Assembly (NCBI GenBank): GCA_016926755.1
Contig: JAFGNZ010000223.1
Coordinates: 1-44,694 of the forward strand
Direction: 5' to 3'
DNA: 44,694 nt
Source: Myxococcaceae bacterium
GTDB lineage: Bacteria > Myxococcota > Myxococcia > Myxococcales > Myxococcaceae
Within the stretch, counting starts at the first letter, position 1, and the number at the start of each line of letters is the position of its first letter. Shown here in pieces: positions 1 through 44,694 of the stretch. Position numbers and translations under genes: made by a program. A model generated the notes under the pieces. The model had not been told where the DNA came from. It searched no databases and worked only from the letters and a program-made list of their open reading frames with translations.

Positions 1-407
1 CGGGCGTCCTGTCGAGACAAGGCAAGTACCCGGAAGCCGAGGCGCTCTTGCGCCGCTCCCTTGCCATTGCAGAGACGGCCCTCGGCGTGGAAAACCCTTC
101 CTTGTCCCCCACTCTCGCCAACCTTGGAGTTGTGCTCGCTGAACAGGCCCGCCCCGCCGATGGCCTGCCTCTACTGGAGCGTGCGCGTCAGATTGCCGTT
201 GCCACGTACGGCCCGAGTCATCCGGAGGTCGCCCAGGTACTGCTGGTCCTCGCTCAACTTCAGTCCGCCACAAACCACCCCGATGCACCCGCCACCGCTC
301 AAGAGGCGCTGGAGATGTTGCTACGTACGCTCGGGGAGGAACATCCCATCGTGCGGGAGACGAGGCCTCTGCTCCTGGCCATCGCCAAGGGGCCATCGGC
401 TCCGTAG
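1..407 (+). CDS. TPR (kinesin-light-chain-type) repeat protein, 3' end only
   Basis: The gene is cut by the left window edge. The reading frame is open from base 3 and ends with TAG at 405-407, giving about 134 visible residues. They form consecutive repeats of roughly 42 residues with the kinesin-light-chain TPR pattern: an A-E-A-L-L-x-R-S-L-A-I helix pair, then G-x-x-x-P-S-L-S-P-T-L-A-N-L-G, then a second L-L-E-R-A-R block and a third. Such repeats are protein-interaction scaffolds, and in myxobacteria they often form the C-terminal half of serine/threonine kinase or NB-ARC proteins. That N-terminal half lies outside the window, so no catalytic role can be assigned. A TTG at 48 could be read as a start, but the coding pattern continues upstream of it without change. 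Confidence 0.75.
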   Translation, partial: GVLSRQGKYPEAEALLRRSLAIAETALGVENPSLSPTLANLGVVLAEQARPADGLPLLERARQIAVATYGPSHPEVAQVLLVLAQLQSATNHPDAPATAQEALEMLLRTLGEEHPIVRETRPLLLAIAKGPSAP

Positions 408-724
408 CAGCTCTGGTTGCGCCGATGCCCAATCTTGTCCGCTTGTCTGACAGGTTGGCGCCATGCGCCCGCGGCAGGGGGCCTGCGGCTCGTCCTTCCG
501 TCGTTCACTGCCTGCTCCGGCCGGGTAGCGCTGGGCTCGATGCGGACAGCCCCCACGCCGCGAAGGTGCACGTGAGCCATACGCCCCCCCGAGCAACCCA
601 TCAGGGAGGCTGCCAGCGACAGGATGTCAGGGGTCTGGTGCATGCTGGACACATGAGCGAGCACATGCACGGGTCATGGGGTGAACAGGTTGCGACGGAG
701 GAAGAGGGGCTGCATCCTCAACCC
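408..724. other. Intergenic stretch, nothing recognised
   Basis: These 317 bases separate the TPR gene from the Uma2-type gene. Open frames exist on both strands, but none shows a convincing ribosome binding site or a recognisable protein. A purine-rich GAGGAAGAGGGG at about 700-711 lies too far upstream of 725 to be an ideal ribosome binding site, though it is the only candidate for that start. No repeat or strong hairpin was seen. Confidence 0.5.
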
Positions 725-1291
725 ATGAGCGACAAGCCACCGCGGCGAGATGCCTCGTATGAAGACCTCGAGGACGTCCCGTCCCACCGCGTGGGGGAGA
801 TCGTCGGCGGCGAGCTGTATGTGAGCCCGCGCCCCGCCCTGCTTCACGCCCGAGCTGCCTTCCGGCTGGGCAGAGCCCTGGCACCTTTCGACGAGGCTCG
901 GGGAAAGCAAGGTCCAGGTGGATGGGTGATCCTCTTCGAGCCCGAACTCCGCCTGAGTGGAGAGGCGCTCGTGCCGGATCTCGCCGGATGGAGGCGCTCG
1001 CGCATGCCGGAGCTCCCCGACGTCGCCGCGCTCACGCTCGCGCCGGACTGGGTCTGCGAGGTGCTGTCACCCTCCACGGAGGCGCTCGATCGGGCTCGGA
1101 AGATGGGCTCGTACGCCCGCGAGGGAGTGAAGCACCTGTGGCTCGTGGACCCGCATCCACGCATGCTGGAGGTGTATCGGCTGGAGGACGGGCGCTGGTC
1201 GCGACTCGGCGCGCACCTGGGAGACGTCTCGGTACGCGCCGAGCCCTTCGAGGCGCTCGACCTGGAGCTGGGCCTCCTGTGGGAGCGCTGA
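725..1291 (+). CDS. Uma2-family (DUF820) PD-(D/E)XK nuclease-fold protein
   Basis: The 188-residue protein has the usual length of the Uma2 family, a restriction-endonuclease-like fold common in cyanobacteria and myxobacteria whose biological role is mostly unknown. Visible family features are the early Y-E-D-L-E...H-R-V-G-E-I-V-G-G-E-L-Y-V-S-P-R-P segment (residues ~10-37), the acidic P-D-L-A-G-W motif (~85-90), the E-V-L-S-P-S-T motif (~112-118) and the D-R-A-R-K-M-G-S-Y-A-R-E-G-V-K-H-L-W-L-V-D-P block (~122-142), which carries the conserved lysine, tyrosine and aspartate. The ATG at 725 was chosen because the family N-terminus follows directly; the frame stays open upstream to 425, but that segment is not family-like. 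It converges on the M19-like gene across a shared hairpin. Confidence 0.8.
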   Translation: MSDKPPRRDASYEDLEDVPSHRVGEIVGGELYVSPRPALLHARAAFRLGRALAPFDEARGKQGPGGWVILFEPELRLSGEALVPDLAGWRRSRMPELPDVAALTLAPDWVCEVLSPSTEALDRARKMGSYAREGVKHLWLVDPHPRMLEVYRLEDGRWSRLGAHLGDVSVRAEPFEALDLELGLLWER

Positions 1292-1310
1292 GCGGCGCTC
1301 CCAGGAGGCC
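1271..1310. terminator. Bidirectional hairpin terminator between convergent genes
   Basis: An inverted repeat spans the Uma2-type stop codon. The left arm at 1271-1288 pairs with the right arm at 1295-1310 over 16 base pairs with one two-base bulge. It lies between two genes that end toward each other (stops at 1291 and 1325). There is no U-tract, so an intrinsic terminator is an inference from placement and stem strength. Confidence 0.55.
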
Positions 1311-1324
1311 TCAAGCCCTGTGCC

Positions 1325-3622
1325 CTACGCGCAGGTGAACGACCAGCGGCAGTTGTTGCTCAGGCACTCCCGATCGGAGCCGCACACCGCGCCGCGGGAC
1401 TTCTTGTTCTGGCACTTGCCGTCGTTCAGGCCCCAGCCGCAGTACTGGGTGCTGCCGCAGTGCGAGTCGCTCTTGCACAGGCACGAGCCCGTGGGGTTGA
1501 TGTAGCAGTCCGCGCTGCAGCGGTCCGTGGTGCACTCCCGGTCCGACTTGCACGTCTGCCCGTACGCCTTCGAGCGCGGCGTGTAGCACCACCCCGTCGC
1601 GTCCGCGCACCCACCGCACGCCCCGGACTGGCACTGCCCATCCCGGCTGCACGCGTCCCAGTTCACCTTCTTCGGCTTGCAGTCGTTGTCCCCAGGCCCC
1701 GGCAGCTCCAGCTCGCAGAAGCTCGCCGAGCCGCAGTCCCCGTCGTCATTGCACACGCACCGGCCGTCGAAGGTGGAGCACAGCACCGAGGTGCACTGAT
1801 CGCTCTGGCACTCCGCGTCGAAGCGGCAGCCCTGGCCCAGCACCTTCGAGTCCGGCGCGTACGCCACGCCGCACACCGTGGGGAACTGCGCCTCGCGCGT
1901 CTCCTTGGAGACGTACGCCGCCACGCCCGTGGTGTCCATGTCCGTGGCCGGATCCGCCATGCCCGAGCGCGTCGTGTTCGCCCGCTCCCACATGCGGATG
2001 AACGTCTCCGCCGAGCTCTCCAGCCCCGCGGTGTTCGCCCCCACGTTCTTCAAGTCGCGCAGCAGATCCGGCAGCAGGCCGATGTGCGCCAGGCCCTTCT
2101 CGTCGAACTCCGTGCCCAGCCGCGCCGGCCCGGAGATCGTCTGCTGGTAGGACTGCACGTCCGCCTCGGCCTGGAACGTCGCCGAGCACGCCCCGTTGGG
2201 CCCGAAGCGCGGCCGCGTCTGCTGGATGAAGCCGTTGAGATCCGCGCCGAACGCCATGTTCACCTTCAGCCCCTGGCGGCCGAACTCGTACAGCTGGGCC
2301 AGCGAGCGCGTGGAGCCGTGGCAGGTGTTGGCCACGCCGGACTTCGTGTACGTGCGCGTCTCCTCGTGCGCCGTGCGCAGGCCGAACATGCCGCCCGTCT
2401 GCCGCAGGTACTTCGCCACCCAGGCCGGCGTCGTCTTCTCGTCATCCGCCAGCTTGGGGTTCACCACCTCGCGGAAGTGGCCGTGGGAGATGAACAGCGG
2501 GTAGTACGTGTTGGCCTGGGAGATGGCGAACGTGTCCTGCACGCTGCGCTCGGACATGTGCGCCAGGTCCACCAGCATGCCCTTGGCCATCATCGCCTGG
2601 ACGAACGACTTGCCCTCCGCCGTCAGCCCCTTGGTGTTGCGGCAGGCCGAGTCCACGTCGAAGCCCAGGGTGAACGAGCCCGTCGTCACCCCGCAGTCGA
2701 AGTCGATGTGGCAGTTCTCCAGGAACTGGGCCGCCTGGAAGATGGCGTTGTGCGGCGCCGCGCCCGCGAAGCGGTTGTCCAGCTGGTGCACCGGCTGGAG
2801 CGAGCGCACCCCCAGTGCGTGGAGGCGATCCAGCTCGGTACGCCAGTCCTTGGTGCCGAAGAGCTTGCTCGTCTCGATGGAGAGCACCATCGCCAGCCTG
2901 CCTGAGGAGATGATCTGCCGCGCGTGGGCGGGCGAGAGCGCGATCTCCACCCAGTCGGTGCGCGCGTCGAAGTCCCGGGCCTTCTGCAGCTGCGCCTCGA
3001 TGTCCGCCATCTCGTCACAGGGGCGCTTGAGGTTCTGGTACGGCAGCGCATTGCAGAGGAAGCCGTTGCTCACCAGGGAGACCATCACCAGGGACATGCC
3101 GCCCTGGTGCGCCTGGCGCAGCCAGCCCTCCCACGACTGCTGGTGGGCGATGGTGTCCCAGCGCGGCCACTCGGAGGGCACCTCGCGCCGGCCCAGGTGC
3201 AGGCCCGTGTCGCCCTGCGTCCCCTCCACCTTCCCGATGAACTCCGAGCCCACCGCGCCGCCAATGCCGAAGAGCGACGCGAGCAGCGGGTTGGTGCCCA
3301 GATCCACCCCGCCCGAGTTGGGGCACAGATCCAGCAGGTTGCTCAGATCCATGCGCACGCGGGCGTGGCTGCTCTCGGGGGCGCCACCATCACAGCGCGC
3401 CAGCGTGCCGGTGTGGCTCCCGTGGAACCAGCCGCCGCCGAAGGCCTCCTCGGCGAACATGTGGTGATGCAGCTCCGCGAAGCCAGGCACGCCCACGCCC
3501 TGCTGGGTGGTGGCGAGCTCCGCGGCCTCCTCCTCCATGATGGGCGCGCAGCCGTGCGCGAGGGCGAGCGTGAACCCGAGACAGAGCAGCCTCGGCAGGG
3601 GGGCACGGGGAAGGTGGTGCAT
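1325..3622 (-). CDS. Secreted M19-like (membrane dipeptidase family) metallohydrolase with C-terminal Cys-rich modules
   Basis: The 765-residue protein starts with a hydrophobic segment ending L-A-H-G-C (Cys25), a weak lipobox, so it is probably exported and perhaps lipid-anchored. Residues ~45-560 resemble the amidohydrolase-like branch of peptidase family M19: an N-terminal E-L-H-H-H-M-F metal site, S-I-E-T (bridging glutamate), D-L-A-H-M-S-E-R-S, F-I-S-H-G-H-F and F-G-A-D-L-N. All expected metal ligands are therefore present. From about residue 590 to the end there are four or so cysteine-rich units of the type C-x5-C-x4-C...C-x-C-x-x-D-x-D-C, like the Dickkopf/EGF-like modules common in myxobacterial extracellular proteins. 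M19 enzymes cleave dipeptides or related amides; the actual substrate here is unknown. The ATG at 3622 precedes the signal sequence. It is divergent from cysD. Confidence 0.75.
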   Translation of the reverse strand: MHHLPRAPLPRLLCLGFTLALAHGCAPIMEEEAAELATTQQGVGVPGFAELHHHMFAEEAFGGGWFHGSHTGTLARCDGGAPESSHARVRMDLSNLLDLCPNSGGVDLGTNPLLASLFGIGGAVGSEFIGKVEGTQGDTGLHLGRREVPSEWPRWDTIAHQQSWEGWLRQAHQGGMSLVMVSLVSNGFLCNALPYQNLKRPCDEMADIEAQLQKARDFDARTDWVEIALSPAHARQIISSGRLAMVLSIETSKLFGTKDWRTELDRLHALGVRSLQPVHQLDNRFAGAAPHNAIFQAAQFLENCHIDFDCGVTTGSFTLGFDVDSACRNTKGLTAEGKSFVQAMMAKGMLVDLAHMSERSVQDTFAISQANTYYPLFISHGHFREVVNPKLADDEKTTPAWVAKYLRQTGGMFGLRTAHEETRTYTKSGVANTCHGSTRSLAQLYEFGRQGLKVNMAFGADLNGFIQQTRPRFGPNGACSATFQAEADVQSYQQTISGPARLGTEFDEKGLAHIGLLPDLLRDLKNVGANTAGLESSAETFIRMWERANTTRSGMADPATDMDTTGVAAYVSKETREAQFPTVCGVAYAPDSKVLGQGCRFDAECQSDQCTSVLCSTFDGRCVCNDDGDCGSASFCELELPGPGDNDCKPKKVNWDACSRDGQCQSGACGGCADATGWCYTPRSKAYGQTCKSDRECTTDRCSADCYINPTGSCLCKSDSHCGSTQYCGWGLNDGKCQNKKSRGAVCGSDRECLSNNCRWSFTCA

Positions 3623-3736
3623 GAAGCGGCTCCTGAGCCGTTGGGGGATGGGCTCACCTCATACGCCTTCCTTTCCATTCTTGGGATCCCATTGATTCAG
3701 GTTTGGGGTGGAATCCGCACAGGCGGTCTGGCGCCG

Positions 3737-3750
3737 TCCGTTATAACGGA
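3737..3750. promoter_or_regulatory. Perfect 14-bp palindrome at the cysDN promoter, candidate operator
   Basis: TCCGTTATAACGGA is a perfect dyad lying 12 bases before the cysD ATG. Its centre contains TATAAC, which could serve as a -10 element, so a bound protein would block or reposition RNA polymerase. It is the only strong dyad in the 140-bp divergent region. Which regulator binds is not known; Rrf2-type or other sulfur regulators are possible. No clear -35 box was found. Confidence 0.5.
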
Positions 3751-3762
3751 TAGAGTGAGCCC

Positions 3763-4668
3763 ATGTCCGCGCGCCTGTCGCACCTCGCGGTGCTCGAGGC
3801 GGAGAGCCTCCACATCCTCCGCGAGACGGTGGCGGAGCTCTCCAACCCGGTGATGCTCTACAGCATCGGCAAGGACTCGCAGGTGCTGCTGCACCTGGCG
3901 CGCAAGGCCTTCCACCCCGCGCCCCTGCCCTTCCCGCTGCTCCACGTGGACACCACGTGGAAGTTCCGGGACATGTACGCCTTCCGGGATCGCTTCACCG
4001 CCCAGCACGGCTTCCGGCTGCTGGTGCACCAGAACCGCGAGGCGCTCGCCGAGGGCATCAACCCCTTCGATCACGGCAGCCAGAAGTACACGCACGCGAT
4101 GAAGACGCAGGCCCTGCTGGAGGCGCTGGCGCTGCATGGCTTCGACGCGGCGTTCGGCGGGGCGCGGCGGGACGAGGAGAAGTCCCGCGCGAAGGAGCGG
4201 GTGTTCTCCTTGCGCGATCGCCATGGGCAGTGGGAGCCGCGCCGGCAGCGGCCCGAGCTGTGGAACCTGTACAACGGCCGCATCGACGCGGGGGAGAGCA
4301 TGCGCGTCTTCCCGCTGTCCAACTGGACCGAGCTGGACGTGTGGCACTACATCCTCCGGGAGCGCATCCCGGTCGTCCCGCTGTACTTCGCCGCCGAGCG
4401 CCCGGTGGTGGAGCGCGGCGGCAACCTCCTCATGGTGGATGACGAGCGGATGCGGCTGAAGCCGGGCGAGCGCCCCATGCTCAAGCGGGTGCGGTTCCGC
4501 ACGCTGGGCTGCTACCCGCTCAGCGGCGCCATCGAGTCCTCCGCCACCACCGTGGAGGCGGTGATCGACGAGCTGGTCAGCGCCCGCCAGTCCGAGCGGC
4601 AGGGGCGGCTCATCGATCATGACGAAGAGGGCTCCATGGAGCTCAAGAAGCGCGAGGGCTACTTCTGA
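3763..4668 (+). CDS. cysD: Sulfate adenylyltransferase subunit 2 (CysD)
   Basis: This is the catalytic subunit of heterodimeric ATP sulfurylase, which forms adenosine 5'-phosphosulfate from ATP and sulfate in the cytoplasm. The 301-residue length is normal for CysD. The PP-loop nucleotide-binding motif appears as S-I-G-K-D-S (residues ~33-38), and family blocks are easily seen: P-F-P-L-L-H-V-D-T (~51-59), [16 protein letters not shown] (~131-146), N-W-T-E-L-D-V-W (~187-194) and the C-terminal R-x-G-R-L-I-D-H-D. The stop overlaps the cysN start by one base, so the two subunits are translationally coupled. A palindrome just upstream suggests repressor control. The ATG has only a weak GAGTGAG ribosome binding site. 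Confidence 0.95.
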
Positions 4669-6377
4669 TGGACACCGCACTCCAACCCGCCCCGGGCCTC
4701 CAGCAGTTCCTCGCCGAGCACGCGCGCCAGGAGCTGCTGCGGCTGGTGGTGGTGGGCTCCGTGGACGATGGGAAGTCCACGCTGATCGGCCGGCTGCTCC
4801 ATGAGTGTGACGGGCTGTTCGAGGATCAGATCTCCTCGGTCCGGCGCGCCACGGCGAAGCGCGCGGCGGCCCAGGGGCTCCAGGCTGCGGCCAGCGCGGC
4901 GCCGCCGAGGGAGGAGGAGATCGACTTCTCGCTCTTCACCGACGGCCTGCGCGCCGAGCGCGAGCAGGGCATCACCATCGACGTGGCCTACCGCTACTTC
5001 TCCACGCCGCGCCGCAAGTTCATCGTGGCGGACACGCCGGGGCACGTGCAGTACACGCGCAACATGGCCACGGGCGCCTCCACGGCGGACGCGGCGGTCA
5101 TCCTGGTGGACGCGCGCCTGGGCGTGCTGGCCCAAACGCGGCGGCACGCGTACATCGCCTCGCTGCTGGGCATCCCGTACCTGGCGGTGGCCGTCAACAA
5201 GATGGACCTGATGGGCTTCGATCGCGCGGTGTTCGAGCGCATCGGCGCCGAGCTGGCCGGGTTCGCCCGGACGCTCGGGTTCACGCAGCTCCGGCTCTTC
5301 CCGGTCAGCGCCAGCCAGGGAGACAACGTCACGCGCCCGAGCGCTCGCACGCCCTGGCACGACGGCGGCACGCTCCTGGGCTGGCTGGAGTCCCTGCCCC
5401 CCCAGCGCCGGCAGGACGAGGCGCCGTTCCGCTTCCCCGTCCAGTACGTGCTCCGGCCGCACCTGGACTACCGGGGGTTCGCCGGGCAGATCGCCTCCGG
5501 CACGGTGCGGGTGGGAGACGAGGTGGTGGTGCTGCCCTCCCAGCGGCGCACCCGGGTGGCGGCCATCGACACCTTCGAGGGGCAGCATGAGCAGCAGAGC
5601 GCGCCTTCCTCCGTCACGCTGCGGCTGGAGGATGAGGTGGACCTCAGCCGGGGGGATATGATCGCCCACCCCGCCCAGCCGCCCCAGGCGCTCCAGCGGC
5701 TCGAGGCGATGCTGGTGTGGTTCGGAGAGCAGCCCTTGGAGCCCGCCCGCCGCTACCTGGTGAAGCACACCACGCGCACCGTCCCCGCGACGCTCGAGCA
5801 GCTCCTCTGGCGCGTGGATCTGGAGCGCCTCACGGAGGTGCCCGCGGAGACGCTGTCGCTCAATGACATCGGCAAGGTGCGGCTGGTGTGCAAGCGCCCG
5901 CTGCTGTGCGATCCCTATCGCGACAACCGGCGCACCGGCGCCTTCATCGTCATTGACGCGCTCACCCATGACACGGTCGCGGCGGGGATGATCCTCGGGC
6001 CCGCGGGGCCGGAGGGGGGCCGCGCCACCGCGGGCTCCCTCGTCACGGCCCGCGAGCGGCGCGAGCAGCTCGGGCAGCGGGGGGGCGTCATCCTCCTTCC
6101 GGAGGCGCCGGAGGCCGAGGAGCGGGCCTTCCAGCTCGAGCGCCACCTGTTCGATCTGGGGCGCCACGTGTCGGTCGTCCGAGGTGACACCGAGGTGGCC
6201 CTGGCGCTGGCGGAGGCGGGGCTGATCGCGCTCGTCCACACCGTGGCACCGCAGGCACGGCGAGCGCTCGAGGAGCAGGCTCGCGACGCGGGGCTCCACG
6301 CGCTCGAGCTGGAGCCCTCTGTGGATCCAGAGCAGCAGGTGCGGCGGATCCTGGCCGCCCAGGATGCCGCGCCATGA
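4668..6377 (+). CDS. cysN: Sulfate adenylyltransferase subunit 1 (CysN GTPase) with a degenerate APS-kinase-like tail
   Basis: CysN is the regulatory GTPase of ATP sulfurylase. The GTP-binding motifs are intact: G-S-V-D-D-G-K-S-T (P-loop, residues ~28-36), D-T-P-G-H (~121) and N-K-M-D (~176), followed by the elongation-factor-like beta-barrel domains to about residue 440. The protein is 569 residues, between plain CysN (~475) and the CysN-CysC fusion (~640). Residues 456-569 align by eye with the APS kinase (CysC) domain: an R-x-x-L-G-Q-R entry, an L-F-D-L-G-R-H-V stretch and an A-E-A-G-L-I-A-L-V block. However, the kinase P-loop is replaced by L-P-E-A-P-E-A-E-E-R, and the region that normally binds APS is missing. 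The tail should not phosphorylate APS. The start ATG lies in a TGATG overlap with cysD. Confidence 0.93.
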   Translation: MDTALQPAPGLQQFLAEHARQELLRLVVVGSVDDGKSTLIGRLLHECDGLFEDQISSVRRATAKRAAAQGLQAAASAAPPREEEIDFSLFTDGLRAEREQGITIDVAYRYFSTPRRKFIVADTPGHVQYTRNMATGASTADAAVILVDARLGVLAQTRRHAYIASLLGIPYLAVAVNKMDLMGFDRAVFERIGAELAGFARTLGFTQLRLFPVSASQGDNVTRPSARTPWHDGGTLLGWLESLPPQRRQDEAPFRFPVQYVLRPHLDYRGFAGQIASGTVRVGDEVVVLPSQRRTRVAAIDTFEGQHEQQSAPSSVTLRLEDEVDLSRGDMIAHPAQPPQALQRLEAMLVWFGEQPLEPARRYLVKHTTRTVPATLEQLLWRVDLERLTEVPAETLSLNDIGKVRLVCKRPLLCDPYRDNRRTGAFIVIDALTHDTVAAGMILGPAGPEGGRATAGSLVTARERREQLGQRGGVILLPEAPEAEERAFQLERHLFDLGRHVSVVRGDTEVALALAEAGLIALVHTVAPQARRALEEQARDAGLHALELEPSVDPEQQVRRILAAQDAAP

Positions 6378-6475
6378 GCTCACTGCCCGCCAAGAAGCAA
6401 GAGGGCCGCAGTCACACGGGGAAGCAGACACAGACCCACGCAACAGGACGCACAGGTCGCGGGCCCCTCGCTGCG

Positions 6476-6513
6476 GGGCGGGTCCTCCCATCGGCTGATG
6501 GGTCCTCCCGCCC
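6476..6513 (+). terminator. Imperfect hairpin downstream of cysN
   Basis: Two paired blocks, GGGCGGG with CCCGCCC (7 bp) and CCCATC with GATGGG (6 bp), flank a four-base symmetrical internal mismatch and a GGCT loop. It lies about 100 bases after the cysN stop and could end the cysDN transcript. The surrounding 6378-6672 gap shows no supported gene. No U-tract follows, so the terminator role is inferred. Confidence 0.4.
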
Positions 6514-6672
6514 CGGCGTCCCGCTCTCCCAAGGCCCACAGCCCATCTTGAGCGCCCCAGTGGCCAGCAGGCCCTGGCGTAGAGGTCGGCCTCATGCAGG
6601 GGATAGGCAGACGAAGAGTCCCGCGGCATGGCGCCAGATCGAGTGAGAGCGACGGAAAACAGCCCTCTCGAC

Positions 6673-7236
6673 TCAAACCTCATCGAAACGGACTCCAGAG
6701 ATCCTCGCCTCTTCTAGAGCCTGCTTGAGTTGCTCGGAGACAATGATCACAATGCGCCAACCCCAAGGGCGGAAGATCTGAGCGTCGCCAACCTGACTCG
6801 GATCAATGCGCATCCCTGAGACGGACCGATACTGTCCCACCTTCTCGGGATTTCCATCCTCGGGCTTCCAGTGCCGCACTTCCTCGGAGCGTGCCTCATC
6901 AATACAGCGAATAATCCGCAGGACATTGAGCACAAAGTAAGGGTCGGATTGTCCCTCCACCTGGGCGGGGAAGAACTGCACTTGTTGCTGAAGGCCCAGG
7001 CGCTCGAACAGCGTCACGACCCGGCCATGAACGACCGGAATGGCCATGCCCGCCAAGCTGAAATCAAGTGCGCTACCCGGGTGATGCTGAGTGAATTTCA
7101 GCGTGCCTCGCAGATCGAGTTGGCGTCCCTTGCGAAACTGCCATGGATCGACCTCCTGGCCGCTCTCGTCCACAGGATCCGCCAGGATCCAGCGCCCTGG
7201 ATTACGCATATCATCATACAAATCAAAGTATCTCAC
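6673..7236 (-). CDS. imm11-type (DUF1629-like) immunity protein, copy 1
   Basis: The 187-residue protein resembles the imm11/DUF1629 group of immunity proteins that sit downstream of polymorphic toxins in myxobacteria. It matches the second copy at 22711-23277 along its whole length: the R-Y-F-x-L start, A-L-D-F-S near residue 56, P-V-V-H-x-R-V, a central F-V-L-N-V-x-R and C-I-D, and a C-terminal V-G-D-A-Q-x-F-R-P-W-G-W block. The start is a GTG at 7236, 12 bases after the stop of the toxin gene's final frame, so the two were probably one operon. G+C is visibly lower than in neighbouring housekeeping genes, consistent with horizontal gain. By family it should bind and neutralise the AHH nuclease encoded just upstream, although that gene is now broken. 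Confidence 0.8.
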   Translation of the reverse strand: MRYFDLYDDMRNPGRWILADPVDESGQEVDPWQFRKGRQLDLRGTLKFTQHHPGSALDFSLAGMAIPVVHGRVVTLFERLGLQQQVQFFPAQVEGQSDPYFVLNVLRIIRCIDEARSEEVRHWKPEDGNPEKVGQYRSVSGMRIDPSQVGDAQIFRPWGWRIVIIVSEQLKQALEEARISGVRFDEV

Positions 7237-7248
7237 GAACCATCCGCC

Positions 7249-8528
7249 TTACCGTTGTGACTTCGTGATCAGGCGATGAAGCTTGGTACCGGGAGTGCAA
7301 ACCTCGTCGGCGATCTTCTTGAGTTCCTTCCTGAGCTTTTCTCTGCATGCCTGTTGCGTCCTGCAGTCCTCGACAGCCTCCTGAAGCCTCCTGAAGACCT
7401 CCTTGTGATACTCCTCGGGGTGGGGACCAAAGTGGCCGAAGAGGTTGACTTTGTTTTCTGGTGGTGGGTCTCGTAGCCTGGCGGCCTGGCCGTACCGTCC
7501 GAGCACGCACTGCGCAGCGCCGCCCCGACTCCACCCGCAGCCACCCCCGCCACCACGAGAGTTCCCTCCGCCGTCATGGCCTGGGCCGCAGTCGCTGTGC
7601 TCCAACTCCACCCACCCGGCAGGGAGAACCGGCGCGGTGTCAGCAGCGGCCGGAGTCCGCTCTGCGTCCCTTGAAGGTTCTTGGCAATTCCGCGGCACGC
7701 CACATACGCCAGGATCCGAACCCCCGCGCCTCCTACGGACTTGCCGAATCGCTCCGCCGCCGCCTCAATCTCCTCAAGCGTCCTCGCTCCCTGTGTGTCC
7801 CGGTACAGGCGCAGCGCCACCATTCCAAAGTGGGCGAGCTCCGCCACAGAGAAGGTGAGCGCCAGCACGATGGTGACAGAGGCAGCGAACGCCTTGGTGA
7901 AGATCGGCTCGGGCGCCGCCCAGGCGACAGCGTAGATGACCAGGGACGTGGCAAGGGCCGCCAGGAAGGCGGGATCCTGGACGAGCTGCTCGACACCCTC
8001 GCGCACTCCCTCGGGCATGTACCGAGGCGAGAGGCGCAGGGCCATCACCAGGGAACTGTCCTCGAGACAGCCAGGCAGCGGAACCCAGGGAAGACCGTAG
8101 CGCTCGATGTACTGCTCGCGCAGGGCACGCTCCAACGGCGAGGGTCCGCGGGAACCAGCGACCGCAAGTAGTTGGCCCGAAGGGCGTCCCCAGAGAACGG
8201 GCACAGGCCGGCCGGAGCAGACCTCATGGGCTGCTTTCTGGAAAAGCCGCGGATCGAGTTGGGCCAGTGCCTCATGAAACTCCTCGAGCACGCGCTGGGC
8301 ATCTTCCACGGAGAAGCGCCGCAGGGCCGGAGCCAAAGGCACGGGAGGGAAGATGAGCCGGAGCCTCCCATCCGGCAGCTCGCTCACACCCACGCGTGCG
8401 AGTTCCGGCTCTGGACCTGGGAAGTCTCCCCGTATCGGGTCGTCGGTTGTTACACAGGCAGGCGCCACCAACACGCACACCGCCACACGCAGATAACGCG
8501 CCAACCTCGCCGCCGCCATATTGTTCAT
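7249..8528 (-). pseudogene. Lipoprotein toxin with C-terminal AHH nuclease domain, inactivated by internal deletion and frame change
   Basis: The first frame (from 8528) encodes a signal sequence ending L-V-A-P-A-C, a conserved N-terminal region, two hydrophobic segments around residues 180-235 and the linker leading to E-T-H-H, where the AHH nuclease domain begins. Directly after H-H (about 7461-7466) this frame becomes meaningless and stops at 7269. The next frame, from about 7458 to 7249, encodes the expected end of the same domain: N-L-F-G-H-F-G-P-H-P-E-E-Y-H, two regularly spaced cysteines and G-T-K-L-H-R-L-I-T-K. Judged against the usual AHH domain, roughly 35-40 codons between the two conserved histidine regions are missing and the phase is changed, so a single sequencing slip does not explain it. 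The start is uncertain because no clear ribosome binding site precedes 8528 or the ATG at 8519. Confidence 0.75.
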
Positions 8529-8778
8529 GAGTGGGGCACGCCAAACTTGCAGGTGATCATGCACCGTACCTTTACCAGAACCAGGCATGTGGTGACCGCT
8601 CAGGGCCTTCAGCATGTTCGAGGTACAGCGGTATCGCCCCCCTTGCGACAGCGACGTTGTACACGCCCTGAATGTGAGCCATTCGCTCTGCCCAGCACGG
8701 AACCCCCAACCGATCCCTCGGGAGCCTCGTAGGGCGTTGGGTGCTAGCCTGTCTCCCTTCGTCGCATGCGGGAGCGCC

Positions 8779-9237
8779 ATGCTTCACTGGCAGTGGAAGA
8801 GGTTTCCGGAGCTGACGCTCGAGGAGCTCTACCGGCTGATCGCGCTTCGCGAGCAGGTCTTCGTGGTGGAGCAGAAGTCCCTCTACCAGGACGCGGACGG
8901 CTACGATCCCGGCGCGCATCACCTGCTCGGGTGCCCCCCGGGCGCGCAGGAGCCCTTGCTCGCGGCCTACCTCCGGGTGCTCCCTCCCGGGCTGAAGTAC
9001 CCGCAGGCGAGCTTCGGCCGCGTCGTCACCGCCCCCAGCGCGCGCCGCCACGGGTACGGCAAGCTCCTGGTGGAGAAGGCCATCACCTTCATCGAGGCGA
9101 GCTACCCGGGCGCCCCCATCCGCATCGGCGCCCAGCACTACCTCCAGCGGTTCTACGAGGGGTCTGGCTTCCGCCGGATCAGCGACGTGTACGACGAGGA
9201 CGGCGTCCCCCACATCGACATGCTCCGCTCGCGGTGA
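8779..9237 (+). CDS. elaA: ElaA-type GNAT N-acetyltransferase
   Basis: The 152-residue protein matches the ElaA group of GNAT acetyltransferases in length and motifs. The N-terminal F-P-E-L-T-L-E-E-L-Y-R-L-I-A-L-R-E-Q-V-F-V-V-E-Q block (residues ~8-31) and the following Y-Q-D-A-D-G are the ElaA signature. The acetyl-CoA binding loop is R-V-V-T-A-P-S-A-R-R-H-G-Y-G (~81-94), and the C-terminal Y-L-Q-R-F-Y-E-G-S-G-F is the usual GNAT end. The physiological substrate of ElaA proteins is not settled. The ATG at 8779 is preceded by GGGAG at the right distance; a longer in-frame reading to 8614 lacks family similarity. It is divergent from the toxin pseudogene with a 250-bp gap and apparently monocistronic. 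Confidence 0.88.
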   Translation: MLHWQWKRFPELTLEELYRLIALREQVFVVEQKSLYQDADGYDPGAHHLLGCPPGAQEPLLAAYLRVLPPGLKYPQASFGRVVTAPSARRHGYGKLLVEKAITFIEASYPGAPIRIGAQHYLQRFYEGSGFRRISDVYDEDGVPHIDMLRSR

Positions 9238-9274
9238 GGAGCCCGTAGACTCCGCCCCCGGGTGAAAACGGCGC

Positions 9275-9700
9275 TCAGGGCGAGGGCGGCTTGGGGCTCT
9301 CCTCCCCCATCCAGAGCCGCGCCTCGGCGAGCACCTTCTGCGCCTCCTCCAGGGTGCTGACGTTCACCGTCACGTCATCCCCGTGCGCGTGCTCGCGAGC
9401 CAGCCGCGCCATCTGCATCTTCAGCACGGTGGAGGAGGTCAGGTGAGCGCAGCACGCCACGCCCTGCTTCCGGGCCTCGCCAATGCCGTCTCCGAGGATC
9501 TTCGACACGTCGAGGCTGGAGATCTGCATCCCCCGCATGTCCGCCAGCACCAGGTGGGGCTGGCCGCCGTAGCTCGCCGTCTCCTCGAGGAGGAGCCGGA
9601 CGAACTCCTTCATCTCGCCTTCCTCGAAGAAGCCCTCCATCCGAAGGTAGATGGTCCGCTCCGAAGGTTCATTCTTCACGCTGTAGTGCGCGGAGCCCAT
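9275..9700 (-). CDS. STAS/SpoIIAA-like domain protein
   Basis: The 141-residue cytoplasmic protein has the alternating strand/helix pattern of STAS or SpoIIAA-like domains: Y-L-R-M-E-G-F-F strand, a helix M-K-E-F-V-R-L-L-L-E-E-T, the central strand L-V-L-A-D-M-R-G-M (residues ~50-58) followed by S-S-L-D-V-S at the loop where anti-sigma antagonists are phosphorylated, and a C-terminal helix. No second domain or partner kinase lies nearby, so whether it acts in a partner-switching circuit is open. The ATG at 9700 was preferred over an upstream in-frame start at 9808 because GGGAG lies just before it and the domain begins there. The gene ends toward elaA, 37 bases away. Confidence 0.6.
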   Translation of the reverse strand: MGSAHYSVKNEPSERTIYLRMEGFFEEGEMKEFVRLLLEETASYGGQPHLVLADMRGMQISSLDVSKILGDGIGEARKQGVACCAHLTSSTVLKMQMARLAREHAHGDDVTVNVSTLEEAQKVLAEARLWMGEESPKPPSP

Positions 9701-9862
9701 GGCTCTCCCTTGTGAACTCGAGCTCGTGCCGCTGGCTGTTGATCGATCCACGCCCCAAGCATACCGGGCCTGCCCCCCTGCGCGTGGACTTCCCGCAGGG
9801 CCCGACATTCCACGGCCCTACAATGTTTCGCTGGCGGCATACAGGAGGGGGGCGCGGCGCGC

Positions 9863-12055
9863 TCACGGGCGGCAGACGGAGGTGTACCGACAGGCGACCA
9901 CCGCCGGCTGCTCGATGGGATAGCCCGCCTGGATGGACCAGGCCAGCCGCACGAACTGGGCGTGGGACCAGGTGAGCGGGGTGGCCGAGAAGGTCCCCTC
10001 CCCCGCCACGAAGCCCGGCTGCCCCGACGGAGGGCGCCCGTCCCAGACCTGCTCGGGCAGCAGGTACCCGTCATTGCCGGAGCGAGCCATGGCGGCCAGG
10101 AAGGTGTCCGCCGGCTGCCCCACGGCCAGCGCATACTCGCCGCGCTCCCCCGCGAAGAGCGGCCAGGCCCGCCCGAGCGTCCGCCCGGTGTCCGGCTCGC
10201 TGAGCTCCCAGGGGCCTGCCTCGCGCGTCTCGCCGTAGCCGTCGAAGTCGTACCTGCGCCAGAACGGGCCGTTCGGCGTGTCGACCCGGAGCTGGGCATC
10301 GATGACCTCCAGTGAGCGCGCGATGATCGGATCGCCCGCGGGCTTCACGCCCAGCCGCACCAGCTCGAGGAAGCTGGGGTCCACCACGCGGCGCTGATCC
10401 ACGGCGGACGGGCCCCCGTCGCCCAGGGAGTACGTCGTCCCGGCGTTGGGGTTCCCATCCTTCGTCAGCCGCAGGTAGTACGGGTGTGAGGCCAGCGGTC
10501 CATTGTGGGTGACGGTCCAGGCCTCCACCTGCCGCTGCCAGGTGTCCGCGGTCGCCTCGTAGCGCTCCGCGGAGGCGGTGTCTCCGTTGCGCCGCGCGAG
10601 CTCGGCCGCGCAGATGAGCCCGGCGATGCTGGCGGCGAGCGTCCCTGGCGAATAGCCGCGCTGGTTCTCCCAGCGCTCCTGGGGAGTCACCGGGCCGTGG
10701 GCGACGAGGAAGTCGGCCGCCTTCTTCACGTGGCCGCCGTACGTCTCCGCGTCCGCGCGGCCGAGCTGCCACGCCAGGACGAGCGGGAGGGCCACCTCGT
10801 CGAGCTGCAGGTTCGTCCAGCGCGGAGTGCCATCCACCCGGGCGTTCTGGGGGAACGCGCCGTCCGGCTTCTGCTGCACCCGGAAGAGGTGCTCGAGCGC
10901 GCGCTCCGCCGCGGCCCGATCTCCCGCCGCCAGGAGCGCCGTGGCGATCTGGTAGAGATCTCTCGACCACACGAGGTGGTAGGCCCCGGAGGGCTGCTCC
11001 AGCCCCAGGCCCCAGGCCCACGGCATGCTCGGGGATGCGATGAAGGCGCCTCGGTGGAGCTTGTCCTCCGAGGCGGCCAGGACCATCAGCGACACATCGT
11101 ACGTCACCCGCCACGGCTCCACGCTCGGGGGCGCGGGCGGCAGCGAGTCCAGCCAGGCATGCCAGCCGTCGGCGTAGCGCGCCGCCACCTGCTCGAAGCC
11201 GTCCCCGAGCGAGCGCTGAGCCGCCTCCCGGGCCTCGGCGCTCGTGGCGCCGAAGCCGAGCGCGATCGTCACGTGCTGCCGGGCGCCGAGCCCATTCACG
11301 GGGAGCCTCCCCGTCTGCACCACGTTGCCCTCCGGCGCCGAGCGGTGGCTCCAGTCCATCGCGAAGTCGCCGCGCAGATCCGTCCAGCCGTCGCTCGTGC
11401 CGAGGTAGCCGCTCGAGGTCCTCTCGAAGGCAGGGCGCGCCAGCAGGGCGCTCGCGGCGGCGCCATCCCGCGCGAGCAGCACGCCGTCCTCGCTCGTCCC
11501 CGAGTCGTTCATCCCGTCATTGGCGAGGGACGGATCGTACACGGCGTGGAGCGCGTACGGCTCACCCGAGAGGGACTCGAAGCGGACCTCGATGAGGAGC
11601 GTGTTCCGCTCCGGATCCGTCACATACGTCTTGCTCAGGCGGTACTTGCCGGACCGGGCCGTGTTCACCTGCCGGTAGGTGAGGCTGCGCGGGTCGACCA
11701 GCGCGATGAGGTGCTCGGTCGCGTCCGCCTCCGACTCGGCGAACGTCCGGCCATCCGAGACGATGAACCCCAGGCTCCGCACGCTCGGAGTGCCGAGGCT
11801 CGGGAAGTAGACCTCCGTCAGCTCGCCGGAGCCGAGCGTGTACCAGACCCTGCTCTCCTGGCTCCGCGCGGTGCCGAAGCCGACCTTGTCCGCCGCCGTC
11901 CAGAGCGCGGGGGCTCCAGGCCTGCCGAGCGCGCGTGCTCCTCCGGCGCAGCCAGCCAGCAGCGCGAGGAGGGTGGCCAGCGCCAGGGCGCCACGGGGCC
12001 AGCCCGCCCCTCTTTCCGCGCCTCGATCATGGGCTCCGACCGTCGAGAAGGACAT
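9863..12055 (-). CDS. Glycoside hydrolase family 15 (glucoamylase/glucodextranase-like) lipoprotein
   Basis: The 730-residue protein begins with a lipoprotein signal, L-A-L-A-T-L-L-A-L-L-A-G-C (Cys about residue 36), so it is exported and lipid-anchored. Residues ~50-330 match the N-terminal beta-sandwich of bacterial glucodextranases and glucoamylases (W-T-A-A-D-K-V-G-F-G-T-A, L-T-E-V-Y-F-P). The remainder is the (alpha/alpha)6 barrel: H-L-V-W-S-R-D-L-Y-Q, Q-E-R-W-E-N (general acid region) and P-L-T-W-S-H-A-Q-F near the C-terminus (general base region). All catalytic landmarks are present. It should release glucose from the non-reducing ends of alpha-glucans outside the cytoplasm. The ATG at 12055 puts the signal at a normal distance; the ribosome binding site is weak. 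It is transcribed away from the lipoprotein gene at 12292. Confidence 0.88.
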   Translation of the reverse strand: MSFSTVGAHDRGAERGAGWPRGALALATLLALLAGCAGGARALGRPGAPALWTAADKVGFGTARSQESRVWYTLGSGELTEVYFPSLGTPSVRSLGFIVSDGRTFAESEADATEHLIALVDPRSLTYRQVNTARSGKYRLSKTYVTDPERNTLLIEVRFESLSGEPYALHAVYDPSLANDGMNDSGTSEDGVLLARDGAAASALLARPAFERTSSGYLGTSDGWTDLRGDFAMDWSHRSAPEGNVVQTGRLPVNGLGARQHVTIALGFGATSAEAREAAQRSLGDGFEQVAARYADGWHAWLDSLPPAPPSVEPWRVTYDVSLMVLAASEDKLHRGAFIASPSMPWAWGLGLEQPSGAYHLVWSRDLYQIATALLAAGDRAAAERALEHLFRVQQKPDGAFPQNARVDGTPRWTNLQLDEVALPLVLAWQLGRADAETYGGHVKKAADFLVAHGPVTPQERWENQRGYSPGTLAASIAGLICAAELARRNGDTASAERYEATADTWQRQVEAWTVTHNGPLASHPYYLRLTKDGNPNAGTTYSLGDGGPSAVDQRRVVDPSFLELVRLGVKPAGDPIIARSLEVIDAQLRVDTPNGPFWRRYDFDGYGETREAGPWELSEPDTGRTLGRAWPLFAGERGEYALAVGQPADTFLAAMARSGNDGYLLPEQVWDGRPPSGQPGFVAGEGTFSATPLTWSHAQFVRLAWSIQAGYPIEQPAVVACRYTSVCRP

Positions 12056-12291
12056 GGGCTTGCGGCGCCTCCAGCGAACCAGGTTTGGCCCCAAGGGATG
12101 ACACCGGGCGCGGGGATGACAAGGCGGACTCGGAGGCCGCGGCGGGTGGTGGACACAGCCGCGGGAGCGAGCGTTGGGTGCTGGCCCTTTCCCGTTCAGG
12201 GGCGCAACACCTCGGGAGCCTGCGGCCACGCGCCCCCGCGCGGCCGGGACGGCCTATGCTGCCCCCCTCAACCGCCCGACAAGGAGCCCCC

Positions 12292-13236
12292 ATGCGCACA
12301 GCCCCCACCCGCACCGCCTCATGGCTCGTCCCGCTCCTGCTGGTGGCGGCCCTGGGCGCCTGCGGCCCCAAGAGCCTGAAGGAGCGCACCCGCCACGGCG
12401 AGGAGCTGACCGATGAGGCCTCCACGGAGCTCGACGCGGCCGAGCGGGCGCTGGGCAAGCTCGAGCCGGACGCAGCCAAGGAGCACCTCAAGGAGGCGCG
12501 GGAGATGCTGTCCCACCCCAACGTGGAGCTGTCCGCCGAGAGCGAGATGCAGCGGGAGCGGCTCAAGGAGCTGGAGGCCCGCGTGGCCCCGGCTCGCGAG
12601 GAGCGCGCGCGGCGGGAGCTCGAGGCCGCCGTGGAGAAGCAGCGCGACAGCCTCATGCGGGCCATGGACAAGGTCTCCACCGCGCTCGAGGCGCTCGAGC
12701 GCAAGGAGGCGGGCAGATCGCAGGTGGAGGCGGTCCTCACCGCGGCCGAGGACGCCCGTGAGCAGGTGAGGGAGGGCAAGTCGCTCGAGGCAAGGAGCGA
12801 GGACTACGCGGCCTCCGTCCGGCGCACCGAGCAGCGCCTGGAGCAGGCCGTGGCCAAGGCCCAGAGCACGCAGCAGCGGCTCGACTTCGTGGCGGGGCCG
12901 GCCGCCGACCGCCAGGAGGCCGAGGCGCTGGTGAAGCAGGCCAAGGCGGAGAAGGATCCGGACAAGCAGCTCACGCTCTACACGAGCGCGCGCGATCGCT
13001 TCCAGCGCTGCGGCGAGACCGCCAAGCAGCTGATCTCCAAGGCGCCCCAGCTCGAGCGCAGCTCCATCCAGGTGGACGGCCAGGCCACCACGCCCAAGGC
13101 CGTGATCTCCGGGTGCGCCACGAAGGCCGGCTCGCTCGAGAAGACGGTGAAGAAGCTGGAAAAGGCCAAGGCCGCCCGGGACAAGAAGCGCGCCGCCGCC
13201 GCCTCCAAGCCCCCGTCCAAATCCAAGGGCCGGTAG
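12292..13236 (+). CDS. Coiled-coil lipoprotein of unknown function
   Basis: The 314-residue protein has a clear lipoprotein signal (V-P-L-L-L-V-A-A-L-G-A-C, Cys at about 23). It is then almost entirely Glu/Lys/Arg/Ala-rich helix with heptad character from residues ~28 to 215 (A-A-E-R-A-L-G-K-L-E-P-D-A-A-K and similar). A short C-terminal segment has two cysteines, R-C-G-E-T and S-G-C-A-T, followed by a Lys/Ala tail. The ATG at 12292 follows AAGGAG with ideal spacing. The architecture suggests a periplasmic structural or adaptor lipoprotein. No family name is recognised and the neighbours do not indicate a pathway. Confidence 0.75.
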   Translation: MRTAPTRTASWLVPLLLVAALGACGPKSLKERTRHGEELTDEASTELDAAERALGKLEPDAAKEHLKEAREMLSHPNVELSAESEMQRERLKELEARVAPAREERARRELEAAVEKQRDSLMRAMDKVSTALEALERKEAGRSQVEAVLTAAEDAREQVREGKSLEARSEDYAASVRRTEQRLEQAVAKAQSTQQRLDFVAGPAADRQEAEALVKQAKAEKDPDKQLTLYTSARDRFQRCGETAKQLISKAPQLERSSIQVDGQATTPKAVISGCATKAGSLEKTVKKLEKAKAARDKKRAAAASKPPSKSKGR

Positions 13237-13250
13237 AAGAAGAGGCCGTT

Positions 13251-13440
13251 ATGTTGCGGTGGCCTCCGCGTCAGGCAGCCAACCCGCAGGCGCTCGGCTC
13301 GTACACGTATGACGCGGAGATCTTCAACCCCACCCACGCCAACGCGGTGGGCACCTTCGCCGGCCGCACCCTCGCCTTCGAGGGCGGCGAGAACGTGAAC
13401 GCGCACCTGCGCGTGCTGGACGTCACGGAACTGGCGCGGC
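13251..13440 (+). pseudogene. Orphan coding-like segment, possible 3' gene remnant
   Basis: From an ATG at 13251 the frame encodes about 60 residues with convincing codon use, including Y-T-Y-D-A-E-I-F-N-P-T-H-A-N-A-V-G-T-F-A and L-A-F-E-G-G-E-N-V-N-A. After roughly 13440 the composition becomes random and the frame runs into the next gene. It has no stop of its own before the FGGY kinase. It looks like the end of a folded protein whose remainder is lost. No family was recognised. Confidence 0.3.
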
Positions 13441-13534
13441 GACTCCCTTCCCGGTGGATTGCGCTGGCCTGGGCCCGTAGATTGGGGCGGCCGAGGCCTC
13501 AAGCACGAGTCGCCGTCACCGAGGGGGGCAAGCT

Positions 13535-15118
<1,584 letters not shown>

Positions 15119-15153
15119 GGCGCGCGCATAAGCCCCCGGTTAGGAAGAAAGCC

Positions 15154-16674
15154 ATGGAGCTCCCGAACCTCGATCTGCTGTCCCACCTGCCCCCTCGGCT
15201 GCTCGCGGTGGCAGAGCGCTACCTCAAGGCCATCCCCGGCGTGCGGCAGCGGCTGGACAAGGAGACCGGCGCCATGCTGGCCGAGCTGGAGGGCAGCCTG
15301 AAGCCCTACAGGCAGCAGGTGCCCACCTTCAGCGAGCTGCCGGCCCACGGGCGCTCGCGCGAGGAGGTGCTCCAGGAGCTGGAGCAGCTCGAGGCCCGAG
15401 AGCACGAGCGGTGGAAGGACGGGCTCGTCTCCGGCGCGGTGTACCACGGGGAGGATGATCACATCGCCTTCGTCAACCGCGTCTACGCGCTGCACTCGCA
15501 GAGCAACCCGCTGCACGCCGATCTCTGGCCCAGCGCCACCAAGTTCGAGGCCGAGGTGGTGGCGATGACGGCCCACATGCTGGGCGCCGCCGAGGCCAAC
15601 GCGGGCAAGCCCTCCGAGGAGCACCTCTGCGGCTCCCTCTCCTCCGGCGGGACGGAGAGCATCATGCTGGCCATGAAGACGTACCGGGACCAGGCCCGCG
15701 AGACGAAGGGCATCACCCGGCCGGAGATGGTGGCCCCCTCCAGCGCGCACCCGGCCTTCGACAAGGCGGCGCACTACTTCGGCATCAAGCTGGTGCGGGT
15801 GCCGGTGGGGCCGGACTACCGGGCGGACGTGGCCGCCACGCGCAAGGCCCTCACCCGCCACACCATCGTGGTGATCGGCTCGGCGCCGTCCTTCCCCCAT
15901 GGGGTGATCGATCCCATCGAGGAGCTGTCGGAGCTGGCGCGCAAGCGCGGCATCGGCTTTCACACGGACGCCTGCCTGGGCGGCTTCGTCCTGCCATGGG
16001 CGAAGCGGCTGGGCTACCCGGTGCCGCCGTTCGACTTCCGGCTGCCCGGGGTGACGAGCATGTCCGCGGACACGCACAAGTTCGGCTACGCCGCCAAGGG
16101 CACCTCCGTGGTGCTGTACCGGGGCACGCAGCTGCGCTCGCACCAGTACTTCACCGCCACCGAGTGGCCCGGGGGGATCTACTTCTCGCCCACCTTCTCC
16201 GGGAGCCGGCCCGGAGGGCTGATCGCCGCGGCCTGGGCCACCCTGGTGACGCTGGGCGAGGAGGGCTACCTGGAGGCCTCGCGGCGCATCCTGGAGACGG
16301 CGGACACCCTCAAGCGCGGCCTCCGCGCCATCCCCGAGCTGTACGTGCTGGGAGATCCGCTGTTCGTCATCGCCTTCGGCTCGCACACCCTGGACATCTT
16401 CAAGGTGATGGAACGGATGAGCGCCAAAGGCTGGAGCCTCAACGGCCTGCACAAGCCGGCCGCGGTCCACCTGTGTGTCACCCTGCGACATACGCAGCCC
16501 GGGGTGGCGGACCGGTTCCTGGAGGATCTCCGGGCCGCGGTGGCGCACGTACAGGCGAACCCGAGCGAAGAGGGTACGATGGCACCCGTCTATGGCATGG
16601 CCGCCACGGTCCCCTTTCGTGGACTGCTGAGCGATCTGCTCAAGAAGTACATGGACCTGCTCTACAAGGTCTGA
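15154..16674 (+). CDS. PLP-dependent lyase, sphingosine-1-phosphate-lyase-like (group II decarboxylase fold)
   Basis: The 506-residue protein belongs to the PLP-dependent group II decarboxylase superfamily and most resembles sphingosine-1-phosphate lyase. The PLP lysine is in [14 protein letters not shown] (Lys about 309), the S1P-lyase-type motif. Also present are [15 protein letters not shown] (~163-177), the H[11 protein letters not shown] block and [10 protein letters not shown]1P lyases cleave phosphorylated long-chain bases to an aldehyde and phosphoethanolamine. Myxobacteria make sphingolipids, so a role in their turnover is plausible but unproven, and amino-acid decarboxylation is an alternative. 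No membrane anchor is evident. It lies between the FGGY kinase (35-bp gap) and the histidine kinase (18-bp gap), suggesting one transcript. Confidence 0.82.
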
Positions 16675-16692
16675 GTTTCTCAGCAGGGAGTC

Positions 16693-18522
16693 ATGAGTCC
16701 TCCGCCCGCCTCCTCCTTTGATCTCCCCTCGCTGGCACAGGCGGTGCGTGCCATCTCGGGCGAGTTCTCCCTGGCGGATCTCCAGCGCACGGTGGTGCGC
16801 GTCCTCCAGGAGAGCGCCTCGGCCTCCTATGCCGCGCTGCTGGGCTCCCAGGAGGGGGGCAAGGGCTGGGTCATCCACTGCCAGTCCGAGGGGGAGCGCC
16901 GCACGCCCCAGGAGCTGCCCGCCAGCGTGCTCCACGGGGCGCGCCGCACCCTGGCGCCCATTGTCCTGACGGATGCCAGCACGCAGGCGCCGTACGCCGA
17001 GGATGAGGTGGTGAGGGCCCGCGGCCTGCGCTCGGTGGGGTGCTGGCCCCTCATCCACCGCAACCTGCAGCACGGCCTGCTGTACCTGGAGAACGCCCAG
17101 GTGACGCAGGCCTTCGACAACGTCCACCAGAGCGTGATCGAGATCCTCGCCACCCAGGCCGCCGCCGCCCTGGCCAATGCCCGCATGCACCAGCACCTGG
17201 CGGAGCAGAGCCACGCCCACGAGGCCTCCCGCCGCGAAGTGTCAGCCACCCGGCAGAACCTGCGGGACTTCATTGATCACTCGCCCGCGGCCATCTACGT
17301 GAAGGACCGCGAGGGCCGCATCATCCTGGCCAACAAAGGGCTCGGGGCGGCGCTGGGCCTGCCGAGCTCCAGCCTCGTGGGCCGAAAGAACTCGGATCTC
17401 CTCGAGCCCGAGTACGCCGCGAAGCTGGCGGAGAACGACCGCCGCGTGCTCACCACGGGCGCCAGCATCGAGGTCGAGGAGGAGGTGCGCGTCCACGGGC
17501 AGACGCGCGTCTTCCTGTCCTCGAAGTTCCCCCTGCGCGGGGACGACGGGAGCGTCACCGCGATCTGCGGCATCTCCACGGACATCACGGATCGCAAGCG
17601 CGCGGAGGCCACGCTCCAGCGGCTCAACGAGGAGCTGGAGCAGCGGGTGGCCGAGCGCACCGAGCAGCTCCAGGCCGCGCACCGGGAGCTGCTGGAGCGC
17701 GCGCGGCACGCCGGGATGGCCGAGATCGCCACCAGCATCCTCCACAACCTGGGCAATGCGCTCACGGGCATCACGGTGAGCGGCACGGTGCTGCGCGAGC
17801 GCCTCCAGGCGCTCCCCATCGGCTCGGTGGGCCGCGCCGCCGCCCTGCTCGATCGCCCCCTCGAGGAGCTGGGGACGTTCCTCACGCAGGACGAGCGGGG
17901 CCGGCAGGTGCCCGAGTACCTGAGCAAGCTCCACACCCGACTCTCGGAGGAACGCCAGGCCCTGCTGGACGAGTGCGCCGTGCTGAGCACGAAGATCGAT
18001 CACGCCAACAGCGTGATCACCACCCAGCAGAGCTATGCCCGGTCCCGCATCAGCCAGAGCGAGCGGACGCAGCTGCGCGAGCTGGTGGAGGATGCGCTGC
18101 GGCTGTGTGCCCTGGGAGAGCCGTACGACCGGCTCATCCAGCGCGAGTACGGGGAGGAGGAGCCGGAGTTCTACGAGCGGCACATGATCGTGCAGATCCT
18201 GGTCAACCTCATCTCCAACGCCAAGAACGCGGTGCGCGAGCGGCCGGACAACTCCCAGCCGCGCATCACGCTCTCCATCCGCCAGGACGAGCGCTGGACG
18301 GTGGTGTCCGTGAGCGACAACGGCATCGGGTTCGACGAGGACGTCAAGCCCCGGCTGTTTACCCACGGGTTCACCACGCGCGCGAAGGGCCATGGCTTCG
18401 GGCTGCACAGCTCCGCGCTGAGCGCGGAGTCCCTCGGGGGGCGCATCGAGGCGCACAGCGACGGCCCGGGCCAGGGCGCCCAGTTCTCGCTCCACCTGCC
18501 GCGCGAGCAGCCCCAGGCGTAG
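16693..18522 (+). CDS. GAF-PAS sensor histidine kinase
   Basis: The 609-residue protein has no membrane segment. Residues ~10-165 form a GAF-type sensor domain ending in I-E-I-L-A-T-Q-A-A-A-A-L-A-N-A-R. Residues ~190-310 are a PAS domain with PAC tail (D-F-I-D-H-S-P-A-A-I-Y-V-K-D ... G-I-S-T-D-I-T-D-R-K). A coiled coil (~310-340) leads to an atypical H-box, S-I-L-H-N-L-G-N-A-L-T-G-I, with the predicted phospho-histidine at about 351. The ATPase domain has the N-box (N-L-I-S-N-A-K-N-A-V), G1 (D-N-G-I-G-F-D) and G2 (G-H-G-F-G-L-H-S). It has no receiver domain and no response regulator next to it. The start follows AGGGAG. Its position 18 bases after the lyase gene suggests co-transcription. Confidence 0.88.
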   Translation: MSPPPASSFDLPSLAQAVRAISGEFSLADLQRTVVRVLQESASASYAALLGSQEGGKGWVIHCQSEGERRTPQELPASVLHGARRTLAPIVLTDASTQAPYAEDEVVRARGLRSVGCWPLIHRNLQHGLLYLENAQVTQAFDNVHQSVIEILATQAAAALANARMHQHLAEQSHAHEASRREVSATRQNLRDFIDHSPAAIYVKDREGRIILANKGLGAALGLPSSSLVGRKNSDLLEPEYAAKLAENDRRVLTTGASIEVEEEVRVHGQTRVFLSSKFPLRGDDGSVTAICGISTDITDRKRAEATLQRLNEELEQRVAERTEQLQAAHRELLERARHAGMAEIATSILHNLGNALTGITVSGTVLRERLQALPIGSVGRAAALLDRPLEELGTFLTQDERGRQVPEYLSKLHTRLSEERQALLDECAVLSTKIDHANSVITTQQSYARSRISQSERTQLRELVEDALRLCALGEPYDRLIQREYGEEEPEFYERHMIVQILVNLISNAKNAVRERPDNSQPRITLSIRQDERWTVVSVSDNGIGFDEDVKPRLFTHGFTTRAKGHGFGLHSSALSAESLGGRIEAHSDGPGQGAQFSLHLPREQPQA

Positions 18523-18562
18523 GCCTCGCCTCGAAGGCCGCTGCCTCCTCGGCGCGTGCGCC

Positions 18563-20200
18563 CTACGCTCGGGAGAAGGCCTCGCCGACGATGGCGCGCG
18601 CCTCCTCCACCAGGGCGTCCAGGTGCTCCTGGCCGCGGAAGCTCTCCGCGTAGATCTTGTACACGTCCTCCGTGCCGGACGGCCGCGCGGCGAACCAGCC
18701 GTTCTCCGCCACCACCTTGAGGCCGCCGATCTCCGCGCCGTTACCGGGCGCCCGCGTGAGGCGCTGGAGGATCGGCTCGCCCGCCAGCGAGGTGGCCCGC
18801 ACCGCCTCCGGGGAGAGCTTCTTGAGCGCCGCCTTCTGGGCCGAGGTGGCCGGCTGATCAATGCGCGTGTACCGGGGCGCGCCGAACCGCTGGGTGAGCT
18901 CCGCGTAGTGCGCCCCCGGATCCTTGCCCGTCCGCGCGAGGATCTCCACCGCGAGCAGATCCAGGATGATGCCGTCCTTGTCCGTGGACCACACCGTGCC
19001 GTCCCGGCGCAGGAAGGAGGCGCCCGCGCTCTCCTCCCCGCCAAAGCCCAGCGAGCCGTCCAGCAGGCCCTCCACGAACCACTTGAAGCCCACCGGCACC
19101 TCGACGACGCGGCGGCCCAGCTCCTTCGCCACGCGGTCGATCATGCTGCTGCTCACCAGCGTCTTGCCCACCGCCGCCTCCGCCCTCCAGCCGGGCCGGT
19201 TGCGGAACAGGTAGGAGATGGCCACCGCCAGGTAGTGGTTGGGGTTCATCAGCCCCACGCTGCGCGTGACGATGCCGTGCCGATCCGAGTCCGTGTCATT
19301 GCCGAAGGCGATGTCATAGCGATCCTTGAGCGCCACCAGGTTCGCCATGGCGTACGGAGAGGAGCAGTCCATGCGGATCTTCCCGTCATGATCCAGCGGC
19401 ATGAAGCGGAAGGTCGGATCCACCGTGGTGTTGACCACCTGGAGCCGCAGCCCGTAGCGCTCGGCGATGGGCTGCCAGTAGTCCAGGTTCGAGCCGCCCA
19501 GCGGATCCGCGCCAATGGACAGCTTCGCCCCGCGGATCACCTCCAGGTCCACCACGTTGGCCAGATCCTCCACGTACGGGCGGATGAAGTCGTGCACGCG
19601 GACGGTGGCCGCCGCGCGGGCCTTCTCGTAGGGCATGCGCGCCACGCCCGCGTTGCCGGCGCCGAGCAGCTCGTTGGCGCGCTTCTCGATCCAGGCGGTG
19701 ATCTTCGTGTCCGCGGGGCCGCCGTTGGGCGGGTTGTACTTGATGCCGCCATCCTCCGGCGGGTTGTGCGAGGGGGTGATGACGACGCCATCCGCCAGCC
19801 CCGCGCTCCGGCCCCGGTTGTAGGTGAGGATGGCGTGGGAGATGACGGGCGTGGGGGTGGCGCCCTCGGTGTAGCGCACCTCCACCCCGTGGGCGGCCAG
19901 CACCTCGAGCGCCGTGCGCTGGGCCGGCAGGGACAGCGCGTGCGTGTCCATGCCCAGGAAGAGCGGGCCGTCGATGCGCTCCTGCTCGCGGTACTCGCAG
20001 GTGGCCTGCGTCACCGCGAGGATGTGCGCCTCGTTGAAGCTGCGGCGCGCGGAGGAGCCTCGGTGGCCAGAGGTGCCGAAGGCGACGCGCTGCTCGGGCT
20101 CGCGCACGTCCGGGCGCTCCGAGTAGTACCGCGCGCGCAGCGCCTCGGGATCGATGAGGAAGGAATCAGGCGGGGGCTTGCCAGCGAGTGGGTGGGGCAC
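18563..20200 (-). CDS. pgm: Phosphoglucomutase (alpha-D-glucose-specific)
   Basis: The 545-residue cytoplasmic enzyme interconverts glucose 1-phosphate and glucose 6-phosphate, linking glycogen and sugar-nucleotide synthesis to glycolysis. Length matches the bacterial Pgm type (~546). The phosphoserine loop is G-T-S-G-H-R-G-S-S (residues ~43-51), the substrate loop is [16 protein letters not shown], the magnesium loop is [10 protein letters not shown], and the C-terminal phosphate-binding loop is [12 protein letters not shown]. The start is a GTG at 20200, with no obvious Shine-Dalgarno. The gene converges on the histidine kinase and diverges from the membrane protein at 20415. A link with the GH15 enzyme through alpha-glucan use is possible but is not shown by the sequence. 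Confidence 0.94.
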
Positions 20201-20414
20201 GGGCGGATGATACGAACCTGCCCCCGCGCGTCAGGCGGGAAATCGCCGGAGGGCGCGAAAGCGTCCACTTTCGACGACTCTCTCGACGGCGCCAGGAGTG
20301 ATGCAATCGCCCTGCCCTTCCGTCGTAAGCTGAACCAGAGGCCCGGTTCTCGAGGCCCGGCCCCGCCTCTGCGCGGCAGGGCCTCTCGAGCGCCACCGAG
20401 AGGAGCAGTCGACC

Positions 20415-21962
20415 ATGAAGAAGCTGCTGGTGTTCGTCGTGCTGCTGGCCGTGGGGGCCGCGGCGGCGCATCACTTCGGCTACCTCGACCGCCTGCTGCC
20501 GAGCGGGCTCGGGGCGCGCTTCATCCCCAAGGACGCGAAGCTGCTGGCCTACTTCAGCCCGGACACCCGGGAGCTGCTCGTCCTCCAGGCGACGGAGCTG
20601 GACCTCCGCCTGCCCGAGGAGTCCCGGCGCCAGCTCGAGCAGGACTGGCGCGAGCTCCAGGAGAAGACCGGCGTCGACCCGCGCAAGGACGTGGACGCCT
20701 TCGCCGCCGCGGACGGGCTCGCGGTGGTCCGCGGGCGCTTCGACTGGGCCCGGCTGGGCGCCTGGCTCCAGTCGGAGGGCTACACCCTCACCGCGCTGGG
20801 CGGAGTGCCCGCGGCGGTGAAGCCGCGCACAGTGGACGTGGCGCTCGATGGGAAGTACCTGCTGCTGGGCCAGCGCTCGGAGTTGGAGCGGGCGCTCGCG
20901 CGCAAGCGGCAGGACAAGGGCCTCGCGGAGGGCAGCCCGATCGTGAGGACCCTGGACGAGATCGGCTGGAAGCACACGCTGGTGGGCGGGGTGGTGTCCG
21001 GCTCGCGCCTGTCCTCCCAGGGCCCGGAGGCGCTGAAGCCGCAGAGCGCCGTGGCCGCCTTCGACTCCACCCCGGACGGCTTCGAGCTGCGCGCGGCCGC
21101 GGACACCCGGAGCAAGGAAGAGGGCGAGGCGATCCACGCGGCGCTGGAGCTGCTCCGCAAGACCGCCCTCCTGGAGATGTCCCTGAGCGCGAAGCCGGAG
21201 GTCCGCACGCTGCGCGAGGCCCTCGAGCGCGCCAGGCTGGAGGTGGATCCGCAGGGGCGCGTGAGCGGCTCCATCCGCCTCCCGTACGCCCTGGCGGAGC
21301 AGGCCACCGCGAACCTCTCCCGCGATCAGCTCCCGGCCGCGCTCCAGTCCATGGAGCTGCCGGACGAGCCCGCGGACACCACGCCCCTGGCCCCGCCGCC
21401 CGCCGTCACCCCGGAGCCTCCCGCGAAGGACACCCCCGCCCCGGCGACGGCTGCAGCGGCCTCACAGCGCCTGGACTGGAAGCCGCCCGTGTTCGGGCTC
21501 ATCCTCCTGGTGCTCTCTCTCCTGACCATGGGCGCCCAGGCGCGCCCGGGCCTGTTCAACGTCCTGTTCCATCCGCTCTTCCTGCTGCCGTTCCTGATCT
21601 CCACGCTGGGGGTGTTCGTGCTGCGGTGGACGGGGCCCTCGGGCGGGGCGTTCGAGCTGCTCACCCTGCCGCTGCCCGAGTGGCACCGCTTCGTCTCGCT
21701 CCCCGTGGCCCAGCCCATCGGCCTGAGCGCGGCGATCCCCATGCTCTTCGCCCTCCTCGCCGGCGCGGTGCCACCGCTGAAGCGCTTCGCGGCGGGGCTC
21801 GGGGTGGGCTTCAGCAGCTACCTCGCGGCGATGGCGCTGGCCGGGGGCAGCCTGGCGCTCATTCCTCCGGCCTATACGGTGATCTGGTTCGCCGGGAACG
21901 CGCTCGCCGCCCTGCTGCTGGCGCGGATGACGATCCCCCAGCGAGTGGCGAAGAAGAAGTAG
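20415..21962 (+). CDS. Membrane protein with DUF3352-like extracytoplasmic domain
   Basis: The 515-residue protein starts with an uncleaved signal or anchor (M-K-K-L-L-V-F-V-V-L-L-A-V-G-A). Residues ~30-310 form a soluble domain that opens with F-I-P-K-D-A-K-L-L-A-Y-F-S and has repeated helix/strand blocks resembling DUF3352-type domains. A Pro/Thr/Ala-rich linker (~315-355) follows, then four hydrophobic segments (~365-500) and a Lys-rich end. The topology suggests a periplasmic domain tethered to a small helical bundle. The ATG follows a GAGGAGCAG ribosome binding site. No function is recognised. A strong hairpin after the stop marks the end of the transcript. Confidence 0.7.
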   Translation: MKKLLVFVVLLAVGAAAAHHFGYLDRLLPSGLGARFIPKDAKLLAYFSPDTRELLVLQATELDLRLPEESRRQLEQDWRELQEKTGVDPRKDVDAFAAADGLAVVRGRFDWARLGAWLQSEGYTLTALGGVPAAVKPRTVDVALDGKYLLLGQRSELERALARKRQDKGLAEGSPIVRTLDEIGWKHTLVGGVVSGSRLSSQGPEALKPQSAVAAFDSTPDGFELRAAADTRSKEEGEAIHAALELLRKTALLEMSLSAKPEVRTLREALERARLEVDPQGRVSGSIRLPYALAEQATANLSRDQLPAALQSMELPDEPADTTPLAPPPAVTPEPPAKDTPAPATAAAASQRLDWKPPVFGLILLVLSLLTMGAQARPGLFNVLFHPLFLLPFLISTLGVFVLRWTGPSGGAFELLTLPLPEWHRFVSLPVAQPIGLSAAIPMLFALLAGAVPPLKRFAAGLGVGFSSYLAAMALAGGSLALIPPAYTVIWFAGNALAALLLARMTIPQRVAKKK

Positions 21963-22371
21963 CCAGGGCCTGAAAAGAGCACTGCCCTCGTCGCCGGTCG
22001 GGGAGCGACGGGGGCAGTGTGTGAGTGCTTCGAACTCGGAGCATCCCACGAGAAAGGGCTGCGTCGGACCAGAGAACTGTTCTTTCAATTTTCGCGGAGT
22101 TTGGGAAAGAAGTTGCGTCATTCCGAAAATCCAGGATTTCCGAGGACTTAGGGGAAGCCTCCCTCCTCACCCGGCCGCTCGTCGCGTGGATGCCTTGTGT
22201 GGTGCTGAACACGCTCCCGGGTTCATTGTCCGCGGGAGTGGGCTCGACAGGGTGGATCCGCACCCGCAGCGCCAGCTGCTTGCGCGCCACCGAGCGCCAG
22301 TACTCGGCGTGCAGCAGGCGCTCGGGGCCATTGCGCGGGGGGCGGTACTCGTCCGCGACGGGCCGTCCCAT
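21859..22371 (-). pseudogene. Possible truncated gene; only the first ~60 codons look coding
   Basis: From the ATG at 22371 the first ~60 codons (to about 22190) have very high third-position G/C and begin M-G-R-P-V-A-D-E-Y-R-P-P-R-N-G-P, typical of genuine local genes. Beyond that the composition drops, the peptide becomes low quality, and the frame runs backward over the terminator and the end of the neighbouring gene, which is unlikely for a real protein. It is best read as a gene whose 3' part was replaced, alongside the toxin remnant to its right. No function is recognised. Confidence 0.3.
21980..22019 (+). terminator. Strong hairpin terminator after the membrane-protein gene
   Basis: Bases 21980-21994 pair with 22005-22019 over 15 bp with a single mismatch and a 10-base loop. 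The stem begins 17 bases after the stop codon at 21962. The downstream bases are only mildly T-rich, so this is called from stem strength and position. Confidence 0.65.
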
Positions 22372-22433
22372 GCCCGCAGACTATATGCCCCCTCGTCCGG
22401 CGCTCCCGAGCGGTCTCTCTTCCATACACTGAG

Positions 22434-22489
22434 AGGGCAAAGTGCCCTGGAGCCACCAGGGCGTGGAGCGGTGCAATCGACCGCTCCAC
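22434..22489 (+). promoter_or_regulatory. Cluster of three hairpins, two mutually exclusive
   Basis: AGGGCA (22434-22439) pairs perfectly with TGCCCT (22443-22448). That right arm overlaps GCCCTGG (22444-22450), which pairs perfectly with CCAGGGC (22456-22462). Immediately after, 22463-22472 pairs perfectly with 22480-22489 over 10 bp. The overlap means the first two stems cannot form together, as in attenuators. The cluster lies about 65-120 bases before the toxin remnant and upstream of the second imm11 gene. A regulatory RNA role is an inference; the strand could be either. Confidence 0.35.
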
Positions 22490-22551
22490 CACGTTCACTC
22501 CATGAGGCACATCCCCGAGGTTCTGCTCTTCTCGGCGCCTCCCTGGAATGA

Positions 22552-22695
22552 TGTCAACGCATCGTCGCCACGCGATGGACCTGCCGTGGTGTCTCGAACT
22601 GCCGCGAGGTGCTGACAGCTGAACTCCAGAAGCTGGCCCGTGAGATTGGCACCCCGGGTACCAGGCTCAACCAGCTGGTGACGCGGCCTCCATGA
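22552..22695 (+). pseudogene. 3' remnant of an AHH-nuclease toxin gene
   Basis: The frame ending with TGA at 22693-22695 encodes the final ~45 residues of an AHH-type toxin: T-C-R-G-V-S-N-C-R-E-V-L-T-A-E-L-Q-K-L-A, then R-E-I-G-T-P-G-T-R-L-N-Q-L-V-T-R. This matches, in spacing of the two cysteines and in the closing G-T-x-L-x-x-L-x-T motif, the end of the toxin pseudogene at 7249-8528. The frame has a stop at 22549-22551, and no signal peptide, N-terminal domain or AHH motif precedes it. A faint E-A-H-P-R at about 22503-22517 may be a trace of the G-P-H-P motif. The intact imm11 gene starts 15 bases downstream, the usual toxin-immunity order. Confidence 0.7.
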
Positions 22696-22710
22696 AGGCA
22701 GAGTGGCCCC

Positions 22711-23277
22711 ATGCCGAAGCGGTATTTCAAACTGCGCGATGACATCTACCGCCGCGACCGCTGGGAGCTGGGTCCCCTGAAGGATCCCAGCGGAGAGGAT
22801 GTTCTGCCCTGGCTGCTCATGCGCGGAGAGCCCATCGACTTCGGCGGTCCGCTCAAAGTCCCTATCAAGTCCCCAGGCCCCGCCCTGGATTTCTCCTTCG
22901 CTTCCTATGATCTGCCCGTCGTCCACTCCCGGGTGGCCACGCTCCTCCAGCAGCTGGCTCCTGGCGGCCTGCAGCTGATTCCAGTCAAGGTCGGCTCCCG
23001 TCGCGACGAACGCTTCGTCCTCAATGTCATTCGTACCGTCCAATGCATCGATGACGCTGCCTGCGATGAGGTGCAGTACTTCACGCCGGAGGACAAGCAG
23101 CCCGAGCGCATCGGCCACTACCGCGCCGTCCATGGGCTGCGCATCGACCCCTCGAAGGTGGGCGATGCGCAGGTGTTCCGCCCTTGGGGGTGGCCGGTCG
23201 CCCTCCTCGTCTCCGAGGACGTCAAGCAAGCCCTGGAGCGCATCGGCGCCACCGGCACCGTGTTCAAGCAGGTCTGA
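22711..23277 (+). CDS. imm11-type (DUF1629-like) immunity protein, copy 2
   Basis: The 188-residue protein is a full-length paralogue of the product at 6673-7236, sharing the R-Y-F start, P-G-x-A-L-D-F-S, P-V-V-H-S-R-V, R-F-V-L-N-V-I-R, C-I-D-D-A and V-G-D-A-Q-V-F-R-P-W-G-W blocks. Divergence is moderate, so the two probably answer to different AHH toxins rather than being a recent copy. The ATG at 22711 has AGGCAGAG upstream. It follows directly on the remnant of its likely toxin partner. With the toxin body gone, it either persists as protection against relatives that still carry the toxin or has not yet decayed. It shows no frameshift or internal stop. Confidence 0.8.
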   Translation: MPKRYFKLRDDIYRRDRWELGPLKDPSGEDVLPWLLMRGEPIDFGGPLKVPIKSPGPALDFSFASYDLPVVHSRVATLLQQLAPGGLQLIPVKVGSRRDERFVLNVIRTVQCIDDAACDEVQYFTPEDKQPERIGHYRAVHGLRIDPSKVGDAQVFRPWGWPVALLVSEDVKQALERIGATGTVFKQV

Positions 23278-23293
23278 CAGGCGCCCCCAGGCC

Positions 23294-23731
23294 TCAGTGC
23301 AACGTGCGCTTGAGCTGGCTCAGCCGCTGGTGGGTGCGCTTCTGGGCGGGCAGCAGCTCCATCCGGACGAAGCGGCGGGCCTCGCCGTGCACCTGCTCCG
23401 CGTCCCGCTGGTAGTCCGCCAGGCCGTGGTCCTCGCCCTCCTCGAGCGCGTGGATGGCCGCCTTCTCCCCGAGCAGATCGGCGCCCCCCTGGATCAGCTT
23501 CGAGAACACCCCCCACGGGCCCGAGCTCTCGACGGGCATGCCCCCGAGCTTCTCGATGCGCTCGCGGATCGCCTCCACCCGGTGCTCGTGATCTCTGCGG
23601 CACTCCTCCAGGAGCGTGCGCGCCCGCGCATCCGTCACGTGGCCTATTGCCTGGCGATAGGTCTCCACCGCGGAGATCTCCCCTCGCAGGAACGAGTTGA
23701 GCGTGTCGACGGACTTGTCGGTATGGGCCAT
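23294..23731 (-). CDS. Ferritin-like four-helix protein (DUF2383/PA2169 type)
   Basis: The 145-residue protein matches the DUF2383 group of ferritin-like four-helix proteins: L-N-S-F-L-R-G-E-I-S-A-V-E-T-Y-R-Q-A (residues ~11-28) gives the first helix with E-x-x-A-x-x-x-Y, and C-R-R-D-H-E-H-R-V-E-A-I-R (~43-55) supplies the E/D-x-x-H pattern. A-L-E-E-G-E-D-H-G-L and E-A-R-R-F-V complete the third and fourth helices. Metal binding or a stress role is typical of the group, but no activity is established. The ATG at 23731 follows GAGGAGGA at seven bases. It lies 127 bp downstream of the M20 gene on the same strand and converges on the imm11 gene. Confidence 0.78.
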   Translation of the reverse strand: MAHTDKSVDTLNSFLRGEISAVETYRQAIGHVTDARARTLLEECRRDHEHRVEAIRERIEKLGGMPVESSGPWGVFSKLIQGGADLLGEKAAIHALEEGEDHGLADYQRDAEQVHGEARRFVRMELLPAQKRTHQRLSQLKRTLH

Positions 23732-23858
23732 GAAGATCCTCCTCGTGCGGTTCGGTCTCCGCGCAAAGGTGGAGGCATTCCCCTGGAACGGCAACGAGCG
23801 CCCTCCCGCTCCACACCCCACCGAGCAGCCCACTCGGGGGCCGCTCGCCCGCCCCCTC

Positions 23859-25181
23859 TCACGGCCTGCCCAGCAGCTCCAGGGCGGCGGTGGTCAGCGA
23901 GGTGACGCCGGTGCGCAGCGTCCGCTCGCGATCCGGCGCGAAGAGGGGCGAGTGCAGCGACGGAGGCACCCCCCCCGCCTTCTGCACCGCCTGGAGCTTC
24001 CCCGACTCCACCGTGCCAACCCAGAGCATCACCGCCGGCACGCCCGCGAGGCCGTACTCGGAGAAGTCCTCCCCGCCCATGGTGGGCGTGCCCTCGCGGA
24101 GGTTCTGCGCCCCCAGCACGCGGGCCAGCGCGGGCACCACCCGCTTCATCAGCTCCGGATCGTTGTACGTGGCGGGCGTGCCCTCGACGAGCGCCAGGGT
24201 GGGCGGGCGCGGCGAGCCGGCCGCCAGGGACTCGCCCTTGGCGATGCGCTCGATGGCCTCGAGGATCTGCTTGCGGACCTCGGGCTTGTAGGTGCGCACG
24301 GTGAGCTGCAGCTTCACCTCGTCGGGGATGATGTTGTGCTTCATCCCCCCGTGGATCGAGCCCACGGTCAGCACCGCGGGATCCACCGGGTTGCGCTCGC
24401 GGCTCACGATCGTCTGGAGCGCCAGCACGGTCCGCGCCGCCAGCAGGATCGGATCCACCGTGGTGTGAGGGTACGCCCCGTGGCCGCCCTTGCCGTAGAG
24501 GGTGAGATCCACGGAGTCCACGCTCGCCATGGCATAGCCGGACACGTACTCCACCGTCCCCGAGGCGCCGCTGGCCAGGTTGTGCACGGCGATCGCGTAG
24601 TCCGGCTTGGGGAAGCGCTGGAAGAGGCCCTCCTTGAGCATCGCCCGGGCGCCCGCGCCCGCCTCCTCGGCCGGCTGCCCCACCATCATCACCGTGCCCC
24701 GCCAGCGATCCTTGGAGCGCGCCAGGAGGGTGGCCGCCCCCACCCACGCAGTCATGTGCATGTCATGCCCGCAGGCGTGCATCACGGGCACCGTCTGCCC
24801 GGATGGATTCTTCGCCGTCACCTTGCTGGCGTAGGGCAGCCCCGTCTTCTCCTCCACGGGGAGCGCGTCGAGATCCGTGCGCAGCATCACCGTGGGGCCC
24901 TGGCCGTTGCGCAAGAGGCCCACCACGCCATGGCCGCCCACCTTCTGCGTCACCTCGAAGCCCAGGGCGCGCAGGCGCTCGGCCATCTTCGCGGCCGTCT
25001 TCTCCTCCTGGGTGGACAGCTCCGGCGACTGGTGGAGGTTGCGGTAGAGCGCGTCCAGCTCGGGGTAGAGCGCGTCCAGCCCCTGGAGCACCTGGGGCGT
25101 GGGGCCGCCCGGCTCCGCGGCGAGCGCGCTCCCTCCGAGCGCCAGAAGGGTGAGGGCCCACCGAGCACACCGTCGCAGCAC
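23859..25181 (-). CDS. Secreted M20 amidohydrolase (IAA-amino-acid hydrolase/carboxypeptidase type)
   Basis: The 440-residue protein has a Sec signal (W-A-L-T-L-L-A-L-G-G-S-A-L-A-A) with cleavage expected near residue 21, so it works in the periplasm or outside. The body is an M20D peptidase: H-Q-S-P-E-L-S near the start, the metal-binding H-A-C-G-H-D-M-H (residues ~116-123), P-A-E-E-A-G-A-G, a dimerisation domain with K-G-G-H-G-A-Y-P-H, and the closing T-M-G-G-E-D-F-S-E-Y. All M20D metal and catalytic residues are visible. Such enzymes remove acyl groups from amino acids. The GTG start at 25181 has GGGAGG four bases upstream; longer readings to 25823 overlap the divergent gene. Confidence 0.9.
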   Translation of the reverse strand: MLRRCARWALTLLALGGSALAAEPGGPTPQVLQGLDALYPELDALYRNLHQSPELSTQEEKTAAKMAERLRALGFEVTQKVGGHGVVGLLRNGQGPTVMLRTDLDALPVEEKTGLPYASKVTAKNPSGQTVPVMHACGHDMHMTAWVGAATLLARSKDRWRGTVMMVGQPAEEAGAGARAMLKEGLFQRFPKPDYAIAVHNLASGASGTVEYVSGYAMASVDSVDLTLYGKGGHGAYPHTTVDPILLAARTVLALQTIVSRERNPVDPAVLTVGSIHGGMKHNIIPDEVKLQLTVRTYKPEVRKQILEAIERIAKGESLAAGSPRPPTLALVEGTPATYNDPELMKRVVPALARVLGAQNLREGTPTMGGEDFSEYGLAGVPAVMLWVGTVESGKLQAVQKAGGVPPSLHSPLFAPDRERTLRTGVTSLTTAALELLGRP

Positions 25182-25283
25182 GCTGCCTCCCTGTTCAGAG
25201 TCAACGCGGGCGATTACACCACAGCCACGCCCCAGGGCAGGCCGAACTCCACGCGGCAAGGCATCTGTTCTCCCGGCGACGGG

Positions 25284-25306
25284 ATGGGGTAGGTTCCCTA
25301 CCCCAT
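25284..25306 (+). promoter_or_regulatory. Hairpin enclosing the start codon of the gene at 25305
   Basis: ATGGGGTAGG (25284-25293) and CCTACCCCAT (25297-25306) form a perfect 10-bp inverted repeat with a three-base loop. The right arm includes the first two bases of the ATG start, and the left arm holds the only Shine-Dalgarno-like purines. In the mRNA this stem would hide the start; in DNA it could be an operator. Either is inferred from position alone. Confidence 0.5.
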
Positions 25307-26288
25307 GCGCCATTGGTGGTGGTTGTGCCTCCTGCCCGTGCTGTCCTGGGCCGAGCCGTTGAAGCTCGCCGTCCCGGGTCTGTCCGTGGTGGACGTGGAC
25401 TCGCAGCGGGCCTCCTTCCTGGCCGAGCACCTCGCGCAGCAGCTCTCCGAGCAAGGCGCGGAGGTGGTGAGCGCGCAGGATCTCTCCGTGATGCTGGGCC
25501 TGGATCGCCAGCGGCAGCTCATGGGGTGCACCGGGGGCAAGTGCGTCACGGAGCTGACCAGCCGCCTGGGCGTGGACGCGCTGGTGACGGGAGACGTGGC
25601 CCGCGTGTCGGGTGAGCGCTACCAGCTCAACCTGCGCATGCTCGACGCGACCACGGGCAAGCGCCTGCGGACCCATACCCGGCGCGTGGTGGGCTTCGAG
25701 ACGCTGCTCGACGAGATGTCGCGAGCGGCGAAGCGCCTGGTGGCGGTGGGCAACAAGCGGTTCGGGAGGAGCTCGACGCCCCAGGCGCCGGGCTCGACGC
25801 CGCAGGTGCAGACGCCGGTCCAACAGCCGGCCCCCTCACCCATCGTCGAGGCCCCCCCTCCAGAGCCCACGGTAGAGCCCACGGTGGAGCCCTCGGTGGA
25901 GCCAGTCGCCCCCCCGCCTCAGCCCACGCCGCCGGTGCAGATCGCGCGCGAGGTACGCCAGGGCAGCTCGGTGAAGGAGTGGGCGTGGGTTCCCGTGGCC
26001 GCGGGCGGTGTGGCGATGGGAGCCGGCGTCTTCTTCCTGCTGGGCGCCGAGGCGAAGTACCAGGAGCTGAGCGACGGGCTCCCGCGCCCGGACTGGCGAG
26101 CGGCGGAGATCCGGGACGCTGGCAGGAACCAGCAGAACCTGGCGCGGATCGGCCTGAGCCTGGGAACCACGTTGATCGTCACGGGAACCGCCATGGCGCT
26201 GTTCAGCGGCTCGAGCTCTGGGGGAGCCCAGGTCGCCGTGGGCAGGGACCATGTCTCTCTAGGCTTCGCGGGAGAACTGCCATGGTGA
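25305..26288 (+). CDS. Exported TolB-like/FlgO-like N-terminal domain protein with Pro-rich linker and TM tail
   Basis: The 327-residue protein has a signal sequence (M-R-H-W-W-W-L-C-L-L-P-V-L-S-W-A). Residues ~18-150 resemble the TolB-N/CsgG-like domain often found in myxobacterial envelope proteins: L-A-V-P-G-L, A-E-H-L-A-Q-Q-L, V-S-A-Q-D-L-S-V-M-L-G-L-D-R-Q, C-T-G-G-K-C and L-G-V-D-A-L-V-T-G-D-V. A Pro/Glu/Val-rich linker (~160-220, with P-T-V-E-P repeats) follows, then two hydrophobic stretches (~228-247 and ~280-302). It overlaps the next gene by seven bases, so the pair is translationally coupled and probably works in the same envelope compartment. A start-codon hairpin may control its translation. 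Confidence 0.7.
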   Translation: MRHWWWLCLLPVLSWAEPLKLAVPGLSVVDVDSQRASFLAEHLAQQLSEQGAEVVSAQDLSVMLGLDRQRQLMGCTGGKCVTELTSRLGVDALVTGDVARVSGERYQLNLRMLDATTGKRLRTHTRRVVGFETLLDEMSRAAKRLVAVGNKRFGRSSTPQAPGSTPQVQTPVQQPAPSPIVEAPPPEPTVEPTVEPSVEPVAPPPQPTPPVQIAREVRQGSSVKEWAWVPVAAGGVAMGAGVFFLLGAEAKYQELSDGLPRPDWRAAEIRDAGRNQQNLARIGLSLGTTLIVTGTAMALFSGSSSGGAQVAVGRDHVSLGFAGELPW

Positions 26289-27757
26289 CATCCAGAGGCC
26301 TGAAGTGCGGCGGGGCGCTGGGCCTCGCGATCCTCATGGTGGCCTTCGCCGGCTGCCGGGACTTCGAAGCGGCCTACTTGGAGTGCACGGACGCGGGCAC
26401 CTGCTTCCCGGACGAAGATCGGGACGGAAACCCCGACGACGCGGGGACCCCGCCGGGGCCGGGTGAGGATGCTGGCCGCGACGCCGGCCTGGATGCTGGA
26501 CCTGAGCAGGATGCCGGGCCTGAGCCCGACGCGGGCCCGGATGCCGGCCCCAGGCCCGACGCGGGCCCGGATGCCGGACCTCAGCAGGATGCTGGGCCTG
26601 AGCAGGATGCCGGACCTCAGTTTGATGCCGGACCTCAGTTTGATGCCGGGCCTCAGTTTGATGCCGGGCCTCAGTTTGATGCCGGACCTCTTGATGCCGG
26701 ACCTCAGTTTGATGCCGGCTTGGACGCTGGGGCGGACTGCACCGATGCGGGTCTCCAGCCGGGCCTGGCCCCCTGCACGGGCCTGCAGGCCTTGCCCGAG
26801 GACGACTGCGCCGCGGGCCTGTGCCTGCGGCACGAGTACACCCTGAGCGGCCCCTATGAGTTCCACGGGCTCTGGGGCAGCAGCCCCGATGATGTCTTCC
26901 TGGCCGCCCGCGCTCTCCCCCAGGCACAGGTCCCCGCCCAGGTGGTCCGCTTCAGCGAGGGCCGCTTCACCTCGGCCGCCGTGCTGCTGCCGGACTTCCA
27001 GCCCTTCAGGCTCCAGGGCAGCGACGCCGAGAACGTCTGGGCCATCAACGAGGCCCCCACCGCCGGCCCCTGCTGGCTCAGCGACAAGTCCCGGGCGATC
27101 CCGGTCTTCTACTGCCCCTCCCCCGTCTTCCACTTCAATGGGAAGAGCTGGGCGCCGGTCCCCTCCGCCACCCAGGCACCCACGCCCATCCAACCTCCCG
27201 CGCTCCACGTCGGCGCCGACGCCACGTGGGTGGCCAGCAGCGACCAGGGCCTGCTGCGCTGGACCGGAAGCATGTGGCTGCGGGAGCCCTCCACCCTGGC
27301 AGGCAGCGACTCCCTCCACGCCCTGTGGGGAGACACCTCCGGGCCGCGGACCCGCTCCTCGCGCGGGGCCTCCGCTCCCCTCGTCGCCATCGCAGGCCCG
27401 ACGGAGGAGCACCTCTACGCGGCCACCTCCTCCGAGGTGCTGCGCTGGGCGCCGGGCGAGGGCTGGCAGTCCGAGTTCACCGCCCCCGAGCTCGACGGAC
27501 AGGCGCCCTCGGTCCAGGACCTCTGGGTCAGCGCGGATGGCCACGACGTCTGGGTCACCCTGAAGACCTCCTACGTGCTGCGCAAACACCACGGAGCGTG
27601 GAGCGTGCTCCAGCTGTCCGTCCCCTCGGGCTTCGAGGCGCTCCAGGTATACGGCTTTGACACCCCGGGCGGTGATCTGTGGATCACTGGCACCCATTCC
27701 CACGGCGATCTCTTCTTCGGGACGATCGCCTACCACTACGAGCGCCAGGAACAGTGA
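26282..27757 (+). CDS. Lipoprotein with Asp-Ala-Gly-Pro repeats and a beta-propeller-like domain
   Basis: The 491-residue protein has a lipoprotein signal ending V-A-F-A-G-C (Cys about 20). Residues ~40-150 are a low-complexity D-A-G-P tract that includes five copies of P-Q-F-D-A-G. A disulfide-capable region (C-T-D-A-G ... A-P-C-T-G ... D-D-C-A-A-G-L-C) leads to a domain with recurring W-G-S-S-P-D-D-V-F / N-V-W-A-I-N-E / L-H-A-L-W-G-D / D-L-W-V-S-A-D-G-H-D-V-W units, a pattern seen in myxobacterial surface lipoproteins with a probable beta-propeller. The ATG at 26282 overlaps the upstream stop. It likely displays the propeller on a flexible stalk. No enzymatic motif was found. Confidence 0.75.
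   Translation: MVTSRGLKCGGALGLAILMVAFAGCRDFEAAYLECTDAGTCFPDEDRDGNPDDAGTPPGPGEDAGRDAGLDAGPEQDAGPEPDAGPDAGPRPDAGPDAGPQQDAGPEQDAGPQFDAGPQFDAGPQFDAGPQFDAGPLDAGPQFDAGLDAGADCTDAGLQPGLAPCTGLQALPEDDCAAGLCLRHEYTLSGPYEFHGLWGSSPDDVFLAARALPQAQVPAQVVRFSEGRFTSAAVLLPDFQPFRLQGSDAENVWAINEAPTAGPCWLSDKSRAIPVFYCPSPVFHFNGKSWAPVPSATQAPTPIQPPALHVGADATWVASSDQGLLRWTGSMWLREPSTLAGSDSLHALWGDTSGPRTRSSRGASAPLVAIAGPTEEHLYAATSSEVLRWAPGEGWQSEFTAPELDGQAPSVQDLWVSADGHDVWVTLKTSYVLRKHHGAWSVLQLSVPSGFEALQVYGFDTPGGDLWITGTHSHGDLFFGTIAYHYERQEQ
26609..26713 (+). repeat. In-frame 18-bp tandem repeats coding P-Q-F-D-A-G
   Basis: The unit GCCGGACCTCAGTTTGAT (one A/G variation) occurs five times in full, with one 15-bp version between copies four and five. 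All copies keep the reading frame. The TTT and GAT codons are unusual for this genome and are copied faithfully, which indicates recent expansion. Copy number is likely to vary between strains and would change stalk length. Confidence 0.85.
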
Positions 27758-27774
27758 CCTGGGAGGCTGCGCCC

Positions 27775-29406
27775 ATGATCGCCGGACGAATGATGGACTT
27801 CCCGCTCACCCTCACCCACTTCCTGGAGCGGGCCCGGACCTTCTACAACCGCTCCGAGATCGTCAGCCGGCGGCCGGATCGCTCGCTCCACCGCTACACG
27901 TACGCGGACTTCTACCGCCGCGCGTGCCGGCTCGCGGGAGCGCTGCGGCGGCTCGGGGTGAAGCCGGGAGATCGCGTCGCCTCGCTGTGCTGGAACCACC
28001 ACCAGCACCTGGAGCTCTACTTCGCCGTGCCCGCCATGGGCGCGGTGCTCCACACGCTCAACCTGCGCCTGCACCCCAACGATCTCGGCTACATCGCCCG
28101 CCACGCCGAGGATCGCGTCCTCGTGGTGGATCGCTCGCTGCTGCCGCTCTTCGAGAAGTTCGAGGGCGCCGTGCGCTCCATCGAGCGCGTCATCGTCGTC
28201 CCGGATGACGGCCCCGCCCCCGGCAACCGGCTGGACTACGAGCAGCTCCTGGCGGCCGAGCCGGACACCTTCGACTTCCCCGCGCTGGAGGAGCGCACGG
28301 GGGCGATGCTCTGCTACACCTCCGGCACCACCGGCAACCCCAAGGGCGTGCTCTACAGCCACCGCTCCATCGTGCTGCACACGCTGGCCTGCTGCATGGC
28401 GGATCTGCTGGGCGTGCTCGAACAGGACGCGGTGCTGCCCGTGGTGCCCATGTTCCACGCGGCCGCGTGGGGCCTGCCCTTCGACGCGGTGGCCACCGGG
28501 GCGAAGATCGTCCTGCCCGGGCCGCACCTGGATCCCACCTCGCTGCTGGAGCTGATGGCCCAGGAGAAGGTGACCATCGCCGGAGGCGTACCCACCATCT
28601 GGCTGGGCATCCTGGCGCTGCTGGACCAGGAGCCGAAGCGGTGGGATCTGCGCGCCATCCGCAGCATGGTCATCGGCGGCTCGGCGGCCCCGCCCGCGCT
28701 GATCGACGGCTTCCAGAAGCGGCACGGCCTGACGGTGACGCATGCGTGGGGGATGACGGAGATGAACCCGGTGGGGACGCTCGCGCGGCTGATGCGGCAC
28801 CACGCGGACGCGGAGGACGCCACGAAGCTCGCGGTGCGCGCCTCGCAAGGCTTCCCGGTGCCCTTCGTCGAGCAGCGCCACGTGAGCGACACGGGCCAGG
28901 TGCTCCCCTGGGACGGGGAGACGATGGGCGAGCTGGAGGTGCGCGGGCCCTGGGTGGCCTCGTCGTACTACGGCGACGAGGGTCAGGATCGCTTCACGAA
29001 GGACGGCTGGTTCAAGACGGGCGACGTCGTCACCATCGATCGCGACGGCTACCTGCGCATCACCGACCGCTCCAAGGACGTGATCAAGTCGGGCGGCGAG
29101 TGGATCAGCTCGGTGGCGCTGGAGAACGCGCTCATGGCGCACCCGGCGGTGCTGGAGGCGGCGGTGTTCGCCGGGCGCCACCCCCAGTGGGACGAGCGCC
29201 CGCTGGCGGCGGTGGTGCTCAAGCCGGGGCAGTCCGCCACGCGCGAGGAGCTGGCCGCGCACCTGGAGAAGCACTTCGCCAGGTACTGGCTGCCGGACGC
29301 CTACCTCTTCGTGCCGCAGATCCCCCGCACGTCCACGGGCAAGTTCCTGAAGACGAAGCTGCGCGAGGAGTACGGCGACTACCTGCTCAAGCACCCGCAG
29401 TCGTAG
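27775..29406 (+). CDS. Long/medium-chain fatty acyl-CoA ligase (AMP-binding)
   Basis: The 543-residue cytoplasmic enzyme belongs to the ANL superfamily and should activate a fatty acid with ATP and CoA. The P-loop is Y-T-S-G-T-T-G-N-P-K-G-V (residues ~181-192). Other motifs are V-P-M-F-H-A-A-A-W-G, A-W-G-M-T-E-M-N-P (A5), W-F-K-T-G-D-V (A7), the hinge aspartate in I-T-D-R-S-K-D-V-I-K-S-G-G-E-W-I-S, and the C-terminal catalytic lysine in R-T-S-T-G-K-F-L-K. The H-A-W-G-M-T-E and W-I-S-S-V-A-L-E-N forms fit medium/long-chain ligases. The ATG at 27775 follows GGGAGG. It is 17 bp after the lipoprotein gene and may share its transcript, but function does not link them. Confidence 0.92.
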   Translation: MIAGRMMDFPLTLTHFLERARTFYNRSEIVSRRPDRSLHRYTYADFYRRACRLAGALRRLGVKPGDRVASLCWNHHQHLELYFAVPAMGAVLHTLNLRLHPNDLGYIARHAEDRVLVVDRSLLPLFEKFEGAVRSIERVIVVPDDGPAPGNRLDYEQLLAAEPDTFDFPALEERTGAMLCYTSGTTGNPKGVLYSHRSIVLHTLACCMADLLGVLEQDAVLPVVPMFHAAAWGLPFDAVATGAKIVLPGPHLDPTSLLELMAQEKVTIAGGVPTIWLGILALLDQEPKRWDLRAIRSMVIGGSAAPPALIDGFQKRHGLTVTHAWGMTEMNPVGTLARLMRHHADAEDATKLAVRASQGFPVPFVEQRHVSDTGQVLPWDGETMGELEVRGPWVASSYYGDEGQDRFTKDGWFKTGDVVTIDRDGYLRITDRSKDVIKSGGEWISSVALENALMAHPAVLEAAVFAGRHPQWDERPLAAVVLKPGQSATREELAAHLEKHFARYWLPDAYLFVPQIPRTSTGKFLKTKLREEYGDYLLKHPQS

Positions 29407-29540
29407 CCGGGCGCCCTGCCTCCGCCTCGCTGCCTGCTCCTGACGCACCGCATCAGCGGGGAGCCAGCCGGCGGGGCCCCTGCCTCCTGGAGGCGAAACT
29501 CGGCCTTGCATCCCGCCAGGGTACGTAGTGGATAAGGCGC

Positions 29541-30968
29541 ATGAACCACACCACCACCTTGGCCTCCTCCGAGAGCATCTGGGAGAAGGAGATCCTCCCG
29601 CAGCTCGAGCGCTACATCCGCATTCCCAACAAGTCCCCGGCCTTCGAGCCCGAGTGGGTGAAGAAGGGGTACATGGATCAGGCGGTGAAGCTGATCTCGG
29701 ACTGGGCCCAGGCGCAGGCGGCCCACATCCCGGGCCTCAAGGTGGAGGTGGTGCGGCTGCAGAACGAGAAGGGCGAGCCGCGCACGCCGGTCATCTACAT
29801 GGAGATCCCCGGCGAGGGGAAGGACACCGTCCTGCTGTACGGCCACCTGGACAAGCAGCCGGAGATGACGGGCTGGCGGCAGGGGCTGAGCCCCTGGGAG
29901 CCGGTGCGCGAGGGCGACAAGCTCTTTGGCCGCGGCGGCGCGGATGACGGGTACTCGGCCTTCGCCTCGCTGGCGGCCATCCGCCTGCTGAAGGAGCAGA
30001 AGGTGCCCCACGCCCGCTGCGTGGTGATCATCGAGGCGTGCGAGGAGAGCGGCTCGTACGATCTGCCGGCCTACATCGAGGCGCTGGCGCCGCGCATTGG
30101 CCAGCCGTCCCTGGTGGTGTGCCTGGACTCGGGCTGCGCCAACTACGATCAGCTGTGGATGACCACCAGCCTGCGCGGCCTCGTCTCCGGCAACCTGCGC
30201 GTGGACATCCTCACCGAGGGCGTGCACTCGGGTGACGCCAGCGGCATCGTCCCCTCCTCGTTCCGCATCCTGCGCCAGCTGCTGGACCGGGTGGATGACG
30301 TGGCCACCGGCCAGGTGCGCGTGGAGGGCCTGCACGTGCAGATCCCCCCGGCCCGCCTGGAGCAGGCCAAGGCGGTGGCGCAGGTGCTGGGCCAGGAGGT
30401 GTACAGCCGCTTCCCGTGGGTGGAGGGCGCGCGGCCGGTGGCGGGCGACGGCACGGAGCTGATCCTCAACCGCACCTGGCGCCCGGCGCTGTCCATCACG
30501 GGCTCGGAGGGCATGCCGGCGCTGGGGAGCGCGGGCAACGTGCTGCGGCCCTACACCTCGCTGAAGGTGAGCATGCGGATTCCTCCGCGGCTGGATCCGA
30601 CGGCGGCCACCCAGGCGCTCAAGGAGGCGCTGGAGAGCAACCCGCCGTACGGGGCGCGGGTGGTGTTCGAGGGTGAGAAGGCCAGCGCGGGCTGGGACGC
30701 GCCGGCGCTGGCGCCGTGGCTGGAGAAGGCCATCCACGAGGCCAGCAACAGCTTCTTCGGCAAGCCGTTCATGGCCATGGGCGAGGGCGGCACCATCCCG
30801 TTCATGGAGATGCTGGGCAAGCGCTTCCCGGAGGCCCAGTTCCTCATCACCGGCGTGCTGGGGCCGGGCTCCAACGCGCACGGGCCCAACGAGTTCCTGC
30901 ACATCCCCACCGGCAAGAGGCTCACCGCCTGCGTGGCCAGCGTCATGGCGACGCACTTCCAGCGGTAG
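29541..30968 (+). CDS. M20 family dipeptidase (CNDP-like)
   Basis: The 475-residue protein has no signal peptide and should be cytoplasmic. It fits the M20 dipeptidases of the carnosinase-like group: L-L-Y-G-H-L-D-K-Q-P-E (zinc histidine and catalytic aspartate, residues ~95-105), R-G-G-A-D-D-G-Y-S (bridging aspartate), E-A-C-E-E-S-G-S (catalytic and zinc glutamates), a lid domain with G-V-H-S-G-D-A-S-G, and a closing G-P-N-E-F-L-H. All metal ligands are kept. These enzymes hydrolyse dipeptides and are used in peptide salvage, which would suit a predatory lifestyle. It stands alone, 134 bp after the ligase gene and convergent with the Pro-rich membrane protein. Confidence 0.9.
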   Translation: MNHTTTLASSESIWEKEILPQLERYIRIPNKSPAFEPEWVKKGYMDQAVKLISDWAQAQAAHIPGLKVEVVRLQNEKGEPRTPVIYMEIPGEGKDTVLLYGHLDKQPEMTGWRQGLSPWEPVREGDKLFGRGGADDGYSAFASLAAIRLLKEQKVPHARCVVIIEACEESGSYDLPAYIEALAPRIGQPSLVVCLDSGCANYDQLWMTTSLRGLVSGNLRVDILTEGVHSGDASGIVPSSFRILRQLLDRVDDVATGQVRVEGLHVQIPPARLEQAKAVAQVLGQEVYSRFPWVEGARPVAGDGTELILNRTWRPALSITGSEGMPALGSAGNVLRPYTSLKVSMRIPPRLDPTAATQALKEALESNPPYGARVVFEGEKASAGWDAPALAPWLEKAIHEASNSFFGKPFMAMGEGGTIPFMEMLGKRFPEAQFLITGVLGPGSNAHGPNEFLHIPTGKRLTACVASVMATHFQR

Positions 30969-31044
30969 TCCGGCCCGTGGGGCCCTCCGGGGTGGGCGGG
31001 CTTCCGCTCGCCCGGGGGGCGCTGCGCGGCGCCTGGCCGAGCCG

Positions 31045-31608
31045 CTACTCCGTGGGCAGCTCGGCCTTGGGCGGGAGGAGCGGCTCCGCCTCCGCCGCTT
31101 TCATGTTCTCGAGGCGCTCCCGCTGCCTCTGGAGGAGCGCGTCCAGGCGCTGCCACTCCGCCTCGTCCCCGCGCTCCCGCGCCATGTCACGCTGGCGCTC
31201 CAGGATCTCCACCGCCTTCAGGACGAGCTCGCGCGGGCGCTCTCTCAGGCGCATCAGCCCATTGGGCGACAGGCGCCGCTCCAAGGGCAGTGCCTGAGTC
31301 ACCTGGGGGGGAGGGAGCGGCTGTGGCGGTGGAGGCGCTTCCCGCGTCGGCATCGCCACGCTGTTGCGCGGGGGCTCGGCGGCCTGGACGGGCCGGGGGG
31401 GCTCGGCGCGCGCCACGGGCCTGGGCGGCGGGGGCATGGGAGCAGGGGGAGAAGCCGGAGGCGCCAGGGCGGCCGGTGTCGCGATGGCGGGTGGCGCCGC
31501 GCTCGACGATGGAGCAGAGGGCGCGGGCCACAGCCACGAGCCCAGGAGGGCCAGCGCGAGGAGCACGGCACCCGTGACGGGCAGGAGGATGTGCGCAGGG
31601 AAGCTCAC
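31045..31608 (-). CDS. Small membrane-anchored Pro/Ala-rich protein
   Basis: The 187-residue protein has one N-terminal hydrophobic segment (I-L-L-P-V-T-G-A-V-L-L-A-L-A-L-L, residues ~7-22). A Pro/Ala/Ser-rich stretch (~27-105) follows, then a charged helical C-terminal part (~108-175) with L-E-R-R-L-S-P-N-G-L-M-R-L-R-E-R-P-R and R-Q-R-E-R-L-E-N-M-K. It probably spans the inner membrane once, with the linker crossing periplasmic space. The start is a GTG at 31608. No family is recognised. It is divergent from the lipoprotein at 31739. Confidence 0.6.
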   Translation of the reverse strand: MSFPAHILLPVTGAVLLALALLGSWLWPAPSAPSSSAAPPAIATPAALAPPASPPAPMPPPPRPVARAEPPRPVQAAEPPRNSVAMPTREAPPPPQPLPPPQVTQALPLERRLSPNGLMRLRERPRELVLKAVEILERQRDMARERGDEAEWQRLDALLQRQRERLENMKAAEAEPLLPPKAELPTE

Positions 31609-31738
31609 CGCGCCTGAGTGTGCCCTCAGGGCCTGAGGATGGCGAGCGTGGCGTCAAGTTGTTGCGTTCCCTTGCTTGCTTGAATCAAATGGCCCTTCAC
31701 CTCCAGTCACACCCCTGTTGGAGGGAAAGGGACACGCA

Positions 31739-32206
31739 ATGCTCAAGCACCTCGTCGTCGCCGCACTCAGCGCTGGCCTCGTAGCCTGTGGTGGTACGGA
31801 GCCCGCCCCGGAGGCTCAGCAGCCCAAGCAGGCCACCATGGATGGAAGGGAAGTCGTCTCCGTGTCTGCCATGCTTGCCGCCTCCCAGGATGGCCAGGTG
31901 GTCGTCGACATGCGGAACACCAACCTGGGCTTCCGTGTCGAGAAGGGGGTGGACTACTCGGCCATCACCGTCATCTGCCCGAGCAGCCGCGTCATGAACA
32001 TGGAGAAGTGGCTGCCCGAGCTGGCTTCCCAGTTCCAGAAGTCCCCCGCTGATCTGAAGCAGGGCTTCACCATGTTCCCGTACATGGCGCCCGAGAAGGG
32101 GAGCGTGACCCAGCAGTCCGCTCCGACCTGCACCGACAGCGAAGGCAACATCTGCGACTCGGAGCGGGAGCCGGACGGCAGCTGGACCTGCTTCTGCTCG
32201 GTGTAA
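31739..32206 (+). CDS. Small lipoprotein of unknown function
   Basis: The 155-residue protein has a textbook lipobox (A-L-S-A-G-L-V-A-C, Cys 17) and an acidic linker. Its C-terminal part holds four clustered cysteines (T-C-T-D-S-E-G-N-I-C-D-S ... W-T-C-F-C-S-V), which could form disulfides outside the cytoplasm. The middle contains D-Y-S-A-I-T-V-I-C-P-S-S-R-V. The ATG at 31739 was chosen for the signal and an AAGGGA ribosome binding site; a longer in-frame reading to 31676 adds no signal-like residues. No family recognised. It converges on the GMC oxidoreductase. Confidence 0.68.
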   Translation: MLKHLVVAALSAGLVACGGTEPAPEAQQPKQATMDGREVVSVSAMLAASQDGQVVVDMRNTNLGFRVEKGVDYSAITVICPSSRVMNMEKWLPELASQFQKSPADLKQGFTMFPYMAPEKGSVTQQSAPTCTDSEGNICDSEREPDGSWTCFCSV

Positions 32207-32223
32207 GCGCGCCCCCCGACTCT

Positions 32224-34584
32224 TCACGGCTCCAGATCGGGAGCCGGCTTCCAGTAGAGCTCGAACAGGCCTCCCAGGAAGAACTCCCCGAAGCGGCCCA
32301 CCGCTTGGAGCTGCTCCTGCACCCCTGGGGCGTTGAGCACCCGGAAGGTGGAGACCTGCCGGGCGAAGTCATCCACCGAGATGCGCACGATGCCCTTGTA
32401 GGCCAGCGGCCCCTCGAGCCCCTCCCCACGCCGCACCGTGATGAAGAGCGTGGTGGTGTCCTCCCAGAAGTCGATCCCCGGATCGTCCGTCAGCCGCTTG
32501 ATGCCCTCCAGGAGGTAGCGCTCGCCCTCCTCGGACAGCAGGTGCAGCGCGTAGCGCAGCTGCTTGTACCCAGGCTTCTCCGGATCCTCCACCAGCACGT
32601 TCAGCGTGCCGCGCGTCACCGCCAGCGGCCGCGGCGACAGCGCCGGCGCCAGCACCGTCCCCGTCACGCCCATGGGGTGCTGCGGATCCTTCAGCAGCAC
32701 GTCCAGATCCTCCACCAGCACCGTGATGATGAAGCGCAGCTCCGAGGCCCCGGGGCGATCCGGATCGGCCGCCTGCACGTAGCCCTCGTCCACCGCGCCA
32801 GAGATGAAGCCCTTCAGGCTCTCGGTGAAGCGCAGGCCCATGGGCTGCCGGGCCGGCAGCGGCTGCTCCGGCACGGGCGCGTAGTCGATGTGCCACCCGT
32901 TCCGCTGCGCCATCCGCGCGGCGAAGCGCTCGGCCACCGCGGAGATGGTGAGCAGCGGGTTCGTCCCCAGCGCCCGGGGGATCACCGCCGCGTCGCACAC
33001 GTAGAGGCCCTCGTGGACCTCGAGCCCCTGCTCGCCCGAGAAGACGCGGCCCTCGTGGTCCACCACCCCCTGCTCCGCGTCCTCCGCCATCACGCAGCCG
33101 CCGAGCGGGTGGGTGACCACCAGGGCGTTGTCCAGCAGCCGCACGCCCACCGGGTTGCGCACATAGGTGCCGCCCAGCGCCTCCACCGCCTTGCGCAGCT
33201 TCACGTCCGCGCGCAGGAAGTTCTCCTGCCGCCCCGCCCCCGGCCACACCGCGCGCAGCCCGTCTCCCTCCAGCCGCAGCTCCCCGCCCCCGTCATCATG
33301 CGTCATGGCGAAGAGCGTCTGGGTGTTGTGGACGGCCCCATGGTACGGCCCGCGCACCAGGCTCTCCGCCACCCGGGCCTGCTCCTGCACCCCGTCGATG
33401 AAGCCCTCATCCGTGTCCTCGCCCATCAGCGGCGCCACGGCCGCGAAGAGCGCGGGCAGGTAGCCGCCCAGCGCCGCCGGCACCGCGCCCTCCTCGATCA
33501 CCATGCCCTCGTCCAGCCAGGGCGTGTCCCGCATGTCGATGATGCCGGTGATGGTGGGCCCCACGGGCTCGGGCGTCTTCTCGGGGTGCTCGCCCTGCCC
33601 CACGGCGTTCACCGGCACGTCCAGGTTGTACCCGAACGCCATCACGTCCCCGTTGCCGGAGAAGCGCTTGCCCAGCTCCCTCGACAGCGGCAGCCCCGCC
33701 GCCCGCGAGCGCATGAGGATCTCCGTGCTGCCCAGCGCCCCCGCGGCGAGGATGACGTGATCGGCGGTGAGGAACTGGAGCGGCGCGTCGAACAGCTCGC
33801 GCCCCATGCCCAGGAGCCGGTAGTACACGCGCCAGCAGCCCTGGCCGCGCTCCAGGTGGTGCACGGCCACCTGGGCGAACAGCTCCGCGCCGTGATGCCG
33901 CGCGTCCGGCAGGTAGTTCATCTGCAGCGAGTTCTTCGCGCCCACGTTGCAGCCGCTGGCGCAGTCCCCACACAGCGTGCAGGCCCGCTGCCGCACCCCG
34001 GCGGGGTTGACCTGCTCCTTGAAGGCCACCGCCAGCGGCGGGCGGTAGAAGCGGCCGCCGGTGAACTCCGCCGAGCGCTCCAGCGCCTCCAGCTTGCGCA
34101 GCTTCGGGTGGCTCTCCGGGTAGGGCTGGACGCCGAGCATCCGCTCCACGTGGGCGAAGCCATCCTCGAGCATCCCCTCCACGTCCGCGCGCAAGCCCGC
34201 GGGCCAGCACGCGTCCTCGAGCACGCGCGGATCCGGCCGCAGCGCCACGCCGGCGTTGATGAGGGAGGTGCCTCCCAGCCCGGTGCCGGTGACGACCGCC
34301 AGGTCCCCCAGCAGGTGCAGCGAGAGCAGCCCCGTGGGTGAGCCGACCTTCAGCTTCTCCAGCACGCCGCCGCCCGGCCCCATCAGCTGCGTCTCGCGCA
34401 GGAACTGGGCGCTGGTGCGCGGGAAGTCACCCGGCAGCCGCTCCTTTCCGCGCTCCAGCACGCAGACCTTCTGGCCCGCGCGGGCCAGCCGCGATGCGGC
34501 GATGGCGCCACCATAGCCAGAGCCCACCACCACCACGGGCCAGTGCCCACCCAACTTCTCCAAAGGAGACGACAGTCGCCGCAT
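32224..34584 (-). CDS. GMC-type (cholesterol-oxidase-like) FAD oxidoreductase with Cys cluster and C-terminal extension
   Basis: The 786-residue protein starts with an FAD dinucleotide-binding motif, G-S-G-Y-G-G-A-I-A-A-S-R-L-A (residues ~22-35), and T-G-L-G-G-T-S-L-I-N-A. Around residue 200 it has C-T-L-C-G-D-C-A-S-G-C-N, a CxxCxxCxxxC cluster that could hold an iron-sulfur centre. The GMC C-terminal signature H-P-L-G-G-C-V-M-A and the closing A-L-G-T-N-P-L-L-T-I-S-A are present near residues 495-565. About 200 extra residues (~585-786) form a duplicated beta-rich domain (F-I-I-T-V-L-V-E-D-L ... L-N-V-L-V-E-D-P). It probably oxidises a sterol or other hydrophobic alcohol; the substrate is unknown. 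It follows the H1-like gene after 17 bp on the same strand. Confidence 0.82.
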   Translation of the reverse strand: MRRLSSPLEKLGGHWPVVVVGSGYGGAIAASRLARAGQKVCVLERGKERLPGDFPRTSAQFLRETQLMGPGGGVLEKLKVGSPTGLLSLHLLGDLAVVTGTGLGGTSLINAGVALRPDPRVLEDACWPAGLRADVEGMLEDGFAHVERMLGVQPYPESHPKLRKLEALERSAEFTGGRFYRPPLAVAFKEQVNPAGVRQRACTLCGDCASGCNVGAKNSLQMNYLPDARHHGAELFAQVAVHHLERGQGCWRVYYRLLGMGRELFDAPLQFLTADHVILAAGALGSTEILMRSRAAGLPLSRELGKRFSGNGDVMAFGYNLDVPVNAVGQGEHPEKTPEPVGPTITGIIDMRDTPWLDEGMVIEEGAVPAALGGYLPALFAAVAPLMGEDTDEGFIDGVQEQARVAESLVRGPYHGAVHNTQTLFAMTHDDGGGELRLEGDGLRAVWPGAGRQENFLRADVKLRKAVEALGGTYVRNPVGVRLLDNALVVTHPLGGCVMAEDAEQGVVDHEGRVFSGEQGLEVHEGLYVCDAAVIPRALGTNPLLTISAVAERFAARMAQRNGWHIDYAPVPEQPLPARQPMGLRFTESLKGFISGAVDEGYVQAADPDRPGASELRFIITVLVEDLDVLLKDPQHPMGVTGTVLAPALSPRPLAVTRGTLNVLVEDPEKPGYKQLRYALHLLSEEGERYLLEGIKRLTDDPGIDFWEDTTTLFITVRRGEGLEGPLAYKGIVRISVDDFARQVSTFRVLNAPGVQEQLQAVGRFGEFFLGGLFELYWKPAPDLEP

Positions 34585-34601
34585 CTGTTCTCAGGAGCCG
34601 C

Positions 34602-35306
34602 TCAGCGGCTCGTCCACCAGTTCTTGAATTGCTTCCAGCTGATCTTCCCGGTCCGCTCGGTATCGATGATATCGAAGGCGATCATCAACTCCTCGTCGGT
34701 GATGTTCTGCCCGAGCGCCTCGAGCAGCCGAGCGAACTCCGCCTGCTCGATCGAGCCGGTCCGGTTGCGATCATACCTCTGGAAGATGTCCAGCAGCTCG
34801 TTGCCGGAGCTGGTCAGATCATCCACGGCCGCGTGCTCGGGCGCGAGGGGCTGGGTCCCGGCGGACGTCGTCTCCACCAATTCGACGAGCGGCCGTTCGG
34901 TCTCCACCTGGGGGGCCGCGGGCTCGCTCGTCACCAATGCGGCCTCGGGCGCCTGCGCAGGGGCCTCCGGTCGCGCGGCGGCCTTGGGCGCTGGCTTCCT
35001 GGCCGCCTTGGGCGCTGGCTTCCTGGCCGCCTTGGGCGCTGGCTTCCTGGCCGCCTTCGCAGCCGCCTTCCGCGCTGGCTTCGCAGCCGCCTTCCGCGCT
35101 GGCTTCGCAGCCGCCTTCCGCGCCGGCTTCTTCGCGGCCGCCTTCCGCGCCGGCTTCTTCGCGGCCGCCTTTGGAGCAGCCTTCTTCGCGGCCGCCTTTG
35201 GAGCAGCCTTCTTCGCCGCCTTGCGGGCTCCCTTCCTGGCGGTGGACTTGCGCACTGCGGTCTTCTTCTTCGCGGCGGCCTTCTTGGCAGGCTTCTTCTT
35301 TGCCAT
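34602..35306 (-). CDS. Histone-H1-like Lys/Ala/Pro-rich protein fused to a C-terminal EF-hand pair
   Basis: The 234-residue protein has two parts. Residues ~1-115 are almost only Lys, Ala, Pro and Arg in short repeats (K-K-P-A-R-K-A-A-A, A-R-K-P-A-P-K-A), the hallmark of bacterial histone-H1-like, DNA-binding tails. An acidic/Ala linker follows. Residues ~165-230 form a calmodulin-like EF-hand pair. The first loop, D-R-N-R-T-G-S-I-E-Q-A-E, has canonical ligands at positions 1, 3, 5, 7 and 12. The second, D-T-E-R-T-G-K-I-S-W-K-Q, has Gln at position 12 and may bind weakly. The inferred role is a nucleoid protein whose behaviour responds to calcium. The ATG at 35306 follows GGAGGAGAG. It is the first gene of a likely operon with the GMC oxidoreductase. 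Confidence 0.85.
   Translation of the reverse strand: MAKKKPAKKAAAKKKTAVRKSTARKGARKAAKKAAPKAAAKKAAPKAAAKKPARKAAAKKPARKAAAKPARKAAAKPARKAAAKAARKPAPKAARKPAPKAARKPAPKAAARPEAPAQAPEAALVTSEPAAPQVETERPLVELVETTSAGTQPLAPEHAAVDDLTSSGNELLDIFQRYDRNRTGSIEQAEFARLLEALGQNITDEELMIAFDIIDTERTGKISWKQFKNWWTSR
34981..35217 (-). repeat. 24- and 27-bp tandem repeats coding the H1-like tail
   Basis: Read on the plus strand there are three identical 24-mers (34981-35052), two 24-mers of a second type (35062-35109), two 27-mers of a third type (35110-35163) and two of a fourth (35164-35217). All keep frame. The near-perfect copies show recent slippage or duplication, so tail length likely varies between strains. Confidence 0.8.
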
Positions 35307-35631
35307 CGTGCTCTCCTCCCGGAGTTGGCGCTGCATCGTAGCTTCATGGCGCCCCTGACCGCACGGATTCGGTGGGAACCGCGCTTCCGCGCCGGAAGCG
35401 CCCGCGTCCGCGGGTAACGCCACCGCGTGGGGAGAGCCCCCGCGTTCGGTGGAAAAGCGCCCGCGTCCCGCCGGTACGCACGCGGCCGTGGCAGGGGCCT
35501 CCTCCCACCGGCCGATCCTGGGCCCCCTCCGCGTATCTGCCTGAAAAGCCTGGGAATTTGGGTGCTCCGGCCGCTCCCGCCGGGCATGGCCGTGCCCTTG
35601 CACAAGGCCCGGTGCAGCAAGGAGCCACCCC
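35307..35631. other. Divergent intergenic region between the H1-like and GNAT-CNBD genes
   Basis: The 325 bases hold no supported gene. They contain a partial direct repeat: a TTCGGTGG...GCGCCCGCGTCC pattern occurs at about 35369-35413 and again at about 35444-35470, each followed by short G/C-rich dyads. Promoters for both flanking genes must lie here, but no clear -35/-10 pair was seen. The first gene downstream has an AAGGAG ribosome binding site before 35632. Confidence 0.4.
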
Positions 35632-37137
35632 ATGTCCCGCATCGCGAACACCGAGGTCATCATCCCCAAGTCGCTGTCCCCCGAGGCCCGGGAGCAGCTC
35701 ATCGACGCGCTCTACGCGGTCCACAACCAGATCTTCGACGGCGTGGAGCGGGAGTCCTTCGCGAAGTACGTGGTGCTCTCCAAGGCGGAGCACACCTGGA
35801 TCCAGGTCCACAAGAACGAGCAGGCGGAGATCGTCGGCTACTTCGCCCTGCACATCTTCGAGCGGCAGCTGGGGGGCATTCCCACGGCGGTGTTCCGGGC
35901 GGAGGCGGGCACGCTGCGCGCGTACCGGGGGGGCAACGTCAACGCGCGCTTCGGGCTGTCGCTGGGGCTGCGCTACCTGCTGAAGAACCCGGGCCGGCGG
36001 GCGTACTACCTGGGCTCGCTGGTGCACCCCTCCAGCTACTCGCTGTTCGCCAAGTACTTCGGCGAGGTGTGGCCGCGGCGCGGGCAGGAGACGCCGCCGG
36101 AGCTGCAGGCCTTCATGGACGAGCTGGCGTGCGAGTTCGGCCTGGAGCGGGTGCACACCTCCAACGCGCTGGTGCGCAAGGTGGGCTGGAGGACGCGCGA
36201 GACGGAGGCGGAGCGCGAGTACTGGCAGCACTGCGACAAGCCCGCGGCCCGCTTCTTCATCGAGGCCAACCCGGGCTACGTGGACGGGGACGGGCTGGTG
36301 ACGGTGGTGCCGGTGACGGCGGCCAACCTCCTGCGGATGGTCCGCATCCTGAGCGAGCGCAAGCTGCGCCAGCCGGTGGAGGCCGCGGTGTCCATGGCCC
36401 GGCGCCTGCCCCTGGGCTCGCGCCTGCTGCGCTCCGAGATCGTCCGCCAGCTGCGCGCCGCGCCGCTCTTCGCCCACTTCGATGAGGGCACGCTCAAGTC
36501 GCTGGCCGCCCGCGCGCAGATCCTCAACGTGCCCGCCGGCCGCTACGTGTTCCGCCAGGGGGACGCCAGCCACGAGCTGTACCTGCTGGCGCGGGGCGCC
36601 GCCTACGTGCTGGAGAGCGGCGAGGAGCAGGTGGTGAACGAGCTGGGCACCGGCGCGGTGTTCGGGGAGATCGCCATGCTCGCCGGCGAGCGCCGCTCCG
36701 CCTCCATCCGCATCGCCACGGCCTCCACGCTGGTGCGCATCCCTCGCGAGGCGCTCCTGCCCCTCATGGAGGGCAACGCCGGCCTGCGTCAGGGCGTGTG
36801 GCAGACGTTCGCCGAGCGGCGCTTCGAGTCGCTGGTGCGCGGGGAGGCGCGCTACGGGCAGCTCGGCCGCCAGGGCCGGCGCTCGTGGCTGCAGCAGGGC
36901 GAGCTGCGCGAGCTGGCCCCGGAGCAGGCGCTCACCGTGGAGGCCGGCTCGCACCTGCTCGTGCTGTCGGGCTCGGTAAAGCTCGCGCACCCGGCCTTCC
37001 AGGTGGCCGCCCAGGGCTCACTGCTGCTGGAGGTCCAGCACCCCCTGCGCGTGGTGGCCCAGGAGACGGCCCGCCTCGTCCTCCTGCCTCGCCAGGGCGC
37101 GCAGGCCCAGGTCGTCCCGCTGTCCCAGGCGGCCTGA
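35632..37137 (+). CDS. GNAT-like domain fused to a C-terminal cyclic-nucleotide-binding domain
   Basis: The 501-residue protein begins with a ~220-residue region of acyltransferase appearance (V-F-R-A-E-A-G-T-L-R-A-Y-R-G-G-N-V near residues 85-100; Y-Y-L-G-S-L-V-H-P-S-S-Y at ~124-135). Residues ~265-390 are a clear cyclic-nucleotide-binding domain: L-R-A-A-P-L-F-A-H-F-D, the beta-roll G-D-A-S-H-E-L-Y-L-L, and the phosphate-binding cassette F-G-E-I-A-M-L-A-G-E-R-R-S-A-S with both the glutamate and arginine that contact cAMP. About 110 residues follow with no recognised domain. Mycobacterial cAMP-regulated acetyltransferases have the opposite order (CNBD first). Acetyl transfer is inferred, nucleotide binding is well supported. 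The start follows AAGGAG. Confidence 0.72.
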   Translation: MSRIANTEVIIPKSLSPEAREQLIDALYAVHNQIFDGVERESFAKYVVLSKAEHTWIQVHKNEQAEIVGYFALHIFERQLGGIPTAVFRAEAGTLRAYRGGNVNARFGLSLGLRYLLKNPGRRAYYLGSLVHPSSYSLFAKYFGEVWPRRGQETPPELQAFMDELACEFGLERVHTSNALVRKVGWRTRETEAEREYWQHCDKPAARFFIEANPGYVDGDGLVTVVPVTAANLLRMVRILSERKLRQPVEAAVSMARRLPLGSRLLRSEIVRQLRAAPLFAHFDEGTLKSLAARAQILNVPAGRYVFRQGDASHELYLLARGAAYVLESGEEQVVNELGTGAVFGEIAMLAGERRSASIRIATASTLVRIPREALLPLMEGNAGLRQGVWQTFAERRFESLVRGEARYGQLGRQGRRSWLQQGELRELAPEQALTVEAGSHLLVLSGSVKLAHPAFQVAAQGSLLLEVQHPLRVVAQETARLVLLPRQGAQAQVVPLSQAA

Positions 37138-37191
37138 TCCGGCTCCCATCTCCCTTCCTCCCAGGTAGTGGTGCTAGAACCCCATCCTCAT

Positions 37192-38820
37192 ATGGATGAC
37201 CCGAAGGATCTCGTCGACGAGGCCAAGGCCCTGCGCGCCCAGGGCCAGCACGATGAGGCGCTGGCCATCTGTGATGAGGTGCTGCGCCAGTTTGGCGGCG
37301 AGCGCACGGTGGCCATCCGCGTCCAGGTGGTCCGGGCGCTGCTGACCAAGGCCGTCACCCTGACCGATCAGGGCCGCTTCGAGGAGGCCCTCTCCCTGCT
37401 GGATCAGATCACCGAGCAGCCGGAGGAGTCGCTCGCGCCAGAGCTCCAGGTCCTCGTGGCCTGGGCGCTGGTGAACAAGGCGGATGTGCTGGGGCAGCTG
37501 GAGCGCCACGCGGAGGCCCTGGCCCTCTGCGACCAGGTGGTCCAGCTGTTCGACGACTCGGGCGAGGAGGTGCTGCGGGCGCCCGTCACCGGCGCGCTCC
37601 TCTACAAGGCCCGCACCCTGGCGGCCCAGGAGCGCTTCGAGGACGCCTACGCCTTCTATGAGGAGCTGATCCTGCTGGCGGACGGCTCGGACGAGCCGTC
37701 GCTGCGAGAGGCCCTGGGCTGGGGGCTGCTGGGCAGGGCCGCCAGCCTGTGGATGATGAAGCGGGCCTCGGAGGCCCTGGTCGGCTACAGCGATCTGGTC
37801 GAGCGCTTCGGGGACGCGCCCGAGCCGGAGCTGCGCGGCGTGGTGGCCCAGGCGCTGGAGAACAAGAAGGATCTCGAGCAGGAGCTGGAGGAGGCCAGCG
37901 AGAAGCTGGAGGAGCTCGAGGCGTACATCGACGATCCGGACGGGGCCAACGCGCTGGAGCGGCAGAAGCGCACGGCGCTCGCGCTGCTGGACAAGGCCCG
38001 GCTGCTGACGTCCCTGGGCCACCGCCAGGAGGCCCTGTCCACCCTGGACGAGGTGGTGCAGGTGTATGCCGAGGCGCCTCAGCTGGAGCTGCGCCTGCGG
38101 GCCGCCACGGCGCTCCTGGAGTCAGGGCTCCTGCTGGAGAGCCCCGCGGATCCCGAGGCCGCGCTGTCCAGCTATGACGAGCTGGTCCAGCGCTTCGGCA
38201 TCGCGCGCGAGGAGGAGCTGCGCGCCCAGGTGGCCCAGGGCCTGCTCCGCAAGTCCGCGTTCCTGAGCAGGCTGAACCGCCCGGAGGAGGAGCTGGCCGT
38301 GCTGGACGAGCTCCTGCGGTGGTACGGCGGAGCGAGCGACGGGAAGGTGGGGACGGAGGTGCTCAACGCCCTGCTCCGCCTGGGCCGCGTCCTGGCGGGG
38401 CAGCAGGAGCTCGAGGCGGCCCTGGAGGCGTATGAGTCGGTCGTGCTCCGGACCTTGGACTCGAAGCGAGACGCGCAGAAGGAGGGCTTCGCGATCGAGG
38501 CCCTCACCCTGGCGAGCATCGCGCTGCTGCGCGAGGCCAAGTACCTCTGGAGCGAGGATCCGGAGCAGGCCCTCACGCTCCTGGAGCGCGCCCAGGAGAA
38601 GGTCGAGGATCTGCTGGAGCGCCACGAGGTCAGCGCCACCTGGCTGTGGAGCGCGGGCTACATCGCCTTCCTGCTGGGCAAACACGAGGAGGCGCGCGCG
38701 CGACTGCGCGAGGCCCTCCAGCGCGACGGAGAGGAGCTGCGGCAGGCCGCCCTCAAGGAGCTGGGAATTCCTCCCATCCCGGAGGACGCGGAGTTCCGCG
38801 CGCTCGCGCTGTCGGTCTGA
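37192..38820 (+). CDS. Cytoplasmic TPR-repeat protein
   Basis: The protein of 542 residues is built from about ten TPR-like helix pairs spaced at 34-50 residues, each with A-x-x-L-x-x-x-G-R-x-E-E-A-L and L-Y-D-E/Q-L/V-V motifs (for example R-F-E-E-A-L-S-L-L-D-Q-I and R-Q-E-A-L-S-T-L-D-E-V-V-Q). A Glu/Leu-rich coiled-coil stretch occurs at ~230-255. It has no signal peptide and no catalytic domain, so it should be a binding scaffold. The ATG at 37192 is used; an in-frame GTG at 37168 would add eight residues. It sits 54 bp after the GNAT-CNBD gene on the same strand. Its partners are unknown. Confidence 0.78.
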   Translation: MDDPKDLVDEAKALRAQGQHDEALAICDEVLRQFGGERTVAIRVQVVRALLTKAVTLTDQGRFEEALSLLDQITEQPEESLAPELQVLVAWALVNKADVLGQLERHAEALALCDQVVQLFDDSGEEVLRAPVTGALLYKARTLAAQERFEDAYAFYEELILLADGSDEPSLREALGWGLLGRAASLWMMKRASEALVGYSDLVERFGDAPEPELRGVVAQALENKKDLEQELEEASEKLEELEAYIDDPDGANALERQKRTALALLDKARLLTSLGHRQEALSTLDEVVQVYAEAPQLELRLRAATALLESGLLLESPADPEAALSSYDELVQRFGIAREEELRAQVAQGLLRKSAFLSRLNRPEEELAVLDELLRWYGGASDGKVGTEVLNALLRLGRVLAGQQELEAALEAYESVVLRTLDSKRDAQKEGFAIEALTLASIALLREAKYLWSEDPEQALTLLERAQEKVEDLLERHEVSATWLWSAGYIAFLLGKHEEARARLREALQRDGEELRQAALKELGIPPIPEDAEFRALALSV

Positions 38821-38906
38821 ATTTCCTGAACTCCCATGCCGCGCGGTGTCAATATCCCGCGCCCTTACAGCCCGCAATCCCGCGGCTGGCATCCCCCCAG
38901 GCTCGA

Positions 38907-40100
38907 ATGGACACTGCTCTGCACCAGCGCATCACGCCGAAGTCTCAGGAAGTTCGCTCCCGCTACGACGGCAAGAAGGTCCCCATTACCACGCTGATCG
39001 AGGACTACATCCACGAGCGCGTGGACATCGAGGGGGACTTCCGGGACTTCATCCAGCACCGGGACGCGGTGGTGGACTACAGCTTCGTGGCGGACCACTT
39101 CAAGTTCGTCTTCACGCGCTTCCTGCCGGAGGTGGCCATCCACTCGCAGGAGCAGGACATCCGCATCGGCCGCGCCCACTATGATCGCGGCAATGACTTC
39201 TTCGGCGGCTTCCTCGGGCCGCGCATGGTGTACACCTCCGGCTTCTTCCAGTCCCCCGAGGACACGCTGGAGCAGGCGCAGGACCAGAAGATCCGGCTCG
39301 TGTGCGAGAAGCTCCAGCTGAAGAAGGGCGAGCGCCTGCTGGACATCGGCTGTGGCTGGGGGACGCTGCTGGCCCACGCCGCGCGGGACTTCGGCGCGGA
39401 CGCCACCGGCATCACCATCGCGGAGAAGGGCGCCGAGTTCGCCAACCAGCAGATCGCCCGGGAGGGCGTCTCGGCCTCCGCGCGCGCGCTGGTGATGGAC
39501 TACCGCGACATCCCCCGCGAGCGCTTCAACAAGATCTCCTGCCTGGAGATGGCCGAGCACGTGGGCGTGCGCAAGTTCGGCAAGTTCATGGAGCAGGTGT
39601 ACAGCCTGCTGGAGGACGACGGCATCTTCTTCCTGCAGATCGCCGGCCTGCGCGCGCGCAGCGGGCTGCTGGGCTTCCACCTGGAGGATCTGGTGTGGGG
39701 CCTGTTCATGAACAAGTACATCTTCCCGGGCGCGGACGCCTCCATGCCGCTGAGCTTCGTGGTGGAGCACCTGGAGAAGGCCGGCTTCGAGATCCACTCG
39801 GTGGAGAACATCGGCATCCACTACTCGCTCACCATCTCGCGCTGGTATGACAACTGGATGCAGAACCGCGCGGAGATCACCAAGACGTACGGGGAGTGGT
39901 GGTTCCGGCTGTGGCAGGTGTTCCTCGGCTGGTCGGTGGAGATCGCCGCGCAGGGCAGCTCCACGGCCTTCCAGGTGGTGGCCAACAAGAACCTCGACCG
40001 CTTCAACCGCATGCGGTGGGTCGGCGCGACGAACCTGGGCGAGCGGGATCTGGCGCCCAAGGCCGCCCCGCGCGAGGCCTCCGCCAAGAAGGCCTCGTAG
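38907..40100 (+). CDS. CFA-synthase-like SAM-dependent methyltransferase
   Basis: The 397-residue protein matches the cyclopropane-fatty-acyl-phospholipid synthase family. After an ~75-residue helical lead come the family blocks Y-D-R-G-N-D-F-F (~92-99), M-V-Y-T-S-G-F-F, the SAM-binding L-L-D-I-G-C-G-W-G-T-L (~145-155), G-I-T-I-A-E-K-G, L-E-M-A-E-H-V-G and the C-terminal W-Y-D-N-W domain. Such enzymes methylate or cyclopropanate unsaturated lipid chains at the membrane; a related group methylates sphingoid bases. Which lipid is used is unknown. The ATG at 38907 begins the family N-terminus, 86 bp after the TPR gene. The esterase gene follows after 56 bp, so the three genes may be one unit. 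Confidence 0.86.
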   Translation: MDTALHQRITPKSQEVRSRYDGKKVPITTLIEDYIHERVDIEGDFRDFIQHRDAVVDYSFVADHFKFVFTRFLPEVAIHSQEQDIRIGRAHYDRGNDFFGGFLGPRMVYTSGFFQSPEDTLEQAQDQKIRLVCEKLQLKKGERLLDIGCGWGTLLAHAARDFGADATGITIAEKGAEFANQQIAREGVSASARALVMDYRDIPRERFNKISCLEMAEHVGVRKFGKFMEQVYSLLEDDGIFFLQIAGLRARSGLLGFHLEDLVWGLFMNKYIFPGADASMPLSFVVEHLEKAGFEIHSVENIGIHYSLTISRWYDNWMQNRAEITKTYGEWWFRLWQVFLGWSVEIAAQGSSTAFQVVANKNLDRFNRMRWVGATNLGERDLAPKAAPREASAKKAS

Positions 40101-40156
40101 GGCTGAGCCAGGCCCCAGGCCTGTCGGGAGGGGGGCCTTGCGCTATCCTCCCGGCC

Positions 40157-41392
40157 ATGACGCGACGATCCGCTTCCCGAGTGGCCTGGCTCCTGTGGCT
40201 CGCAGTAGGGCTCGGCATCTGTGGCGCCGCGCCTCCCCCACCCGCGAAGGAGAAGCTCACCCAGGTCACCTTCGACGTGGCGGTGCCTCTGGAGACCTCC
40301 GCCGAGGCGGAGGTGTGGATCTCCGGCGGCCACCCCGCGCTGGGGGCGTGGAACGGCGCGGGGGTGAAGCTGTCGCGCACGCCGGATGGCCGCTACACCG
40401 CCACCGTCTCGCTGCCGGCCGGCGCTGCGCTGGAGTACAAGGTGACGCGCGGCTCGTGGGCCACGGTGGAGAAGAGCGCCGCTGGCCAGGAGGTCTCCAA
40501 CCGCCCCTTGAAGGTGGACACCCGCGCCCAGCAGGTGTCCATCTCCGTGGCCCGCTGGGCGGATCAGCCCTCCGATTCGGCCCAGCACACGCTCACCGGC
40601 AACATCCGCTACCTGCGCGCCGTGGGCTCCAGCTTCCTGCCACGCACGCGCGACATCATCATCTGGCTGCCGCCCGGCTATGAGGAGAGCCCCCAGCGCC
40701 GCTACCCGGTGCTGTACATGCACGACGGGCAGAACCTGATGGACGCGGCCACCTCATTCTCCGGCGAGTGGCGCGTGGACGAGACGGCCCAGCAGCTGGT
40801 GCGGTCCGGAGAGGTGGAGCCGCTCATCATCGTGGGCGTCTACAACACCGAGGATCGCTTCGCCGAGTACACCCAGGTGAAGGACACCGGCGAGTACGCC
40901 CAGCTCGGCGGTGGCAACGCGGACGCCTACGGCCGCTTCCTCGTCGAAGAGCTCAAGCCGATGATCGATCGCACGTTCCGCACCCGGCCCCAGGCGCGGG
41001 ACACGGGGCTCGCGGGCTCCTCGCTGGGAGGCCTGGTGACGATGCACCTGGGCCTCAAGTACCCGGGCACCTTCCGGCGCCTGGGGGTGGTGTCTCCGTC
41101 CGTGTTCTGGGCCAACCGGGACATCGTCTCGCGGGTGAAGGCCTTGAAAAAGAAGCAGCCGCTGCGGATCTGGGTGGACATCGGCACCGAGGAGTCGCGC
41201 GGCAGCCAGGAGACGGTGGAGGACACCCGGATGCTGCGCGACACGCTGCTGGCCGAGGGGTGGAAGCTGGGCACGGATCTCCACTACCTGGAGGTGGTTG
41301 GCGCCGCCCACACCGAGAGCGCCTGGGCCGAGCGCTTCGACGAGCTCCTCAAGTACCTGTTCCCGGCGCCAGGGCGCAGCCCCGCTCCGTGA
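40157..41392 (+). CDS. Secreted esterase with N-terminal CBM20-like domain (Fes/esterase D fold)
   Basis: The 411-residue protein has a Sec-type signal (V-A-W-L-L-W-L-A-V-G-L-G-I-C-G-A-A) that also contains a cysteine. Residues ~33-130 resemble a CBM20/E-set carbohydrate-binding domain (V-W-I-S-G-G-H-P-A-L-G-A-W-N ... L-E-Y-K-V-T-R-G-S-W). Residues ~140-405 are an alpha/beta hydrolase of the esterase-D/enterochelin-esterase group: Y-P-V-L-Y-M-H-D-G-Q-N-L, the nucleophile elbow A-G-S-S-L-G-G (~293-299) and a C-terminal histidine in A-A-H-T-E-S-A-W. The triad appears complete. Substrates could be acylated sugars or siderophores. It is exported, unlike the methyltransferase before it. Confidence 0.84.
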   Translation: MTRRSASRVAWLLWLAVGLGICGAAPPPPAKEKLTQVTFDVAVPLETSAEAEVWISGGHPALGAWNGAGVKLSRTPDGRYTATVSLPAGAALEYKVTRGSWATVEKSAAGQEVSNRPLKVDTRAQQVSISVARWADQPSDSAQHTLTGNIRYLRAVGSSFLPRTRDIIIWLPPGYEESPQRRYPVLYMHDGQNLMDAATSFSGEWRVDETAQQLVRSGEVEPLIIVGVYNTEDRFAEYTQVKDTGEYAQLGGGNADAYGRFLVEELKPMIDRTFRTRPQARDTGLAGSSLGGLVTMHLGLKYPGTFRRLGVVSPSVFWANRDIVSRVKALKKKQPLRIWVDIGTEESRGSQETVEDTRMLRDTLLAEGWKLGTDLHYLEVVGAAHTESAWAERFDELLKYLFPAPGRSPAP

Positions 41393-41398
41393 GGCGCC

Positions 41399-41773
41399 TC
41401 AGGCGGGCTCGATGAAGTTCAGCCGGTACCCGTCGGGATCGGTGATGAGGAGCTCGCGGGTGTGCCAGGGGTGGAGGGAGGGCCCCTCGAAGCTGACGCC
41501 GAGCTTCTGCGCCCGCGCGGCCACCGCGTCCAGCCCCTCGGGGCCGACCCGGAACCCGATCAGCACGCCGACGCCGCGTCGCCCCTCCAGGCCCGCGCCC
41601 GCCGGGATGGACACCAGGTAGAGGTCCGAGCTCCCGCCCCACTTCAGGTGGATGAAGGGAGGCTCCGTCTGCACGCGCTCGAAGCCCAGCGCCTCGTAGA
41701 ACCGCGCCGAGCGCTCGCCGTCCGAGACGAGCACCTTCACGAACGACGTCGCCAATGCCGTTTCGCTCTCCAT
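41399..41773 (-). CDS. VOC/glyoxalase-fold protein
   Basis: The 124-residue protein has the paired beta-alpha-beta-beta-beta units of the vicinal oxygen chelate fold: F-V-K-V-L-V-S-D-G-E-R-S-A-R-F-Y-E-A-L-G-F (residues ~11-31) and, in the second half, L-L-I-T-D-P-D-G-Y-R-L-N-F-I-E (~107-121), the typical ending with the metal-binding Glu. Such small proteins include glyoxalases, resistance proteins and dioxygenases; this one is not assignable further. The start is at 41773; the gene ends seven bases from the esterase stop, convergent, and diverges from the AlkD-like gene. Confidence 0.82.
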   Translation of the reverse strand: MESETALATSFVKVLVSDGERSARFYEALGFERVQTEPPFIHLKWGGSSDLYLVSIPAGAGLEGRRGVGVLIGFRVGPEGLDAVAARAQKLGVSFEGPSLHPWHTRELLITDPDGYRLNFIEPA

Positions 41774-41878
41774 GAGGAATGTCTAGCGGAGGCAGGCGCT
41801 GAAGGCCAGACGCGCGCCCTGCTCGTCTAGATTCCAGGCGGAGGGTGTGCCGGAGTTCCCAGAGAGGGGCGTTGAACG

Positions 41879-42583
41879 ATGTCCGCCAGGACGATCATGC
41901 AGGAGCTGGCCAAGGTGGCTGACGCGGAGAAGGCGGCCTTCTACCCGCGGTTCTTCAAGACGGGCCCGGGCGAGTATGCGGAGGGGGATCAATTCCTCGG
42001 GGTGACGGTGCCGCACCAGCGCCGCATTGCCCGGTGTCACCGCGACGCGCCGCTGCCCGAGCTCGCGAAGCTGGTGGGCAGCCCCATCCACGAGCACCGC
42101 CTCACCGGGTTCCTCATCCTCACCGAGCAGTACCGCAAAGCGGACGAGGCGACCCGCGAGCGCCTCTACGACTTCTGCAACAAGCACCTGGAGCAGCTGA
42201 ACAACTGGGATCTGGTGGATACGGTGGCGCCGAAGCTGATCGGGGCGCACCTCATCACGCACCCGGAGCTGCGGAAGAAGCTGTACACCCTCTCCCGCTC
42301 ACCCTCGGTGTGGAAGCGGCGCATCGCCATCATCGCGACGCAGGCCTTCATCCGGCGGGGAGACTTCGCGGACACGCTGGCGCTCGCGGAGGCGCTGCTT
42401 CGTGATCCGCACGATCTGCTCCACAAGGCGGTGGGGTGGATGCTGCGCGAGGTAGGCGAGCGGGATCTGCCCACCCTGGAGGCGTTCCTCGAGCGCCACG
42501 CCGGAGAGATGCCGCGCACCATGCTCCGCTACGCGATCGAGAAGCTCCCACCCCCACGCCGCCGCCACTTCATGGACCGCTGA
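41879..42583 (+). CDS. AlkD-like DNA alkylation repair protein
   Basis: The 234-residue protein is made of HEAT-like helical repeats and fits the AlkD family of DNA glycosylases, which excise alkylated bases without base flipping. The signature N-N-W-D-L-V-D-T-V-A-P (residues ~104-114) supplies the DNA-contacting tryptophan and catalytic aspartate. W-K-R-R-I-A-I-I-A-T and L-L-H-K-A-V-G-W-M-L-R-E-V-G carry the other conserved aromatic and basic positions. The N-terminal Y-P-R-F-F-K-T-G-P-G-E-Y and F-L-G-V-T-V-P block is also typical. It is a single gene with its own 105-bp upstream region shared with the VOC gene. Confidence 0.9.
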   Translation: MSARTIMQELAKVADAEKAAFYPRFFKTGPGEYAEGDQFLGVTVPHQRRIARCHRDAPLPELAKLVGSPIHEHRLTGFLILTEQYRKADEATRERLYDFCNKHLEQLNNWDLVDTVAPKLIGAHLITHPELRKKLYTLSRSPSVWKRRIAIIATQAFIRRGDFADTLALAEALLRDPHDLLHKAVGWMLREVGERDLPTLEAFLERHAGEMPRTMLRYAIEKLPPPRRRHFMDR

Positions 42584-42647
42584 CCCGGTACTTCGCCGGG
42601 GTCCACTCGAGGTGGGAGCCACCCATGGGCGTGCTGCGCCCGCCTGC

Positions 42648-43568
42648 TCACTGGCACAGCCGCCGCAGCCAGCGGCGCATGTTCTCCTTGTCCAGCAGGA
42701 ACCAGCCGGTGCGCTCCTCGTACAGGTACGGCTCCAGCAGGTGCGCCAGCGCTCGGTACTGCGGCAGGTACACCTTCTTCTCCGTGTCGATCGCCTCCGG
42801 CCACTCTCCCAGGGTGATCAACACCCGCTCGCCCTCCAGCGGCTCCAGGGATACCTCCGGGAAGGCCAGCTTCTCTCTCAGCCCCTCCAGACCCCCCAGC
42901 TCCCCCAGCAGCGGCTGGCCCAGGAACGTCAGCCAATAGGCTCCTCGGGCCCGCGTGCCGATGACACGGCTGGTATCCCCCAGGTGATAGAGATCCAACC
43001 CCAGGTAGCGCGAGAGCAATCCATGAAGCTCCCAGCGCGCCGCGTACCACATGCCATGCGGGGCAACGTAGGCGAGGCTGGCGTAGCCGAAGCTCAAGGG
43101 CAGCTCGCGCGCCAGCTCCAGCGCCAGGGCCCGCATGTGGGCGGGGCCGTGCTCCAGGAGGTACTCGGTGGGGAAGGTGAAGGCCACTGCGCTGGTGGCA
43201 CCCTCGTCGTGAGAGAACATCGGATCATCGAGCTTCCGGCCGTCGTACTCGAAGTGGTAGCCGCCCACCTCGCTACAGTCCTCCTCCAGTTCGACGATCC
43301 ACTCAAGCCCCCAGGGGCGCTCGAGCATCTTCTTGCGGATGTGCTCCCAGCCCTTGTCATCCAGCGGCAGGGTGTCTCCATCAGGACTGGCGTACCAATT
43401 GAGCGCCTGCGGCGGGATGGCATGAAGGTAGGTCTGCAAGGCCCGCCAGACAGCCGGGGCCACCTCCTTGTGGGAGCGGCGCATGAAGAAGCAGATCACG
43501 ACCCCATCGCGAGCCACCACATCGCCCAGGTCCGTCCGCAGCCGGATGACGGGAATGTTCTCCCTCAT
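42648..43568 (-). CDS. DUF3396-type (type VI immunity family) protein
   Basis: The 306-residue protein resembles the DUF3396/type-VI-immunity family, which protects against nuclease toxins in Proteobacteria. It is a cytoplasmic alpha/beta protein with R-T-D-L-G-D-V-V-A-R-D-G-V-V-I-C-F-F (residues ~11-28), a central F-T-F-P-T-E-Y-L, L-P-L-S-F-G-Y-A-S-L-A-Y and a final R-T-G-W-F-L-L-D-K-E-N-M-R-R-W. The ATG at 43568 overlaps the toxin gene's TGA (43565-43567), giving an ATGA junction and strong translational coupling. No frameshift or stop interrupts it. A second, truncated copy of its 3' end lies upstream at 44430-44482. Confidence 0.82.
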   Translation of the reverse strand: MRENIPVIRLRTDLGDVVARDGVVICFFMRRSHKEVAPAVWRALQTYLHAIPPQALNWYASPDGDTLPLDDKGWEHIRKKMLERPWGLEWIVELEEDCSEVGGYHFEYDGRKLDDPMFSHDEGATSAVAFTFPTEYLLEHGPAHMRALALELARELPLSFGYASLAYVAPHGMWYAARWELHGLLSRYLGLDLYHLGDTSRVIGTRARGAYWLTFLGQPLLGELGGLEGLREKLAFPEVSLEPLEGERVLITLGEWPEAIDTEKKVYLPQYRALAHLLEPYLYEERTGWFLLDKENMRRWLRRLCQ

Positions 43569-44386
43569 CGAATCAACCCCCTCCTCGGCGAGATGATCAA
43601 AGCCTCTCCCCCCAGTGCTTCCTTGTAGATCTTGCCTTGGTTGGAGCCGACATAAGCGCTGCTCTCTCCATATTCCTTCCACTGCGGCTCGTTGGTGCCT
43701 GGGCAGGGGAACTTGAAGTCCAGGGTGAGCGCCGAGCGCCTCCAGTCGCCATCCGCATGCAGCACGATGTCCGGCTTGATCGTCCGCCACAGCTCTCGCG
43801 TGCACCCCTGGGCCACCAGCCGCGCCTCCTCCTCCCGGCTGACCCTCTCCAGGAACCGGGCGTTGGCATAGTAGCGGTAGCGCTGCTCGATGCTGAATGG
43901 CCGCGGCCACAGCTCCTCCAGCACCTCGCGCGCGCACCGCAGCGCCAGCTCATGCTTCTGCTACCCCAGCAGCATGGCCCGCGTAATGGGCTCGACGCAG
44001 CCGTCCACCACCTCCTCCTCGCCGCACTCCTGCCGCGTCGGCGACCGATTGCCGAAGTGCGCGGAATTCACCTGACGCTCCGCCTGCCAGGCGCACTCCA
44101 CCAGCCGCTCCTCCAACTCCCCCACCGCGTTGTCTCGCTCCAGCACCACCAGCAGGATCGGGACGAGCTCGGCCAGGCAGGTGGCCACGGCGCGACTCGC
44201 GGCCGGCGCCAGGGCACGTGCTCGCTGCGCGGCCGCGGCGGCACGAACAAGCCGTGTGCTGCTCTCCGTGTCCAGCCGCAACTCCCCGCGTCCCGAACGC
44301 GGAGGAGCACTGGCACAGGCCGCCACCAGCACACTGGCCACCCACAGCTGCGCACTCTTCCAGCACACGGCTCGGCGTGAGCGCAT
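43565..44386 (-). pseudogene. Lipoprotein toxin with PD-(D/E)XK-like nuclease domain, interrupted by one in-frame TAG
   Basis: From the ATG at 44386 (GGGGAGA upstream) the frame gives a lipoprotein signal, V-A-S-V-L-V-A-A-C, then an Ala/Arg-rich helical region. After M-L-L-G a TAG (43963-43961) stops it. The same frame continues at once with Q-K-H-E-L-A-L-R-C-A-R-E-V-L and a 130-residue C-terminal domain with A-R-F-L-E-R-V-S-R-E-E-E-A, K-P-D-I-V-L-H, L-T-L-D-F-K-F-P-C and S-N-Q-G-K-I-Y-K. The P-D, D-F-K and Q-G-x-x-Y elements fit a PD-(D/E)XK nuclease. A single base change (TGG or CAG to TAG) explains the lesion. Reinitiation at the GTG at 43924 could still yield a free nuclease domain. A natural suppressor or a sequencing error are other possibilities. 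Confidence 0.72.
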
Positions 44387-44427
44387 CGGCGTCTCCCCTG
44401 AGGCGAGGAAGGACAGCCTAGCGCCCA

Positions 44428-44484
44428 TCCGCCGCAGCCAGCGGCGCATGTTCTCCGTGTCCTGCGGGAACCAGCCGGTGCGCC
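44428..44484 (-). pseudogene. Fragment of a second DUF3396-type immunity gene (3' end)
   Basis: Bases 44430-44482 match the end of the intact immunity gene at 42661-42713 with 50 of 53 identical positions, encoding R-T-G-W-F-P-Q-D-T-E-N-M-R-R-W-L-R-R. Everything upstream has been replaced by the 37-bp repeat array. The original stop is lost, so the frame runs on into the toxin pseudogene. It shows that the locus once held at least two toxin-immunity cassettes in tandem. Confidence 0.7.
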
Positions 44485-44497
44485 CCCCTCCCCACCC

Positions 44498-44694
44498 GAC
44501 CGCTGACCAGTCAGCGGTGCCCCTCCAGTCCCCCGACCGCTGACCAGTCAGCGGTGCCCCTCCAGTCCCCTGACCGCTGACCAGTCAGCGGTGCCCCTCC
44601 AGTCCCCCGACCGCTGACCAGTCAGCGGTGCCCCTCCAGTCCCCCGACCGCTGACCAGTCAGCGGTGCCCCTCCAGTCCCGCGACCGCTGACCA
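44498..44694. repeat. 37-bp tandem repeat, each unit with a perfect 9-bp inverted repeat
   Basis: Units start at 44498, 44535, 44572, 44609, 44646 and 44683; the last is cut by the window end. Each unit holds ACCGCTGAC-CA-GTCAGCGGT, a perfect 9-bp dyad with a two-base centre, then an invariant C-rich spacer. Only the last bases of the spacer vary (CCCCC, CCCCT, CCCGC). The array begins right after the immunity-gene fragment and continues beyond the window. Confidence 0.9.

Follow-up and report, generated by a model that had tools for sequence, protein, structure and literature searches.

An apparently inactive APS-kinase-like domain retained at the C-terminus of CysN in Myxococcaceae

In a stretch of 44,694 nucleotides from a Myxococcaceae bacterium, referred to here as the window, the gene cysN encodes a protein with a C-terminal extension, raising the question of where this tail comes from and why it is kept. 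A sequence-only reading had proposed that residues 456–569 constitute a pseudo-APS-kinase domain, corresponding to the CysC half of bifunctional CysNC but devoid of its kinase motifs. PF00009 (E 4.2e-40) marks the protein, encoded beside CysD, as a GTPase of the EF-Tu type, and it qualifies as CysN, since TIGR02034 is matched completely (residues 24–442, profile positions 1–406 of 406, E 8.2e-164) with 545.5 bits against a cut-off of 336.1. Its core of GTPase and EF-Tu-like domain is shared with plain CysN of the E. coli type, which in contrast ends 6–17 residues past the core. The best full-length profile is PRK05506, describing CysNC, which covers residues 11–507 with 641 bits compared to 560 bits for PRK05124, the profile of plain CysN. 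The score remains below the CysNC cut-off of 715 bits and the match stops at profile position 497 of 632. The features of the locus are listed in Table 1.

Table 1. Features of the cysDN locus in the window.
Feature	Position	Strand	Evidence or remark
cysD, ATP-sulfurylase catalytic subunit, 301 aa	3763..4668	+	PF01507 E 4.6e-55; overlaps start of cysN
cysN with C-terminal pseudo-APS-kinase tail, 569 aa	4668..6377	+	TIGR02034, PRK05506
Pseudo-APS-kinase domain, CysN residues 456–569	6033..6374 (stop codon then to 6377)	+	hhalign, AlphaFold2, Foldseek
LPEAPEAEER, at the P-loop site of the kinases	6096..6125	+	hhalign alignment
Junction D52/T53 of the tail, about 24 kinase residues missing including the APS-binding segment	6186..6191	+	hhalign gap
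First bases of lost cysJ, ATG overlapping the cysN stop, MSSLPAK	6374..6394	+	blastn, cysJ start of relatives

The relationship of the tail to APS kinases escapes ordinary annotation because its Pfam score falls below the cut-off (PF01583, 13.3 versus 21.1 bits, E 0.088), and at a threshold of E 0.01 none of 13 tails, from the window and 12 relatives, is matched by this profile. Other searches with the single tail were similarly weak, with E 7e-4 for PRK05506 among NCBIfam profiles and a best PDB hit in phmmer at E 0.45 to release factor 1, which made profile methods necessary. We thus compared an alignment of the 13 tails (A1) with one of 12 intact APS kinases (A2), which mixes fused and separate enzymes and includes both from the genome of the window, and with one of 13 half-decayed relatives (A3), in which the sequence GSGRW is invariant by construction as the rows were chosen for it. 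In hhalign, the tails match the intact kinases with E 5.8e-14 (probability 98.2, 101 columns) and the half-decayed relatives with E 5.4e-16, whereas a control family, CysH of the same operon, yields E 0.53 against the tail profile, which argues against a match by chance. The half-decayed relatives in turn match the intact kinases with E 1e-39. The single window tail finds the intact-kinase profile at E 1.4e-9, a value that applies within a small set of tails, and when PDB chain sequences are searched with a profile built from 31 dead tails (A6, in which all rows lack an intact P-loop and 13 are of the form carrying GRW), APS kinases occupy the first 19 of 23 rows, led by 3uie with E 1.5e-11. 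These comparisons confirm that residues 456–569 of the window CysN share common ancestry with the CysC half of CysNC, and they bear out the proposed pseudo-APS-kinase domain on a broader scale than had been claimed.

Structure prediction, which had been suggested as a check, gave a divided answer. An AlphaFold2 model of the tail from the 13 close tails was poor (pLDDT 67.9, pTM 0.55) and resembled receiver, IIB and lumazine-synthase-like folds, with no APS kinase among the matches listed, an observation that runs counter to a kinase-derived core. The model from the 31 dead tails was confident (pLDDT 87.1, pTM 0.79), and the first 44 of the best 50 Foldseek rows consist of APS kinases and of PAPS synthetases that contain this domain, headed by the APS kinase 6b8v (E 2.4e-7), with 39 matches at E up to 0.001. 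Since the half-decayed rows of A6 steer the prediction towards the kinase fold, both models have to be read together. In VIA-align, the 31-tail model superimposes on the APS-kinase domain of human PAPSS1 with Z 13.3 (rmsd 2.3, 112 residues), on the APS-kinase-like domain of Penicillium ATP sulfurylase (1i2d) with Z 8.7 (rmsd 3.8, 110 residues) and weakly on that of the yeast enzyme (1g8f) with Z 7.8 (rmsd 3.9, 105 residues), the tool cautioning that a Z under 8 may merely reflect a common arrangement. The tail is thus predicted to have an APS-kinase fold. The alternative, that it is an unrelated α/β domain resembling APS kinase by chance, could appeal to the receiver-like matches of the model built from close relatives alone and to the insufficient Pfam score of the single sequence, but in view of the profile E-values with their clean control, the existence of intermediates of many degrees and the high-confidence model, for which APS kinases head the list of matches, it is hardly credible.

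In the alignment with the kinases, the segments required for catalysis are those that are missing. As the sequence-only reading had described, the P-loop GxxGxGKS/T is absent, with LPEAPEAEER in its place, and a single large gap of about 24 residues has removed the APS-binding middle with the motif LGFS..DRxENIRR. The lid region, a conserved GLY followed by NFPG..xPYExP in A2, has no counterpart either; its placement in this segment follows PMC4373884 and general background on APS kinases. Only 3 of 24 columns that are invariant in A2 survive in the window tail (L39, A56 and P73), all three outside P-loop and APS-binding motif, and the kinase motif LDGD reads VRGD, with G51 and D52 standing at the position of its GD. 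On account of the missing motifs, we judge kinase activity of the tail to be absent. The tail thus shares with CysNC/NodQ the order of CysN followed by CysC, but differs in the lack of P-loop, APS-binding segment and lid, and in its length of about 114 compared to about 190 residues.

An inactive APS-kinase domain at the C-terminus of an ATP sulfurylase has a precedent in fungi, if the inactivity deduced for the window tail is correct. In filamentous fungi, the fused domain is described as lacking kinase activity and as binding PAPS, which acts as allosteric inhibitor, whereas the yeast domain is assigned no defined function (PMC3779200, PMC13213808, PMC2275785). The fungal enzymes belong to the ATPS1 family, which is unrelated to the GTPase-coupled CysDN of the window, classified as ATPS2 in PMC1780047. 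By analogy with Penicillium, the tail might serve as an allosteric sensor for a sulfonucleotide or an adenine nucleotide, through which CysDN would be tuned. This proposal draws on the fungal precedent, the structural alignment of the model with 1i2d and weakly with 1g8f, and the persistence of G51–D52, but conflicts with the deletion of P-loop, RxENxRR segment and lid and with the few kinase-invariant columns that are left. We consider it unlikely, and sensing of APS or PAPS in particular, as envisaged in the sequence-only reading, finds no support, since the ATP- and APS-binding segments are deleted and the pocket motifs are missing. Because of this loss, a sensor is less probable than a structural module.

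To place the tail in the evolution of the family, we scanned contigs with A1, using the patterns LER[RAH]LF[DE][LQ]G and [VT][VA][RSG]GD..E.AL, and found at least 68 loci that form a graded series. Due to these patterns, dead tails lacking these stretches would go undetected, and the search itself contributes to the retention of LERRLFDLG seen outside the family of the window. At the intact end of the series are CysNC proteins, such as those of Planctomycetota (L121, L124) and Phycisphaerae (L132). Its middle is formed by proteins of other Myxococcota (e.g. L110–L120, L122, L123, L125, L129), which belong to the same clade as the window protein and carry an apparently dead CysC tail without the APS-binding motif. 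In contrast to the window tail, these half-decayed forms are about 157 residues long, read GLPGSGRW at the P-loop site and are still recognised by PF01583 in all 13 cases scanned. The reduced end comprises tails without P-loop, mostly about 105–125 residues from the start of the match, which are found in the family of the window, where they include a record titled Myxococcus xanthus (L105), and in Acidobacteriota, Methylococcaceae and Bacteroidota. The survey of tails proposed in the sequence-only reading thus revealed P-loop-less forms within the family and GRW forms in other Myxococcota. Each tail was checked with tail and kinase profiles, a test failed by three. L066 (E 0.08) and L203 (E 0.03) were dropped for unsupported tail homology, and in L218 the tail is replaced by a domain that by eye resembles GTP cyclohydrolase II, without APS-kinase signal. 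The tails of L214 and L215, from other families, are more eroded and gave weak support (E about 1e-5).

In a tree of 78 CysN cores, 67 rows group into a single starred clade (96/90) that excludes plain CysN. It consists of 66 proteins with live or dead APS-kinase-type tails and of L218, and takes in every tail-bearing row except for a divergent group of five. The window protein is located in a clade of 44 rows (100/98) spanning Myxococcota and Acidobacteriota, 43 of which bear an APS-kinase-type tail. The remaining member is L218, whose different domain in place of the tail is an observation counter to a structural role. No member of this clade was called fully intact, a term that requires both P-loop and RxENxRR; two proteins classified as partly altered (L140, L154) retain a P-loop of the sequence GLPAAGKS but not RxENxRR, and their tails could be active. 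Additional dead lineages include a trio from Methylococcaceae and Acidobacteriota (L137, L143, L148; 100/100), two Bacteroidota (L146, L157; 100/98) and L176 within the divergent five-row group. L066, L203 and L218 were dropped after the trees had been seen and are still contained in the counts of the quick tree and the 78-core tree, while L062, L067, L219, L220 and L144 had been left out before the careful tree because they have long branches, duplicate the window in truncated form or end in a truncated tail. For a strict set of 47 rows judged confidently dead and 16 judged intact, which omits the partly altered long tails with the exception of L169, whose short tail reads on into CysJ, the tree needs four changes of state, and placing the dead rows into a single clade is rejected (p-AU 0.0008). 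When the set is widened to 56 rows, the starred branches require a minimum of four changes and the single clade has a p-AU of 1e-35. These changes would most naturally run from an active kinase to a dead one, although their count by itself gives no direction. As live and dead tail-bearing rows share one clade apart from plain CysN, the best explanation for the tail is that it is a remnant of the APS-kinase half of an ancestral CysNC fusion. The separate losses in several bacterial groups combined with the long retention suggest that the dead part still has a non-catalytic function.

Retention is also evident at closer range. The tail is present in all seven genomes of the same genus that were searched, including that of the window, with the six others showing 78–86% identity to the window over the matched protein, and within the genus the identity to the window ranges from 74% down to 61% in the tail and from 89% to 82% in the core. 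Across the 13 tails of A1, 26 columns are invariant. In pairwise dN/dS estimates by the Nei-Gojobori method, covering 36 pairs from nine sequences, every pair gives a tail value below 1. For the 21 pairs within the genus, the tail spans 0.19 to 0.54 compared to 0.08 to 0.30 in the core, and between genera it reaches 0.77. In all 36 pairs, the tail equals or exceeds the core, by a ratio of 1.0 to about 4. Relaxed selection on the window gene following the loss of cysH gives no clear signal, as the dN to L043 amounts to 0.110 in the core and 0.193 in the tail of the window, and to 0.122 and 0.150, respectively, for L041. The tail is thus under purifying selection, yet it is held less tightly than the core, and in this respect the dead domain is retained as the sequence-only reading had supposed. 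Part of the constraint could stem solely from the avoidance of misfolding, and the higher dN/dS of the tail together with the eroded L214 and L215 would also fit slow decay. In the most serious competing explanation, the tail would be a functionless eroding relic of a kinase that died once PAPS from this protein was no longer needed, the remainder being what cannot yet be removed without harming the folding of CysN. The relaxed dN/dS relative to the core, the gradation from intact over GRW to strongly shortened forms and the exchange of the tail for another domain in L218 are in line with erosion. Conversely, the purifying selection in all 36 pairs, the 26 invariant columns and the presence of an APS-kinase-type tail in 43 of 44 rows of a clade spanning two phyla speak for its maintenance. 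We regard the relic as possible, but as clearly the minority reading.

The genomic context of the dead-tail genes connects them to APS reduction. We use family here for the family of the window together with titled relatives (L098–L109), one of which, Archangium, is assigned to Archangiaceae at NCBI. In these relatives, the operon reads cysH, siroheme dehydrogenase, SUMT, cysD, cysN with dead tail, cysJ, cysI and sulfate-binding protein, where the names of the siroheme and sulfate-binding proteins were assigned by eye. Excluding a duplicate contig (L104), cysH, cysD, cysN, cysJ and cysI are all present in 22 of 24 dead-tail loci of the family (at least 10.8 kb each), the exceptions being L065, which lacks cysJ, and the window, which contains cysD and cysN alone; cysH is thus found near the dead-tail cysN in 23 of 24. 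Plain CysN is encoded in the same family at a separate locus and resides on a separate branch of the tree. Counting one locus per genome, cysC adjoins it in 32 of 32 cases, as cysD, cysN and cysC in 31 and as cysC and cysN in one (L062 of genome G053, with a divergent CysN below the TIGR02034 cut-off), and no cysH was found at any of the 32 within the stretch examined (3.3–4.9 kb for 30 of them). Some genomes, such as G017 and G076, contain both kinds of cysN. In the Bacteroidota loci L146, L157 and L162, a separate cysC precedes the dead-tail cysN in the same order.

The CysH proteins were typed by their Fe-S cysteines in 54 of 56 places with a score above 139 bits, leaving aside G140 and G117, the latter being the same genome as G195. 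In genomes with supported P-loop-less tails, CysH is of the Fe-S type characteristic of APS reductases in 24 of 24 typed cases, as it is for the two unsupported tails (G025, G180). For GRW forms, the cysteines are present in three and absent in six of nine typed genomes, and for altered long tails they are present in four of five, with an unclassed protein (L128) also of the Fe-S type. Genomes with intact CysNC display Fe-S cysteines in 13 of 13 typed cases, counting L145, whose CCxxN motif had been labelled as other by the script. The type of CysH was for this reason discarded as a discriminator between live and dead kinases. Direct APS reduction accompanies dead tails but does not distinguish them, so the suggestion of a shift towards it fits the family without being specific to it, and it does not extend to the genome of the window, which contains no CysH. 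At least one APS-kinase match at E 1e-10, fused domains included, was detected in 68 of 73 genomes. The five without such a match (G180, G185 and the genomes of L137, L152 and L160) all carry dead tails, an unsupported one in the case of G180, at a completeness of 93% for G180 and 96% for G185.

In the genome of the window, which is assembled in 409 contigs, the search for a separate cysC led to two APS kinases above the Pfam cut-off, which score 209.7 and 162.3 bits with the NCBIfam profile apsK compared to its cut-off of 138.7. PF01507 identifies CysD but no CysH, NF002537 has no match, and CysI was not matched in a search run without positive control. In the six other genomes of the genus, a second PF01507 match is located near cysD, and the six proteins read show the motifs CC..RK and GC.PCT. 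The DNA similarity of the window to L053 and L098 is confined to positions 3753–6394, with 87% identity to L053 in blastn. In both relatives cysJ begins with MSSLPAK, and no remnant of cysHJI is recognisable within the window beyond the first bases of cysJ. The use of direct APS reduction by the window organism itself was consequently rejected, given that cysH is gone, cysI has no match and no remnant persists past the start of cysJ. As its cysDN still looks constrained, it probably feeds PAPS synthesis there. These findings also bear on the idea that the tail is a docking platform on which CysDN would hand APS over, either to APS reductase or to a stand-alone CysC. Although the proximity of cysH in 23 of 24 family loci and the dead-tail cysN following a separate cysC in Bacteroidota would suit such a role, the window genome retains the tail despite having lost cysH and the prospective partner varies between lineages, making it very unlikely.

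We favour instead, with a probability of roughly 60%, that the tail serves CysDN in a non-catalytic way, as a module for its structure or assembly, a role that remains once the deletions have made catalysis and binding of canonical ligands unlikely. We infer that CysDN of this lineage would feed APS directly to the Fe-S APS reductase CysH while separate CysC enzymes could supply PAPS, so that catalysis by the tail would have become unnecessary. P-loop, APS-binding segment and lid would then have been lost, whereas a compact four-stranded α/β core would have been retained, which may pack against CysN or pair subunits in the way CysC dimers do, and so might keep the complex of ATP sulfurylase and GTPase stable or correctly assembled. 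In the CysC domain of M. tuberculosis, the dimer is mainly formed through helices α2 and α3 (PMC4373884); judged by eye on the hhalign alignment, counterparts of α3 and of half of α2 seem to be preserved in the tail. The existence of plain CysN without tail in the same family implies that the domain is dispensable for CysDN as such.

While fungal ATP sulfurylases are already known to carry inactive APS-kinase domains, one of which switches sulfate assimilation allosterically, the present analysis finds the same fate repeatedly, and with many intermediates, in a bacterial enzyme that is driven by GTP and unrelated to them, and it finds a bacterial family that splits its copies between a dead tail beside APS reductase and plain CysN beside CysC. 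In a wider generalisation, CysDN would probably four times independently have turned a dead APS kinase into a regulatory or assembly module tuning it for the APS-reductase branch, as a convergent prokaryotic counterpart of the fungal type that becomes invisible to Pfam when most reduced, which we put forward tentatively and consider rather improbable. The system should allow experiments on how a dead enzyme domain serves its former partner, in particular in Myxococcus xanthus, for which genetics is available. None of the entries listed in searches of the open-licence literature describes a CysN with an inactive APS-kinase domain. A survey of 2007 separated CysN from NodQ by means of PF01583 (PMC1780047), a division that would probably file such proteins as plain CysN.

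The cysDN pair of the window is what is left of a shrunken sulfate-reduction operon. Neither cysH and the siroheme genes nor cysJ, cysI and the gene for a sulfate-binding protein, which accompany cysDN in relatives, were found at positions 1-3760 or from 6395 onward, and of cysJ the window holds only the start of the gene, its first bases being located 3' of cysN. The genome also encodes a second CysC with an altered APS motif, whose neighbours in the locus L048 resemble, by eye, LarE, ThiF/MoeB and JAMM genes, a group that perhaps constitutes a sulfur-carrier cluster.

CysC features in the window genome and in compared genomes
Feature	Location	Description
Second CysC, window genome	L048:5006-5716	APS motif altered: LGDSKDERSTIIRR
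CysC tail, other Myxococcota	L110-L120, L122, L123, L125, L129	GLPGSGRW at the P-loop position, no APS-binding motif
CysN-pseudoCysC-CysJ fusion	L169:3172-6099 (genome G143)	Dead-tail CysN ORF continuing in frame into CysJ

Other Myxococcota carry half-decayed CysC tails on CysN. Since CysH lacks the Fe-S cysteines in six of the nine typed genomes bearing such tails, these organisms probably depend on a separate CysC for PAPS. In three loci of Bacteroidota (L146, L157 and L162), the gene order is cysC-cysD-cysN, with a separate cysC located upstream of a CysN whose pseudo-APS-kinase tail is dead. A further sequence, recorded under the title Comamonas sp. KCTC 72670 (L104), belongs to the family of the window, on a contig equal in length to G057:C14, and the genome is probably mislabelled.

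In the CysN-pseudoCysC-CysJ fusion of L169, residues 606-976 match the cysJ profile with an E-value of 8.6e-151, the ORF being truncated by the end of the locus. Within the CysN-core clade of the window, the CysN ORF of L218 (genome G048) continues into a region that by eye resembles GTP cyclohydrolase II (RibA) and replaces the APS-kinase tail.
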